Notes under the pieces: generated by a model
What the model was told of the DNA's origin: nothing
Databases searched by the model: none
What the model saw: the letters and a program-made list of their open reading frames with translations, nothing else
Made by a program: the position numbers and the translations under genes
Source: Alkaliphilus sp. NP8
GTDB lineage: Bacteria > Bacillota > Clostridia > Peptostreptococcales > Natronincolaceae
Direction of reading: 5' to 3'
NCBI GenBank assembly: GCA_015978205.1
Contig: JADWMM010000027.1
Coordinates: 62,001 to 126,000 of the forward strand
Length of the DNA: 64,000 nucleotides
Shown: positions 1-64,000 of the stretch, piece after piece
Layout: every line of letters begins with the position of its first letter
How positions within the stretch are numbered: position 1 is the stretch's first letter

Positions 1-233
1 CTATAGATTTAGATATAATAATAGGTAAAAAGAAAAACTAATTTAGTAAAATCGTGGTAAAATATAAATTGAATAATTTAATGTATAACTAATCATTTAA
101 AAAAGGAATATAGGTTGCCTTAATTAACGATTGCTGAAATGTTTAAGGATGTAGGCGGAATGAAGAATGCACGAAAGTTTATAAAATCAAAGAATGAAAA
201 AAGATAATTATTTTATTTGGTTTTAGAAGGGTT

Positions 234-1628
234 TTGACAATAATGGATAGATATAAAAAGCTTGTTTCTAATACATTTGTTTTTGCAATAGGAACGTTTA
301 GTTCTAAATTACTTGTTTTCTTAATGTTACCATTGTATACAAGAGTACTGTCTAATGCAGAATATGGTAAAGTAGATTTAATAGTACAAACTTGTAATAT
401 TCTGATTCCTATTGCATCTTTAGGAATTGTAAATGCTGTAATTAGGTTTGGTCTAGAAAATGTTGATAATAAGAAAAGTATCTTTTCAGTAGGACTTTCA
501 ACTATACTTTTAGGATCTATGTCATTATTTATTTTGAAGCCAGTTTTACAAAAAATTGATTTTGTTTCAGGATATGTTTTATATATCTATTTTTTCGTTT
601 TAGCTTCAAGTTTACATTCATTATGTTTAAACTTTGTAAGATCCTTAGAGTATGTCAAATTATATGCATTTGACGGTGTGTTTAGGACTATATCAACAGT
701 AATTTTAAACATTGTATTTTTAGTTATATACCAATATGGGATAACAGGATATTTGCTTGCAATTATTTTATCCGATTTAATATCATCTATAATGTTATTT
801 TTTATTGCTAAACTATATAAATTTATTAGTTTTAGAAATATAGATAAGTCTACGTTTATAAATATGATCAAGTACTCTTTACCACTTATTCCAGCAACTT
901 TATCTATATGGATTATTAATATGTCTGATAGATACATTCTTTCATATATTTTAGGGAATGATGCAAATGGATTATATGCTATAGCTTACAAAGTACCTAC
1001 AATTATAGTTATTATTGTAGGAATCTTTATGGATGCATGGCAAATATCAGCTGTAAATGAACATAGTACACAAGATGCAAGCAACTTTTTTACAAAAGTC
1101 TTAAATGTATATAGCTCACTTGTATTTTGCGGAGCTTCTATTATTATTACATTTACTAAGATAATTATGGATGTACTTGTTTCAGCAGACTTTTATTCAT
1201 CTTGGATATATGTACCTGTTCTTGTACTATCAACTGTATTTACTTGTTTTGCTACATTTATAAGTAGTGTATATATGATTAAGAAAAAAAGCAAGCAAGT
1301 TTTACTTACAACAGTTCTAGGTGCTATTGTTAATATAGTTCTTAACTTAACTTTAATACCTATTTATGGAATTCAAGGTGCAGGAATAGCAACTCTTTTA
1401 AGCTACATTTTTATGTTTGTCATAAGAGCAGTTGATACTCGAAGATTTATAAAAATTACCTGGAATATTCCTAAATTAATAATAAATATAAGTATTATTA
1501 CAATCCAGAGCGTAATTTTGTTATATGGAATAAATAATTGGTTTATGTATGAAATTATATTTATTTTTCTAGTATTATTAATAAATATAAAAGATTTACT
1601 TGCAGGAGCTAAAAGAGCAATAATATAA
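234..1628 (+). CDS. Polysaccharide biosynthesis / Wzx-like flippase, MVF superfamily
   Basis: 464-aa multi-TM ORF; N-terminus 'FVFAIGTFSSKLLVFLMLPLYTRVLSNAEYG' typical of oligosaccharide flippases. Confidence 0.9.
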   Translation: MTIMDRYKKLVSNTFVFAIGTFSSKLLVFLMLPLYTRVLSNAEYGKVDLIVQTCNILIPIASLGIVNAVIRFGLENVDNKKSIFSVGLSTILLGSMSLFILKPVLQKIDFVSGYVLYIYFFVLASSLHSLCLNFVRSLEYVKLYAFDGVFRTISTVILNIVFLVIYQYGITGYLLAIILSDLISSIMLFFIAKLYKFISFRNIDKSTFINMIKYSLPLIPATLSIWIINMSDRYILSYILGNDANGLYAIAYKVPTIIVIIVGIFMDAWQISAVNEHSTQDASNFFTKVLNVYSSLVFCGASIIITFTKIIMDVLVSADFYSSWIYVPVLVLSTVFTCFATFISSVYMIKKKSKQVLLTTVLGAIVNIVLNLTLIPIYGIQGAGIATLLSYIFMFVIRAVDTRRFIKITWNIPKLIINISIITIQSVILLYGINNWFMYEIIFIFLVLLINIKDLLAGAKRAII

Positions 1629-1786
1629 AGATAGTGTAATATTAAAACAGTAAATAATTTAGAGTTTATTTTGTAAGTTAAAGTAATTCGAGTTGAGTTT
1701 TTAAAGTTTGTTAATAAGATTAAGCTCTGATATTATATAGAGCTATAAGCAGTAAATAATATCATTTGAATGGAGGAAATAAAACT

Positions 1787-2137
1787 ATGGATAATTTACC
1801 AAGCTGTCCAAAATGCAATTCAGGATATACGTATGAAGATGGAAATCTTTTGATTTGTCCAGAATGTGCTCATGAGTGGACACCTAAATTAGAAAATGAA
1901 AATAACGAAGATAATATTATTAGAGATTCAAATGGAAATGTTTTAAACGATGGTGATTCTGTAACAGTAATCAGAGACCTTAAATTAAAGGGAGGTTCAT
2001 CAGTTATAAAAAGAGGCACTAAAGTAAAGAATATACGTTTAATTCATGATCCAGCTGATGGAGAACATGATATTGATTGTAAAGTTGAAGGATTTGGATC
2101 TATGTTACTAAAATCTAAAGTTGTTAAAAAGATATAA
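1787..2137 (+). CDS. PhnA/YjdM-like zinc-ribbon protein
   Basis: [31 protein letters not shown] zinc ribbon plus PhnA-type C-terminal domain; ATG 1787 has a GGAGG upstream. Confidence 0.88.
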
Positions 2138-2191
2138 AAAGCTGAAAACACAGGAATAGTATTTTGAAAGTTTTTTTCATATATAATTAAG

Positions 2192-2243
2192 AAAAAACAA
2201 ACACCCTTTTTAAAGATAATTTATAAAAGGGTGTTTGTTTTTT
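2192..2243 (+). terminator. Rho-independent terminator
   Basis: AAAAAACAAACACCCTTTTTA / TAAAAGGGTGTTTGTTTTTTT inverted repeat. Confidence 0.85.
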
Positions 2244-2306
2244 TATTTATAATTATAAAACCTACAGTAAAGGATATGATATAATCAACGGGAAAGAGGT
2301 GGGAAT

Positions 2307-3011
2307 ATGTATAATATACTATTAGTAGAAGATGATTCAACATTAGCAATGGGAATAGAATATTCATTAAAGAATGAAGGTTATAACGTTAATTTAGCAA
2401 ATACTGTAGATTCAGGTAAGGAATTAATAGATGAACAAGATTATGATTTAATAATATTAGATATAACTCTACCAGATGGTAGTGGATATGATATATGTAA
2501 ATATGTTAGACAGAGTAATGAAACACCAATTATCTTCTTAACGGCTCTAGATGAAGAAGTAAATGTTGTTATGGGGTTAGATATTGGTGCAGACGATTAT
2601 ATAACAAAACCTTTTAGAATAAGAGAATTACTTTCTAGAATAAGAGCAGTATTAAGACGATATTCATCTAGGTCTAATAAAAAATCTAGTAGCGGAACTT
2701 TAAAATCTGGATATATTACTGTTATTTTGATGGAGAATAAAGTTTATATTGGTGAGAATGAAGTATTTTTAACTCCATCTGAATACAAGTTATTATTACT
2801 TTTAATGCAAAATCACAATAATGTACTATCTAGAAGTGTAATTTTAGAAAAATTATGGGATATAGAAGGTGATTTTATAGATGATAATACTCTTTCTGTA
2901 TATATAAAAAGACTTAGAGAAAAAATCGAAAAAGACTCTTCAAGTCCTGTATATATAAAAACTGTAAGAGGAGTAGGATATAAATGGGATAAAGAAGTAG
3001 GGGGTAAGTGA
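2307..3011 (+). CDS. OmpR-family response regulator
   Basis: Receiver domain (LVEDD, LDITLPDGSG, TKPF) and winged-helix C-terminus. Confidence 0.95.
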   Translation: MYNILLVEDDSTLAMGIEYSLKNEGYNVNLANTVDSGKELIDEQDYDLIILDITLPDGSGYDICKYVRQSNETPIIFLTALDEEVNVVMGLDIGADDYITKPFRIRELLSRIRAVLRRYSSRSNKKSSSGTLKSGYITVILMENKVYIGENEVFLTPSEYKLLLLLMQNHNNVLSRSVILEKLWDIEGDFIDDNTLSVYIKRLREKIEKDSSSPVYIKTVRGVGYKWDKEVGGK

Positions 3012-3012
3012 T

Positions 3013-4266
3013 TTGCGAAATAAAGAACTGCAATCTGTTATTATACAGGTTATAATAGCTCAATTACTTATCGGATTTATATTGTTTATTGTAGCAAATA
3101 ATTATTATATAAATAGAATAAACACATCTATTGTTAAGCAAAATCAAGCTTTAGTTGGAAATCTTCTCAATAAACATCCAGAATTGGAAGAAGAAATAAT
3201 TCCATATATAACTAAGGAAATAAACCAAAATAATATAGAAATAGGAAAAGAAACTTTAAATAAGTATGGATATAATACAGAAATAAACATATTAAATCAA
3301 CCTATATTAAAGGATGTTATGTATTCCCAAGGATTAGCTATAGTTGTCATTGTGTTTTTATCTGCAATTATTTTAGCTTTTATTATATTTAAAGAATATG
3401 AAAAAGTTTATGGTAAGGTAAGAAAAGTATATACTGCTGCTGAAAAAGTAGTTGAGGGAGAGTTTGATGTTTATTTAGATGATGAAGGTGAAGGAGAATT
3501 TAATATATTAAATCATCAGTTTAATGTTATGGCAAATAGGTTACAAAATACTCTGCAAACTTTGAAAAAGGAAAAGTTTTTTCTAAAAAATACTATGTCA
3601 GATATATCTCATCAGCTTAAAACTCCATTATCATCCTTAATAATGCTAAATGAACTTATGTTAGATAATAAAGAAATGGATATAAATACTAGAATTACTT
3701 TTTTGGAAAGATCTAAAATTCAGTTAGAAAGAATGGAGTGGCTTATTTTAAACCTTTTAAAAGTAGCTAAAATAGAAGCCGGAGCAGTAGAGTTTAAAAA
3801 TGAAAAGGTTTATTTAAAGGATGTAGTAGAGTTAACGTTAGAAGCTTTAAGAGTTAAATTAAGTAAAAAAGATATATCCATTGAAATTGTTAATGATTTG
3901 AGTGGAGTTTTTTATGGAGATAAAGAGTGGACAATAGAGGCTTTAATAAATATATTAAAAAATGCTATTGAGTATAGTCATGAAGGATCATATATTGAAA
4001 TCATAACGGAAGAAACCTTTTTGTTTTGTAATATTACTATAAAAGATTATGGAGAAGGAATAGATAAAAAGGATTTACCTAATATATTTAAGAGATTTTA
4101 TAAAGGAAATGTAGGTGGGAAAACCGATAGTATTGGAATAGGTTTAAATCTGGCAAAGGCTATTATTCAATCCCAGAATGGAAGTATTTCAGTAAAAAGT
4201 GAAAAAAGAAAGGGAACAGCTTTTACAGTAAGTTTTTTAAAGAGATATGGCAATCTTACAAAATAG
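3013..4266 (+). CDS. Sensor histidine kinase
   Basis: Two TMs, HAMP-like region, H-box DISHQLKTPLSSL, N and G boxes. Confidence 0.95.
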   Translation: MRNKELQSVIIQVIIAQLLIGFILFIVANNYYINRINTSIVKQNQALVGNLLNKHPELEEEIIPYITKEINQNNIEIGKETLNKYGYNTEINILNQPILKDVMYSQGLAIVVIVFLSAIILAFIIFKEYEKVYGKVRKVYTAAEKVVEGEFDVYLDDEGEGEFNILNHQFNVMANRLQNTLQTLKKEKFFLKNTMSDISHQLKTPLSSLIMLNELMLDNKEMDINTRITFLERSKIQLERMEWLILNLLKVAKIEAGAVEFKNEKVYLKDVVELTLEALRVKLSKKDISIEIVNDLSGVFYGDKEWTIEALINILKNAIEYSHEGSYIEIITEETFLFCNITIKDYGEGIDKKDLPNIFKRFYKGNVGGKTDSIGIGLNLAKAIIQSQNGSISVKSEKRKGTAFTVSFLKRYGNLTK

Positions 4267-4347
4267 TAAGAAAAGTATACACCTCCTTGTAAGGTTAATA
4301 GCTTAAAATTATATTATAAAATAAAATTTAAATAGGAGGTTAGTGAA

Positions 4348-5034
4348 ATGGAAGTAGTAAAAGTTAAGGAATTAAGTAAAAGCTATGGAAAAGGAAATAC
4401 AAAGGTAGATGCTTTGAAAAATATAAATTTAAGTATAAATCAAGGTGAATTTGTAGCAGTAGTAGGTGCAAGTGGTTCTGGAAAAAGTACACTGTTACAC
4501 CTTTTAGGAGGAGTGGACAAGCCTACATCTGGAAAAGTTGTAGTAGATGGAGTAGATATATATGATTTATCTGAAACAGAGTTAGCTATATTTAGACGAA
4601 GAAAGGTAGGTTTTATTTTTCAGTTTTATAACCTAGTACCTGTTATGACAGTAGAGGAAAATATGTTACTACCTTTACTTTTAGATAGTAAAAAGGTAGA
4701 TAAAAATGAATTTCAAGAATTAATAGATATATTAGGTCTTGAAGAAAGAAAACACCATTTACCTAATGAACTTTCTGGTGGACAGCAGCAAAGAGCATCT
4801 ATAGGGAGAGCTTTAGCATACAAACCTTCTATAGTACTGGCTGATGAGCCTACAGGAAACTTAGATAGTAAAAACAGTAAAGAAATAATCGATTTGTTAA
4901 AGTTATCTGTACGAAAGTATAACCAAACGCTAATATTAATTACTCATGATTTAAACATTGCATCCCAAGCAGATAGAATTATAACGATTGAAGATGGTCG
5001 TATTGTAAGGGATGAGGTGAATTACAGTGAATAA
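4348..5034 (+). CDS. ABC transporter ATP-binding protein (MacB/BceA type)
   Basis: Walker A GASGSGKST, signature LSGGQQQR, Walker B VLADEPTGNLD. Confidence 0.95.
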   Translation: MEVVKVKELSKSYGKGNTKVDALKNINLSINQGEFVAVVGASGSGKSTLLHLLGGVDKPTSGKVVVDGVDIYDLSETELAIFRRRKVGFIFQFYNLVPVMTVEENMLLPLLLDSKKVDKNEFQELIDILGLEERKHHLPNELSGGQQQRASIGRALAYKPSIVLADEPTGNLDSKNSKEIIDLLKLSVRKYNQTLILITHDLNIASQADRIITIEDGRIVRDEVNYSE

Positions 5035-7597
5035 CTATACTGGAATCACATATAAATATTTAAAACAACAAAGAAATAGAACTTTATTAACCATTTTAGG
5101 AATAATTCTATCTGTAGCTATGATATCTTCTATTGGAACTATTATAGAAGCTACTAGAGGAGCTATGATAAAAGATGCTATAAATAATCATGGGAGTTAT
5201 CATATAAAGTTTAGTAATTTAGACAAAGATCAGATAAATACTTTGGAAAAACATGTGGAAGTAGACGAAATAGGAGTAAGTAAAAAAGAAGGAGCTGCTA
5301 GAATAGCCAAAGTTACTGAAGCAGAGAAAAGAAAGTTTGGAGAAAATGCACCCTATAGATATATAAATATAAAAGGCTATGAAGAGAATTCATTAAAACT
5401 TCTCCCATATGACATAAATGAAGGGAGAATTCCTACACGTTCAGATGAGCTTGTTATTGAAAAATGGGTACTCAGTTATTTAGAAGAAGATGTACAGCTG
5501 GGAGACAGTATAACGTTACCTATAGGAAATAGAAAATTAGATAGTAATAATAAAGAAACAGGTTTTGAATTAATAGCAGAAAAAGAGTATACAATAGTAG
5601 GATTTATACAACCTAAATTTAAATGGTCAGGAGACTTTATAACAAATGGTATAAGTGGAATTAATACAGATGACGTAAGTGAAAGTTATGAAGCTTATTT
5701 TACTTTAACAAATATAAAAGATGCTTCAAAAAAAGCAAATAATATAGCTGAAGACATAGGACTTGGCTTAGATGATATTAGTTTAAACAATAAACTGCTT
5801 AGACTTTCTGCAGAAAGTACAAATGAAATGTTTAATGAAACACTGGGACTAATATTACTATTTATAGTAGGATTAATTGTAATATCTACTGTTGCAGTTA
5901 TATATAATGCTTTTAATATTTCAGTATTAGAGAGAATATCTCAATTTGGATTATTAAGGTCTGTAGGAGCAACTCCAAAACAAATAAGAGGAATAGTGTT
6001 AAGAGAAGCTTTTATATTAAGTATAGTATCAATTCCAATAGGTTTTTTATCTGGAATAGGGGCTATGAATATTGTTTTTTATATAATAGGTAATTTACAA
6101 TTTGATATTAACTTTTTTAGAGATATGGAAGTTAATATGTCTTTAACAGTATTTTTAATAAGTGCAGGAATCGGATTAGTAACAGTATTTTTATCTGCAA
6201 TAGGACCAGCAATAAAAGCAGGTAAAGTATCTCCATTAGAAGCAGTAAGAAATATAGGTGGCTTAAAGAAAGAGACTTTTAAAAAAGCAAAGAGTTCTTT
6301 TTTTGTAAGAAAAATATTAGGTGTAGAAGGAGAAATTGCATATAAAAATTTAAGAAGAAATAGAAAAAGATTTATTATTACAGTATTTTCAATGGTAATT
6401 AGTATATCTTTGTTTATTACGTTTGCAAGTTTTTCAGATTATATGTTTAAGGCTGGAGTTATAGAAGAAACTACTGCAGGAGATTTCTCTGTTCGAACAC
6501 AAGATACAGGTGAGTTTCATAACATATATGAAGAGTTAAAAACTATAAAAGATGTAAAAAGAGTATATAAAGTTAAAGAGGTTAATGGAAAAGTTTTATT
6601 AAGAGAAGATAAAATAAGTGAAGCAGTAATAGATGATATGCCATATGTCTTAGAAGAAAAACAAAATGGTTTAAATGTAATAGACAATATAAATTTCCAT
6701 ACAATCGGAGATGAAAATTTTGAGTTACTAAAACCTGTATTAGAAGAAGGAAGCATTAATATAGATAATTTAGAAAAAGATAATGGGGTTTTAGTAGTTA
6801 ATAATACCTATGTTTATACTAAAGGTAGACGAAAATTAGTAGAAGGATACTATTTAAAACCTGGTGATGAAATACAATTCTCACCTTATGTTTTTAGTGA
6901 AGAAGCAGAAGATATAGATTATGATAATTTAAATGTTATAGGTGTATTAGAAAGAGAGATTTTAGAAGGAGGATATAACTTAAATGGAGGTATAAATATA
7001 ATAACTACAGAAAAGAATTTTCAAAATATTTTAGGTGAAAATTCAGCACATAGTTCTAGGATAATTGTTGAAATGGAAGATAACTTTGACCCAGAACCTA
7101 TGAGAACTTATTTAGATGAAAAAGAAAGCAGTATACCTTCATTTAGTTATTTTGACTTTGTTAAAAGTGCAGAGCAAGGTAGAACAGCTACTACAATAGT
7201 GAGTATATTCTTATATGGTTTTGTTATTTTAATAACTTTAATAAGCAGTATAAATATAATAAATACAATAAGTACAAATATTATTTTAAGAACGAGAGAA
7301 ATATCTATGGTAAAAGCCGTAGGAATGACTCAAAGGGGTATAAAACGAATGGTTGCTCTAGAAAGTCTTTTTTACGGGATATATGCAGCTGTAATAGGAG
7401 GTATTATAGGTACAGGACTTTCATATGTAATGTTTAACTTAGTTATACGACTTAGTGCATTTGAATGGTTTATACCTTGGAAGAATATAGCTATAGCTTG
7501 TATAGGTGCAACTATTGTAGCTTTACTTTCTGGAATAATACCTTTAAAACGAATTAATAAAGGTATAATTGTTGAAAATATGAAGGCTGATGAATAG
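5027..7597 (+). CDS. FtsX-family ABC transporter permease
   Basis: 856 aa with duplicated FtsX domains; overlaps the upstream ATPase gene. Confidence 0.93.
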   Translation: MNNYTGITYKYLKQQRNRTLLTILGIILSVAMISSIGTIIEATRGAMIKDAINNHGSYHIKFSNLDKDQINTLEKHVEVDEIGVSKKEGAARIAKVTEAEKRKFGENAPYRYINIKGYEENSLKLLPYDINEGRIPTRSDELVIEKWVLSYLEEDVQLGDSITLPIGNRKLDSNNKETGFELIAEKEYTIVGFIQPKFKWSGDFITNGISGINTDDVSESYEAYFTLTNIKDASKKANNIAEDIGLGLDDISLNNKLLRLSAESTNEMFNETLGLILLFIVGLIVISTVAVIYNAFNISVLERISQFGLLRSVGATPKQIRGIVLREAFILSIVSIPIGFLSGIGAMNIVFYIIGNLQFDINFFRDMEVNMSLTVFLISAGIGLVTVFLSAIGPAIKAGKVSPLEAVRNIGGLKKETFKKAKSSFFVRKILGVEGEIAYKNLRRNRKRFIITVFSMVISISLFITFASFSDYMFKAGVIEETTAGDFSVRTQDTGEFHNIYEELKTIKDVKRVYKVKEVNGKVLLREDKISEAVIDDMPYVLEEKQNGLNVIDNINFHTIGDENFELLKPVLEEGSINIDNLEKDNGVLVVNNTYVYTKGRRKLVEGYYLKPGDEIQFSPYVFSEEAEDIDYDNLNVIGVLEREILEGGYNLNGGINIITTEKNFQNILGENSAHSSRIIVEMEDNFDPEPMRTYLDEKESSIPSFSYFDFVKSAEQGRTATTIVSIFLYGFVILITLISSINIINTISTNIILRTREISMVKAVGMTQRGIKRMVALESLFYGIYAAVIGGIIGTGLSYVMFNLVIRLSAFEWFIPWKNIAIACIGATIVALLSGIIPLKRINKGIIVENMKADE

Positions 7598-7625
7598 ATA
7601 AAGATTCTTAATTTATATTAATATA

Positions 7626-7667
7626 AAAAGTGCCTATATATACTCATGAGTATATATAGGCACTTTT
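7626..7667. terminator. Perfect 42-nt palindrome, likely bidirectional terminator
   Basis: AAAAGTGCCTATATATACTCATGAGTATATATAGGCACTTTT. Confidence 0.75.
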
Positions 7668-7778
7668 AAGATAGTTGTTTGAAGTTTTTTTATGGTAAAG
7701 AACAATAAATTTATACCAATTATTACGTAGGTATCTCTGTAAAGTTATATTTACATTGACATTTAGAATTACATGTTA

Positions 7779-7807
7779 TATATTTATAACATAAAGTTAT
7801 AAATATA
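7779..7807. promoter_or_regulatory. Inverted repeat upstream of the DUF3796-XRE pair, possible operator
   Basis: TATATTTATAAC-ATAAA-GTTATAAATATA, 12-bp arms. Confidence 0.45.
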
Positions 7808-7854
7808 TCATATAATATAATATCATAAAAATATAACATAAGGAGTTGAATACA

Positions 7855-8205
7855 ATGTATTTGAATAACAAATTAGGTTATTTAGGATTTTTAAGTTTAA
7901 TAGGATTAATAGGCTTTGCAGGAAACTTTTATTTCTTTGGATTTTTCGGATTTCTAGTGTACTTTAGATATTTTAATATAATTCCAGATGAATTATTTAA
8001 AAAGAATGTACGAAAAGCAGCATCTCCAAGTTTTTTTGTAAGCATTACAATTTCTGCATTAACTGCTGGATATGGATCATTAACTCAAAGTTTTTCTACT
8101 CAGTATTTAGCAACTGGCTTAGCAATGAATTTTGCGATTCCTATTTTTGTTTTTACAGGGATTTTAGTGAATTCAGAGTTTAATGAAGTTGGTGAAGAAG
8201 ACTAA
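7855..8205 (+). CDS. DUF3796-like membrane protein
   Basis: Hydrophobic ORF adjacent to an XRE regulator, as in DUF3796 loci; AAGGAG RBS before ATG 7855. Confidence 0.75.
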   Translation: MYLNNKLGYLGFLSLIGLIGFAGNFYFFGFFGFLVYFRYFNIIPDELFKKNVRKAASPSFFVSITISALTAGYGSLTQSFSTQYLATGLAMNFAIPIFVFTGILVNSEFNEVGEED

Positions 8206-8408
8206 TGGCATTACAAACAAAAATGAAAGAATATAGAGCAAAGTTTGATATGAATCAAGGTGATTTAGCTAAATTAGTAGGTGTAAGACGAGAAACCATA
8301 GGGCATTTGGAAAAAGGAAAATATAATCCTTCTCTAAAACTTGCATTTGATATTGCTAAAGTATTTAACACGACTGTAGATGAAATGTTTGAATATACTA
8401 ATGAGTAG
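8205..8408 (+). CDS. XRE-family transcriptional regulator
   Basis: 67-aa HTH: MNQGDLAKLVGVRRETIGHLEKGKYNPSLKLAFDIAKVF. Confidence 0.93.
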   Translation: MALQTKMKEYRAKFDMNQGDLAKLVGVRRETIGHLEKGKYNPSLKLAFDIAKVFNTTVDEMFEYTNE

Positions 8409-8508
8409 TTTATTTCTAATATAATGTTAAAAAGTATGAAGTGAAAACTTGATTTAATTTTTAATGTGCATGTTTAAAATATAATTTCAAAGAGATGGGG
8501 AATATAAT

Positions 8509-9801
8509 ATGAATTTATATGCTTGGATTGGTATAGGAATAGTAGCATTAACTACAATCTTACCACTTTTAAAGAAAGAAAATAGAACTAGGTGGGCTGT
8601 TTTTCAAGCTGTTTGGACAGTACTTGTTTTGACGATAACAGTTTTAGTTGTAACTTTAATGGAAGTAAACCTATTTTCAGCCATAATAGTTACCATTATT
8701 GCTCTTTTTTTATCAGAACGGAAACTTTATACTAAAAAAGGATTAATAGGTTTGCTTTTAATTTCAATAATTTTTGGTTCTGCAATTTACTATACTTTTA
8801 GAAATGATTCAGAATATGTTATAAAATTTTTAGAGAATAATCCACAAAAATCTTCTTTATATGTCACTAAAAATGGTGAGGATATTATAAAGTATCAAAC
8901 AGAAGAACAAAGACCTTTAGCAAGCACTGTAAAAATAGTAATTGCTGTTGAGTATGCACATCAAATAGCAGAAGGCAAGTTAGATAAAGAAGAAAAAATT
9001 TTATTATCAGAACTAGATAAATTTTATATAGAAGGAACTGATGGTGGTGCCCAACCTGCTTGGTTAGAAAGTATGGAAGGCTTAGGATTAATTCAAAATA
9101 ATGCTGTTCCTCTTCATCAAGTAGCAAAAGGCATGATTACTTATAGTTCAAACGCAAATACAGAGTATTTAATGGACTTATTAGGGTTAGAAAACATTAA
9201 TGAAAGAGTTAAAGCTCTTGGTCTTAAAGACCATGAACCAGTTTATCCCTTCAGTAGTGCACTACTTATAGCAGATTATACAGATAATAAAACATTAGAG
9301 AAATTACAAAAAATGTCAGATAAAGATTATAAAAATGCAGCTTTAGATATTCATAATGAATTAAAAGAAGAACAAAATTCTTTAAAAGAAGAAGGAAGTA
9401 GTCTTTCATTAAAAATGCAAAAGGTATGGTCAGATAGAATGACAAGAGCTACTGCATCAGATTATCAAAAATTGATGTATAGTATTAATCAAGAAAATAT
9501 ATTTCCCGCTGAGGTACAAAAAGTTATTCGTAGCTTAATGGAATGGCCAATGGAGATACATGAAAGTAATCGTGATAAGTTTCTTCACTTTGGAGCTAAA
9601 GGTGGATCGACTGCATATGTATTAAACCAGGCAATGTATATAGAAGATAAATCAAATAATAAGATGGAAATAATTCTGTTTACTGATGATTTATCATTAT
9701 GGGAAAGTATAAAGTTAAATCAAAATATGGATAGCTTTCTTTTAAGGTTAGTTGAAGATGCAAGCTATTTAAATAGTGTTAAGGAAGTATTATATAGATA
9801 G
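8509..9801 (+). CDS. Membrane-anchored class A beta-lactamase-like serine hydrolase
   Basis: N-terminal TMs then STVK (SxxK), SSN, KGGST motifs. Confidence 0.8.
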   Translation: MNLYAWIGIGIVALTTILPLLKKENRTRWAVFQAVWTVLVLTITVLVVTLMEVNLFSAIIVTIIALFLSERKLYTKKGLIGLLLISIIFGSAIYYTFRNDSEYVIKFLENNPQKSSLYVTKNGEDIIKYQTEEQRPLASTVKIVIAVEYAHQIAEGKLDKEEKILLSELDKFYIEGTDGGAQPAWLESMEGLGLIQNNAVPLHQVAKGMITYSSNANTEYLMDLLGLENINERVKALGLKDHEPVYPFSSALLIADYTDNKTLEKLQKMSDKDYKNAALDIHNELKEEQNSLKEEGSSLSLKMQKVWSDRMTRATASDYQKLMYSINQENIFPAEVQKVIRSLMEWPMEIHESNRDKFLHFGAKGGSTAYVLNQAMYIEDKSNNKMEIILFTDDLSLWESIKLNQNMDSFLLRLVEDASYLNSVKEVLYR

Positions 9802-9879
9802 TTAGCCTGTGTTTTTAATAGAACACAAAGAATGGTTTTTATATAGTCAAGATAATAAATTCATAGTAGAAAACGCAGA

Positions 9880-9903
9880 GGTTATGCCTCTGCATTTTTT
9901 ATG
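9880..9903 (+). terminator. Rho-independent terminator
   Basis: GCAGAGGTTATGCCTCTGCATTTTTT. Confidence 0.8.
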
Positions 9904-9937
9904 TTTCTATTTATATAAAAAAATACTATTCTAGGTA

Positions 9938-9968
9938 TTGAACATTACGTTACGTTATGTGATTTAAT
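9938..9968 (+). promoter_or_regulatory. MerR-type promoter with 19-bp spacer and central dyad
   Basis: TTGAAC-ATTACGTTACGTTATGTGA(19)-TTTAAT with dyad ACATTACGTTACGTTATGT, upstream of a merR gene. Confidence 0.7.
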
Positions 9969-9988
9969 ATAAATAGGGAGGGCTAAAA

Positions 9989-10777
9989 ATGGAAAAAGAA
10001 AAAAAGTTTTCAATAGGAGAAATTGCTAAATTAACAGGTGTTACTATTCGTACATTACAATATTACGATAATATTGGATTAGTTCTATTAGAAAAAGAAG
10101 TAAGTAATGGGCGTAGATATTACAGTGAATCTGATTTAACGAGACTACAACAAGTTTTATTTTACAAATCACTTGGATTACAAATTAAAGATATAAAAAA
10201 ACTTATTATAGAAACAGCAAAACCTTACCAAATTGCTTCTGTTTTAAAAAAACAACGAGATATTTTATATCATAAGTTGAACGATATAAAGATGAATATA
10301 TCTTTTATAGATACTAGCTTAATAAGTTTAGAACAAAACAAGTCACTTCCTATGAGAGAGCTAATTAAGCTAATAATTTCTTTAAATAAAGACAATATTT
10401 TTGAGTATAAAAATGTTGAATATGATGAAGATATTAAAGATACTTTTATGAATCACCATGAAAATACTGAAGAATTTATAGAAATTTACTGGAAGTGGAA
10501 AGCTCTTATAGTGGAAGCAGTTTCACTTATTTTAAATGGAGTTGCGCCTGAAAGTGAAAAAGGAAAAGATTTTGGAGCAAAGTGGATAAAAATGATAACG
10601 GAAATAATAGGAGGGAATCTTGAACTATTAGAAGCACATAAAATATCATATAAGAATCGTGACAAGTGGCCAGAAGAAGATCGCAGTTTGATGGATTTTG
10701 CAGATGAGTTCATAGATAAGGCAGTAGAAGGTTACTTATCTATTACTGATTATTGGAAGGATGGAAAAAATGATTAA
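9989..10777 (+). CDS. MerR-family transcriptional regulator (TipA-like)
   Basis: MerR HTH: FSIGEIAKLTGVTIRTLQYYDNIGLVLLEKEVSNGRRYYSESDL. Confidence 0.93.
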   Translation: MEKEKKFSIGEIAKLTGVTIRTLQYYDNIGLVLLEKEVSNGRRYYSESDLTRLQQVLFYKSLGLQIKDIKKLIIETAKPYQIASVLKKQRDILYHKLNDIKMNISFIDTSLISLEQNKSLPMRELIKLIISLNKDNIFEYKNVEYDEDIKDTFMNHHENTEEFIEIYWKWKALIVEAVSLILNGVAPESEKGKDFGAKWIKMITEIIGGNLELLEAHKISYKNRDKWPEEDRSLMDFADEFIDKAVEGYLSITDYWKDGKND

Positions 10778-11670
10778 TATAAAAAATTTAACTAAGGAAC
10801 ATAAAGATATGGTTGCTGTAGACAACTTAACATTAGATATTAAACATGGAGTAGTTACAGGTTTTTTAGGACCTAACGGAGCAGGAAAATCTACTACAAT
10901 GCGTATGATTTTAAACCTTACTAAACCAACAAAAGGTCAAGTTTCTATAGATGGAAAATCCTATACAGAGCTACAGAATCCTATATCTAAAGTTGGAGCT
11001 TTAATTGATGCAGACGCTGTTAATCCTAAGTTGACTGCAAGACAACATCTTCAACTAGTAGCTACTGTCAGTGGAATTTCAATCAATAAAGTAGATAAAA
11101 TGTTAGAAAAAGTAGGATTAGAAAAAGTGAAAGATAAAAAAAAGTGAATTTTCTTTAGGAATGAAACAGCGATTAGGGATCGCTTGTGCACTTTTAGGAG
11201 ATCCAGAAACAGTAATATTAGATGAACCTTTTAATGGTTTGGATGTTGATGGAATTAAATGGTTAAGAGACTTAACCAAAGACTTAGCCAAAGAAGGAAA
11301 AGCAGTTTTAATTTCAAGTCACCTTATGAGTGAAGTTCAAACTATTGCTGAAAGGATAATTGTACTAGCACAAGGAAAACTTATTGCGGATATGACTATA
11401 GAAGAGATGGCTAAAAAGAGTTTAAGCACACATTTAAAAGTAAGAAGCCAACATAATGGAGTGTTAAAAACTTTATTAGAAAAAAGTGGAGCAATTATTC
11501 AAAAATCAGATATGGAAGTTATAAATCTGCAAAATATAGAAATGAAAAAGGTAGGACTTATAGCTAAAGAAAATAATATTGCAATATTTGAATTAAGTAG
11601 GATTCAGCCTTCATTAGAAGATCTTTTTATAGAGATTACAGAAGGTAAAGTTGATTATAAATCTGAATAA
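10761..11670 (+). pseudogene. ABC transporter ATP-binding protein interrupted by a frameshift (ORFs 10761-11147 and 11161-11670)
   Basis: Walker A (GPNGAGKST) in the first ORF; signature and Walker B (VILDEPFNGLD) in the second; removing one A from A8 at 11136-11143 restores KDKKSEFSLGMKQR. Confidence 0.85.
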
Positions 11671-11698
11671 AAACTAATAAAAAAGAAGGTGTGAGAAA

Positions 11699-12496
11699 AT
11701 GGTAAGTAAATTTAAAATAGTATCTTTTGGGAATTTGATAAAATCTGAGTATGAAAAGATATTTTTTCTTAAATCTACAAAGATTTATATAGGATCAGTA
11801 ATTATAACTAGTGTAATAATGGGATTAATTTTTGCTTTAACTACAAGAGTAACACAAGGGAGAACTATAACTGAATTAGCTCCTATAGATGTTATTTCAG
11901 CTAATATGCTAGGAATTGATGTAGCTACAATAATGTTAATTATTTTTACGGCTATATCAATTTCAAACGAGTTCTCAACAAAGTTAATTAATATTTCATT
12001 GGCAGCAACACCTAACAGAAAACGATTCTATATAGGTAAGTTTGCAACTTACTTTATATTAACTCTTATAATAGGTGTAATTGTAGGACTTTTAAATTAT
12101 TTTGCAAGCCAAATAATTTTAATATCTAATGGACTACCTACAGTATCATTATCTCATAATTCTTTGCGTCAGTTTGTTTTAGGAAGTATGGTTATGCCTG
12201 TATTTTATTCGCTTTTAACAGTAGCAGCTATTTTTATTTTTAGAAACAGTGGAGGTGCGATTACCTTTTCTTTAGGGGTAATGTTAATTCCAGGGTTAAT
12301 CAGTATGCTTTCAGACAGTGTACAAAAGGTAATAATGCCTATTTTACCAATATCAGGCATACATAGTATATCTGGTATAGCTGAAGTTGATTCTTTTGAA
12401 CTATTAGGAATTACTACAAGTGTTATTACATTAATTACATGGATTCTTATAACATCAGTTGTAGGTATTTTTCGGTTTTATAAAAAAGATTTTTAA
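11699..12496 (+). CDS. ABC-2 type permease
   Basis: 265-aa multi-TM protein downstream of the ATPase. Confidence 0.85.
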   Translation: MVSKFKIVSFGNLIKSEYEKIFFLKSTKIYIGSVIITSVIMGLIFALTTRVTQGRTITELAPIDVISANMLGIDVATIMLIIFTAISISNEFSTKLINISLAATPNRKRFYIGKFATYFILTLIIGVIVGLLNYFASQIILISNGLPTVSLSHNSLRQFVLGSMVMPVFYSLLTVAAIFIFRNSGGAITFSLGVMLIPGLISMLSDSVQKVIMPILPISGIHSISGIAEVDSFELLGITTSVITLITWILITSVVGIFRFYKKDF

Positions 12497-12519
12497 AGAA
12501 TGGTGTAAAAGCAATGATG

Positions 12520-12562
12520 CTTAAAACCTTTCCGAAACTGTATAGTTAGGGAAGGTTTTTTA
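12520..12562 (+). terminator. Rho-independent terminator
   Basis: AAAACCTTTCC...GGGAAGGTTTTTTA. Confidence 0.75.
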
Positions 12563-12636
12563 TTGTGTAAGTGGGAAGGGTTTTTATTTTACTTCAACAG
12601 TAGTAGGAGATGTTGAACTCTATGCAGTTTAAAGGT

Positions 12637-12752
12637 GTTAATTATGTCTTTAATTAATATCTACTGTGTACTTTATAATTTTATATGTGATGTTAAATCC
12701 AATATTTCATACAAATAAGATTTTTGTTAAGTCATATTGAAATTACATTCTC
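12637..12752 (+). pseudogene. Remnant of the 3' end and downstream region of a paralogue of the 20568-20984 gene
   Basis: Close match to 20903-21059, lacking the terminator hairpin segment. Confidence 0.75.
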
Positions 12753-12950
12753 TATTTTTTCTTTGAAATAATATCAATAATATTTTTCTTGGTATTTATA
12801 ATAAACATATAGACACAATATGAACAGGACTGTTGTTAAAAGTGATTTAATAAATGGATTCATATTATTTTCTATAGCAAAAAGGTATAGATTATAATTT
12901 ATTATCCATTGTTTGGGTCATCATCTCGCGAATCAAGTTCTTCTGCAATA

Positions 12951-12987
12951 GCTGCTGTCAGTGGAATTTCAATCAATAGAGTAGATA
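12951..12987 (+). pseudogene. 37-nt remnant of an ABC ATPase gene
   Basis: 35/37 identical to 11062-11098. Confidence 0.75.
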
Positions 12988-13022
12988 TATTAAATTAAAT
13001 AATACAGTTTAAGTAAAATATT

Positions 13023-13214
13023 TTACTCACTCTTTGTATATATCCTTTTTAATACTAAGGATATAGCTGTAGAAACACTTAATGCTAGAAGAATTATTCC
13101 TTTTACATATCTTATTGATTTACTTGTGTCACCATTTGTGAAAAATACCAATAACAAAGATATAACAGCTAAGATACCACCACTTAAGTCAAGTATTTTT
13201 ATTGCTTTTGTCAT
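13023..13214 (-). CDS. Small membrane protein, function unknown
   Basis: 63 aa, two predicted TMs, AAGGAG RBS. Confidence 0.6.
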   Translation of the reverse strand: MTKAIKILDLSGGILAVISLLLVFFTNGDTSKSIRYVKGIILLALSVSTAISLVLKRIYTKSE

Positions 13215-13379
13215 AATAATTTCTCCTTATAGAAATATTATTAAAGTATAAATAGGCTTTTGATATAATAAACTACAGTTTTCCTCTGTAATTGTAATTA
13301 TAAATTTTGCACTCAGGTATTATTGTAACAAGGATTGTTTAAATTTTGTGTCGAATATGGTTGTCTATTTAGAATATCT

Positions 13380-14220
13380 TTAATTATTAATATTGTTTCT
13401 TGAACGTTCCAAATGAATACTTATTATGGTTACTATTAATTCTGTTATTACAAAGGCAAACCACACACCGATCATGCCCCAAAAGTGGCTTAAAACAAAA
13501 ACCGTAGGAACGATAATAATTAATCCTCGCGAAATTGAAATTGATAATGCATCTTTAATATTTTCAGTAGCACTTAAAAACATTGTAATTATAATGTTTA
13601 CACCTGCAAAGAAAAAACCAAGAAAGTAAATTCTAAGTCTTGTATCTGCCATCTGTGCAATGCTAGTATTATTTTCACTGTTAAATATTTGTATGATACT
13701 TTCAGAGAATGTCATTACTAAAGAATAAATTGTAAATGCAATTATAAGAGCTGTAGTCAATGCATATTTTCGCACTTTCTTGAGCTTATCGAAGTTGTAT
13801 TGTCCGAAATATTTACTTATTAATGGTTGGGTGCCTTGAGCTAATCCTGTAAAAATCGCGATTACCACCAGTGCTAAATTAGCAACAATTGCATAAGATG
13901 CTATTCCTAAGTTTCCTTCAAGTCGTAAAATAACAATATTAAAAGTTATTAAAACAACAGCTGAGGAAATTTCAATAATAAATGAAGATAAACCCAAACT
14001 GAAAATACTATAAATTTGATTCAATTCGAGATTAATACTATCCCTACCAAAACCCCCGACTTTACTGCGTTGGAAAACACATTATTGGCTATGTCCTCTT
14101 CATTTTGTGAACGTAATATCCTGAATCTAGTAGCTCCTCCAATTCCTATCATTAGACCTATTCCATGAATAACACTGTATATAGAAATTGAAAGTATAAG
14201 TTGATTTATAATAGTGAGCC
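13380..14220 (-). pseudogene. MATE-family efflux protein, internally deleted and frameshifted
   Basis: C-terminal half in ORF 13380-14024; reverse strand of 14024-14220 encodes SVIHGIGLMIGIGGATRFRILRSQNEEDIANNVFSNAVKSGVLVGIVLISN* (MATE N-terminus); middle missing. Confidence 0.85.
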
Positions 14221-14788
14221 TGAATCTATTTTAGATGATTATTTGTACATAAAACTTTAAACTCTACGAGGCTATACACAAATCTAATACAAAACGATAA
14301 ATGAAAACAGTAGAATCATTATCTATACTAGATTAATAAATGTATTATCCAATAAATAAAGTAACCTATTAGACCTCCAACAAATGTAAAGATAGCAATT
14401 TCTACAGCATTGATTACATCATCGACACCTTTGTACGAGTATATCCACCTCATAACATGATACTTTTAAAAAAGATCAGTAAAAGATATTGCTACTAATA
14501 CGTTAGATCAAATTTTATTTTAGAATGGTGAATATTTAAAAATAAAAGATAGAAATAGCAATATTTGACATAATATTTATATAGAGTCATGTATACTTGT
14601 ATCTAGTTTATATATAATGCTACAAAAAGTAAATACAAAACTATAAACAACAGTGCAAATATATATACAAAGTCATAGTATTTGATGAATCTATTTGAAT
14701 TTATAAAATATGATAAATGACAGTTTTTATAAGTTTATGCTCAGTAAAACGATTATTAATGAAAAAATATTAAGATGGAGGTGTAGAA

Positions 14789-15673
14789 ATGAATATAGAA
14801 ATAAAGAATGTATCTCAAAAATACTTTAAAAGTAAAAACAAATCTTTAGATAATGTTAATATGTCCATAACCAAAGGTGTATTTGGTCTCATCGGTGAAA
14901 ATGGAGCAGGAAAAACAACTCTTTTAAAGATGTTAGCAACTGTAATGCCGGTGCAAGATGGTACTATAAGTATTGACGGCGATGATATAACTAAGGATAC
15001 TGAAAAAATAAGAAAATATATTGGGTATCTACCTCAAAAGTTTGATTTTTTTGAGAGTATTACTGTCTATGAAATGCTTGATTACATTGCTTTATTAAAG
15101 AATGTTAAAACAGAAGACCGAGAGCATGAAATAAAATTGCTGATTCACCAATTTAATCTACAAGATAAAATAAATAGTAAGATTAATAGCTTATCTGGAG
15201 GAATGAAGCAGCGATTAGCAATAGCTCAATCTCTATTAGGGGATTCAAAATTAGTTATATTAGATGAACCAACTGTTGGACTTGACCCTAATGAACGTTT
15301 AAGATTTAGAAACATTATTAATGAGAAAAGTATTGAACATACAATTATTATTTCAACACACATTATTTCTGATATTGCTATGTTATGTAATAATATCGCA
15401 ATTATGAAAAAGGGGAAAGTATTTTATTGTGGTTCAATAGATAATCTTCTTGAACTTGTTGAGGGCAAAATCTATGTTGATAAATTGCATATAAATGACA
15501 AGATTGATAGAACAAAATATAAAAAAATCATCTCAATTTTTAGAAAGAAGAATACTGTTGAAGTAAGATTTATTCTGGATACTCCTTTAGTCCATGCCTA
15601 TAAAAAAGTTACACCTACTTTGGAAGACGCTTATTTTTATATTATGTCCTTAGATGAAGGTGATCAATTATGA
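14789..15673 (+). CDS. ABC transporter ATP-binding protein
   Basis: GENGAGKTT, LSGGMKQR, VILDEPTVGLD. Confidence 0.95.
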   Translation: MNIEIKNVSQKYFKSKNKSLDNVNMSITKGVFGLIGENGAGKTTLLKMLATVMPVQDGTISIDGDDITKDTEKIRKYIGYLPQKFDFFESITVYEMLDYIALLKNVKTEDREHEIKLLIHQFNLQDKINSKINSLSGGMKQRLAIAQSLLGDSKLVILDEPTVGLDPNERLRFRNIINEKSIEHTIIISTHIISDIAMLCNNIAIMKKGKVFYCGSIDNLLELVEGKIYVDKLHINDKIDRTKYKKIISIFRKKNTVEVRFILDTPLVHAYKKVTPTLEDAYFYIMSLDEGDQL

Positions 15674-17100
15674 TTGCAATAATTAAGAAAACCATAAAAA
15701 TATGTAATAGTGAGTTCTATAATGGTTTAGTTTATAAATTGTTAATAAATATACTAGTATTTTTATTTATTGTTGGTTTGCAATTTGGAGATATTACATT
15801 AAAAGTAAGTAGCAATTATTTTGTAACATCATGGATATCTATTAATGTGTATTTTATCTTTTGTCTGTTCAAAAAAAACAATAGAGCTTTCTTGTTGGAT
15901 CTTAGTGATTTGCCAAGTAATAGGAAGTTGTTAATGTTATATACGGTTGCAGGAATTATGAATATTGGATGGGGGTTATTTATTTTTTTTCATCTAATAT
16001 TTGTAATGAAGGCGACAATTCTAAATGCCTTAATGGTTACCATAATTCAGTATATTTTTGCTCTATCAATAGGCGCTGTAGGTGGTGTTTTGTATAAAAA
16101 ATATGTCGGTATCATGATAATCATTGGTCTTGCAGTTGTTAATTTTATTTTTTATAACCCGTTAATCTATGATGGTTCTAGCCATTTTTTATCAATAAGT
16201 GAGCAATTACATGCGATTAATGTGCCTAATATTATTAACATCATAAGTCTAATATTACTATTATTATTAAGTCTATTCATAACAGCTATTTTATCAAAAT
16301 CACATAATAGGTTTAAATGTACAAAGCTGATGATATTAATGGTAGTGTGTGTTGTTGCTTATGTATCCATACTTTTTTACGACTTCTCAAAGTATGAAAA
16401 TCTTATAAAAGATGATTACGTTATCACAACTATGGGTGATCATATAATTGAAAGTAAAGGTATCCCAATAGATAAAGTTGAAGACATTTATTCAATTGTA
16501 TCAGAGTTTGAAAAGCATTATCAGAATGTACAAACAGATACTAGATATTTAAAGTACATAATAGATAAAAGATATTTATCTGCAGTTTCTTGGAAATTAA
16601 AAGGTATACACCCAAAATCTGTAGTTTTTAATAAAGATACTATGTATATTCATATACTATCAAGCTCAATGATATATTTTGAAGATGCTGACTTGTTACG
16701 CAATTTTATGGATGAAATAAAATCTGCAATGGTAATTAATGTTAAAGGTTACAATCAGAGTAAATATACTAGACATCTGATAGAGGGTTATAGTATTGAT
16801 ATTATGAAGAAGATAAGTGGTGATTTAGATTTGGAGCAATCTCAGAAGGTAAAAAACTATTATATCAAAGAGATTGAAGACATATTTAGTTATCCCACAA
16901 CTCAGTTTAATTTTGTTTATAGAGTGGGATTGATCATATATGATAAATTCCCTTCATCAATTGGAGCAGTATATGATGTAATTTTGAAGCAGAATCCACA
17001 ATCAGATCAAGAGTTCATTGAGTTACTTGAAACTAATTTTAAACATATTGTTAAAGATGAAGATATGTTAGAAATTTTAAGTCAAGTAGATAAAAAGTAG
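15670..17100 (+). CDS. ABC-associated permease with a large C-terminal soluble domain
   Basis: Multi-TM N-terminus and about 240-aa soluble C-terminus; overlaps the ATPase gene. Confidence 0.75.
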   Translation: MIAIIKKTIKICNSEFYNGLVYKLLINILVFLFIVGLQFGDITLKVSSNYFVTSWISINVYFIFCLFKKNNRAFLLDLSDLPSNRKLLMLYTVAGIMNIGWGLFIFFHLIFVMKATILNALMVTIIQYIFALSIGAVGGVLYKKYVGIMIIIGLAVVNFIFYNPLIYDGSSHFLSISEQLHAINVPNIINIISLILLLLLSLFITAILSKSHNRFKCTKLMILMVVCVVAYVSILFYDFSKYENLIKDDYVITTMGDHIIESKGIPIDKVEDIYSIVSEFEKHYQNVQTDTRYLKYIIDKRYLSAVSWKLKGIHPKSVVFNKDTMYIHILSSSMIYFEDADLLRNFMDEIKSAMVINVKGYNQSKYTRHLIEGYSIDIMKKISGDLDLEQSQKVKNYYIKEIEDIFSYPTTQFNFVYRVGLIIYDKFPSSIGAVYDVILKQNPQSDQEFIELLETNFKHIVKDEDMLEILSQVDKK

Positions 17101-17114
17101 AAAGGGGGAATTTT

Positions 17115-17822
17115 ATGAAAAAACGCACAATATTGCGCGTGAAATGGAGTGCATTAAAAAGAACAAAAGCTTTTTATTTTTTAATCATTTTTAACTATTT
17201 TTTGTTAGCGATGGTTGATACAAAGTCGTTCGTTTTGCTGACAGGCGTTGAAAATTATATATTTAGATATGTTTTTCAACAACTCTGGATAGTTATGACC
17301 AGCGCATTATTCGTCCAAATAGTTTTTAATGAAAAAACGATTGACAGTATAAAAAACTACATGATTATCTATGTGAAAGATATTAAAAGGGAAGTATATG
17401 GATCGGCATTGCTCTGTATAATAGTAAATATTGTTGCTTTGCTTATTGGACATATCATATTACTGATTATTAATTATATCTACTATGGCAAAGTGTTATT
17501 GACTCTTTCAATAGTAAACTTCATTATTGTTTCTTTACAGATTATTGTTAGTGTATTATTTGTGATGAGTTTGCGGATGTACTTTAAAAAGAATCTACTT
17601 GTTTTTGGCTTATTCTATTTAACAATCATGGCTATGATAACGATTAATAACGTTTTTATTACCATGCCACTGACCATAAGGATACTTGGCATTGGTGGAG
17701 AAGGATACTATATTACTTATGGATGGCAACTATGGACTGGAAGAATTATTCTATTTGCAATCATTTATATTGCATTTAAACTGTCTATAAATAAATTGAA
17801 TAAGGAATTGAAAAATGTTTGA
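17115..17822 (+). CDS. ABC-associated integral membrane protein
   Basis: 235 aa, about 6 TMs, same operon. Confidence 0.7.
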   Translation: MKKRTILRVKWSALKRTKAFYFLIIFNYFLLAMVDTKSFVLLTGVENYIFRYVFQQLWIVMTSALFVQIVFNEKTIDSIKNYMIIYVKDIKREVYGSALLCIIVNIVALLIGHIILLIINYIYYGKVLLTLSIVNFIIVSLQIIVSVLFVMSLRMYFKKNLLVFGLFYLTIMAMITINNVFITMPLTIRILGIGGEGYYITYGWQLWTGRIILFAIIYIAFKLSINKLNKELKNV

Positions 17823-19095
17823 GTTAGATATCAATATTGACAATCTATACAAAGGTATAATTAATAATAAAAAAACTACTATCATGTTTCGTTTCATTCC
17901 TCCATGTTCCGGTAGTTATGAAGTTATATGTAATGCTAATGGTTTGTTGTGCGGTGCAATATATGATAAAAATCAAACTAACTATGTAAGTGGTGCTTAT
18001 ACTAAAAATAAGTCTGTTGTTAGGTTAGCTTCTACTTTGTTGAAAGGGCAACTATATTATGTGAAGTTATATACATCACAACATTGTAGAGTCAATATAA
18101 AATATACTTTGCATATTCGTCATATACCAACACCAAAGATATCTCATTTTAAATATCAATGGGGTATGTTAAATAGAAAAAGTGGGCTTGATATTAATAT
18201 ATTGCCAGTTTGGAAGTATATATATAATTCAACCATTCATGTCGGTGTAGCTGATACAGGAGTCAACTATAACCATATCAATTTACAGAAGAATATTAAT
18301 AAAAAGTTGAGTTATAATTTTGTTCACGAAGATCAAGATATTTATCCTGAAAGTGAAAGTGAAAATGAATATGCAGCACGTAACGGACATGGTACATATG
18401 TTGCAGGCATTATATCAGGCTACTCAAAAGATGATATAGGTATTTTAGGGGTTGTGAATACACCTAATACGATAGCTTTAAAGGTGTTGGGAAATAAGAA
18501 AAAGAACTGTACAGTGATTAATAAGACAAGCGACGCATTTGTATTAGCTATAGAATATGCTATTAAAAATAATATTAAGATCATTAATTGTAGTTTTAGT
18601 GGAAGAGAATTTTCTGAAAAAGAAAAAGGGGCTATTGAAAGTGCAAAAAATATACTATTTGTTATGGCAGCAGGAAATAAAGGGGTTGATATAAGCAAGG
18701 AACCTTATTATCCTGCTTGCTATAATGCTCAAAACAGTATCGTTGTTGCTGCAACAGATCAATATGGTCGATTATATGAGAAGTCTAATTACGGTGCATT
18801 CGTAGATATTGGTGCACCTGGTGAAGATATTGCCAGTATATATATGGAGGATCAATATATAAAAAGTCAAGGAACTTCCGCAGCAGCTCCTTTCGTATCG
18901 GGTATATGTGCACTTGTACTTGAGAAAAATCCGAAATTACTACCATATGAAGTAAAACAGATAGTAACGCATCCAGATAATGTAACTCAAATAAATGGAC
19001 TTAAAGGAAAGGTAAAATGTTCAGGAATCATAAACGCATATAAATCTATTATCACAGATGCCACAGGACTAATTGGAGTATCTCCAACTTTTTAA
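17815..19095 (+). CDS. S8-family (subtilisin-like) serine protease without signal peptide
   Basis: Catalytic motifs VGVADTGVNYNHI (Asp), NGHGTYVAGI (His), GTSAAAPFVSG (Ser); N-terminal PPC-like beta region; start overlaps the upstream gene. Confidence 0.9.
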   Translation: MFELDINIDNLYKGIINNKKTTIMFRFIPPCSGSYEVICNANGLLCGAIYDKNQTNYVSGAYTKNKSVVRLASTLLKGQLYYVKLYTSQHCRVNIKYTLHIRHIPTPKISHFKYQWGMLNRKSGLDINILPVWKYIYNSTIHVGVADTGVNYNHINLQKNINKKLSYNFVHEDQDIYPESESENEYAARNGHGTYVAGIISGYSKDDIGILGVVNTPNTIALKVLGNKKKNCTVINKTSDAFVLAIEYAIKNNIKIINCSFSGREFSEKEKGAIESAKNILFVMAAGNKGVDISKEPYYPACYNAQNSIVVAATDQYGRLYEKSNYGAFVDIGAPGEDIASIYMEDQYIKSQGTSAAAPFVSGICALVLEKNPKLLPYEVKQIVTHPDNVTQINGLKGKVKCSGIINAYKSIITDATGLIGVSPTF

Positions 19096-19241
19096 CATTA
19101 CCATACGCTAAGACATGTTTGAAAGTTGTTTTATAAAATTTACTACTCGGTATATCGCCAACATATCTTACTTATCTTAATATAAAATGCTAATATATAA
19201 GGACAGTTAATATATACAAAATAAAAAAGCTATTTAATTAT

Positions 19242-19648
19242 ATGTCTGAAAGCTTAATTAAAAAAAGGAAAAAACAGTCGCTGTTAGTTTAATGTTAACA
19301 TCTATATTTGTATTCGTAAGTTGTAGTAATCAAGCACTAGAAAGTGTAAATGGAGCTGCAAGTGGAGAAATACCTACTATTGGTATGACTACTGATGCAA
19401 ATGAAGAAAACAAATTAAATAAAAAAGATACACTTAAAGAAGAGTCTCTAGATAATGATTCATTTGAAGGATATAGAATTATTGAAGCTGATGGCAAAGA
19501 TCAATCAGGGCATAAAGAGTCTAACGTTATAGTAGATATTGACTTTATAGTAGATATCTACTTTGGTGATAAAGCATATTATGCTTATAAAAATGATTAT
19601 GGACAATTAGTTAAGGTAACTGCTAAGGAAATTATATTACAAGAATAA
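19242..19648 (+). pseudogene. Probable lipoprotein gene with damaged start/signal peptide (intact ORF 19292-19648)
   Basis: Adding one A to the A6 run at 19269-19274 gives MSESLIKKRKKTVAVSLMLTSIFVFVSCSN, a lipoprotein signal peptide. Confidence 0.45.
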
Positions 19649-19909
19649 GTATGGTAATTAGGCCTATATGGAAAAAGTAATTACAACTATACATATATGA
19701 ATAAAGGAAATACTGTAACTGATAAGTTTGATAATGTTAATCCAGATGAAGTAAATGCAAAATTAGAAATAAATAAACTTGCTGAAAAACAAACAGTTTT
19801 AGAAAATAAAGATATAGTGATTACTGAATTAGATAAAAAAGATGAAGATATTGTAATTTAAAATGCAATTAATTGTGAACACAAATAGGCAATGGGAAAA
19901 ACAATTTAA

Positions 19910-20349
19910 TATTGTTATTCCCAGATCCAAGGATAGCCAGAGGAGTCGGTACTATACATAAAAGGAAATTAATATCTTTTCTAAGATTAAAAAGCTGCGA
20001 CATGAAAATGTAGGTATTCATCACATAAAAAGATATCTAAATAGGGATATTGAGGCTTTAGAATAAATCGAAAAGGCCCTACAAGTAACTCCAATTTTGA
20101 AGTGTCAGCTGAGGATTTTCGAGACATGATTGCAAATGTTATTGCTGAACGGGAAAAAAATTAAAACGAGAATTTAGAAATTAATTAAGATAAGAATTAG
20201 AAAATCATGAATGCAGGATTACAGATAAAGTATTTGAAAAATAATTGGAACAGATTCAGATAGAAAATAGTAAACTGATGAACTATATAGCTACTACTAG
20301 AGAAGAAGATAAAAATAAAGGATTTTTTAATAGGTTATTTAAAAAATAG
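19910..20349 (+). pseudogene. Degraded MerR-like DNA-binding protein with coiled-coil C-terminus
   Basis: Several in-frame stops; fragments IPRSKDSQRSRYYT*KEINIFSKIKKLRHENVGIHHIKRYLNRD and NFEVSAEDFRDMIANVIAEREKN*, ending LEQIQIENSKLMNYIATTREEDKNKGFFNRLFKK*. Confidence 0.75.
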
Positions 20350-20567
20350 TAAAGACAAACTTATTAAACTGTTAAGCTAAATAATATTATCAGAATTAAT
20401 ACTTTTACCTTAAGATGAAACACATTAAATTTATAACTGTAAGTTACGGTTCCTTTATTAAGAGTGGGCATTATAATATAGCTATATTTCAAGTAATATA
20501 TTACGAGGAAGAAAGAATCAGAAAATAAACACAAAAACTGATTAAATGATACCTAATTTAAACAGGA

Positions 20568-20984
20568 GTGATAATTTTTATGAAGAAAGTTTATCATGTC
20601 ATATTCTACACTATAGGGTTATTATTTTTAATTAGTACAATTGGTCATCGAATGTTAATAACATCGGATATCCCACCAGTATATACAGTTGGAGATTTAT
20701 ATACTAACTACATTTTAAATTTTATTACATTTGTAACTTGGTTAATAATATTTAAAACATCAAACAATGAGTATTTATTCAAATTGTTAGCTAAATTAAC
20801 TCCAATTCTATTCACTCTATTTAGTGCTATAATGTCTGTTGTATACGGTAAAACTACTTATATATATTATAATAATTCATTATTTTTATTAGACATAGCT
20901 TTGTTAATTATGCTTTTAACTAATATCTGCTATGCATTTTATAAGTTTATATGTGATGCCAAATCGAATATTTCATACAAATAA
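20568..20984 (+). CDS. Small membrane protein, function unknown
   Basis: 138 aa, about 4 TMs. Confidence 0.65.
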   Translation: MIIFMKKVYHVIFYTIGLLFLISTIGHRMLITSDIPPVYTVGDLYTNYILNFITFVTWLIIFKTSNNEYLFKLLAKLTPILFTLFSAIMSVVYGKTTYIYYNNSLFLLDIALLIMLLTNICYAFYKFICDAKSNISYK

Positions 20985-21036
20985 GCTTAACAAAAACTTA
21001 TCAGGTCAAAATAAGACTTGATAAGTTTTTTGTTAA
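20985..21036 (+). terminator. Rho-independent terminator
   Basis: CTTAACAAAAACTTATCA...TGATAAGTTTTTTGTTAAG. Confidence 0.8.
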
Positions 21037-21112
21037 GTCATATTGAAATTATATTCTCCGTAAATGTGCCCCAAAGACAATAGAAATATATTCTATAAAG
21101 GAGCGATTAATT

Positions 21113-21547
21113 TTGAAGATAAATAGATTTATTCTCTTGGGTATAGGAGCAATTTTATCAATATTGTGTTCGTACAGCTTCTTAAATCAAATATATTATA
21201 TTCCTGAGAGTGAAGTATCAAGAAGCTTTGGACTTTTACTAGCACCAATTCTAATAGGATTTATTAATTTATTAATCCATATAATTATATTTATTTATTG
21301 TTTTTTTAGAAAAAAAGAAATTAATATACAAGAGTTGTTCTTGAAAAAAGAAGATCATATATCGTTAAATATTGTTAGAATTCTAGGATATTCTTTTATA
21401 GTTTATTTAATAAAAGATTATATGGCAAATTACTCAATATTTTATATTTGGGAATTTATATTTTATGGATCTACAATAATTTTAGCATGTGTTTATATAA
21501 TATGGTTCTCTAGTTTTTATAATTCAAGAATATATAGGAAGAAGTAA
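21113..21547 (+). CDS. Small membrane protein, function unknown
   Basis: 144 aa, 4 TMs; ORF with upstream purine-rich RBS. Confidence 0.65.
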   Translation: MKINRFILLGIGAILSILCSYSFLNQIYYIPESEVSRSFGLLLAPILIGFINLLIHIIIFIYCFFRKKEINIQELFLKKEDHISLNIVRILGYSFIVYLIKDYMANYSIFYIWEFIFYGSTIILACVYIIWFSSFYNSRIYRKK

Positions 21548-21565
21548 CGACTAGTGAATACATAG

Positions 21566-21660
21566 CTATATTTATATTTACATTTATAGTCTCATATTAT
21601 ATATTTATAACATAAGAAGATGTATACAATGTATATGAATAACGAATTAGGTTATTCATA
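21566..21660 (+). pseudogene. Remnant of the promoter and start of a DUF3796-like gene
   Basis: Resembles 7748-7880, including ATACAATGTATnTGAATAACnAATTAGGTTATT, with a deletion between TATAACATAA repeats. Confidence 0.75.
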
Positions 21661-21743
21661 TATTTGAACTTATTGATGAGTGCTTTACTAATAATATTAT
21701 ATATTAAAGTAAATACTTAGATAAATAGGGAAAGGAGACTACT

Positions 21744-22658
21744 ATGAAACTAGAAGTAAAAAATTTATATAAAAGTTTTTCAAATACTGAAGTATTACAT
21801 GGTGTGTCATTTTCAGTTTGTAGTGGCAAGGCATTAGGACTTTTAGGTAGAAATGGTGCTGGAAAAACTACAACTATAAGAATCATTATGAACTTATTTG
21901 AAGCAAATAAAGGAGAAGTTCTTTTAGATGGAAGAAAGTTTGTACTTAAAAATCATAGTATAAGTTATCTACCAGAGGAAAGAGGATTATATCCTAAGAA
22001 AAAAGTATTAGAGCAGTTAATTTATTTAGGCCAGCTTAGAGGGTTAAGTAGTAAAACTAGTAAGCAGAATGCATTACATTGGTTAAATAGGTTAGGAGTA
22101 GATGAGTATAAAGATAAAAAATTAGAAACTTTATCTAAAGGGAATCAACAAAAGGTTCAGTTAGCACAAACATTTTTAACTAATCCAGATATAGTTATAT
22201 TAGATGAACCTTTCAGTGGACTAGACCCAGTGAATTCACAAATTCTAAAAGATATAATTAGCGAATTAATTGCTGAAAATAAATTGCTTATATTTTCAAG
22301 TCATCAGATGGGTTATGTAGAAGAATTTTGTGAAGAAATTGCTATAATAAACAAAGGTAATATAGTTTTAACGGGAAATTTAAAGAAAATACAAAAAGAA
22401 TACGGTATGAATCGATTAACAATAAGCTCATCAAACAAATCTTTAGAAGAGTTAAAGGTAATAATTCAAAATGAAATAAACAACATAGCAAGAGTAGTTG
22501 AAAAGAAAAAAGAGTATTTAATAATAGAACTTATAAAAGATAGTTCAAAAAAAGATTTTTTAAAGGCGGTTATGGATATAGATATAGACATAGACCAATT
22601 TTCAACTTATAAGCCTAGTTTGGAAGATATATTTGTTGAAAAGGTAGGTGAAAATTAA
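21744..22658 (+). CDS. ABC transporter ATP-binding protein (NatA-like)
   Basis: GRNGAGKTT, LSKGNQQKVQ, VILDEPFSGLDP. Confidence 0.93.
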   Translation: MKLEVKNLYKSFSNTEVLHGVSFSVCSGKALGLLGRNGAGKTTTIRIIMNLFEANKGEVLLDGRKFVLKNHSISYLPEERGLYPKKKVLEQLIYLGQLRGLSSKTSKQNALHWLNRLGVDEYKDKKLETLSKGNQQKVQLAQTFLTNPDIVILDEPFSGLDPVNSQILKDIISELIAENKLLIFSSHQMGYVEEFCEEIAIINKGNIVLTGNLKKIQKEYGMNRLTISSSNKSLEELKVIIQNEINNIARVVEKKKEYLIIELIKDSSKKDFLKAVMDIDIDIDQFSTYKPSLEDIFVEKVGEN

Positions 22659-23899
22659 TGAAGGACTTATTTACTGTATTTAAGTTTGAATTTATAGGTT
22701 TGTTAAAAAAGAAAGCTTTTATAGTTTCTACAATATTAATATGTTTTGCTCTAGTAGTTGGAATGTTTATACCTACAATTAGAGATACATTCTTTAGTTC
22801 TTCTGCTGAGGATGATATTGTTATAGATGAAAGCTTTGAAGGTAGTGATAAAACTTATGGCTATATAGATATGAATAATAATATAGCTAATATAGAGGAT
22901 CTTAAACAAAACTTTGTAATAGGTGAATTAGAAGAAGTAAGTAGTGTAGATGAACTTGAAGAAAAAGTAAATTCAGAAGAATTTGAAGCTGGATATATCA
23001 TTCTTGAGCCTACAAAATATAATTATATAGTAAAGAATAATGAAATGTTAGATTCTAGTAATGTTGTTTTTGAAGATGCTTTAACAAAGGCTTATCAAAT
23101 ACAAGGGTTTGGAGAAATAGGAATAGATCATACTGAAGTAGAAGATTTAATTAATCCTAATATAGAATCAGAAACTAAAGTGTTAGGTAAAGATAGTGTA
23201 AATAATTATTTATACACATATATTCTAGTATTTGGTCTTTATTTTATGATTATATTTTATGGTCAACTTACAGCAACATCAGTAGCTAGTGAAAAAAGCA
23301 ATAGAACAATGGAAGTTCTAATTACCAGCACTAAAAGTAGAAATTTAATATTTGGTAAGGTTTTAGGGGGAGCTTTAGCAGGAATCATACAATTTGGACT
23401 TATTATACTAGTTGGTAAGATAAGTTATGATATAAATGCTACAGCTTGGAACAATAATCTTGATTTTATATTCGATATACCATCAGAAGTATTACTTAGC
23501 TTTTCGGCTTTTGGAATACTCGGATATCTTTTCTATTTATTTATATATGGAGCATTAGGAGCCTTAGTATCTAAGACAGAAGATGTAAGTGCAAGTGCAA
23601 CGCCAATAACCCTATTATTTATAGGAGTGTTCTTTATTTCAATTATGGGAATGCAAAATACAGAATCAATTTTATTGGAAGTGGCTTCGTTTGTACCTGT
23701 AAGCTCTTTTATGGCAATGTTTGTAAGAATATCAATGGGAAGTGTTTCAAACTTAGAAGTTATTATATCCTTAGCAATATTATTATTCTCAACAGTTCTA
23801 ATAGGATATGTAGGAGCTATGATATACAGAATGGGCACATTAATGTATGGGAATCCTATTAAATTTAAAGATGCTATTAAGCTCTTAAGAAATAAATAG
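22658..23899 (+). CDS. ABC transporter permease (NatB-like)
   Basis: ABC-2 permease with large extracytoplasmic loop and TATSVASEKSNRTMEVLITS motif. Confidence 0.92.
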   Translation: MKDLFTVFKFEFIGLLKKKAFIVSTILICFALVVGMFIPTIRDTFFSSSAEDDIVIDESFEGSDKTYGYIDMNNNIANIEDLKQNFVIGELEEVSSVDELEEKVNSEEFEAGYIILEPTKYNYIVKNNEMLDSSNVVFEDALTKAYQIQGFGEIGIDHTEVEDLINPNIESETKVLGKDSVNNYLYTYILVFGLYFMIIFYGQLTATSVASEKSNRTMEVLITSTKSRNLIFGKVLGGALAGIIQFGLIILVGKISYDINATAWNNNLDFIFDIPSEVLLSFSAFGILGYLFYLFIYGALGALVSKTEDVSASATPITLLFIGVFFISIMGMQNTESILLEVASFVPVSSFMAMFVRISMGSVSNLEVIISLAILLFSTVLIGYVGAMIYRMGTLMYGNPIKFKDAIKLLRNK

Positions 23900-24101
23900 T
23901 ATAAAAAAATCGGTTAATGTAGTTTTTTCTTTAATCGATTTTTTTATTTATTAATATATTAAACATCAATTTTCAATAAAACAGACTATAAAAATATTTC
24001 TATGGCTGATTTAGAATTAAAGTTCTAAAAAACAGAGAAAGTTATGATAAAATAAAAGAATTAGTATAAATAACGTTAAAACAAAAAGGTGGTGAAAAAT
24101 T

Positions 24102-25841
24102 ATGTTTAAAAAATTTTGGTGGTTTATTTCGTATTACAAAAATAAATATATATTAGCGGTTCTTTTTTTACTTTTAAGCGATTTAGTCGGATTAATACCA
24201 CCGTACATAACAGGTGTATTAACTGATTTAATATTTGAAGGGACCATCGGGTTAAAGTCATTCTTAAATATTTTAGTTATAACTCTACTTGTTATAGGAA
24301 TAAAGTATTTATTAGCTATGGGATGGAGCTATTTTACATTTAGAGCAGCAAATGAGATAGATTATAAAACTAGGGATAATCTTATGACAAAATTTTTAAA
24401 GCAATCTCTAAAGTTTTTTGAAAAACATCCTACAGGTTCTCTTATGGGAAAATCTACAAATGATGTAGATAGTATTAGTAATTTAGCTGGAATGGGTACG
24501 CTTAGTTTGTTTGACTCTACCGTATTTCCTATATTTATAATTATAATGATGGCCATTGTAGTAGATGTTAAATTGACTTTGGCTGCCATAATGCCTCTTC
24601 CAATTCTAGCATACTTAAGTATACTGATTGGAAATAAAATATATGCAAGATGGGGTATGGTACAAAGAGCATTTGATAAACTGAATACAAATGTTTTGGA
24701 AGATGTAGAAGGTATAAGAATTATTCGAGTTTTTAACCTTCAAAAGTCTAGATACAATAAATTTGAACAGAAAGGAAAAGACTTGTATCAAAGAAATATG
24801 GATGTAGTAAAATACCAGGCTCTTTTGAATCCTGTTCAAAGGATTATACCTGCGTTTACATTTATTATAGCTATAGGTTATGGTTCAGTTTTAATCTCTA
24901 GAGGAGAAATTTCCATAGGTCAATTGGTTTCATTTACCTATTACTTAAACATGCTAGTATGGCCAATGTATGCATTTGGAAACTTTATAAACCTAAAGCA
25001 ACAAGGGAATTCCTCAATGGATAGAGTTGAAGAAGTATTAGATTACAAGGAAGATATTATTGAGAGTGATAATGCAGTAGATATAAAGACAAGCCCAAAT
25101 ATAGAGTTTAGAAATCATAGTTTTAAATACCCATCAGTAAAAGAAGATATTTTAAAAGATTTAAATATTAAAATTGAAAGTGGAAAGTCACTAGGAGTAC
25201 TTGGAAAAACAGGTTCAGGTAAATCAACTTTTTTAAAACAATTATTAAATCTATATCCTATGAGGACAAATAGTATATACCTCAATGGTTATAGTATCCA
25301 TAAATACACAATTTCAAGCATTAGAGAGATAATTGGATATGTGCCCCAAAACCATATGATATTTTCAAAAACTATTAGAGATAATATAAAACTTTCGAAA
25401 CCAGATGCTACAGATGAAGAAGTTATGGAAGCTATAAGACTTGCTGATTTCGAAAAAGACCTTAGCACATTTCCAAAAGGTTTAGATACACTTTGCGGTG
25501 AGAAAGGTGTTTCTCTTTCTGGAGGTCAAAAACAGAGAATAGGTATTGCGAGAGCTTTTTTAAAGAATCCTGATATATTGATATTGGATGACTCTATGAG
25601 TGCAGTTGATGGAAGGACAGAAAAGAATATTTTAGGTAATATAATGACAAATAGAAAAGAAAAGACAATGATTATTGCAAGTCACAGAATAAGTCAAGTT
25701 AAAGATCTTGATGAAATTATAGTTCTAGATAAGGGTGAAATTGTTGAAAGAGGAAGACACGATGAACTTCTTAAAGAAGGAAAGTGGTACTCTAAACAGT
25801 ATAAGAATCAGATAGCAAGGAGTCGATTCGATGAAGAATAA
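24102..25841 (+). CDS. ABC exporter half-transporter (YheI/LmrC-like)
   Basis: TMD-NBD fusion; GKTGSGKST, LSGGQKQR; degenerate Walker B glutamate (ILILDDSMSAVD). Confidence 0.93.
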   Translation: MFKKFWWFISYYKNKYILAVLFLLLSDLVGLIPPYITGVLTDLIFEGTIGLKSFLNILVITLLVIGIKYLLAMGWSYFTFRAANEIDYKTRDNLMTKFLKQSLKFFEKHPTGSLMGKSTNDVDSISNLAGMGTLSLFDSTVFPIFIIIMMAIVVDVKLTLAAIMPLPILAYLSILIGNKIYARWGMVQRAFDKLNTNVLEDVEGIRIIRVFNLQKSRYNKFEQKGKDLYQRNMDVVKYQALLNPVQRIIPAFTFIIAIGYGSVLISRGEISIGQLVSFTYYLNMLVWPMYAFGNFINLKQQGNSSMDRVEEVLDYKEDIIESDNAVDIKTSPNIEFRNHSFKYPSVKEDILKDLNIKIESGKSLGVLGKTGSGKSTFLKQLLNLYPMRTNSIYLNGYSIHKYTISSIREIIGYVPQNHMIFSKTIRDNIKLSKPDATDEEVMEAIRLADFEKDLSTFPKGLDTLCGEKGVSLSGGQKQRIGIARAFLKNPDILILDDSMSAVDGRTEKNILGNIMTNRKEKTMIIASHRISQVKDLDEIIVLDKGEIVERGRHDELLKEGKWYSKQYKNQIARSRFDEE

Positions 25842-27576
25842 TATGAGAAGTGAATTAGTTACAAAAAAATTAAAACAATATGCGAAGAAAGAATCGAAAC
25901 CTTTATCAATCGGATTGGTGCTTTCAATGGTACGTACGGCTATGGAAATAATAGGTCCTATGATTATCGGTTATATATTGAACAATTATATAAAGCTGGA
26001 TATGGGAAAATCGGACTTTATGACAATTGTAAAGCTTCTTGTTATATACTTAATAGTTTATCTTCTTAGCGGATTATTCAGTAATTTAGCGATTGTATCA
26101 TTTGAACAAGCTGCGAATAAAATTGCATTTAATGTTCAAAAAGATGTTTATAAGCATGTAACTAAGCTTCCAATATCATATTTTGATAATTTGCCTGCAG
26201 GAAATATTGTTTCTAGAATAACAAATGATACAAATAGATTGAAGAGAATGTTTCAGTTGATTTTAGCTGATATGACTACTTCAAGTATTATGGTTGTTTC
26301 TATTTATGGAATGATTCTTATAACAAATTTTCGTGTAGCCATATTACTTTTATTACTAGCGCCAATTATATATATCATATTTAGAGATTTAAGATATAAG
26401 ACATCAAAGTATACTACACTTAACCGTAAATACGTTGGGAATATAAATGCTAGTATTAATGAAAATATTCAAAATATGGAGGTTATCCAGGCATTTAACA
26501 AAGAGGATTATATAAAAAGTGAGTTTGATGCTATTAATGAAAATATATATAAAACCAATATAGAAGTTACAAAAGTAAGAAGTTACGGAGGGTATAGGGC
26601 GATAGATGCTCTTAGTTATGTGGGAATAGGCCTTGTTCTTTTATATTTTGGTGTAGGTAGAATAACGGAAAGTTATGCTGTTACTATTGGAAGTATGTAT
26701 ATTGTAATAGATTATGTTACAAAGATTTTTAATAACATAAGCACAGTTGTTACAAGGTTTGGAGAATTGGAACAATCCTATGCTTCAGCAACACATGTAT
26801 TTGATTTGTTAAAGCTAGATACGATGGAAGAATTTCCAGGAGAACTTTCAGAGATTAAAGGTGATGTGAAATTTGAAGATGTTTACTTTGCATATAAAGA
26901 AGATGATGTTTTAAAAGGTGTTGACTTAGAAGTTAAAAGTGGTGAAAGTATTGCATTTGTTGGTTCTACTGGTAGCGGTAAGAGTACAATAATAAACTTA
27001 ATTTTGAAGTTTTATAGGCCAAGGCTTGGTAATATATATATCGATGGAAAAAATATCGAAACTATTAATAGAAATTCACTGAGAGAACACATAGCGGTAG
27101 TTCTTCAGGATGCATTTCTTTTTGAAACAGATGTGAAGGATAATATAAGGCTTGGGGATGATAGATTTAGTGATGAAGATATTGAAAAGGCTCTTATAGA
27201 TGTTGGAGGAGAAACTATTGTAAGAAGAGGAATAGATCAGAAGATATTTGAGAAAGGAAATAATCTTAGCCAAGGCGAGAAGCAATTAATTTCCTTTGCA
27301 AGAGCTTATATTAGAAATCCAAAAATCTTAATCCTTGACGAAGCAACATCAAACATCGATACTGAAACCGAAAAAGTAATACAAAAAGGTATAGAAAAGC
27401 TAAAAGAAGACCGTACAACCTTTATAATTGCTCACAGACTTTCTACTATAAAAGATGTAGATAAAATTACCGTTCTCAATAAGGGTAAGATTATTGAAAG
27501 AGGAAATCATGAGTCGCTAATAGCGCAAAATGGTTTTTATAAAAATATGTACGATGAACAAATGAGAAACCAATAA
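25831..27576 (+). CDS. ABC exporter half-transporter (YheH/LmrD-like)
   Basis: TMD-NBD fusion; GSTGSGKST, LSQGEKQ, ILILDEATSNID; overlaps its partner. Confidence 0.93.
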   Translation: MKNNMRSELVTKKLKQYAKKESKPLSIGLVLSMVRTAMEIIGPMIIGYILNNYIKLDMGKSDFMTIVKLLVIYLIVYLLSGLFSNLAIVSFEQAANKIAFNVQKDVYKHVTKLPISYFDNLPAGNIVSRITNDTNRLKRMFQLILADMTTSSIMVVSIYGMILITNFRVAILLLLLAPIIYIIFRDLRYKTSKYTTLNRKYVGNINASINENIQNMEVIQAFNKEDYIKSEFDAINENIYKTNIEVTKVRSYGGYRAIDALSYVGIGLVLLYFGVGRITESYAVTIGSMYIVIDYVTKIFNNISTVVTRFGELEQSYASATHVFDLLKLDTMEEFPGELSEIKGDVKFEDVYFAYKEDDVLKGVDLEVKSGESIAFVGSTGSGKSTIINLILKFYRPRLGNIYIDGKNIETINRNSLREHIAVVLQDAFLFETDVKDNIRLGDDRFSDEDIEKALIDVGGETIVRRGIDQKIFEKGNNLSQGEKQLISFARAYIRNPKILILDEATSNIDTETEKVIQKGIEKLKEDRTTFIIAHRLSTIKDVDKITVLNKGKIIERGNHESLIAQNGFYKNMYDEQMRNQ

Positions 27577-27736
27577 CTTACTTTTTATAAATTTTAATAA
27601 AATCTTAATTTATTTTTAAGAGTTTGTTAACATTTGTTAGATATAATAAGTAAAGTAAAGTTGCGAAGAAATAAACATAGATATCCGTATTATAAGCGGA
27701 GTTAATTGCAGTCATAGAAGAAAGAGGTGGATCCGT

Positions 27737-28876
27737 TTGAAGAAAGTACTTATATTTCCATTGCTAGACAGCCTTGCATCAGGACATCATCAGGTGGCAA
27801 AGGCAGTAACTCAGTATCTAAATAACAGATCAGATGAAATTGAATGTAAGACTATTGACCTTATGCATAGTTGGAATCCGGTATTGGAGCATATGATTAC
27901 AAAATCATACTTGTGGTGGATTCAGAGTTTTCCAAGATTTTATGCTTCTGTCTATAGACATTATGCCTATAAATCAAAAAGTCAGAGATCTTATAAATTC
28001 TATGATGTTTTTTTCCAAAGTAAAATGCGTAGCATAATATCTGAGGAAAAGCCTGATTTAATAATTTGTACTCATGCCTTTCCATCTTATCTAGTTAACA
28101 ATTTGAAAAAAACCGGGGCATGTAGTACCCCTCTAATAAATGTTTATACTGATTTTTTTGTCAATGATTTATGGGGAAGGGAAGAGGTAGATTATCATTT
28201 TGTTGCTGACAGCAATATGAAGCTAAATCTAACAGAAAGTAACGGGGTATCAAGAGATAGAATAATTGTGACAGGTGTTCCAGTAGATGAAGACTTTTAC
28301 TTGTCAAGGTCAGTAAAGTCTTCAGATAATCAGCTGAATATAATTTTGTCTGGTGGCAGCGCGGGCCTAGGTAATATGTTAGAGATATTGAAGAATTCCA
28401 AGAAGGATCAAAGGGTAAAGTTACATGTTCTATGTGGGAATAATAAAGGGTTATATAATGAACTTACTATGTTGAAAGATAACAATATACAACCACTACC
28501 TTACATTTCATCTCGAAAAGAGATGAATGAGCTGTACGATAAGGCAGATGCCATAATATCCAAGCCTGGTGGTGTGACTATTAGTGAGGCGATTAAAAAA
28601 GGTCTGCCTATTTTTATTCATTCTATTCTGCCGGGTCAGGAGGAAATAAATCTGATGCATTTGAATAAAAAAGGACTCGTATTTCCAATTAAGGAAAGCA
28701 AAGGTATGCTACAGCAGATAATTGAAGTTTTAGATGATGAACTAAAAATGACAACTTATGAAAGTGCTGTACAGCATTATTTTGATGATTTGGATATTCG
28801 TGAGCCTTCAGAAATGTTTAGGTTTATAGAAACAATTCTAAAAACAGACAAAACAAGCTTGAAGGCTATGTTTTAA
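27737..28876 (+). CDS. MGDG-synthase/UgtP-like glycosyltransferase
   Basis: N-terminal SLASGHHQVAKAV and C-terminal KPGGVTISEAIKKGLPIFI. Confidence 0.88.
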   Translation: MKKVLIFPLLDSLASGHHQVAKAVTQYLNNRSDEIECKTIDLMHSWNPVLEHMITKSYLWWIQSFPRFYASVYRHYAYKSKSQRSYKFYDVFFQSKMRSIISEEKPDLIICTHAFPSYLVNNLKKTGACSTPLINVYTDFFVNDLWGREEVDYHFVADSNMKLNLTESNGVSRDRIIVTGVPVDEDFYLSRSVKSSDNQLNIILSGGSAGLGNMLEILKNSKKDQRVKLHVLCGNNKGLYNELTMLKDNNIQPLPYISSRKEMNELYDKADAIISKPGGVTISEAIKKGLPIFIHSILPGQEEINLMHLNKKGLVFPIKESKGMLQQIIEVLDDELKMTTYESAVQHYFDDLDIREPSEMFRFIETILKTDKTSLKAMF

Positions 28877-28902
28877 ATATGTACACATAGGAGGGGATAT
28901 AA

Positions 28903-29472
28903 TTGACAAGTTTAAATTTAAACTGGTTAATGGAATTAGGAAAGTTTGGCTTGTTTGGAGCAATGTTTATTGAAGGCAGTTCCCTTCCTTTTCCAGGTGT
29001 AGTCGTTGTTTTTGCATATGGTTATATGCTCCATTCTGGCTTATATTATACTTCAAAAGTAGCAATAGGAATGAGTGTTATATACTGTATAGCAAGCTTA
29101 ATACCTTACTTTTTAGGTAGTAGATTAGATGACCTGTTTTTGAATAAACCAAATAAGGGTTTGTACAAGGCAAAAGCTCTGTTTAATCGCTACGGTTTTT
29201 GGACTGTTGCAATTCTGCGCCCCTTTGGTTTAGGCAATTATATTTCATATGTGGCAGGAATGAGCAATATGAAGTTAGTGCATTATCTATTCTTAACCTT
29301 TTTAGGAATTTATCCATGGTCTGTTGGAATACTATCCTTGGGAAAATGTTTTAACGGCAATTATGAGGCTTTTAAGTCTTTTTATTATAAAAATAGTGTG
29401 TTGATGTATGGGGCATGGGTACTAATCTTGATTACGATAATTTTTTTATATATTAAAAATAAAAGCAAATAA
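28903..29472 (+). CDS. DedA-family membrane protein
   Basis: 189-aa DedA/SNARE-associated domain with FEGSSLPFPG and LRPFGLGNYISYVAGM-like motifs. Confidence 0.85.
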   Translation: MTSLNLNWLMELGKFGLFGAMFIEGSSLPFPGVVVVFAYGYMLHSGLYYTSKVAIGMSVIYCIASLIPYFLGSRLDDLFLNKPNKGLYKAKALFNRYGFWTVAILRPFGLGNYISYVAGMSNMKLVHYLFLTFLGIYPWSVGILSLGKCFNGNYEAFKSFYYKNSVLMYGAWVLILITIIFLYIKNKSK

Positions 29473-29590
29473 TATACTATAAATCATAATATTAATATTA
29501 TTAATTTATAAAGCATCCTGTTTTGAAGATGATTCAGAAGAGGGTGTTTTATTTATATTTTTTAAGAAGAAAAACAATTTATATATACTA

Positions 29591-29624
29591 TAAAATAACC
29601 TATAAATATTGTAGGTTATTTTTA
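29591..29624 (+). terminator. Rho-independent terminator
   Basis: AAAATAACCTA-TAAATATTG-TAGGTTATTTTT. Confidence 0.7.
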
Positions 29625-29717
29625 ATATTGTATAATGGAATAGTAAGGAATGTTTCTTAACTTATAGTCGGATGAATTTTAATGAGTGAAAAAAGGATTC
29701 TTATTAAAAAATAGGCG

Positions 29718-30659
29718 GTGAACTTAGTGGAATTAAATAATAAAATATTCAAATATGGATTAATGCTGATAATTTTATCATTAATTTTTACTATAGGTTT
29801 TTCTTTAGTTTATAAGTTGAAAACTCCTGTATTTTTAAAAATGTATGTAGAACGATCTATGACTGATTATCCAAACTTAAACCTTGTTGAAAATTTCGAA
29901 TTAAAGTATATAACAGATGTATCGGACAAAAGAAGAATAATAGATATTCAATTTAAAGAAGAACCTAATATGGAAGTTTTTGTTTCAGATCGCCCTGCTG
30001 GAGGAGGATTTTCACCTTTTAATAATCATAATTTTAATAATCAACAAGACGGTATCTATGGAAGATATATTATTAAACCTATATATCTTCGTATGGAATT
30101 AAATGATATAAATAAAGAATTTTTTGAAGTTACACTTAATAATGCTAAGATAACCTTTGATGATGGAAGCACTCAAAATATAGACTTAGGCGAAATAATA
30201 CTTTATAAAGATGAAAGAAGAGAAGATACAGATTCTAAGCCTACATTTGATTTTGTAAGTGGAAGCAGTTCATCAAGCTTTATAAATGGGGATAATTTAT
30301 CAAGCAGAACATCAACCACTGGACTTGAAGTTAATGAAGATATAAATTTAACAGAAGTTAAGTCTCCAATATTAGATAATGTTAAAGACTATATTGAAAT
30401 TTCTATAGATGATATTGATTACAGCCAAATTTCAGGAGTAGAATATGAAAAAGGAAAGGTGTTAAATGCGTATTCTAAATTTGAACCTCCAGAAGATATA
30501 GTTAATAAATATATAGTCTATGACATGAAACCAAAACTATACTATGAAAATAAAGATGGAAAAATATCATATACTCGAATAGATAATATAGACTATATCC
30601 CTTATAATTTTGATTTATTAGGAATATTTAACTACCTAAGAGCAAGGGGTGAGATCTAG
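29718..30659 (+). CDS. Membrane-anchored hypothetical protein
   Basis: 313-aa ORF, single N-terminal TM. Confidence 0.7.
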   Translation: MNLVELNNKIFKYGLMLIILSLIFTIGFSLVYKLKTPVFLKMYVERSMTDYPNLNLVENFELKYITDVSDKRRIIDIQFKEEPNMEVFVSDRPAGGGFSPFNNHNFNNQQDGIYGRYIIKPIYLRMELNDINKEFFEVTLNNAKITFDDGSTQNIDLGEIILYKDERREDTDSKPTFDFVSGSSSSSFINGDNLSSRTSTTGLEVNEDINLTEVKSPILDNVKDYIEISIDDIDYSQISGVEYEKGKVLNAYSKFEPPEDIVNKYIVYDMKPKLYYENKDGKISYTRIDNIDYIPYNFDLLGIFNYLRARGEI

Positions 30660-30660
30660 T

Positions 30661-31215
30661 ATGTGTAACGCATATAAGAAAGTATTCTGGGGAATTTTCA
30701 TTGCAACTTTTAATATAAATTTAGGGATAATACCTATATTTCCAGCGTTTGTAGGATTTATGGTTGTTTCAAGTGGCATAAGCTCTTTATACGATAAAAC
30801 AAATATAAAAGCATTTGGTAGAGCTAAAGTTTTTGCAAATATTTTAATAATATTAACTGCTGTAGGACAGTTTATAGAATTTATATATATGAACTCAGTA
30901 AATTCTTCTATACTTATTCAAGTGTTAATAATGTCATATAGTGTTATAGAGTTAATTCTGTTCTTTAAATTTTTTGAAGGAACAATTGAGTATTTTAAAA
31001 GTAATAAAAATAATGAACTAGCTGATGAGAATGTAGAAAAATTAAGATTCTATATAGTAGTTTCCATAATAAATATTATAGCTTTGAATATTTCACTTAT
31101 ATTTCACTTACATACCTTAAATATTATAGTAGCAATAACATCAATTATTCTACGCATATATCTAATTGTGCAGGCTAATGGATTTAAAAACTTGTTTTTA
31201 AATAAAGAGATATAG
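30661..31215 (+). CDS. Membrane protein, function unknown
   Basis: Multi-TM ORF; AAGGGGTGA RBS before ATG 30661. Confidence 0.7.
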   Translation: MCNAYKKVFWGIFIATFNINLGIIPIFPAFVGFMVVSSGISSLYDKTNIKAFGRAKVFANILIILTAVGQFIEFIYMNSVNSSILIQVLIMSYSVIELILFFKFFEGTIEYFKSNKNNELADENVEKLRFYIVVSIINIIALNISLIFHLHTLNIIVAITSIILRIYLIVQANGFKNLFLNKEI

Positions 31216-31295
31216 TACAAATTCGTATTGAAGTAATTTTTAGATAAAAGATTAAATACAATAAAGGTTAATTAATTTAAAAGAGGTATATAATA

Positions 31296-32369
31296 ATGGA
31301 AAAAATAATTAAAAAATTTTTATCTGAATATAAGAAAAAGAATAAAAAAAGGTTTGAAATACAAACTTTAGTAAAATATATAATAAATAACTACAAAGGA
31401 GAAGCGTTTTATTTAGCAGGTGGTGGATATATAGAGCTTTATAAACAAATAAATCTACTTAAAGAAAAAAGATATATTAAAGAAATAAAATCATCTAGCT
31501 ATAATGGTTATAATCCACCATTAAAAACTAAATGGCAGATTATATATGAGGAAAGTAGTTCAAAGTGGGATAAATCTAAAATACTTCAGCTATCAGACTA
31601 CTTAGATTTTAGTTATTATATTAAACATCCATCATATCAAACGGATTTAGAATGGGAATATATAAAAAACATTTATGGTTTTTTAAAATCTAAAGAAAAA
31701 AGAGAATGGGCTAGTATAGAGGAACGTTCTTTAGAGCTTTTCTACGATGAAAAATTTCTTAAAAACAAAAAAGAAAAATATAAAGGAAAATATGGCATAT
31801 TAAAGAGGTTAAATCTTTCTAATGAAGACTTAAAAATGAAAAAATATGGACAAATGTTTATTTACTGGAATAAAGGTGTGGAGCATATTAAAAATATCAT
31901 TATTCTCGAAAATCACTCTACTTTTTTTACTTATAAAAGAGTTGCCCAAGCATATGGACAAATATTTGGATTTAATCCAGATGCTCTTATTTACGGAGAA
32001 GGCAAAAAAATTGAAGATAGCTTATCTTTTATAGAAGAAATTACAGATCCAGCTAAAGTAAAAATTTTGTATTTTGGAGATATAGATCCGGAAGGTTTAG
32101 GAATATATTATAGACTTAAAGAAAAATACAAAGATATGAATATTCAATTACAGCACGAAGCTTATTTGCATTTAATTAAATTATGTAAAAAAGAATATTA
32201 TTCAGAAAGACAAAATAAAAATCCATTGTATTTAGATGTTTTTATAGAAGAAATGAAAGTATATTTAGAAAATAGTCAATTAAAAAAGATTAAATCTATT
32301 TGGAATAATGATTTAAGAGTGCCTCAGGAATTAATAAATTATGAATATTTATTGAAGGTGAGAAAATGA
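31296..32369 (+). CDS. jetD: Wadjet JetD (DUF2220 / TOPRIM-like nuclease subunit)
   Basis: C-terminal ILENHSTFF and YFGDIDPEGLGIYYRLK acidic motif; position with jetABC. Confidence 0.9.
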   Translation: MEKIIKKFLSEYKKKNKKRFEIQTLVKYIINNYKGEAFYLAGGGYIELYKQINLLKEKRYIKEIKSSSYNGYNPPLKTKWQIIYEESSSKWDKSKILQLSDYLDFSYYIKHPSYQTDLEWEYIKNIYGFLKSKEKREWASIEERSLELFYDEKFLKNKKEKYKGKYGILKRLNLSNEDLKMKKYGQMFIYWNKGVEHIKNIIILENHSTFFTYKRVAQAYGQIFGFNPDALIYGEGKKIEDSLSFIEEITDPAKVKILYFGDIDPEGLGIYYRLKEKYKDMNIQLQHEAYLHLIKLCKKEYYSERQNKNPLYLDVFIEEMKVYLENSQLKKIKSIWNNDLRVPQELINYEYLLKVRK

Positions 32370-33838
32370 TGATAGAAAATGGTTTTTTTAATAGAATGAA
32401 AAAACTTCAAGCAATTCGACTGTTAGGTGCAGGAATGGATATAGGAGAATTAAATGAATATGCTTATGAAATTTGTTTTCTACTAATACAAAATATATTC
32501 TTAAGAGAACTTAGAGAAAATCATAATAGAAGCAGGGAAGATATGCTATTTATTACTGAAAAAATACTTCAGGATATGGATTTAAAATATAGTAAAGATA
32601 TAGTTGTGAGAATTGTAGATGGTACTTTATGGTATAGAGAACCTACAAAACAAGAAGGATTTAAAACAAAAATTTACAATGAAGCTACTAAAAATAAAGA
32701 AGAGTATATATTTAGATATTTTAAAGTGGATAGAGAGCATAGCCACTGGGAACAGGGTGGTGCTACTGTATATATGTTAACCGAAGAAAGCCAAGAAATG
32801 ATTTTTATAACCCGGGAAATATTGGAAGAGTTTGGATTTGACCTAGAACAATTTTATACTTTGCAATTAATTAAAACAGGAAATTTTGCAAAGGCAAGAA
32901 GCAGTATAGATAATTTAATGGCCAGAGTTAGGGTGTTGATTAATAGAGAAAAGGAATATAAAAGAGATATTATAAGAGATCCTCAAAATATATTTTTTGA
33001 TAGAAGTATTAGAGGTAAAAAATCTGAAGATGAAATAAAGGAACAATTTGAAGAAGAACAAAAAGTTTTTGCAAATATGTTTTCTTGGCGAAATAGATAT
33101 GATGCCTTACCAGAAGATAAGAAGCAAGAGGCTGAAACTATGTTTGAAAATCTTGAAAGAGCTAGATTATTACATGACAGTTTAGCTAAACATGTTATGG
33201 AGAGTTTGGCATTAGAAATGGAAATAAGGGTAAAATATCCAGAAAGTTTTTGGAATATTTCTAGTTTTAGCTTTAAAAAGGATATTTGGCAAAATCATAT
33301 TGTTAAAAATGGTTTAAGAAGTATGAATGACTTAGAAAAAGTTGTGTCCACTTTGTTTTCTCCTAAAACAGAGTTTATTTATCCACTTGAATGGGCCTGG
33401 TCAGAACAAATTATTAAGCAAAAAAGAAATATAAAAAAAGAAAAGGATGCTGTTTTAGAAGAGGAATGGAAGTTTAGAGAAACAGATTGGGATTTATTAA
33501 TAGATCTTTATGAAAAAATATTCAACTCACTTTTAGAAAAAGGAGAATTTTGTATATTAGAATTAAATAAAATGAGTAAAGAAGAAAGGAAAAAATGGTT
33601 ATATCAAAAGGAAAATATAGATTTGTTTATGATGTTTGTTATTTCAGAGGTTATATTAGATTTAAATCATACTGGTGAGGATGAAAGACTTAAATTATTT
33701 AAAGGTTTATGCGATAAAAATCCTATTTTTAAAAAACTACATGGAAAAAAGATTTTATCTAAAATAGAAAGTACAGAAAAAGTTTTTGCTTGGAAAGAAT
33801 TATTTATTTCACCATATACCATTTATATAAAGGAGTGA
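32366..33838 (+). CDS. jetA: Wadjet JetA (kleisin-like, DUF5716 type)
   Basis: 490-aa ORF of JetA-family character, ATGA-coupled to jetD and upstream of JetB/JetC. Confidence 0.88.
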   Translation: MMIENGFFNRMKKLQAIRLLGAGMDIGELNEYAYEICFLLIQNIFLRELRENHNRSREDMLFITEKILQDMDLKYSKDIVVRIVDGTLWYREPTKQEGFKTKIYNEATKNKEEYIFRYFKVDREHSHWEQGGATVYMLTEESQEMIFITREILEEFGFDLEQFYTLQLIKTGNFAKARSSIDNLMARVRVLINREKEYKRDIIRDPQNIFFDRSIRGKKSEDEIKEQFEEEQKVFANMFSWRNRYDALPEDKKQEAETMFENLERARLLHDSLAKHVMESLALEMEIRVKYPESFWNISSFSFKKDIWQNHIVKNGLRSMNDLEKVVSTLFSPKTEFIYPLEWAWSEQIIKQKRNIKKEKDAVLEEEWKFRETDWDLLIDLYEKIFNSLLEKGEFCILELNKMSKEERKKWLYQKENIDLFMMFVISEVILDLNHTGEDERLKLFKGLCDKNPIFKKLHGKKILSKIESTEKVFAWKELFISPYTIYIKE

Positions 33839-33842
33839 AAAC

Positions 33843-34601
33843 ATGAGCTATACCAGTGAAGATATAAAAAAAGCTAGTGAATTGTTTTTTCATTTATTAA
33901 ATAAAAAGATAATACCTTCTAATGATATTTTAGCTGCACAATATTATGATAATAATAACATAAGTGAAATTGTAAAAAACATGGCAGAAGAAGGTGGATT
34001 GCGTGTACTTAGTACTAGACAAAATCTGCACTTAGTATCAAAAGGCGAAGGATCTATCTTTGCTACCACATATAGTCAAATGAAAGAAAAATATAATAAA
34101 CTTTATAGAAAAAAACATTTTTATTTGGCTAATATTATAATATGTATTTATTTAGCTGAAATAGATAAAGAAAACAATTTTTCCTTTAGAATTGAAGATG
34201 CAGGGATATCCTATTATAAATTAGAGGAAATAATAACAAACACCTTGGACTCTTGGAAAAAGAGAAATGAAAAAGAAGATAGTTTCTCTAAAGAATTTGC
34301 TATTGCAATAGATGAAATTCATCATCTTTGGTCTGTGGAAATGTCTCATTCTAAGGATGCAAAAGATGGAGTAGGTTTTAGTTTATCTTCTCAAACTAGA
34401 TTAGGTTTTATTCATGAAGCGCTTAAGCCTTTAGAACAAGAAAACTTAATTATTAGTTTAAATCAAGAAAATAGAATTATTCCTAAAGAAGAACTTTACG
34501 AAAGACTTGAAAATCTTTATCACGGTGGAGATAGATATGAAGAGATTATAGAACTTATTAAATATAATGAAAAGGAGAAGGAAGATGCCGAAACTATCTA
34601 A
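33843..34601 (+). CDS. jetB: Wadjet JetB (KITE-like, DUF6063/DUF4194 type)
   Basis: 252-aa ORF between JetA and the SMC-like subunit. Confidence 0.85.
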   Translation: MSYTSEDIKKASELFFHLLNKKIIPSNDILAAQYYDNNNISEIVKNMAEEGGLRVLSTRQNLHLVSKGEGSIFATTYSQMKEKYNKLYRKKHFYLANIIICIYLAEIDKENNFSFRIEDAGISYYKLEEIITNTLDSWKKRNEKEDSFSKEFAIAIDEIHHLWSVEMSHSKDAKDGVGFSLSSQTRLGFIHEALKPLEQENLIISLNQENRIIPKEELYERLENLYHGGDRYEEIIELIKYNEKEKEDAETI

Positions 34602-37600
34602 GATTAGATTAACAGGGTGCAAATATGATGGCCTAAGAAAAGAGCATGAAAATTCTATTTTTGATTTAACAAAGGAAGATAAAGCTGATCATACACTTTT
34701 TACATTATTTAATGGTGGAGGAAAAGGTGTAATGATGCAGCTTATTTTTCAGCTTTTATTACCTGGTACAAAGTGGGGAAAAAGTAATGGAAATAAAGTT
34801 ATAGGTATGTTTTATGATCAAAGAAATAATTTGCAATCTTTCACATTCCATGTTGTTTTAGAATGGGTATTAGATACGGTGCCGGAAAAGAGATTGATTA
34901 ATGGAATTGCTGTAAAATCAATGTTAAAAAATACTGGAGCAGAAGAAGAGGGAAAAGCAGGTCTGTCCTATTTCTTATATACACATGAACATGAAAATAA
35001 TGGTTATTATACAGTAGAAAATCTACCATTATACGATAAGGAAGCAAAAGAGACAATAGATATAGATATATTGGAAGATTTTATAGATGACAATAAAAGA
35101 GATTTTATAAAATATAGTCAATCTAATGTTAGAAAAAAAGATGGCTCATATTATAGTTATTTAGAAAGCAGAGGAATATACAGAAGTGAATGGACTAATT
35201 TAAAAAGTATTAATAAATCTGAAGGTGGAGCAGGAGATTACTTTATTGGTGCCAATGATAATAAGTCTATTTTCGATAAGATTATTTTACCAGCCATAAG
35301 TGAAAATATTAGAAGTTATACTTGTGAAAATGAGAATAGTCTTATAGAAATGTTTAAAAGTAACCTTTCTATTACAAAGGATTTACCAATATTAATGAAA
35401 CGTGAAAATGATTATAAAGATTTATTAGTAGAGATGAAACCTTTAATTGAAAACGCTGATAGTGGATCAAGATTTATAGATAGAAAAGATAGATTAATAA
35501 GTGAAGGTAATGATATATACTTTATTTTAAAAGAAGAAGAAAGTCTAGTTGTTCAAACAATAGAAAAATGGAGTAATGAACTAAGAAAGGCAGAGGAAGA
35601 AAAAAAAGACCTAGCTTTTCAGAAAGATAATCTAAAGTATAATGAACAAAAGAGAAAGTTGAAAACGAAAGAAAATAAAGTAGAAGAATTTAAAAATATA
35701 TTTAATGAAAAATCAAGTAAAATAAATAAAAAGAAAGCAGAACTGCAATTATATGAAATAAATAAACTATTATATACTAAAAAAGAAGTAGAAGTAAAAA
35801 TTAATAATACATTAATAGAGAAAGAAAGATTAATAGAAGCATTAGATATTAATGATATAAAAGAAAAAGCTAAAGTATTAGATTATAAAATAAAACAGGA
35901 ATGGAATAAAACAAAAAAACATTGGAGACATAATGAAAATCAACACAAAGGATATATGAAATATACTAATAGACTTACAGAAGAATATAAAGGTAAAAAT
36001 AAAAAATATGAAGCTAAAACAAAAGAATTAGATAAGGAAGTCAATGTATTTAAAGTTAAAGAAGAAAATTTAGAGAAATACAGAAAAAATTTAGAACTTA
36101 AGTATGATCCTTTAAGCTTAGCATTTCCTGAAAGAATTTATGAAGATTCAATAAAAGAAGAAAAGGAAATAGAGGGAAAAATTAATGTTTTAATTCAACA
36201 AATAAACAAATATAAAGAAAAAATAAATACATTAAATCTAGAAATAAGTAAGTTACAGTATGAGCTAGATAATAAAATAAAAGAAATAAACTTATTAGAG
36301 GAAAAGATAAAAACACAAGAGGAATATGAGTTGAATACAGTAAGAAATATTTCAAAGCAATTATTAGAGAATTATGATGGAAGTTTATTAACTCATAATT
36401 GGTTTAAACAGAAATTAGAAGAATTAGAAGTGTTAAAATCAGATAAAAAACAAAAGTTAGAAGAAATACAACGAAAAATATGGGAGAAGAATATAGATAA
36501 GGCTATAAATAAGGAAGATTATTTTATTCCTAATAAAGATATTCTTTTTATTAAAGCAGAAATTGAAAAATTAGGTATTCATGTAGAAACTGGAAATGAA
36601 TATTTGAAAAAATTAGATGATGAAACAAAGTTTTCTATAGTAAAAAATTATCCAGGTTTTATTTATTCAGTTGTAATAGGAAATGAAAAAGAATGGCAAC
36701 TTATAGACAAAAATATAGATAATAGCTTGTTTTATCATAATATGGTTCCTGTATACATTCGTTCAAAAATGAAAGAAACTAACAATAATCAGCTAAAAAC
36801 AGTATATGGTAAAGCCTATGAATTAATATATGAAAATAAATATTTTTTATGGAAAAAAGAGATGACAAAAAAAATTAATGATTTAATTGAAACAGAAAAT
36901 AAGATTAAAGCAGATTTAAAAGATATTGAAGATATGAAGCAGGATTTAAATATAATTATAAAAACTGATACAGCGTGGACTTTAAATGAAAAACTTAAAA
37001 ATATGGAAAAAGAAGAGTTACTGCTTTTAGAAAATATTAATATTGCAAAAGAAGAGAAAGTAAGCTTAGAAAATAAGTTAATTAAGTCTGAACATAATTC
37101 AGAAGAAGAAGAAAAGAAACTTAAGGAAATAAAAAATTCTACTAAAGACTTAAAAGTATATATAGAAAAAATAAAAGAAATTAATGAAGAAAAAATATAT
37201 ATAGAAAAAATTAAGAAAGATTTAAAAGAACTTGAAGAAAAGATATTAAACATTGAGGAAAAAACAGAAGAAATAGAAAAAAGTCAGAATATGAGTAAAG
37301 ACAATTATAATAAATGGAAACTAGAGACAAAGAATACTATAGCAGATATTAAAGAAATATTTAATGAAGTAAATTATCCATATGGAGCTGATGAAGATTA
37401 TTTAAATGAAAAAATACCAGAGCTATCTATTAACACTGGCGAGTTAATGCTTTTAGTAAAAGAGAGAAAAGTATTAGACAAGGATATGATTTCTAAAAAT
37501 AATAATATTGCTTCATTAGATAAGGATATAAAATACCTTAGAAAAGATTTAGAAAGACACATTAAGGATTTAAATGAAATAGATGAAAATTGGGGGAAGT

Positions 37601-39042
37601 ATCCTTATTTACAAATAGCATTAAGTGAAATAGAAATAAATATAACAAAGTTTACTAAAGTTATTGAAGATCTTACAGCTGAAAAAGAAAATGTAAAATC
37701 TCAAAGTGATACTATTATTGGAAGTATTTCAACTATGAAGGAATCTTTAGAAGAAAAAGAAAAACAAATAGTAAAAGATCATAAAAAACCACCTATAATA
37801 TTAGAAATTGAAAATATAAATAGTAAATTAAATGACGTGGAAAGAAATCTTCAATCTAATAAAAAATATTTATATTTATGTAAAGAAGAATTAGAAAAAA
37901 ATCAAAGCTATAGAGGCAATTTAGATATTAACTTAACAAAAATTGAAACAGGATATCCTTTAAACCCTACAAAAGGAAAAATGGATAAGATTTTAAAGGA
38001 AAAAATTCAAGACACTTCAGATATAGTAGTAGAAAAATGGTTAAGAGATTGTAGAAAAATTGAAGATCAAATAGAAAAGACTATAAAAGAAGGTGAAAGG
38101 TTTAGAAGTAATTTTATTAAGGAAATCAACTTAAAACTAGAGGAAGACAAGTTGAAAAATAAAATTATAACAACAGTAAAAGAAGCTAACTTAGCTAATT
38201 TTAAAAGTAATCTTAGTTCTTTTAAAAGTATGGAAAATCATTTTCAGCATGAGCTAATACGGTTATCTAAAGATAAACGCAAAGCAGAAGATGCAATGAA
38301 AAAATGGACTAATAGAGCATCTATTCATATTATTAGAATGGTAGAAGCTTTAAAGAGCATGGTATCTAGTATGAATTATACTAATGAACAAGGATATGCT
38401 TTCCCTTTAGTTAAATTAAAAGGTACAGAAAGACTACCTAAAGAAGAAAATGAAATAACTTATTTGCTAGAAGAATATTTTGTACAAGCCATAGCTAAAA
38501 TTCTAGAAGAAAATGAAGAAATCTCTAATTTAGAAGATAAAGTTTTTAAAGATTTAATGGGAGATGTAGTTCTTTTTTCTAAAGCTTTACAAGGTCGATA
38601 TCCTACATTAATGGTTTATAAAATGTCTGAAAAAAATGAATTTAGATATGCACGGGCTAGAGATGAATACTACACTACATGGGAAGCAATAAATAAAGGA
38701 GAAGGGGATTTGCCTGAAGGATCTGGAGGACAAACTCTTTCAGTAAATACTTTTGTAATTATGATGATTATGAGCTTTAAAAAGAAGCATATTGGAAATG
38801 AAAACCCTTCTACAGTATTAATATTGGATAATCCCTTTGGAAAGGCTTCGGCGAAACATGTATTAGACCCTATATTTGAAATAGCAAATAAGTTAAACTT
38901 TCAATTAATTTGTTTTGCAGCTCCCGAAATTATTAAAGTAGAAATAAGCGAAAGATTTCCAGTATTTTGGGAATTAAAGCTTAAAGATGGAAAAGTTATA
39001 CATGGTGGAAGAATCATAAAGAAAGAATTATCTCCAGACTAA
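34585..39042 (+). CDS. jetC: Wadjet JetC (SMC/MukB-like ATPase)
   Basis: FNGGGKG P-loop variant, long coiled coil, SGGQ signature, LILDNPFGKAS Walker B-like motif; ATG 34585 preceded by AAGGAGAAGGAAG. Confidence 0.92.
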   Translation: MPKLSKIRLTGCKYDGLRKEHENSIFDLTKEDKADHTLFTLFNGGGKGVMMQLIFQLLLPGTKWGKSNGNKVIGMFYDQRNNLQSFTFHVVLEWVLDTVPEKRLINGIAVKSMLKNTGAEEEGKAGLSYFLYTHEHENNGYYTVENLPLYDKEAKETIDIDILEDFIDDNKRDFIKYSQSNVRKKDGSYYSYLESRGIYRSEWTNLKSINKSEGGAGDYFIGANDNKSIFDKIILPAISENIRSYTCENENSLIEMFKSNLSITKDLPILMKRENDYKDLLVEMKPLIENADSGSRFIDRKDRLISEGNDIYFILKEEESLVVQTIEKWSNELRKAEEEKKDLAFQKDNLKYNEQKRKLKTKENKVEEFKNIFNEKSSKINKKKAELQLYEINKLLYTKKEVEVKINNTLIEKERLIEALDINDIKEKAKVLDYKIKQEWNKTKKHWRHNENQHKGYMKYTNRLTEEYKGKNKKYEAKTKELDKEVNVFKVKEENLEKYRKNLELKYDPLSLAFPERIYEDSIKEEKEIEGKINVLIQQINKYKEKINTLNLEISKLQYELDNKIKEINLLEEKIKTQEEYELNTVRNISKQLLENYDGSLLTHNWFKQKLEELEVLKSDKKQKLEEIQRKIWEKNIDKAINKEDYFIPNKDILFIKAEIEKLGIHVETGNEYLKKLDDETKFSIVKNYPGFIYSVVIGNEKEWQLIDKNIDNSLFYHNMVPVYIRSKMKETNNNQLKTVYGKAYELIYENKYFLWKKEMTKKINDLIETENKIKADLKDIEDMKQDLNIIIKTDTAWTLNEKLKNMEKEELLLLENINIAKEEKVSLENKLIKSEHNSEEEEKKLKEIKNSTKDLKVYIEKIKEINEEKIYIEKIKKDLKELEEKILNIEEKTEEIEKSQNMSKDNYNKWKLETKNTIADIKEIFNEVNYPYGADEDYLNEKIPELSINTGELMLLVKERKVLDKDMISKNNNIASLDKDIKYLRKDLERHIKDLNEIDENWGKYPYLQIALSEIEINITKFTKVIEDLTAEKENVKSQSDTIIGSISTMKESLEEKEKQIVKDHKKPPIILEIENINSKLNDVERNLQSNKKYLYLCKEELEKNQSYRGNLDINLTKIETGYPLNPTKGKMDKILKEKIQDTSDIVVEKWLRDCRKIEDQIEKTIKEGERFRSNFIKEINLKLEEDKLKNKIITTVKEANLANFKSNLSSFKSMENHFQHELIRLSKDKRKAEDAMKKWTNRASIHIIRMVEALKSMVSSMNYTNEQGYAFPLVKLKGTERLPKEENEITYLLEEYFVQAIAKILEENEEISNLEDKVFKDLMGDVVLFSKALQGRYPTLMVYKMSEKNEFRYARARDEYYTTWEAINKGEGDLPEGSGGQTLSVNTFVIMMIMSFKKKHIGNENPSTVLILDNPFGKASAKHVLDPIFEIANKLNFQLICFAAPEIIKVEISERFPVFWELKLKDGKVIHGGRIIKKELSPD

Positions 39043-39149
39043 AAATAAAGAACACATTTAGTAACAAATATCACATTCTAATAAATATGTATGTGCTAAT
39101 ATATAATTAATAAAAGTTTTAGTGCAGAGTGAAGGGAGATATTTAAACA

Positions 39150-40385
39150 ATGGACAACAAATATTTTAATATAAAAGATACGTTATATAATATTACTGAA
39201 AAATATCCAGAAGCTATTGAATTATTAGTTTCTGTAGGTTTTGATAAAATAAAAGATGATAATATGAGAAAAGCTTTTGGTAAAACTATTTCATTAGAAA
39301 ATGCCTTAAAGCTGAAAAAAGTTAATTTAGATACTTTTGTATCTCAATTAATAGAAAGAATTGAAAATAACGAAGATAAGTTAAATAAATCTTCTAAAGA
39401 GAAAGGTAATACTAAAAAGTATTCTGTAGAAATGACTGGTGTATTGCCTTGTCCTGTTAGAGTTCCACTAACAGAAACCTTTGAAAGGTGGTTAGAAGAT
39501 AAAGATTTTAATTTTGAATTAAACTATGAACTAAAAGCTGCATCAAGTGGTGTTGAATGGATAGAGGAAATTTTAAAAGAACAAACTGAAGAAGAATTGC
39601 CAGATATATTTATTTCAGCTGGATTCGATTTATTCTTCGATAAAAAGCTGTTTGGTAAATATAAGGAAAAAAATCTTTTTGAAGATATAACAGATTTGAA
39701 AGAGTATAATAGGGACTTTAATAATGACTATATAAAATTAAAAGATCCAAATAATCAATATTCTGTAATAGGTGTTGTACCTGCTGTTTTTATGATAAAT
39801 GAAGAAGAACTAAATGGCAGAAAAATGCCAACTAGTTGGGAAGATTTATTAAAGCCTGAGTTTGAAAATAGTGTGAGCTTACCAATAGGAGATTTTGATT
39901 TATTTAATGCAATTTTATTAAATATATACAAGTTGTATGGAGAAGAAGGAATAGAAAAATTAGGTAAGACACTGCAAAGTGGTATGCATCCATCTGAAAT
40001 GGTAAAATCTCATATTAGAAGCTCGGGTAAACCAGCAGTTACAATAATGCCATACTTCTTTACAAAGATGGCTAGGCCAGGGGGGCCTATGACTCCTATA
40101 TGGCCTAAAGATGGAGCAGTTTTAAGTCCTATATTTATGTTAAGCAAAAAAGATAAAAAAGAAATACTAAAACCAATTATAGACTTTTTTGCTTCCAAAG
40201 AAGTAGGAGAAATTTTATCTCATAATGGAAGATTCCCAAGTACTAACCCAAATGTTGATAACAGGATTCCAGAAGAAAATAAATATATGTGGGTTGGTTG
40301 GGATTTTATTGAAAACAATGATATTTCAGCATTAATAAAAAAATGTGAAGATATATTCGATAAAGCCGTGAAAGGAGAGAAATAG
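39150..40385 (+). CDS. DUF1858-like domain fused to a solute-binding-protein fold, no signal peptide
   Basis: N-terminal KYPEAIELLVSVGFD...TISLENALK then periplasmic-binding-like fold starting VEMTGVLPCPVRVP; no signal sequence. Confidence 0.75.
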   Translation: MDNKYFNIKDTLYNITEKYPEAIELLVSVGFDKIKDDNMRKAFGKTISLENALKLKKVNLDTFVSQLIERIENNEDKLNKSSKEKGNTKKYSVEMTGVLPCPVRVPLTETFERWLEDKDFNFELNYELKAASSGVEWIEEILKEQTEEELPDIFISAGFDLFFDKKLFGKYKEKNLFEDITDLKEYNRDFNNDYIKLKDPNNQYSVIGVVPAVFMINEEELNGRKMPTSWEDLLKPEFENSVSLPIGDFDLFNAILLNIYKLYGEEGIEKLGKTLQSGMHPSEMVKSHIRSSGKPAVTIMPYFFTKMARPGGPMTPIWPKDGAVLSPIFMLSKKDKKEILKPIIDFFASKEVGEILSHNGRFPSTNPNVDNRIPEENKYMWVGWDFIENNDISALIKKCEDIFDKAVKGEK

Positions 40386-40387
40386 AT

Positions 40388-41089
40388 ATGAATTTAGTAA
40401 CAGTATCAGGACCTCCTTCTTCTGGAAAAACTTCTGTAATACTAAAAACTATAGAGGCTATCAAAAGAAGAGGATTATCAGTCGGCGTAGTAAAGTTTGA
40501 TTGTTTATATACAGATGACGATGTACTTTATGCAAAAGCAGGTATACCTGTTAAGAAAGGACTATCAGGCTCATTATGTCCGGACCATTATTTTGCAAGT
40601 AATATTGAAGAAGTTGTGCAATGGGGAAGAAAGAAGAACTTAGATTTATTAATAACTGAAAGTGCTGGTCTTTGTAATAGATGCTCTCCTTATATGAAAG
40701 GAATAAAATCTATATGTGTAATAGATAATTTAAGTGGTATAAACACACCTAAGAAAATAGGTCCTATGCTAAAAACTGCAGATGTTATCGTTATTACAAA
40801 AGGAGATATAGTATCTCAGGCAGAAAGAGAAGTTTTTGCTTCTAAGGTTAATTCAGTAAATCCTCAGGCAAGCATAATCCACGTAAATGGATTAACAGGT
40901 CAAGGAGCATTTGAATTTAGCACACTTTTATACGATGAAGATGAAAATATAGAAACTGTGAATAAACGAGAGTTAAAATTCCCAATGCCATCAGCATTAT
41001 GCTCATATTGTTTAGGTGAAACTAGAATAGGTGAAGAGTATCAGATGGGGAATGTTAGAAAAATGGAATTAGGTGATAAAAATGATTAA
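40388..41089 (+). CDS. HypB/UreG/CobW-like GTPase with two CxxC motifs
   Basis: GPPSSGKTS P-loop; TESAGLCNRC; CSYCLGE; ITKGD base-recognition-like motif. Confidence 0.82.
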   Translation: MNLVTVSGPPSSGKTSVILKTIEAIKRRGLSVGVVKFDCLYTDDDVLYAKAGIPVKKGLSGSLCPDHYFASNIEEVVQWGRKKNLDLLITESAGLCNRCSPYMKGIKSICVIDNLSGINTPKKIGPMLKTADVIVITKGDIVSQAEREVFASKVNSVNPQASIIHVNGLTGQGAFEFSTLLYDEDENIETVNKRELKFPMPSALCSYCLGETRIGEEYQMGNVRKMELGDKND

Positions 41090-42095
41090 TATAAAAGAGC
41101 TAGAACACATAAAAATAAAAGAGTTGGAAAATCAATATCCTTTCATACTATCATTTTTTGAAAATAATAAACTAGATGTAGAAGAGTATGAAGAATATAC
41201 GCTAGAAGAATATTTAAGCCATTTTACAGCAGAAGAAATTGATGAATGGGCAATAGATATAGAAAAGATAAAGTCAGATTTAGAATCTTATATTAATCAA
41301 ATGATAGAATTTTTAGGACTAGAAGAAGATACAGTAGATTCTATAACTATAATTGCTGGTAATAATAAATATGGAGATAAAGAGAATTTTGAAGAGCTTA
41401 CTATTAACAAAAGTGAAATTGTAGCTATAGTAGGTCCAACTGGTTCCGGTAAGAGTAGATTATTAGCAGACATAGAGTGGGCTGCAAATAAAGATACACC
41501 TACAGAAAGAACTATTCTTGTTAACGGTGAAACACCAGATAAAAGCCTTAGGTTTTCGACCAGTAATAAATTAGTGGCACAGTTATCTCAAAATATGAAC
41601 TTCGTTATGGACTTAACTGTAAGAGAGTTTTTAGAGCTACATGCAAGAAGTAGAATGGTGGACAATGAAGAAGAAGTTATTGAAAAAATAATTGCAGCAG
41701 CAAATGAATTAGCTGGTGAAAAGTTTAATTTAGATACTCAGGTTACAGGATTAAGTGGTGGCCAGTCTAGAGCTTTAATGATAGCAGATACTGCTATATT
41801 AAGCACTTCTCCTATAGTGCTTATTGACGAAATAGAGAATGCAGGGATAGACAGAAAAAGAGCCTTAAATCTTCTTGTTAGTAAGGAAAAAATTGTTCTA
41901 ATGGCAACACATGATCCTACTTTAACACTAATGGCAGACAAAAGAATAGTAATAAAAAATGGTGGTATTCATAAATTAATAAAAACAGATGCTGAAGAAA
42001 AAGGAATATTAAAAGAGCTAGAAAAAATGGATGATATTATTAGCAATATGAGAGCAAATCTTAGAAAAGGTGAAGTACTAAATAGTCAGGTTTAG
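41082..42095 (+). CDS. Soluble ABC-type ATPase with helical N-terminal domain
   Basis: GPTGSGKSR, LSGGQSRALMIADT, PIVLIDEIENAGID; no TMs; overlaps the GTPase ORF end. Confidence 0.85.
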   Translation: MINIKELEHIKIKELENQYPFILSFFENNKLDVEEYEEYTLEEYLSHFTAEEIDEWAIDIEKIKSDLESYINQMIEFLGLEEDTVDSITIIAGNNKYGDKENFEELTINKSEIVAIVGPTGSGKSRLLADIEWAANKDTPTERTILVNGETPDKSLRFSTSNKLVAQLSQNMNFVMDLTVREFLELHARSRMVDNEEEVIEKIIAAANELAGEKFNLDTQVTGLSGGQSRALMIADTAILSTSPIVLIDEIENAGIDRKRALNLLVSKEKIVLMATHDPTLTLMADKRIVIKNGGIHKLIKTDAEEKGILKELEKMDDIISNMRANLRKGEVLNSQV

Positions 42096-42165
42096 TAAGA
42101 TATATTCATTTGATTTTTATTTATAAATATATACCTTAAAGTAATAAAAATACAGTTTATATATA

Positions 42166-42207
42166 ATAGCCCTCTTTTCAAATTGAATTTTGAGAAGAGG
42201 GTTAAAT
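42166..42207 (+). terminator. Rho-independent terminator
   Basis: GCCCTCTTTTCAAATTGAATTTTGAGAAGAGGGTT. Confidence 0.75.
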
Positions 42208-42404
42208 TATAGAGATGAAAGTTAGCATAAATATAGAGATTTATCAAAAATATTTAATGTATTTTGTTTTTTAAAAGAAGGAATTGGCGAATTATGTTAG
42301 AATATGTTAAATATTAAAAATAATTAATATTTATAATTATACAATTAAAACTTTGGCATAAGGGTAACTATACAAAAACAAAATATGTGAAAGCTGGTGG
42401 ACTA

Positions 42405-44228
42405 ATGGAAAATAAAAATATATCTATTAGAAGTATAATTATAATTTTATTTGTAGTTATTATGTTAACTACAGTAGGCATAGTAGGATATATTGTATTT
42501 TCAAGTTGGATGTTTTTCCGAGATGATACGATAATAGTTTTAATTTTAACTATTTTTAATTTTATATTATCAATAGCAATATACTCAAAGTTTAAAAATA
42601 AATTTTTAAAGCCTATAGATCATTTAATAGAAACTACAGAAAAATTTTCTAAAGGAGACTTAAATCAAAGAGCTAATATAGTAAGAAATGATGAAATAGG
42701 AAGAATAGCTAAAGCTTTTAATAAAATGGCAGATACAATAAGTATGCTTGTTAATGGCCTTGAAGATAAAGTAAAAGAAAGAACTATAGAGCTTGAAAAA
42801 ACAAATAACAAATTAAAGGAAAGTAAAGATCACCTACGACTTATTCTAGACTCTACTGTAGAAGCAATATACGGAATTGATGTAGATGGAAATTGTACAT
42901 TTTGTAATGCTAGTGGTATAAAAATATTAGGGTATAATAATCAAAATGAGTTAATTGGTAGAAGTATGCATAATCAAGTTCACCATAGCTTTAGAGATGG
43001 TAAACCAAGGTCTATGGATGAATGTAAAATTTATAATGTACTAATAACAGGGCAAGGAACTTGTTCAGATGTAGAGGTGTTTTGGAGAAAAGATGGTACA
43101 AATCTTGATGTAGAGTATTGTGCGTATCCTCAATATAAAAATGGAAAGATAGTAGGAGCAGTTATTACATTTACAGATATAACAGAACTAAATAAAAATA
43201 AAGAGCATATAAAGTATTTAACCCGACATGACTCTTTAACAGGTCTTTACAATAGAATGTTTTTTGAAGATGAATTAAAGAAGGTAGATACTAAGGAAAA
43301 CCTTCCTATATCTATTATTTATGGAGATGTGAATGGACTTAAAATGACAAATGACATATTTGGACATGAAATAGGAGATAAGCTTTTAAAAAAATCTGCA
43401 GAAATTATGAAAAAAGTCTGCAGAGAAACTGATATTATTGCTCGCATAGGTGGAGATGAATTTACAATTCTTTTACCGAATACAGAGCAAAGTGATACAG
43501 AAAAAATTATAAAGCGAATAAAATGTGAATTTGCTAATGAAAACATTATAGCAATAAAAGCTAGTATTTCACTTGGTTGTGATACTAAGATAAGTACAGA
43601 GCAGGATATAGAAAGTATAATAAAAAATGCGGAAGGAAAAATGTACAAACAAAAAACATTAAATAGAAAAAAGATTAATTCTAATATTATTCAAACAATT
43701 ATAGAGACACTTCATAATAAAAATCCTGAAGAAAAAAGACATTCAATTAATGTAAGTGAAACATGTAAAAAAATAGGTATGGCAATGAATCTTTCGGATG
43801 CAAAGGTTAGAAAACTAAAAGAAGCAGGATTTCTTCATGATATCGGTAAAATTGTATTACAAGAAAATTTACTTTGTAATAAAGGAAGTATGACTGAAGA
43901 ACAGCAACAAAAACTACAACAACATTCTATAATAGGATATAGAATTTTAAATTTATTTCATGACACTATGGATTTAGCAGAAGTGGTACTTAATCACCAT
44001 GAAAATTGGGATGGATCCGGCTATCCTAAAGGGTTAAAAGGTGAAGAAATTCCTAAACTATCAAGAATTATAAAAATAGCAGAAAGCTATGATACTATGA
44101 TTAATGGAAAGTATAAAGAGGCTATGAGCAAAGAAGAATCTTTGAAAGAGATTAAAAGACAATCAGGAATTATATTCGATCCTCAAATTGTAGATGTTTT
44201 TATTGATTTAATGAAAGAATTTGATTAA
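42405..44228 (+). CDS. HAMP-PAS-GGDEF-HD-GYP cyclic-di-GMP signalling protein
   Basis: HAMP, PAS, GGDEF (RIGGDEFTILL), HD-GYP (FLHDIGKI, HHENWDGSGYPKGLKGEEIP). Confidence 0.93.
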   Translation: MENKNISIRSIIIILFVVIMLTTVGIVGYIVFSSWMFFRDDTIIVLILTIFNFILSIAIYSKFKNKFLKPIDHLIETTEKFSKGDLNQRANIVRNDEIGRIAKAFNKMADTISMLVNGLEDKVKERTIELEKTNNKLKESKDHLRLILDSTVEAIYGIDVDGNCTFCNASGIKILGYNNQNELIGRSMHNQVHHSFRDGKPRSMDECKIYNVLITGQGTCSDVEVFWRKDGTNLDVEYCAYPQYKNGKIVGAVITFTDITELNKNKEHIKYLTRHDSLTGLYNRMFFEDELKKVDTKENLPISIIYGDVNGLKMTNDIFGHEIGDKLLKKSAEIMKKVCRETDIIARIGGDEFTILLPNTEQSDTEKIIKRIKCEFANENIIAIKASISLGCDTKISTEQDIESIIKNAEGKMYKQKTLNRKKINSNIIQTIIETLHNKNPEEKRHSINVSETCKKIGMAMNLSDAKVRKLKEAGFLHDIGKIVLQENLLCNKGSMTEEQQQKLQQHSIIGYRILNLFHDTMDLAEVVLNHHENWDGSGYPKGLKGEEIPKLSRIIKIAESYDTMINGKYKEAMSKEESLKEIKRQSGIIFDPQIVDVFIDLMKEFD

Positions 44229-44285
44229 TCATTAGTAATAAGCAAATAAGAATACTAATACACAATAAAATGTAATATTCACATA

Positions 44286-44340
44286 CAAAAATGACCAAGA
44301 AATGCGCTAGTGTTAACACCTAATTTTCTTGGTCATTTTG
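44286..44340. terminator. Bidirectional terminator between convergent genes
   Basis: AAAATGACCAAGAAA ... TTTTCTTGGTCATTTT. Confidence 0.8.
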
Positions 44341-44941
44341 ATATCTTTTTTTTTCTTTGTTTTATAAAAACAAAACACAATATAAATATTCCCAATAATA
44401 GAGAAGAATATTTTAAGTATGATTCAACTAAGTTAAAAATATACTTCCATTGATTTCCGAAAAAGAAACCTATTGAAAAGAAAGAAGTTACCCATAATCC
44501 AATACCTGCATATGCATATAAAGCTAAGTGCTTATAAGGAATGCGGATAATTCCAGTAAAATATCCAATAAACTGTCTAATTCCAGGAATAAAAAAACCA
44601 ACTATAAGCAGCTTGTCCCCATATTTATCATAATACTTACGAGTTTTTTCTATAGAAGATGGTTTTAAAGATAAAAACTTTCCGTATCGTCCTATAAGAG
44701 GTAATCCTAGTTTATATCCAATATAATATGTAATAGTAATTCCTAATATTGATCCTAAAAAAGCCATAATTAAGGCAGAAAACTTATGTAAGATTCCTTT
44801 ATAAGCTAAATACCCTGTATACGTTAAGGTGCTGTTACCTGGAGGAATAGGTAGAGCAATAAAATCTAAAGGTAATCCTAACAATAAAACCAAGTATCCA
44901 AACTGTTCAAATAACTTTTCTATTAGTGCTATTAGATTCAT
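44333..44941 (-). CDS. DedA-family membrane protein
   Basis: 202 aa with FIPGIRQFIGYFTGI-type DedA motif. Confidence 0.88.
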   Translation of the reverse strand: MNLIALIEKLFEQFGYLVLLLGLPLDFIALPIPPGNSTLTYTGYLAYKGILHKFSALIMAFLGSILGITITYYIGYKLGLPLIGRYGKFLSLKPSSIEKTRKYYDKYGDKLLIVGFFIPGIRQFIGYFTGIIRIPYKHLALYAYAGIGLWVTSFFSIGFFFGNQWKYIFNLVESYLKYSSLLLGIFILCFVFIKQRKKKISK

Positions 44942-45165
44942 ATATAGATCCCCTTATTCATAATTAAGTAAATTTTTGTATTTAACTTTATTATATTACT
45001 AGATATATATTATTTGCAATATTATATGAAAGTATTTAAGGTGAGTAAAGGTAATGTTAATTGATTTTTTAAAACCCATTTAAAGTATACTTTATAGATA
45101 ACTAATTAATAAAAGACTAATATTATTTTTAGCTGATACGCTAGATATAATATTAGTTTTTTAAT

Positions 45166-45396
45166 TTACTGCTCTTCCATAATTTTTTCAACTTCTCTAA
45201 CAAATTCACTAGTTTTTATGCCAAGGTTTGAACAAATTGAAAAAATAACGTTTAAAGTGGGTCTTCGTTTTTGGCGTTCTAACATACTAATATAGGTTCT
45301 ATCGATATTGCATCGATGTGCAAGTTCTTCTTGAGTTAAATTTGACTTAAGCCTATATTTTTTTAATACGATAGCCACAGCACTTTGTAATACCAT
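45166..45396 (-). CDS. XRE-family transcriptional regulator
   Basis: LKSNLTQEELAHRCNIDRTYISMLERQKRRPTLNVIFSI. Confidence 0.92.
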   Translation of the reverse strand: MVLQSAVAIVLKKYRLKSNLTQEELAHRCNIDRTYISMLERQKRRPTLNVIFSICSNLGIKTSEFVREVEKIMEEQ

Positions 45397-45576
45397 AACA
45401 TCACCTCAAAATCAATTGTCAAAGTAATTTCATTAATAGTCTACGGACTATAGTCTACAAGATAATAGTATGATATAATTTAAAATGTTGTAAATTTATT
45501 TTTCATTAATAATTTTACAAAATAAAATGTTGAATCTAGTAAAACTTAGTAATAAACTAAAGAAAGGAAATTTATA

Positions 45577-45750
45577 ATGAGGAAAAAAGAAGTCGAAATG
45601 GTAGATCGAATTGAGAAGGTAAGACAGGAACTACATAAGTTGATTAATAGTCATAAAGAGAATATTCTAAATAAAGAAGTAGTAGAAAAGAGTAAAGAAT
45701 TAGATAGATTATTAACAAATTATACTATAGAATGTAATGGACATAAATAG
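45577..45750 (+). CDS. Spo0E-like aspartyl-phosphate phosphatase (57 aa, missed by ORF track)
   Basis: MRKKEVEMVDRIEKVRQELHKLINSHKENILNKEVVEKSKELDRLLTNYTIECNGHK; S-x-E-L-D motif (SKELD), RBS GAAAGGA. Confidence 0.82.
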   Translation: MRKKEVEMVDRIEKVRQELHKLINSHKENILNKEVVEKSKELDRLLTNYTIECNGHK

Positions 45751-46008
45751 TATAGGATATAAAATAAAGTATTTAATAGAAATAAGTATAATATTTCACT
45801 AATAATATTAGAATGTAATGATTTTATTAATTTATAGAAGTTTAATAATTAATTAAAAAAGATTGTAATGCAGTCCCAAAAATAAAATGAATTGAGTTAG
45901 TACAGATTTTAAATATATTATGCAAGGTAGGTGGTTAGTTACCCAAGTTTTTAATATTTGCATAGGAGTTTAATAGTAAAAACAAATATAATAGGAGGAG
46001 TTTATACA

Positions 46009-47598
46009 ATGAAAAATAAATTTTTTTGGGGAATATTATTTACATTTTGTTTAAGTGTGGTTGTATTTACTAATGAAAGTTTTGCAACAGAACAAACTGT
46101 AAAAGTTACATTACCAGAGTTTACTGTAAAATTGAATGGGAACGTAGTGAATAATCAATATAGAGAATACCCACTTTTAGTATATAAAAATATGACTTAC
46201 CTTCCAATGACATGGTATGATTGTAGACTTTTAGGCTTAGAAACTAAGTGGAATAAAGAAGATGGTCTTAAAATTATTCAAAGTAATGTTACATCGTCTT
46301 ATGTCCCATATAAAACAGAACTTAAAAATTTAAAAAGTTATAGTGCCACAGTACCTACATTTAACAGCTCGGTAAATGGAAAGGTAATAGATAATTCTGA
46401 AGAAGAATATCCGCTTTTAAGTTTTAATAATATTACTTATTTTCCTCTTACATGGGAATTTGCTCATGATGAATTTGGATGGGAATACATATGGGACAAA
46501 ACAGAAGGACTTACAATAAATTCGAATAATCCACAATTTAAAACAGTAAACCTTCCTGAATATGCTACTGAAAATGATATTGCCTTTTTCAAAGAATATT
46601 ATTACTTTGTAGAAACATTAGGTGATACAAACAAAGTATATAGAATACATGAAGATAATATGTCAAGTAAAGAATTAGTATATTCATATGAGTTAGATAC
46701 TACGTATGGATTTAATAACAGAATAGGATTTATGATAAGAGATGATGAACTTTGGTTTTATTATCATATAGGTGGAGCTACAATGGGATCAGATATATAC
46801 TGTAAGATAAATGATAACGGAAAAGCTACAGTAGAACATAAAGGTTATCTTGACTTTAAAAACACTCCTAATGGAACTTTGATTATAAAACAGTTTGTGC
46901 CTCCAACAGGTAATAATCTTGTACTTGAATCCTTAGATAAAGATAATAGAAATAAAATAGGAGATTCAAACCTTATATATGACTGGCATATAAATACTAA
47001 AGATCAGGGAATAGGTTATAATAGTAGTAACTCTACAACTGTAATTGGAAATGATGTATATGTGTTAGCTTCACCTTATCCAATAGGAAATGAAGATTTA
47101 AATAGGATTTATAAAGTAAATTTAGATACTAATGAAACAACAAAGATTATAGATTTTGAAGTAAATGATTTTAAAGTTATAAATAATAAGCTTTATTACA
47201 TAAAATCTAAAGATAAAAGCTTATATTCATCAAATTTAGATGGAACAAATGAACGAAAGGTATCTGGCAATAAAATTAAAAATTATATTAGTTGGTATGG
47301 AGAAGTAGACGGTAATATATATTATACTACTGGTGAAAGAAGCCAAGTTAACCTTTATAAAGCAGAACCATCTAAAGAAGATATATTAGTATTAAATGAA
47401 CCTTTAGAAAATGTTCAAATAGTGAATAACAAAATAATATGTAAACTTATAGAAGGAGAAGATTATGGAGTAAAGGTGCTTGATAAATCAGGTAATCTAA
47501 AACTAGCAATTACAGATCAAGTTGTAGATGTTTTTGTATATAAAGATAAAATTATTATGGTTTCAGCAGAAGGTAAATTAATAAAATTAGTAAATTGA
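46009..47598 (+). CDS. Secreted protein with copper-amine-oxidase-N-like repeats and DUF5050/beta-propeller-like C-terminus
   Basis: Signal peptide after ATG 46009 (RBS TAGGAGGAG); two repeats 'YPLL.(Y/F).N(M/I)TY(L/F)P(M/L)TW'. Confidence 0.8.
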   Translation: MKNKFFWGILFTFCLSVVVFTNESFATEQTVKVTLPEFTVKLNGNVVNNQYREYPLLVYKNMTYLPMTWYDCRLLGLETKWNKEDGLKIIQSNVTSSYVPYKTELKNLKSYSATVPTFNSSVNGKVIDNSEEEYPLLSFNNITYFPLTWEFAHDEFGWEYIWDKTEGLTINSNNPQFKTVNLPEYATENDIAFFKEYYYFVETLGDTNKVYRIHEDNMSSKELVYSYELDTTYGFNNRIGFMIRDDELWFYYHIGGATMGSDIYCKINDNGKATVEHKGYLDFKNTPNGTLIIKQFVPPTGNNLVLESLDKDNRNKIGDSNLIYDWHINTKDQGIGYNSSNSTTVIGNDVYVLASPYPIGNEDLNRIYKVNLDTNETTKIIDFEVNDFKVINNKLYYIKSKDKSLYSSNLDGTNERKVSGNKIKNYISWYGEVDGNIYYTTGERSQVNLYKAEPSKEDILVLNEPLENVQIVNNKIICKLIEGEDYGVKVLDKSGNLKLAITDQVVDVFVYKDKIIMVSAEGKLIKLVN

Positions 47599-47722
47599 TT
47601 TTATCTATAATTTTACAGAATTGCAGAATTATGTGTTGTAATAAAAAAGATTAGATTTAGAATATATAATTTAAAGATTGCAGATAATAGTATAGAATCT
47701 GTCTACTATAAGGAGGGTTTAT

Positions 47723-47917
47723 ATGATGCGAGAAGGACTGATACCAACAGCACTAGGAACTGTAGTAACTGGAGCAGCTTTAGCGTCTAGAGCTTCCGAT
47801 ATGAATAAAAGAAGATTTAGAAAGCAAGATGCAGGTTCTATGATTGCAACAGGATTAGTAGGATTTGGTTTAGCTCACGTAGTATTAGGAGGTATAGACT
47901 TAATTCAAGGTAGATAG
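47723..47917 (+). CDS. Small conserved Firmicutes protein (sometimes mislabelled asparagine synthase)
   Basis: MREGLIPTALGTVVTGA...GLVGFGLAHVVLGGIDLIQ. Confidence 0.75.
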   Translation: MMREGLIPTALGTVVTGAALASRASDMNKRRFRKQDAGSMIATGLVGFGLAHVVLGGIDLIQGR

Positions 47918-47920
47918 GTT

Positions 47921-47947
47921 TAGCAGGGAGAAATCCCTGCTTTTTTA
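47921..47947 (+). terminator. Rho-independent terminator
   Basis: GCAGGGAGAAATCCCTGCTTTTTTA. Confidence 0.85.
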
Positions 47948-48183
47948 GTGGGCACAAAATATATCAATATTAAAAATCTTTATGCACTTATGGAATATTA
48001 AAGTATTTTAAATTAAGGTAGTGTGAATTAATCTGTGATTTAATAAAGATTAATTTACACTATTTTTATATTTACTCTTATATGATGTCAATAAGTACCA
48101 GTATTGAGTATAGTAGTACAATAAATACTAACACTGTAGAAATAGTCCCAATAAGAAAATACTTATGATTTGGGAGGAGTGAA

Positions 48184-49032
48184 ATGATTACACAAAAAAA
48201 GATGATTAGAAATATATTTATCTTGATTATATCTACAGTTGCTCTTATGTTAATATTTTATAATGGACTTATTGAACGAAATTATACAATATATACAGAT
48301 AAGTTACTTAAAAATCAGTCTATGCGAGTAGTTCTTATTGCAGATTTACATAGTCATATATACGGTAAAAACCAGAAAGAGATTGCTGATTTAATCAGAA
48401 AACAAAATCCAGATTTAATAGGCCTAACTGGAGATATAGCTGATGATAGAGTTCCTATAGATGGAACTGAATTGTTTTTGCAAGCAATAAAAGATATTTC
48501 ACCTATTTATTATGTTACTGGCAACCATGAAATATGGTCTGGTGAATTAGATTATATAAAAGATATATTTAGAAACTATGGAGTAACAGTTTTAGAGAAT
48601 GAATATGAAAGGGTAAATATAAATGGGGTTAAATTTATTATAGGTGGTGTTGATGACCCTGCAATCGAGCTTTATAAAGAAAATAACTTTGATTGGGGCA
48701 AAGCAGTGTACCAAGCTTTTTTAGAGTTAGAAGAAAAACCTGGTTATAAAATATTGTTATCTCATAGACCGGAGCAAGTAGATATTTATAAAAATCTTAA
48801 TTTTGATATGGTATTGTCAGGTCATTCTCATGGTGGTCAAGTTCGTATACCATTTTTAGTAAATGGGTTTTTATCGGCAAATCAAGGTTGGTTTCCAAAG
48901 TATTCAGGAGGAGTATATGAATACGATAATATAACACATATTGTAAGTAGAGGACTTTCTTATAATCCAAAACGTCCACGAATATTTAATCCACCAGAAG
49001 TAGTTGTTGTAGATGTTATAGGTACTAAATAA
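48184..49032 (+). CDS. Membrane-anchored metallophosphoesterase (YkuE-like)
   Basis: DLHSH, GDIAD, GNHE, GHSHGGQ motifs. Confidence 0.93.
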   Translation: MITQKKMIRNIFILIISTVALMLIFYNGLIERNYTIYTDKLLKNQSMRVVLIADLHSHIYGKNQKEIADLIRKQNPDLIGLTGDIADDRVPIDGTELFLQAIKDISPIYYVTGNHEIWSGELDYIKDIFRNYGVTVLENEYERVNINGVKFIIGGVDDPAIELYKENNFDWGKAVYQAFLELEEKPGYKILLSHRPEQVDIYKNLNFDMVLSGHSHGGQVRIPFLVNGFLSANQGWFPKYSGGVYEYDNITHIVSRGLSYNPKRPRIFNPPEVVVVDVIGTK

Positions 49033-49158
49033 TGATTTTTTAGAGTTTTAAAATAACTATATCTTAACAACTAAATTTAGTAAATATTTACTTAAAAGGA
49101 ATTTAAAATCTTATGTAGAATATTTAAATAATAAATGAGTAGTTTAAAGGGGGTACCT

Positions 49159-50154
49159 ATGGAAAAGACAGATAAAACTTTAATAGATAAAAGCGAAGCA
49201 AATACTGAAGTCAAAGAAGAAAAATTATTTTCTGTGTTAACAGGAATAACTTGGGTAGCTGGGATAATGGCTGGACTTTTGTTTATAACTAAGAATTATG
49301 GTTATGCATTTTTTGGTTTTTTGAGTATAGTATATATAACAGGATTTTTAATAAGACCTATTATCAATATTATAATAGATAGCAGCCACAGACTAATACC
49401 TTTAAAAGAAAAACTAATGCTAGGGTTTAAATTTTTGCTAGTTATTTTGGGAATTCAATCTTCATATTTAATTTTTTTATTTCCTGCATATGATCTATAT
49501 TGGAGTTATTGGATTTTTATAGCTTCTTTTGTAGTATTAATATGTATGACGAAAAGAGAGAATGATAAAGATGAAGCTGATTTAGAAGAGGAAGAAGAAA
49601 AGTCAGAAGAAAAAATAAAATGGTTGGGAAAGTTTAAAAAGATAGGTTATTTATTTTTACCTATAATAGTAGCTGTTCCTAATTTTCTTCAAATGTATAC
49701 TCCTGAAAAGGCAGTTACTTTAGGCGATTTAGATATTCCACAGTATATTACGCTAGAAAAGATTATTCAATCAGATACAACTTATAATAACACTTCATAT
49801 TTAAATAATTCAAGACGAAAGATAAACATTAAAGATAGAGAAATTCTTAAAGAATTAATAGAAAGATTAGAAGGAACAACTATTAAAAATACTCGATATA
49901 TAGATGAATTAAACTATCTAAAAATGCAAAGGTTGGAAACTCATTATTATAGAGGACATTTTTATTATGAAGAAACTGGAATTGTCTACAAAGACATTTA
50001 CGAAGATGATACTAAAGATAAAGTAAAATATATTTATGGAATAGAAGTTTTTCCTAATAATCAAGTTTATTTAGTACTTCCCACAGGGAAAAGACTAGAT
50101 ACGGAAAAATTTAGGATCCAGTTAGAAGAAAGTTTTTTAGATGAATTAATATAA
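49159..50154 (+). CDS. Membrane protein, function unknown
   Basis: Multi-TM N-terminus and soluble C-terminus; AAAGGGGG RBS before ATG 49159. Confidence 0.7.
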   Translation: MEKTDKTLIDKSEANTEVKEEKLFSVLTGITWVAGIMAGLLFITKNYGYAFFGFLSIVYITGFLIRPIINIIIDSSHRLIPLKEKLMLGFKFLLVILGIQSSYLIFLFPAYDLYWSYWIFIASFVVLICMTKRENDKDEADLEEEEEKSEEKIKWLGKFKKIGYLFLPIIVAVPNFLQMYTPEKAVTLGDLDIPQYITLEKIIQSDTTYNNTSYLNNSRRKINIKDREILKELIERLEGTTIKNTRYIDELNYLKMQRLETHYYRGHFYYEETGIVYKDIYEDDTKDKVKYIYGIEVFPNNQVYLVLPTGKRLDTEKFRIQLEESFLDELI

Positions 50155-50326
50155 GCTAGAAGAATACAAGAAAGATAGTCTTTTCAAAGTTAAAAGCGAG
50201 AAATGGTTTTATTTAAGAGGAGTTCTAAAAGGTTATATAGAATATTGCATTTAAAATATGAGTAGAATAAATAGATAAGGATATTATTCAAACAATTATT
50301 TAATATAAAATAGGAAGGGTGTTAAT

Positions 50327-52105
50327 ATGAATATTTCAGAAATTGAAGAGCAGTATCGTTGGGATCTTACTAGTTTATTTGCAAATGATGAAGAATGGGA
50401 AAAGTCATTTAAAGAGGCAAAGGAAAAAGGAAAAGAGCTGAAAAAATTAAAAGGACATATATTAGAAAGTCCAGAAAAATTACATAAAAGCATTGTAGAA
50501 AGTGAAAAAGTTTCTAGAATGGTTAGCAATGTAATAGTTTATGCTAATTTAAAAAGAGATGAAAATACAAAAAATCCTACATATCAGAGTATGGCTTCTC
50601 GGGCAGAAAAGCTTGCAACAGAAATTCAAGAAATAGAAGCATTTTTCATTCCAGAAATTTTGCAATCAGATTATGAAACTGTAAAGGAAATGTTAAATTA
50701 CGAACCACTTAAAATTTATGATCAATTTTTTAAAGATTTATTTAGACGTAAAAAACATATTCTTTCAGAAGAAATGGAATCAGTGTTAGCAAAAGTAGGA
50801 GAATTAGGTGGTGCACCTAGTAACGCATATAGTATGTTGCTTAATGCAGATATGACTTTTGAAGATGCAATCGATTCTAAAGGAAAGCCTCATAAACTTA
50901 CTAATGGATCTTATATATCACTTTTAATGTCTTCAGATAGAGAATTACGTAAAGATGCATTCAATAAATATTATAAAGTTTATAAAGGTCATATTAATAC
51001 TATTGCTAGCTTAATGCAAAGTGAAGTAAATAAAAATATATTCTTTAGTAAAATGCGCAACCACTCATCTGCTAGAGAAGCAGCATTATTTCAAAATAAT
51101 ATTCCTAAAAGTGTTCCAGATAAATTAATAGAGGCAGTAAATGATAATTTAGAAACTTTTTATAAATATATGAAGCTTAGAAAAAAAGTATTAGGTGTAG
51201 AAGAACTTCATCTTTACGATGTATATACACCTATTGTACCAAATGTAGAATTTAAAATACCTTATGAAGAAGCTAAAAATACTGTAATAGATTCATTAGA
51301 AATTTTAGGAGAAGATTATCAAAATACTATTAAATCTGCATTTGATGAAAGATGGATAGATGTTTATGAAACAGAAGGAAAGCGTTCTGGAGCATACTCT
51401 TCAGGTACATACGATTCTAAACCATACATTCTTTTAAATCATAAAGATAATATGAATAGTATGTTTACCTTAACACATGAATTAGGACATTCTTTGCATA
51501 GTTATTTAACAAGAAAGAACCAACCTTATGTATATGGAAATTATTCTATTTTCTTGGCAGAAGTTGCGTCTACTACTAATGAAGCATTGCTTAACGATTA
51601 TCTCCTTAAAACTATAAAAGATGAAGACAAAAAGAAATATATATTGAACCATTATTTAGAGCAGTTTAGAGGAACTATTTTTAGACAGACTATGTTTGCA
51701 GAGTTTGAAAGAGATATTCATGAACATGCTGAAAAAGGTGAAGCTTTAACAGCAGAGTTTTTATGCGATCATTACTTGAACCTTAACAAAAAATATTTTG
51801 GACCAGATGTAGTAATTGATGACGACATTAAATATGAATGGGCAAGAATACCACATATGTATTATAATTTCTATGTTTATCAATATGCTACTGGATTCTC
51901 TGCAGCTATTGCAATTTCAAATAGCATATTAAAAGAAGGAGAGTCTGCAGTAAAACGTTATATGGAGTTTTTATCTAGTGGGTCTAAAGATTATCCAATA
52001 AATGTTTTAAGAAAAGCTGGAGCAGATATGGAAACAGAAGAGCCGGTTAACAATGCACTTGAAGTATTTAAGACTGCTGTAGATGAGTTAGAATCATTAC
52101 TATAA
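50327..52105 (+). CDS. pepF: Oligoendopeptidase F
   Basis: M3 peptidase with HELGHSLHS zinc motif. Confidence 0.95.
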   Translation: MNISEIEEQYRWDLTSLFANDEEWEKSFKEAKEKGKELKKLKGHILESPEKLHKSIVESEKVSRMVSNVIVYANLKRDENTKNPTYQSMASRAEKLATEIQEIEAFFIPEILQSDYETVKEMLNYEPLKIYDQFFKDLFRRKKHILSEEMESVLAKVGELGGAPSNAYSMLLNADMTFEDAIDSKGKPHKLTNGSYISLLMSSDRELRKDAFNKYYKVYKGHINTIASLMQSEVNKNIFFSKMRNHSSAREAALFQNNIPKSVPDKLIEAVNDNLETFYKYMKLRKKVLGVEELHLYDVYTPIVPNVEFKIPYEEAKNTVIDSLEILGEDYQNTIKSAFDERWIDVYETEGKRSGAYSSGTYDSKPYILLNHKDNMNSMFTLTHELGHSLHSYLTRKNQPYVYGNYSIFLAEVASTTNEALLNDYLLKTIKDEDKKKYILNHYLEQFRGTIFRQTMFAEFERDIHEHAEKGEALTAEFLCDHYLNLNKKYFGPDVVIDDDIKYEWARIPHMYYNFYVYQYATGFSAAIAISNSILKEGESAVKRYMEFLSSGSKDYPINVLRKAGADMETEEPVNNALEVFKTAVDELESLL

Positions 52106-52200
52106 GTTATATATATATTAAACGTTTATTAATATTACTTTAATATAGATGTATTATAATTTATAACCTAATTTTATACAAATATATGTATGTTATAATA

Positions 52201-52226
52201 AAAAGGGTAGAGTATTCTACCCTTTT
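52201..52226. terminator. Perfect stem-loop terminator
   Basis: AAAAGGGTAGAGTATTCTACCCTTTT. Confidence 0.8.
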
Positions 52227-52298
52227 GTAATGCAATATAAAAACCATTAATATTTTGCAAAAATAAAATATGTTTTTGCTTTTGAAAGGAGAAATACA

Positions 52299-52952
52299 TT
52301 GATTTTTAAAAAAGAAAGAGAAGAAATTGTAGAGTACGGAAAAAAATTAGTTCAGAATAACTTAACTAAAGGAACTGGTGGAAATATTAGTGTTTTCTTT
52401 AGACATGATAAATTAATGGCTATAACACCTAGTGGAATAGATTATTTTAAATTAAAACCAGAAGACATTGTTATAATGGATCTTGACGGAAAGATAATAG
52501 ATGGAAAACATAAGCCATCGAGTGAATATTCTATGCATAAGATTTTCTATGAAAAAAGAGAAGATATAAATGCGATGGTACATGTTCATTCTACATATTG
52601 TACTACTTTAGCTTGTATGGACTGGGAACTTCCAGCTGTACATTATTTAGTTGCAATCTCTGGTGGAAAAAATGTTAGATGTGCAAAGTATGCAACATTT
52701 GGTACTGAAGAACTAGCTCAAAATGCATATGAAGCTATGGAAGGTAGAGCAGCAGTTTTTTTAGCTAATCATGGTTTATTAACAGGTGCAAAAGACTTAC
52801 CTAATGCTTTTAATAAAGCAGAAGAAATAGAGTTTTGTGCAGAAATATACTATAGGACTAAAACATTGGGAGAACCTAAGATTTTAGAGGATAATGAAAT
52901 GAACAAAATGTTAGAGTTATTTCAAAGTTATGGACAAGTAAAAGATAAATAA
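52299..52952 (+). CDS. Class II aldolase (fuculose-1-P aldolase-like; DrdA/Ald2 candidate)
   Basis: GTGGNISVF, HVHST, NHG motifs; clustered with MtnA- and MtnK-like genes. Confidence 0.9.
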   Translation: MIFKKEREEIVEYGKKLVQNNLTKGTGGNISVFFRHDKLMAITPSGIDYFKLKPEDIVIMDLDGKIIDGKHKPSSEYSMHKIFYEKREDINAMVHVHSTYCTTLACMDWELPAVHYLVAISGGKNVRCAKYATFGTEELAQNAYEAMEGRAAVFLANHGLLTGAKDLPNAFNKAEEIEFCAEIYYRTKTLGEPKILEDNEMNKMLELFQSYGQVKDK

Positions 52953-53006
52953 AATACTCAATCTAAATATTTAATGAAAAAAAGTGTAAAAGAAGGGCGG
53001 TAAATT

Positions 53007-54059
53007 ATGAATCGAGTAGATAAAGATTTAGCATTTATGCTAAGATACGAAAATGTGGCTTGGTATGAAAATGGTAAAGTAAGAATATTGGATAGAAGAA
53101 TTTATCCTACAGAAGTAAAATTTGTTACATGTAATACTCATGGGGAAGTAGCACAGGCAATTACAGATATGGTAACTCAAAGCGCTGGACCATATACTGC
53201 TGCAGGAATGGGTATGGCCTTGGCAGCATATGAGTGTAAAGATATTTCTTCTAAAGACCAGATAAAACATTTAGAAGATGCTGCTTATAAGATGGCTAAT
53301 GCAAGACCTACAACAGCTAATAGAATGACTTTAGTAGTAAATGGATGTTTAAAAGTTGCTAAAAATGCAATGGAAAGTGGAAAAAAAGTAGATGAAGCTA
53401 TTTTTAACCATACTCTTAATTCTATTAATAATAGATATAGGAGAATTGGAATTGTAGCTAAGTATTTAGTAGATATGTTTCCTAAAGATGGAAATATTAT
53501 GACGCAGTGCTTTGGTGAAACAATAGTAGGTATGATGCTAAAAGAAGCTAAAAAACAGAATAATAATATAAAACTATTTTGTCCAGAGACTAGACCTTAT
53601 CTTCAAGGAGCAAGATTAACTGCAAGTGTAGCATATGACCAAGGTTTTGATGTAACTGTAATAACTGACAATATGCCAGCATTCGTTATGCAAAATAAAA
53701 AAATAGATGTATTTACATCTGCAGCAGATTCAATATGTTTAGACGGACATGTTGTTAATAAAATTGGTACAATGCAAATGGCAATTGTAGCTAAACATTT
53801 CGGAATACCTTATTTTGTAACCGGTATACCAGATAAAGATAAAGAAACTATTTCAAAAGTTAAAATAGAAGAAAGAGATCCAAGTCAAGTTTTAGAGTGC
53901 AGGGGAATTAAAAATACTATGGAAGGGGTTAAAGGGTATTATCCATCTTTTGATATTACTCCACCTCACTTAGTAAGCAGTGTAGTTACAGATAAAGGAA
54001 TATATAGCCCTTACGATTTAAACAGATATTTTGAAAGTGATGTTGAGGATTATTATTAA
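53007..54059 (+). CDS. Methylthioribose-1-P / 5-deoxyribose-1-P isomerase (MtnA family)
   Basis: eIF2B-like isomerase with ETRPYLQGARLTA and DNMPAFVMQNKKID. Confidence 0.9.
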   Translation: MNRVDKDLAFMLRYENVAWYENGKVRILDRRIYPTEVKFVTCNTHGEVAQAITDMVTQSAGPYTAAGMGMALAAYECKDISSKDQIKHLEDAAYKMANARPTTANRMTLVVNGCLKVAKNAMESGKKVDEAIFNHTLNSINNRYRRIGIVAKYLVDMFPKDGNIMTQCFGETIVGMMLKEAKKQNNNIKLFCPETRPYLQGARLTASVAYDQGFDVTVITDNMPAFVMQNKKIDVFTSAADSICLDGHVVNKIGTMQMAIVAKHFGIPYFVTGIPDKDKETISKVKIEERDPSQVLECRGIKNTMEGVKGYYPSFDITPPHLVSSVVTDKGIYSPYDLNRYFESDVEDYY

Positions 54060-54096
54060 ATATTACACTATACATTGAATATAAGGAGATGATGAA

Positions 54097-55299
54097 TTGT
54101 CTAAATTTAATTCTCATTTTAGAATGAAAGAAGAGGATGCTATTTCTTATGCTAAGGAAAATTTAGATTTTTTTGATAAAGGAGCAGTACTAAAAGCAGC
54201 AGAAATAGGAGATGGAAATATAAATTATGTTTTTAGAGTTTGGGATATAGATTCACAAAAATCTGTTGTAATAAAGCAGGCAGATACTTTACTCAGATCA
54301 TCAGGAAGACCTTTAGATGTAGATAGAAATAGAATAGAAGCAGAAGTGTTAATGATGCAAGGAAAATTAGCTTCTGAAATTACACCTAAAGTATACAAAT
54401 ATGACCCTATTATGTGTGCAGTAATTATGGAAGATATAAGTGACCATGAAAACTTTAGAAAAGCCTTGTTAAAAAGACAAACTTTTCCTAAGTTAGCAGA
54501 TCATATTAGTGCATTTATTGTAGATACTCTATTACCAAGTACGGACCTAGTTATGGATTCTGGACAGAAAAAAGATAATGTAAAAAAATACATAAATAAA
54601 GATTTATGTAAAATATCTGAGGATTTAGTTTTTACAGAGCCGTATAAGGACTATAAAGGTAGAAATGTGATTTTAGAAGAAAATTTAGAGTTTGTAAAAA
54701 GAGAACTTTATAATGACAAAAAAATAATGTTAGAAGCAGGTAAATTGAAAAATAAATTTATGAATAATACTCAAGCATTAATTCATGGAGATCTTCATTC
54801 AGGCTCAATATTTGTAACAGAAGATTCTACAAAAGTGTTAGACCCTGAGTTCGCATTTTACGGGCCTATTGGATATGATTTAGGAAATGTAATTGGAAAT
54901 TTATTTTTTGCTTGGGTTAATGCTTATGTAACTGATAATGAAGAGAAGGAATTTTTAAACTGGGTTGAAAAAACTATAGAGGATATTGTAGTTCTATTTA
55001 AAGAAAAGTTTATTAAACTATACAAACAAATAGTAACTGATGTAATGGCAAAAGAAATAGATTTTATGGAGTGGTATTTAAAACAAATATTATGTGATAC
55101 TACTGGTTTTGCAGGTCTTGAAATAATAAGAAGAGTAGTTGGAGATTCAAAAGTAGCAGATGTAACAAATATTAAAAATGTTGATGATAGAATAAAAGCA
55201 GAAAGAGTGCTTATAAAAATAGGTAAGTCTTTTATAATAAACAGAAGTAACTTTCAATCTGGCAAAGATTATATTAATGAATTCTATAATAATATATAA
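54097..55299 (+). CDS. Methylthioribose / 5-deoxyribose kinase (MtnK family)
   Basis: APH-like kinase: EIGDGNINYVFRV, HGDLHSGSIFVTE, DPEFAFYGPIGYDLG. Confidence 0.9.
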   Translation: MSKFNSHFRMKEEDAISYAKENLDFFDKGAVLKAAEIGDGNINYVFRVWDIDSQKSVVIKQADTLLRSSGRPLDVDRNRIEAEVLMMQGKLASEITPKVYKYDPIMCAVIMEDISDHENFRKALLKRQTFPKLADHISAFIVDTLLPSTDLVMDSGQKKDNVKKYINKDLCKISEDLVFTEPYKDYKGRNVILEENLEFVKRELYNDKKIMLEAGKLKNKFMNNTQALIHGDLHSGSIFVTEDSTKVLDPEFAFYGPIGYDLGNVIGNLFFAWVNAYVTDNEEKEFLNWVEKTIEDIVVLFKEKFIKLYKQIVTDVMAKEIDFMEWYLKQILCDTTGFAGLEIIRRVVGDSKVADVTNIKNVDDRIKAERVLIKIGKSFIINRSNFQSGKDYINEFYNNI

Positions 55300-55552
55300 A
55301 TAAATTATTTAGAGCTAATCTTATAATTTTTGTATACAGATATATTTATTATTTACTATTCAATATGCAATAAAAAAATGATGCTAAAAAATGAAAATAT
55401 GGTTTTGATTTAAATACCTCTAAACAAATGCAACACAATATACAAAACATGCATTTGTCGATGAATTCGTTAAATTAAACAAAGTAGCATTTTAAAAATT
55501 AATTTATATAATGTTGAAAATTCAATCTTATAATAAACGAATTTATATAAAT

Positions 55553-55581
55553 TTGACAAGCATTTGCAAAATTGTTATTAT
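55553..55581 (+). promoter_or_regulatory. SigA-type promoter upstream of putP
   Basis: TTGACA-N17-TATTAT. Confidence 0.75.
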
Positions 55582-55643
55582 ATAAACACAATAATGACAA
55601 GAAATAATATATATTTGTCAATTATTGTTAAAAAAATAACCGA

Positions 55644-55679
55644 TATTCAATATAAGATAGTCAATTTTTATATTGAATA
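55644..55679. promoter_or_regulatory. 12-bp-arm dyad in putP 5' UTR
   Basis: TATTCAATATAA-N12-TTATATTGAATA, perfect arms, 24 bp upstream of the start codon. Confidence 0.6.
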
Positions 55680-55703
55680 CACAAAAAAAGGGAGCGGTAT
55701 TTA

Positions 55704-57185
55704 ATGTTAGAAGACAGTTGGGCCATATTAGCATCATTTATATTGTATTTAGGGTTTATGTTAGGAATAGGTATTTACTATTATAAGAAAACATCAAACT
55801 TATCAGACTATGTATTAGGAGGAAGAGGGCTCGGAAGTTGGGTTACTGCAATTAGTGCACAGGCATCAGATATGAGCGGGTGGCTTTTAATGGGACTTCC
55901 AGGAGCTGCTTACCTTACAGGTATGGAATCAATATGGATAGCAGTTGGTTTAGCAGTTGGTACATTTTTAAACTGGCAATTTGTTGCTGTTAGGCTTAGA
56001 AAATATACTGAAATAGCAGGAAATTCTTTAACGCTATCATCATATTTTGGAAATAGATTTAGAGACGAGAAAAATATTTTAAGAATAGTATCTTCAGCAA
56101 TAATTGTTTTTTATTTTTCTATTTATACAGCTTCTGGATTTGTAGCTGGAGGAAAACTTTTTAGTACAGTATTTGGTTTAGATTATACACTAGCTCTTAC
56201 AATAGGGGTTATAGTTATTATAGGATATACATTTTTAGGTGGATTCATGGCAGTTAGTACTACTGATTTAATTCAAGGGATCGTAATGTTTTTTGCAGTA
56301 GTAATTATACCATCTATTGGAATTTATATAAATGGAGGAGCAGCTGCTACTTTAGATAGCATTAGAAGTTTAAATGCAGAATTTTTAAATCCATTTACAG
56401 ATGTAAATGGTAATGCTTTAGGGTTACTAACAATAATATCATCTTTTGCATGGTGTTTTGGATACTTCGGTCAACCTCATATCTTAGTTCGTTTTATGGC
56501 TATTAAGTCATCATCTCAAATCAAAAAATCAAAAAGAATTGCAATGACTTGGGTTCTTATAAGTTTAGGGGCAGCAGTTATAGTTGGTATGGTAGGAAGT
56601 GTAATTATTCCAGAATCATTAGTAGACTCAGAACAAGTATTTATGGTTATGATTAATGGCTTACTTCCATCAGCTTTAGCAGGTGTATTTTTGTCAGCTG
56701 TATTGGCTGCAATTATGAGTACTGCAGATTCGCAACTTTTAGTTACTGCATCAGCTTTTTCTGAGGATCTTTACAAGCCACTTATTAATAAAAATGCAAC
56801 ACAGAAGCAGCTTTTAAACGTAAGTAGAATTGCAGTGTTAGCAATATCAATAATTGCTTATGTAATAGCATTAAATCCAAATAGTTCAGTATTAGCAATA
56901 GTTGCAAATGCATGGGCAGGATTTGGATCAGCCTTTGGACCAGTAGTTTTATTCTCTTTATTTTGGAAGAAGATGACAAAGGAAAGTGCAGTAGCTGGAA
57001 TGGTAGTAGGTGGGGCAGTAGTGTTTATATGGGGAAATATGACTGGCGGAATTTTCGAATTATATGAAATGGTTCCTGCATTCTTCTTATCTTGTATAGT
57101 AATTGTTATAACTACTCTTTTAGGCAAAGAACCTTCAAAAGAAATACAAGATGAGTTTGACTCTGTTATGAGTAGCGAAGCATAG
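55704..57185 (+). CDS. putP: Sodium/proline symporter
   Basis: SSF-family protein with PutP-like sequence. Confidence 0.92.
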   Translation: MLEDSWAILASFILYLGFMLGIGIYYYKKTSNLSDYVLGGRGLGSWVTAISAQASDMSGWLLMGLPGAAYLTGMESIWIAVGLAVGTFLNWQFVAVRLRKYTEIAGNSLTLSSYFGNRFRDEKNILRIVSSAIIVFYFSIYTASGFVAGGKLFSTVFGLDYTLALTIGVIVIIGYTFLGGFMAVSTTDLIQGIVMFFAVVIIPSIGIYINGGAAATLDSIRSLNAEFLNPFTDVNGNALGLLTIISSFAWCFGYFGQPHILVRFMAIKSSSQIKKSKRIAMTWVLISLGAAVIVGMVGSVIIPESLVDSEQVFMVMINGLLPSALAGVFLSAVLAAIMSTADSQLLVTASAFSEDLYKPLINKNATQKQLLNVSRIAVLAISIIAYVIALNPNSSVLAIVANAWAGFGSAFGPVVLFSLFWKKMTKESAVAGMVVGGAVVFIWGNMTGGIFELYEMVPAFFLSCIVIVITTLLGKEPSKEIQDEFDSVMSSEA

Positions 57186-57225
57186 TAATAAAAATATCAA
57201 CGTTATTTATGAAAAGGGGGATAAC

Positions 57226-58224
57226 ATGAGAATTCCTAAAAAAATTAGTCTTGCGAATTTACCTACCAAGATTGAAAAATTAGAAAAACTTTCTAGTACT
57301 TTAAGAGGTCCACAAATCTATATTAAAAGAGATGATCAAACTGGAACAGAGATTTCAGGAAATAAAATAAGAAAATTAGAATTTGCAGTACAAGAGGCTA
57401 TAGATAAAGGTTGTGATATGCTCATTACATGTGGTGGTGTTCAATCTAATCATGCAAGGGCTACAGCTGCTGTTGCTGCAAAATTAGGAATGTCTTCTTA
57501 TTTGGTTTTAAGAGGGTCGAAAAAAGAGGAATTAGAAGGAAATTACTTTTTAGATAAAGTATTAGGAGCTAAAATTCGTTTTATTAGTTCAGAAGAATAT
57601 AGTAACAATTTGATGCAGATTATGCAAGAAATAAAAGAAGAAATGATTAGTAAAGGGTATAAGCCTTACATTATGCCAACAGGAGCTTCAAATGGAATTG
57701 GTACTTTTGGATATTATGCAGCAATGGACGAAATTATTAATCAAGAAAAAGAAATGGGTATAAAATTTGATGCAGTAGTTACGGCAGTAGGATCAGGTGG
57801 AACTTATGCAGGACTTTTTCTAAGAAACAAGATGTTGAAAAACAATACAAAAATATATGGTATAAATATATGTGATGATGCAGAACATTTTAAAAATGAA
57901 ATTAATGATATTTTATATGAAAGCTTTGAGTACCTAGAAGATAATATTGATTTTTCTAAGGAAGAAATAAATATTATTGATGGATATGTAGGAGAAGGAT
58001 ATGCCTTAAGTCGTTCTGAAGAACTTGAATTTATCTATGAGTTAGCAAAGTTAGAAGGTGTTATATTAGATCCTGTTTATACTGGAAAGGCTATGTACGG
58101 ATTGGTAGATCAAATAAAAAAAGGTGTATTTAAAGATTTTAAAAATATATTATTTATTCATACTGGAGGATTATTTGGTTTATTTCCAAAACGAAATGAA
58201 TTTATAATTGAAGATAATATTTAA
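57226..58224 (+). CDS. PLP-dependent D-cysteine desulfhydrase / ACC deaminase-like
   Basis: SGNKIRKLEF PLP-lysine motif, CGGVQSNHARA. Confidence 0.88.
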   Translation: MRIPKKISLANLPTKIEKLEKLSSTLRGPQIYIKRDDQTGTEISGNKIRKLEFAVQEAIDKGCDMLITCGGVQSNHARATAAVAAKLGMSSYLVLRGSKKEELEGNYFLDKVLGAKIRFISSEEYSNNLMQIMQEIKEEMISKGYKPYIMPTGASNGIGTFGYYAAMDEIINQEKEMGIKFDAVVTAVGSGGTYAGLFLRNKMLKNNTKIYGINICDDAEHFKNEINDILYESFEYLEDNIDFSKEEINIIDGYVGEGYALSRSEELEFIYELAKLEGVILDPVYTGKAMYGLVDQIKKGVFKDFKNILFIHTGGLFGLFPKRNEFIIEDNI

Positions 58225-58314
58225 AAGTGAAAATTTAGACTACTAATAAAAGGATTGATTTCCAAATATAAACATGTTAGAATGATTCTGATAAAAAAAT
58301 AACAAAATAGGAGG

Positions 58315-60039
58315 ATGGAAATGAAAAAATTAACTTTATGGTTGCTTGTATTTTCTTTAATATTTACATTTGGGTGTTCTGCAAATACCGATAATGTAGA
58401 TGAAGATATTTCAAGCACTGACTACAAGGAATCTACAAATACATATGAAGGTACAGGAATGGGCTATGGCGGTGAAATTACTATTGAGCTAGTTACTGAA
58501 GAAGACAAAATGGTAGATATTAAAATAGTATCTGAAGAAGAAACAGCTCCTGTAATGACTAGAGCATTTCCAATAATAAAACAGAGAATTTTAGAAGCTC
58601 AAACTCCTGTTGTAGATAGTGTAAGTGGAGCTACTTTTACATCTTTCGGTGTTAAGAAAGCTGTTGCAGAAGCTGCTAAGGAATACGGTAAGGACTTTGG
58701 AAAGATAACTTTAACTACTCAAGGTCCTGAAACAGAACGTAGAGATTTAGAACCTGTAGAAACTAAGCTACTTATTGTAGGTGGAGGACCTTCTGGACTT
58801 TCAGCAGCAATAAGTGCAAAAGAAGCTGGGTTAGATGATATTATATTAATTGAAAAACTAGATATTTTAAGTGGTAATGGTAAGTTTGATATGAACTTCT
58901 TTGATATGATTAATTCAAAAGCTCAAAAAGAAGATGGAATAGACATTACGCCAGAAGAGTTTGTAAAAAGTAAGGAATCAGCTTTTGATTCTGAAGAACG
59001 TAAAACTGTATGGGCTCAAGGAGCAAGTGAATTAGATGAATGGTTAAGAAGCTTTGGCGTTAATTTGAATCATAACTATGGAGATACTAGCCATATGGCA
59101 GAAAGTGATGCTTATGCAGGCGAACATATTCAAGATGGAATGGAAAAAAGAGTTGAAGAATTAGGCATAGATGTTCGCACTGGAACAAAAGGTTTAGATT
59201 TAATATTTGAAGAAGGTAAAGTTGTTGGTGTTAAAGTACAACAAAAAAATGACTACTATGATATTTTAGCAGATGCTGTAATCGTTTCAACTGGTGGTTT
59301 CTCTGCTAATGAAGATATGTTAGAAAAATATGCTCCTGGTGCTGAAATAGTTGAAACTTCTAACCAAATGGGAGCTACAGGAGATTTTGTACCTGTATTT
59401 GAAAAAAATAATATTCCATTAGAAAACATGGATGTACTTTCTGTATTTAAAATGATTATTAAAGACAGAAGAGATCTTACTGGAGCAGGGGATGGATTCA
59501 TTTTTGTTAATAAAGATGGAGAAAGGTTTGTAGATGAATCATCTAGGGGTCTTGAACTAGCTCATACTATACTAGATCAACCTGATGGAGAAGCTTATTA
59601 TGTGTACGATCAAAGACTTTATGATTCTGCGTATAGATTAAAGAAACATAATGACTTAGGATATCACGTAAAGGCAAATACTTTAGAGGAACTGGCGGAA
59701 AAACTAGGTATAGATGGAGATGCTCTTGTTAAATCAGTTGAAACATATAACAAAGCTATTGATGGAGAAATAGATGATCAATTTAGAGAAGAGCCTTTCA
59801 CTGAAAGATTCAGTGAAACTGGACCTTATTATGGTGTGCAAGTAGAATCTGCAATCCATATGACAAAAGGTGGAGTAGTAGCTAATGAAAAAGCTCAAGT
59901 TTTAAATGGAGATAAGGAAGTTATAGAGGGGCTATATGCTTCTGGTGAAGTTACTGCTACTAGTGGGGCATATAGTAGTTCTGTAGTATTTGGTAGAATA
60001 GCTGGGAAACAAGCAGCTGAATTTATACAAAGTAAATAG
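58315..60039 (+). CDS. Lipoprotein with FMN-binding domain and fumarate reductase-like flavoprotein domain
   Basis: Lipobox FTFGCSA; DSVSGATFT flavinylation motif; GGGPSGLSAAISA FAD-binding. Confidence 0.92.
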   Translation: MEMKKLTLWLLVFSLIFTFGCSANTDNVDEDISSTDYKESTNTYEGTGMGYGGEITIELVTEEDKMVDIKIVSEEETAPVMTRAFPIIKQRILEAQTPVVDSVSGATFTSFGVKKAVAEAAKEYGKDFGKITLTTQGPETERRDLEPVETKLLIVGGGPSGLSAAISAKEAGLDDIILIEKLDILSGNGKFDMNFFDMINSKAQKEDGIDITPEEFVKSKESAFDSEERKTVWAQGASELDEWLRSFGVNLNHNYGDTSHMAESDAYAGEHIQDGMEKRVEELGIDVRTGTKGLDLIFEEGKVVGVKVQQKNDYYDILADAVIVSTGGFSANEDMLEKYAPGAEIVETSNQMGATGDFVPVFEKNNIPLENMDVLSVFKMIIKDRRDLTGAGDGFIFVNKDGERFVDESSRGLELAHTILDQPDGEAYYVYDQRLYDSAYRLKKHNDLGYHVKANTLEELAEKLGIDGDALVKSVETYNKAIDGEIDDQFREEPFTERFSETGPYYGVQVESAIHMTKGGVVANEKAQVLNGDKEVIEGLYASGEVTATSGAYSSSVVFGRIAGKQAAEFIQSK

Positions 60040-60123
60040 TAAGATTTTATTGTTAATTAAAAATCAATAGTTAGGTAGCTAAAATAATAATAAGATAGTT
60101 CAAATTATGTATAGTTAAGTAAA

Positions 60124-60166
60124 AAAGACTTAGAAGAATACCAGAAGGTATGTCTTCTAAGTCTTT
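60124..60166. terminator. Terminator stem-loop
   Basis: AAAGACTTAGAAGA...TCTTCTAAGTCTTT, 14-bp stem. Confidence 0.8.
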
Positions 60167-60272
60167 AATTTATTTTTATATTGCATGAGTCCTAAGTAAC
60201 ATGTAAAAGTATAAAAGGCTATGTTATTATAATAAACCTATCCTTCCAGGAAAGAAGGGAGGTGAGTCGCAA

Positions 60273-60374
60273 TTGTCTCGACCAACACAAGACAAAGAGT
60301 ACATAGTAAAACTTATAACAGCAATCGCAGCTTTAATTACAGCAATAGCAACATTAATATCAGTAGTAAAGTAG
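60273..60374 (+). CDS. 33-aa hydrophobic peptide, candidate type I toxin
   Basis: TTG start with GGGAGGTGA RBS; MSRPTQDKEYIVKLITAIAALITAIATLISVVK. Confidence 0.75.
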   Translation: MSRPTQDKEYIVKLITAIAALITAIATLISVVK

Positions 60375-60406
60375 AAAAAGCAGGTGTTCACAGCACCTGC
60401 TTTTTC
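60374..60406. terminator. Symmetric bidirectional terminator shared by candidate toxin mRNA and antisense RNA
   Basis: GAAAAAGCAGGTG-TTCACAG-CACCTGCTTTTTC, perfect 13-bp arms with A5/T5 flanks. Confidence 0.85.
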
Positions 60407-60452
60407 TTTTAGTCACAATTGTCCCAACACATATTTAATTAATATGTTTCTT
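60374..60452 (-). ncRNA. Candidate antisense antitoxin RNA convergent with the 33-aa peptide gene
   Basis: Minus-strand promoter TTGTGT(60488-60483)-N18-TATACT(60464-60459); 5' hairpin ACATATT-AATTA-AATATGT; ends at shared terminator. Confidence 0.6.
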
Positions 60453-60557
60453 ATTCATAGTATACCATATTTATAACTTTTTACACAATAAAATAGAAAT
60501 AATTTATAAACTAATTCTTTTTGTTTATATTAAGAATATTAACTCTATATAAATTTT

Positions 60558-60600
60558 AACTATAAAAATAGTAATAGGACCTATTACTATTTTTATAGTT
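60558..60600. terminator. 43-nt near-perfect palindrome, probable bidirectional terminator
   Basis: AACTATAAAAATAGTAATAGG-A-CCTATTACTATTTTTATAGTT. Confidence 0.7.
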
Positions 60601-60715
60601 TTTAATTATTTATAATATTTTAGTTACATAATGTTTTTCCAGCTATATCTAATGTTGCTTTTCTAGCTCCTCTGTAGGTAACTCAAGTGAATTTTATGTT
60701 TTTATTTGAATATTA

Positions 60716-61747
60716 CTATTTTACAAACTCCTCTTTAATATTTACACTACCATCTTCGTATTTAGAAAATCTGCCCTTGTTTTTTATATTAACAGGGTCA
60801 CTTCTATCCCAAGGCCAACCACCAAATTTAGTAGCATTATAATCTGAATATGCTTGTTTAATTTCATCCATATTATTCATTACAAATGGACCATAATTCA
60901 CTACAGGTTCATTTATAGGTTCACCTTCTAATAATAATAAGTAGCTATCTTTTTCACCATTTACAATTTCTATTTCCTCATCTCCAGCTAATTTCAAACT
61001 ACTATTAGTTTTTATAATGTTATTATCAATAGATATATTTTTTCCTTTATAATAATATAAATTTCTATTTAAAGAAGAAGAAATACTTGGCAAAGTAAAG
61101 CTAGCACCTGGTTCTAAATGAATAGTCCAAATTCCAACATGGTTATCTTTGTTATTAGCCCAGGAATTAGGGTTAGGGTCTAAGCTGTCTACATTTTTAT
61201 AAGAGCCTGCAATTACATTTATTGTAGCTATATTTCCAGAATCATTTTTTTCTTTTACAGTTGGGATATCCTCTGCCCATAACATTTTATAACTAGGTTC
61301 TACAAATTTATCTTTAGCTGGTAAGTTTAGCCATATTTGAAATAACTCCAAAGTGTTCTCCTTATCGTCATGTACTAAAGGGAACATTTCTGCATGTTGC
61401 ATTCCACTTCCAGCAGTCATCCATTGAACATCACCAGCACCGTATCTGCCAGTTGCACCTCTAGAGTCAGAGTGGTCTACATAGCCTTGAAGAACTACAG
61501 TTACTGTTTCAAAACCTCTATGTGGATGCACTGGAAATCCAGGAACATTTTTACCGTGATACATCTTCCAGCTATAGCTAAGGTCAAAATCATTTCCTAT
61601 GTTTCTTCCATTTAATTCTGATTTATCTACTTCCATATTTCCATTTCCACTAGGGTAATAATCTATATGATGCATTCTTGCTAAGTATGGATCTCCTACA
61701 TCTTCTCGAAACTTAAAATCTTCTATGCTAATAATTTTTTTATCCAT
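60716..61747 (-). CDS. Pirin-family protein
   Basis: HHIDYYPSG...FPVHPHRGFETVTVVLQGYVDHSDSRG...MTAGSGMQHAEMF. Confidence 0.95.
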   Translation of the reverse strand: MDKKIISIEDFKFREDVGDPYLARMHHIDYYPSGNGNMEVDKSELNGRNIGNDFDLSYSWKMYHGKNVPGFPVHPHRGFETVTVVLQGYVDHSDSRGATGRYGAGDVQWMTAGSGMQHAEMFPLVHDDKENTLELFQIWLNLPAKDKFVEPSYKMLWAEDIPTVKEKNDSGNIATINVIAGSYKNVDSLDPNPNSWANNKDNHVGIWTIHLEPGASFTLPSISSSLNRNLYYYKGKNISIDNNIIKTNSSLKLAGDEEIEIVNGEKDSYLLLLEGEPINEPVVNYGPFVMNNMDEIKQAYSDYNATKFGGWPWDRSDPVNIKNKGRFSKYEDGSVNIKEEFVK

Positions 61748-61995
61748 TTAATCCCCTCCATTTTATAAGTTATAAAATTTATATTTATATTTATACCTAT
61801 TATAAAGAACATTAAACTTATTCATATGGGATTAATAAATAAGTTAAATAAAAGTAAAAGTTAACATACTTAATATTCTTATTGTAGTAATGTATAATAG
61901 AAATAATAAATCCATATATGTTAGTCTTATTAAAGATAGTATAATATTAATATATAGAAAAAACATTCACACAATTTAATAAAGGAGAGATAAAC

Positions 61996-62220
61996 TTGGG
62001 TAATAATCATAATTTAAAAGCAGGTAAGAAATATAAACATTATAAAGGAAATGAATATTTAGTATTACATTTAGCTAAACACACAGAAACAGAAGAAGAA
62101 CTAGTTGTATACAAAGCATTGTATGGTGAATATGGAATCTGGGTAAGGCCTTTAGATATGTTTTTGGAGGAAGTTGAAGTAGATGGCGAGATGGTAAAAA
62201 GGTTTTCTGAGGTAGAATAG
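61996..62220 (+). CDS. DUF1653-family protein
   Basis: YKHYKGNEYLVLHLAKHTETEEELVVYKALYGEYGIWVRPLDMFLEEV. Confidence 0.9.
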   Translation: MGNNHNLKAGKKYKHYKGNEYLVLHLAKHTETEEELVVYKALYGEYGIWVRPLDMFLEEVEVDGEMVKRFSEVE

Positions 62221-62966
62221 TGCTAGATTTTAAATACGATAAAAAAACTATAGAAAAAAAGCGTAAAAAAATATCTAAAGAATTAATGAATAGGTCTAAT
62301 AACATAAATAGCCATGGAATTAAAGAAATATCTAATGAAGATATAAAAATATTATTTAATCTCTACGATAGCATATTTCTAGATAATTGGTTTGAAAATA
62401 ATTTCCAAGGAAATTTTAAGTTTTCACTATCTAAGCGCATGACTAAAAGTGCAGGCTATACCATTTGTCCTAAAAATATAAGCGAATTAAATCCAAAGGA
62501 TATAGTTATTGAAATACGTATAGGAATAAATTTATTTTTACAATATGATGTTTTAAATCAAATTAAGTTAGTAGGAGGAATAGAAACCCACAATAGCCTT
62601 GAAGCATTGCAGTTAGTTTTGGAACATGAGATTTGTCACGCTATAGAATTTATTAGCTTTTATAAATCTAGTTGCAGGGGAAATAGATTTAAAGTACTAG
62701 TTAATAATCTATTTGGACATACCAGCAGCTATCATCAACTTCCTACAAGTAAAAAGTTAGCAAAACACATGTTTAATTTAAAAATTGGAGATAAAGTATT
62801 GTTCACTTATAAAAGTAAGCCTTTAAATGGTTTTATTTATCGAATAAATAAAAGAGCAACAGTAATGGTAGAAGATAAAGTTGGACAATATGTAGATAGT
62901 AAAGGAAATAGGTATACTAAATATTATATTCCTTTAGATAAATTAGAAACGTTACAAACTAAGTGA
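62220..62966 (+). CDS. SprT-like zinc metalloprotease-domain protein
   Basis: HEICHAIEF zinc motif, SprT-like context. Confidence 0.8.
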   Translation: MLDFKYDKKTIEKKRKKISKELMNRSNNINSHGIKEISNEDIKILFNLYDSIFLDNWFENNFQGNFKFSLSKRMTKSAGYTICPKNISELNPKDIVIEIRIGINLFLQYDVLNQIKLVGGIETHNSLEALQLVLEHEICHAIEFISFYKSSCRGNRFKVLVNNLFGHTSSYHQLPTSKKLAKHMFNLKIGDKVLFTYKSKPLNGFIYRINKRATVMVEDKVGQYVDSKGNRYTKYYIPLDKLETLQTK

Positions 62967-63010
62967 ACCAAAGATTCAGTTCTATTGGTTACAATAAGGA
63001 GGAAATTCAA

Positions 63011-63772
63011 TTGAGATCACCAGATTTAATCGAAGTAAAAAAAATTACATTAAGTAATATACCATGTTTATTAGTAAGACCAAAGTCATTCAAAGGAAAG
63101 TTACCTACGTTATTTCATTATCATGGATGGAGTTCGAAGAAAGAAAATCATAAGTTTTTTGCTACTACTGTATGTCAGTATGGTTACCAGGTTATTTTAC
63201 CTGACTCTAATTATCATGGAGATAGAAATCCTTTAAAAGAGTATGATGTTAATAACTTAAAAGAGTATTTTCCTAAAATTATAATTCAGTCTGTAGATGA
63301 GTTTAGTAGGATAAGAAAAGAAGCTGAAGAATTGTACCATGTAGATGAAAATAGGATTGCAGTATCTGGAAATTCAATGGGCGGGTTTATTACTTCTAGT
63401 ATTTTTGGAAAAAATGTAGACATTAAAGCTTTAATATGCTTAAACGGAGGAAGCTCTTGGAAAAAAGCAATAGACATATTAAAAGAAATGGGTGAATTCG
63501 ATGAAGAATATAATGTATATACAGAAGAGATGAAAAATTTTGATCCTCTTACAAATAAAAACAAGTTTTATCCTAGACCCATTCTAATGCTACATGGTGA
63601 TTCAGATACATTAGTTCCTATAGATATTCAAAGATATTCTTATGAAGAAGTTTATCCATTATATAAAAAAGAGCCTGAAAGAATTAAATTAGAGGAGTAT
63701 AAAAATATAAATCACCATATTAGTATAAGTATGGTAGAGTCTACAGTAATGTGGTTAGATAAATACTTATAA
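63011..63772 (+). CDS. Alpha/beta hydrolase (prolyl oligopeptidase-like)
   Basis: GNSMGGF nucleophile elbow, HGDSDTLVP; TTG 63011 preceded by AAGGAGG. Confidence 0.88.
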   Translation: MRSPDLIEVKKITLSNIPCLLVRPKSFKGKLPTLFHYHGWSSKKENHKFFATTVCQYGYQVILPDSNYHGDRNPLKEYDVNNLKEYFPKIIIQSVDEFSRIRKEAEELYHVDENRIAVSGNSMGGFITSSIFGKNVDIKALICLNGGSSWKKAIDILKEMGEFDEEYNVYTEEMKNFDPLTNKNKFYPRPILMLHGDSDTLVPIDIQRYSYEEVYPLYKKEPERIKLEEYKNINHHISISMVESTVMWLDKYL

Positions 63773-63941
63773 AAAAAGTGGAAACATTAGAGTTATGGGT
63801 TAGTTACAAAAAAATATATTTTAAATCAACTTTCGACAAAAATATACAATATAATATGTTAAAATAAATTTACAGTTAGAATATATAGCTTTATAAAATC
63901 AACTTTGATAAATAACATAATGTATATGGAGGCGGAATTGA

Positions 63942-64000
63942 TTGAAAATTATAATATATATTTTACTCATAAGTTTAGGTTTAGGAAATGTTCTTCAGTA
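63942..64000 (+). CDS. Partial CDS running off the window, signal-peptide-like start
   Basis: GGAGGCGG RBS then TTG: MKIIIYILLISLGLGNVLQ... Confidence 0.5.
   Translation, partial: MKIIIYILLISLGLGNVLQ

Follow-up and report, generated by a model that had tools for sequence, protein, structure and literature searches.

A two-permease ABC transporter shared with Tepidibacter thalassicus and a signal-less subtilase coupled to it in Alkaliphilus sp. NP8

Do four tightly packed genes of Alkaliphilus sp. NP8, coding for an ABC ATPase, two permeases and a subtilase, make up one self-contained system for peptide maturation and export or for immunity, as an earlier note on this DNA had supposed, or is the protease an addition to a transporter that can work alone? 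We addressed this question in the window, i.e. the whole stretch of 64,000 nucleotides that was analysed, which belongs to a draft genome of 2.67 Mb.

The four-gene block and its transporter

Four intact ORFs lie on the plus strand and are packed within positions 14789-19095, just as previously described. A leader with a ribosome-binding site (14728-14788, +) precedes the gene for an ABC ATPase of 294 aa (14789-15673, +), which is followed by the genes for permease 1 (476 aa; 15670-17100, +), permease 2 (235 aa; 17115-17822, +) and an S8 subtilase (426 aa; 17815-19095, +). The first and the last junction are overlaps of 4 and 8 nt, respectively, and a 14-nt gap separates the two permease genes. 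A terminator-like hairpin with a T-run (19073-19087, +; from a pattern scan only) lies within the 3' end of the subtilase gene, which would fit with one transcript for all four genes. When compared with their counterparts in Tepidibacter thalassicus (see below), the genes for the ATPase, permease 1 and permease 2 gave dN/dS values of 0.16, 0.35 and 0.18, respectively. The transporter is thus maintained by purifying selection, and a chance set of ORFs is ruled out.

The description of the surroundings as gene debris is a fair one, given a MATE fragment, a split ABC ATPase and mostly short ORFs at 19096-20560. The MATE efflux protein fragment (PF01554) comprises 214 aa (13380-14024, -), and its gene looks truncated, while the ABC ATPase, which is flanked by genes for a MerR-like regulator and a membrane protein, is divided into ORFs of 128 and 169 aa (10761-11670, +) owing to a frameshift or a sequencing error. 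Downstream, a lipoprotein-like ORF of 118 aa that has no significant family match (19292-19648, +) is followed by debris up to ∼20.5 kb. Elsewhere in the window, there is a complete Wadjet type III defence operon (31296-39042, +) in the order JetD-JetA-JetB-JetC, with strong PADLOC matches for all four proteins. Besides, another contig of the same genome (C28; L002, 57-3153) encodes an IetA-like AAA ATPase and an IetS-like subtilase, a candidate defence pair.

The ATPase matches PF00005 (Pfam, E=6.4e-35) and carries both a Walker A motif (GENGAGKTT) and a signature motif (LSGGMKQRL). It was scored against the DrrA, GldA, gallidermin-type and PmtA models, with every score falling under the respective family cut-off. 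The substrate type of an ABC transporter is not readable from sequence. Its best relatives on plasmids share ∼37-41% identity; some of them (∼38%) come from gene clusters in which a sactipeptide bacteriocin or precursor is annotated, a weak pointer to peptides as the possible cargo, and others belong to three-gene sets whose first permease bears a large soluble domain.

Neither permease has a significant match in Pfam, NCBIfam or PHROGs, and neither can be assigned through these collections to a known ABC-2 membrane family, with which their topology alone agrees. Permease 2 has six helices by hydropathy. For permease 1, hydropathy and loop charges give ∼7 helices with the N-terminus inside, the helix boundaries being present also in a low-confidence structural model. 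Its inner-side loops are positively charged, no K or R occurs in the long loop that leads to the sixth helix, and the stretch KSHNRFKC precedes the last helix. The soluble C-terminal part of ∼240 aa that the earlier note had singled out does exist: it starts after residue 236 and, going by charge rules, is predicted to face outward. No Pfam model matches it, even at E=10. To the eye, this part looks like a degenerate MA-type metallopeptidase domain; an hhalign comparison of this part, of which just two homologues were available, with one MA protein scored no better than shuffles. Structure predictions for permease 1 and the subtilase (mean pLDDT of 38 and 32, respectively) were too low for use.

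A subtilase related to secreted enzymes

The fourth protein matches Peptidase_S8 (E=3.6e-46) over a catalytic domain at residues ∼132-412, with the motifs DTG (147), HGT (192), AAGN (285) and GTS (353). The triad reported earlier is indeed complete: Asp147, His192 and Ser355 as well as the oxyanion Asn288 are all in place, and proteolytic activity is predicted accordingly from these residues. The open frame is just one codon longer than the ORF, and an in-frame TGA two codons before the ATG leaves no room for an upstream signal peptide. The subtilase is therefore probably cytoplasmic, and the proposal that it acts in this compartment gains in plausibility. Its nine cysteines, a possible mark of cytoplasmic proteins, are at the top of, and still within, the range of its relatives.

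PPC denotes a domain rich in beta structure that accompanies secreted proteases. While the Pfam PPC model (PF04151) gives no match to the subtilase N-terminus, phmmer aligned this region (residues ∼4-104) to the final PPC repeat in secreted relatives (5.8e-13). A profile for which only the other PPC repeats of these relatives were used also finds it, with E=1.3e-4, compared to 0.27 for the best of 200 shuffles. The PPC-like nature of the N-terminus, noted before, is hence upheld indirectly, through the repeats of the relatives.

The best relatives are two enzymes of 943 and 921 aa from genomes of the same family (G045 and G069), with ∼41% identity over the N-terminal and catalytic domains. They have a signal-peptide-like hydrophobic start, PPC repeats and a C-terminus that weakly matches Fervidolysin-NPro, and the window subtilase keeps the catalytic domain and, among the PPC repeats, only the last. 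A tree built from 31 catalytic domains places it as the sister of the two enzymes (support 100/98), on a branch of 1.24 compared to ∼0.6 for the sister enzymes. Judged from its sequence, the subtilase descends from a secreted clade. Remnants of its missing ends were not found adjoining the gene. Among subtilase relatives in the order, family and class, most were long ORFs; five shorter ones were inspected, and four of these had no ABC genes beside them. The fifth, a 433-aa subtilase with a signal-peptide-like start (L041, 1-2715, -), has an ABC ATPase ORF ∼700 bp downstream on the same strand, with the gene for a 99-aa membrane protein in between; these neighbours are possibly unrelated. In another locus (L015, 7229-12974), a secreted PPC subtilase occurs in tandem, the second copy lacking its 5' part (591-aa ORF), with transposase-like ORFs nearby.

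A second transporter copy in Tepidibacter thalassicus

We surveyed 395 genomes of the order, 391 of the class, 84,980 species, viral contigs, plasmids, phages and a second Tepidibacter genome for permease 1; the species and viral scans relied on two short peptide patterns, which distant relatives may escape. The only other copy found was that of T. thalassicus, and the protein was absent from the 19 other genomes of the window's family. A weak match of 29% inside a histidine kinase was dropped.

DNA similarity starts at 14728, i.e. 61 bp before the ATPase gene, and extends to the subtilase ATG, forming a block (14728-17817) of 88.6% identity between the two genomes. All three transporter genes are intact in T. 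thalassicus, and their products are 81-87% identical to those of the window (87% for the ATPase and permease 2, 81% for permease 1), compared to 50% for PepF and its best match in that species. Given this difference and the absence from the 19 family genomes, the three-gene transporter is probably a horizontally moved unit, an estimate with a thin basis in that PepF served as the single control gene.

Neither a subtilase nor a subtilase remnant was found near the T. thalassicus transporter. All S8 matches in this genome fall into one gene on another contig, whose repeated domain order suggests a resemblance to the germination protease CspBA. Co-conservation of subtilase and transporter, whose lack the earlier note had named as a refuting result, is contradicted by the only other transporter copy. 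The view of a self-contained four-gene system is likewise weakened: the shared block ends at the subtilase ATG and T. thalassicus keeps three genes only.

Whether the subtilase was gained in one lineage or lost from the other had to be judged from two transporter copies only. Its ATG and likely ribosome-binding site (AAGGA) sit inside the end of permease 2. The Tepidibacter equivalent (GAGGA...ATG) reads through five codons (MDRYM) into a stop at one of the two permease 2 ends present there. This shared start signal agrees with either the capture of a subtilase fragment here or the loss of a fourth gene there. Around the transporter, the Tepidibacter DNA is rearranged: parts of it are duplicated, and transposase-like ORFs lie near. 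Two copies, ∼99% identical, exist of the end of permease 2 and of an ORF downstream of it (L007, 7571-8102 and 15124-16181), the nearer copy being devoid of internal stretches that the other contains.

If all four genes were an ancestral unit from which Tepidibacter lost the subtilase, one might expect what is seen at the permease 2 end, namely an overlapping ribosome-binding site and ATG in both genomes and a five-codon stub in a rearranged Tepidibacter locus. Yet the start-like sequence is possibly a by-product of permease 2 codons, and the subtilase has its nearest kin among enzymes from the family to which the window genome itself belongs, so that we consider an ancestral unit decidedly improbable. 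The same kinship modestly favours capture.

A captured gene may also be a mere passenger, in that recombination left a 5'- and 3'-truncated subtilase behind a ready-made start at the permease 2 end, with no tie to the pump and perhaps in decay. DNA homology that ends exactly at the subtilase ATG, and hence a start codon lying in transporter DNA, would be consistent with this scenario, as would the domains missing at both ends, the long branch and the gene fragments that abound around the locus. However, the frame of 426 codons is intact, the catalytic residues are kept at ∼41% identity to relatives, and the truncation points lie close to domain borders; we therefore regard a passenger as a possible, albeit rather unlikely, outcome.

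Possible function and relation to known systems

Cytoplasmic subtilases that act ahead of ABC export have precedents, namely PepP among the LanP enzymes, known from the lantibiotic Pep5 (PMC5812297), and QhpE, which together with QhpF serves peptide maturation (PMC7876137). By analogy, the window subtilase might act in the cytoplasm by removing a leader, with the product then exported by the ABC pump, and the tight coupling of the four genes as well as the ATPase relatives that adjoin sactipeptide genes would be in line with this. On the other hand, none of the precursor ORFs sought is common to the window and Tepidibacter loci, and the nearby ORFs include no lanthipeptide precursor as a LanP partner, in keeping with the earlier remark that no precursor gene is obvious. 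No lanthipeptide synthesis genes were found among the flanking ORFs examined, and LANC_like had no match anywhere in the window genome. The QhpE model scored the subtilase with 30.9 bits, far under its cut-off of 165, and the combination of a QhpE match above the cut-off with QhpC/QhpD nearby was not found. The SPASM maturase on the contig is that of SCIFF: the SCIFF peptide (TIGR03973) and its radical-SAM maturase (TIGR03974) are encoded on the same contig (C36; L055, 157-1833) at ∼7.2-8.9 kb, ∼68 kb from the locus. Moreover, Tepidibacter keeps the transporter without the protease, and nothing in the literature was found to match as a described ABC plus S8 system. Maturation and export of a peptide thus appear unlikely. 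From the earlier proposal of peptide maturation, export or immunity, the translational coupling to an ABC exporter and the probably cytoplasmic subtilase stand, while its maturation part is left with no positive support.

What we favour instead, at roughly even chances of being correct, is a mobile ABC-2-type exporter, probably serving efflux or self-protection, that was joined by a captured, truncated and cytoplasmic subtilase as a lineage-specific accessory. In this mechanism, the ATPase would drive a heterodimeric channel of permeases 1 and 2, and the outward domain of permease 1 would probably bind the substrate or gate its release. Anatomy and ATPase kinship suggest removal or export of a peptide or another amphiphile as the most likely role of the pump. 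The subtilase, stemming from a secreted multi-PPC enzyme, would have been coupled to the 3' end of the transporter in the window genome and, through the loss of its signal peptide, its first PPC repeats and the prodomain-like C-terminal region, should act in the cytoplasm, where its most likely task would be the cleavage of peptides that the pump handles. The simplest account is that of a self-sufficient pump, with the subtilase as an accessory of one lineage, because Tepidibacter has retained the transporter with no protease beside it. The protease seems tied to the pump by gene coupling alone, as known from one genome.

A more ambitious version would see here a novel sort of compact peptide-processing exporter. 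It would be composed of a two-permease ABC pump of no known class, fitted with an outward sensor domain, and a subtilase that became cytoplasmic when its signal peptide and prodomain were lost and that now processes cargo before export; we deem it quite doubtful. If the coupling is functional, the locus could exemplify how a secreted protease, on losing domains, was taken into service in the cytoplasm and linked to an exporter, with the customary peptide-modifying genes absent. Were the coupling without function, the three genes would still make up a rare mobile ABC pump with permeases of no described family, whose outward domain poses a structural question.

Compared to known systems, the transporter is most readily set beside ABC-2 efflux and immunity transporters of the LanFEG, SkfEF and DrrAB type, with which it shares one ATPase of ∼290 aa and polytopic permeases; it differs from them by the additional, predicted outward domain of ∼240 aa in permease 1, the attached subtilase and bacteriocin genes that are not adjacent. 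LanP of the PepP type and QhpE resemble the subtilase in that they are subtilisin-like, have no signal peptide and do their work ahead of an ABC exporter (PMC5812297, PMC7876137), yet the window locus is without a substrate gene or modifying enzyme, and the closest kin of its subtilase are secreted PPC enzymes. Among the closest plasmid ATPases are those of three-gene sets from Priestia and Geobacillus (pBM-Cp-1-4 and pGeo12b; 39-41% identity). While their permeases have no detectable sequence homology to those of the window, the gene order is another one and a subtilase is missing, they are alike in combining an ATPase, a permease of 694-695 aa whose last helix is followed by a large soluble domain, and a second membrane protein of 213-216 aa. 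By eye, the soluble domain of the 694-695-aa permeases (L018, 2897-6499; L019, 2887-6486) is M1-type peptidase-like, with no significant family match. Lastly, the secreted PPC-repeat subtilases of G045 and G069 are unlike the window enzyme in their length (921-943 aa), signal-peptide-like start, PPC repeats, prodomain-like C-terminus and lack of a neighbouring ABC transporter, but they are its sister group and share ∼41% identity with it across the PPC and catalytic domains.
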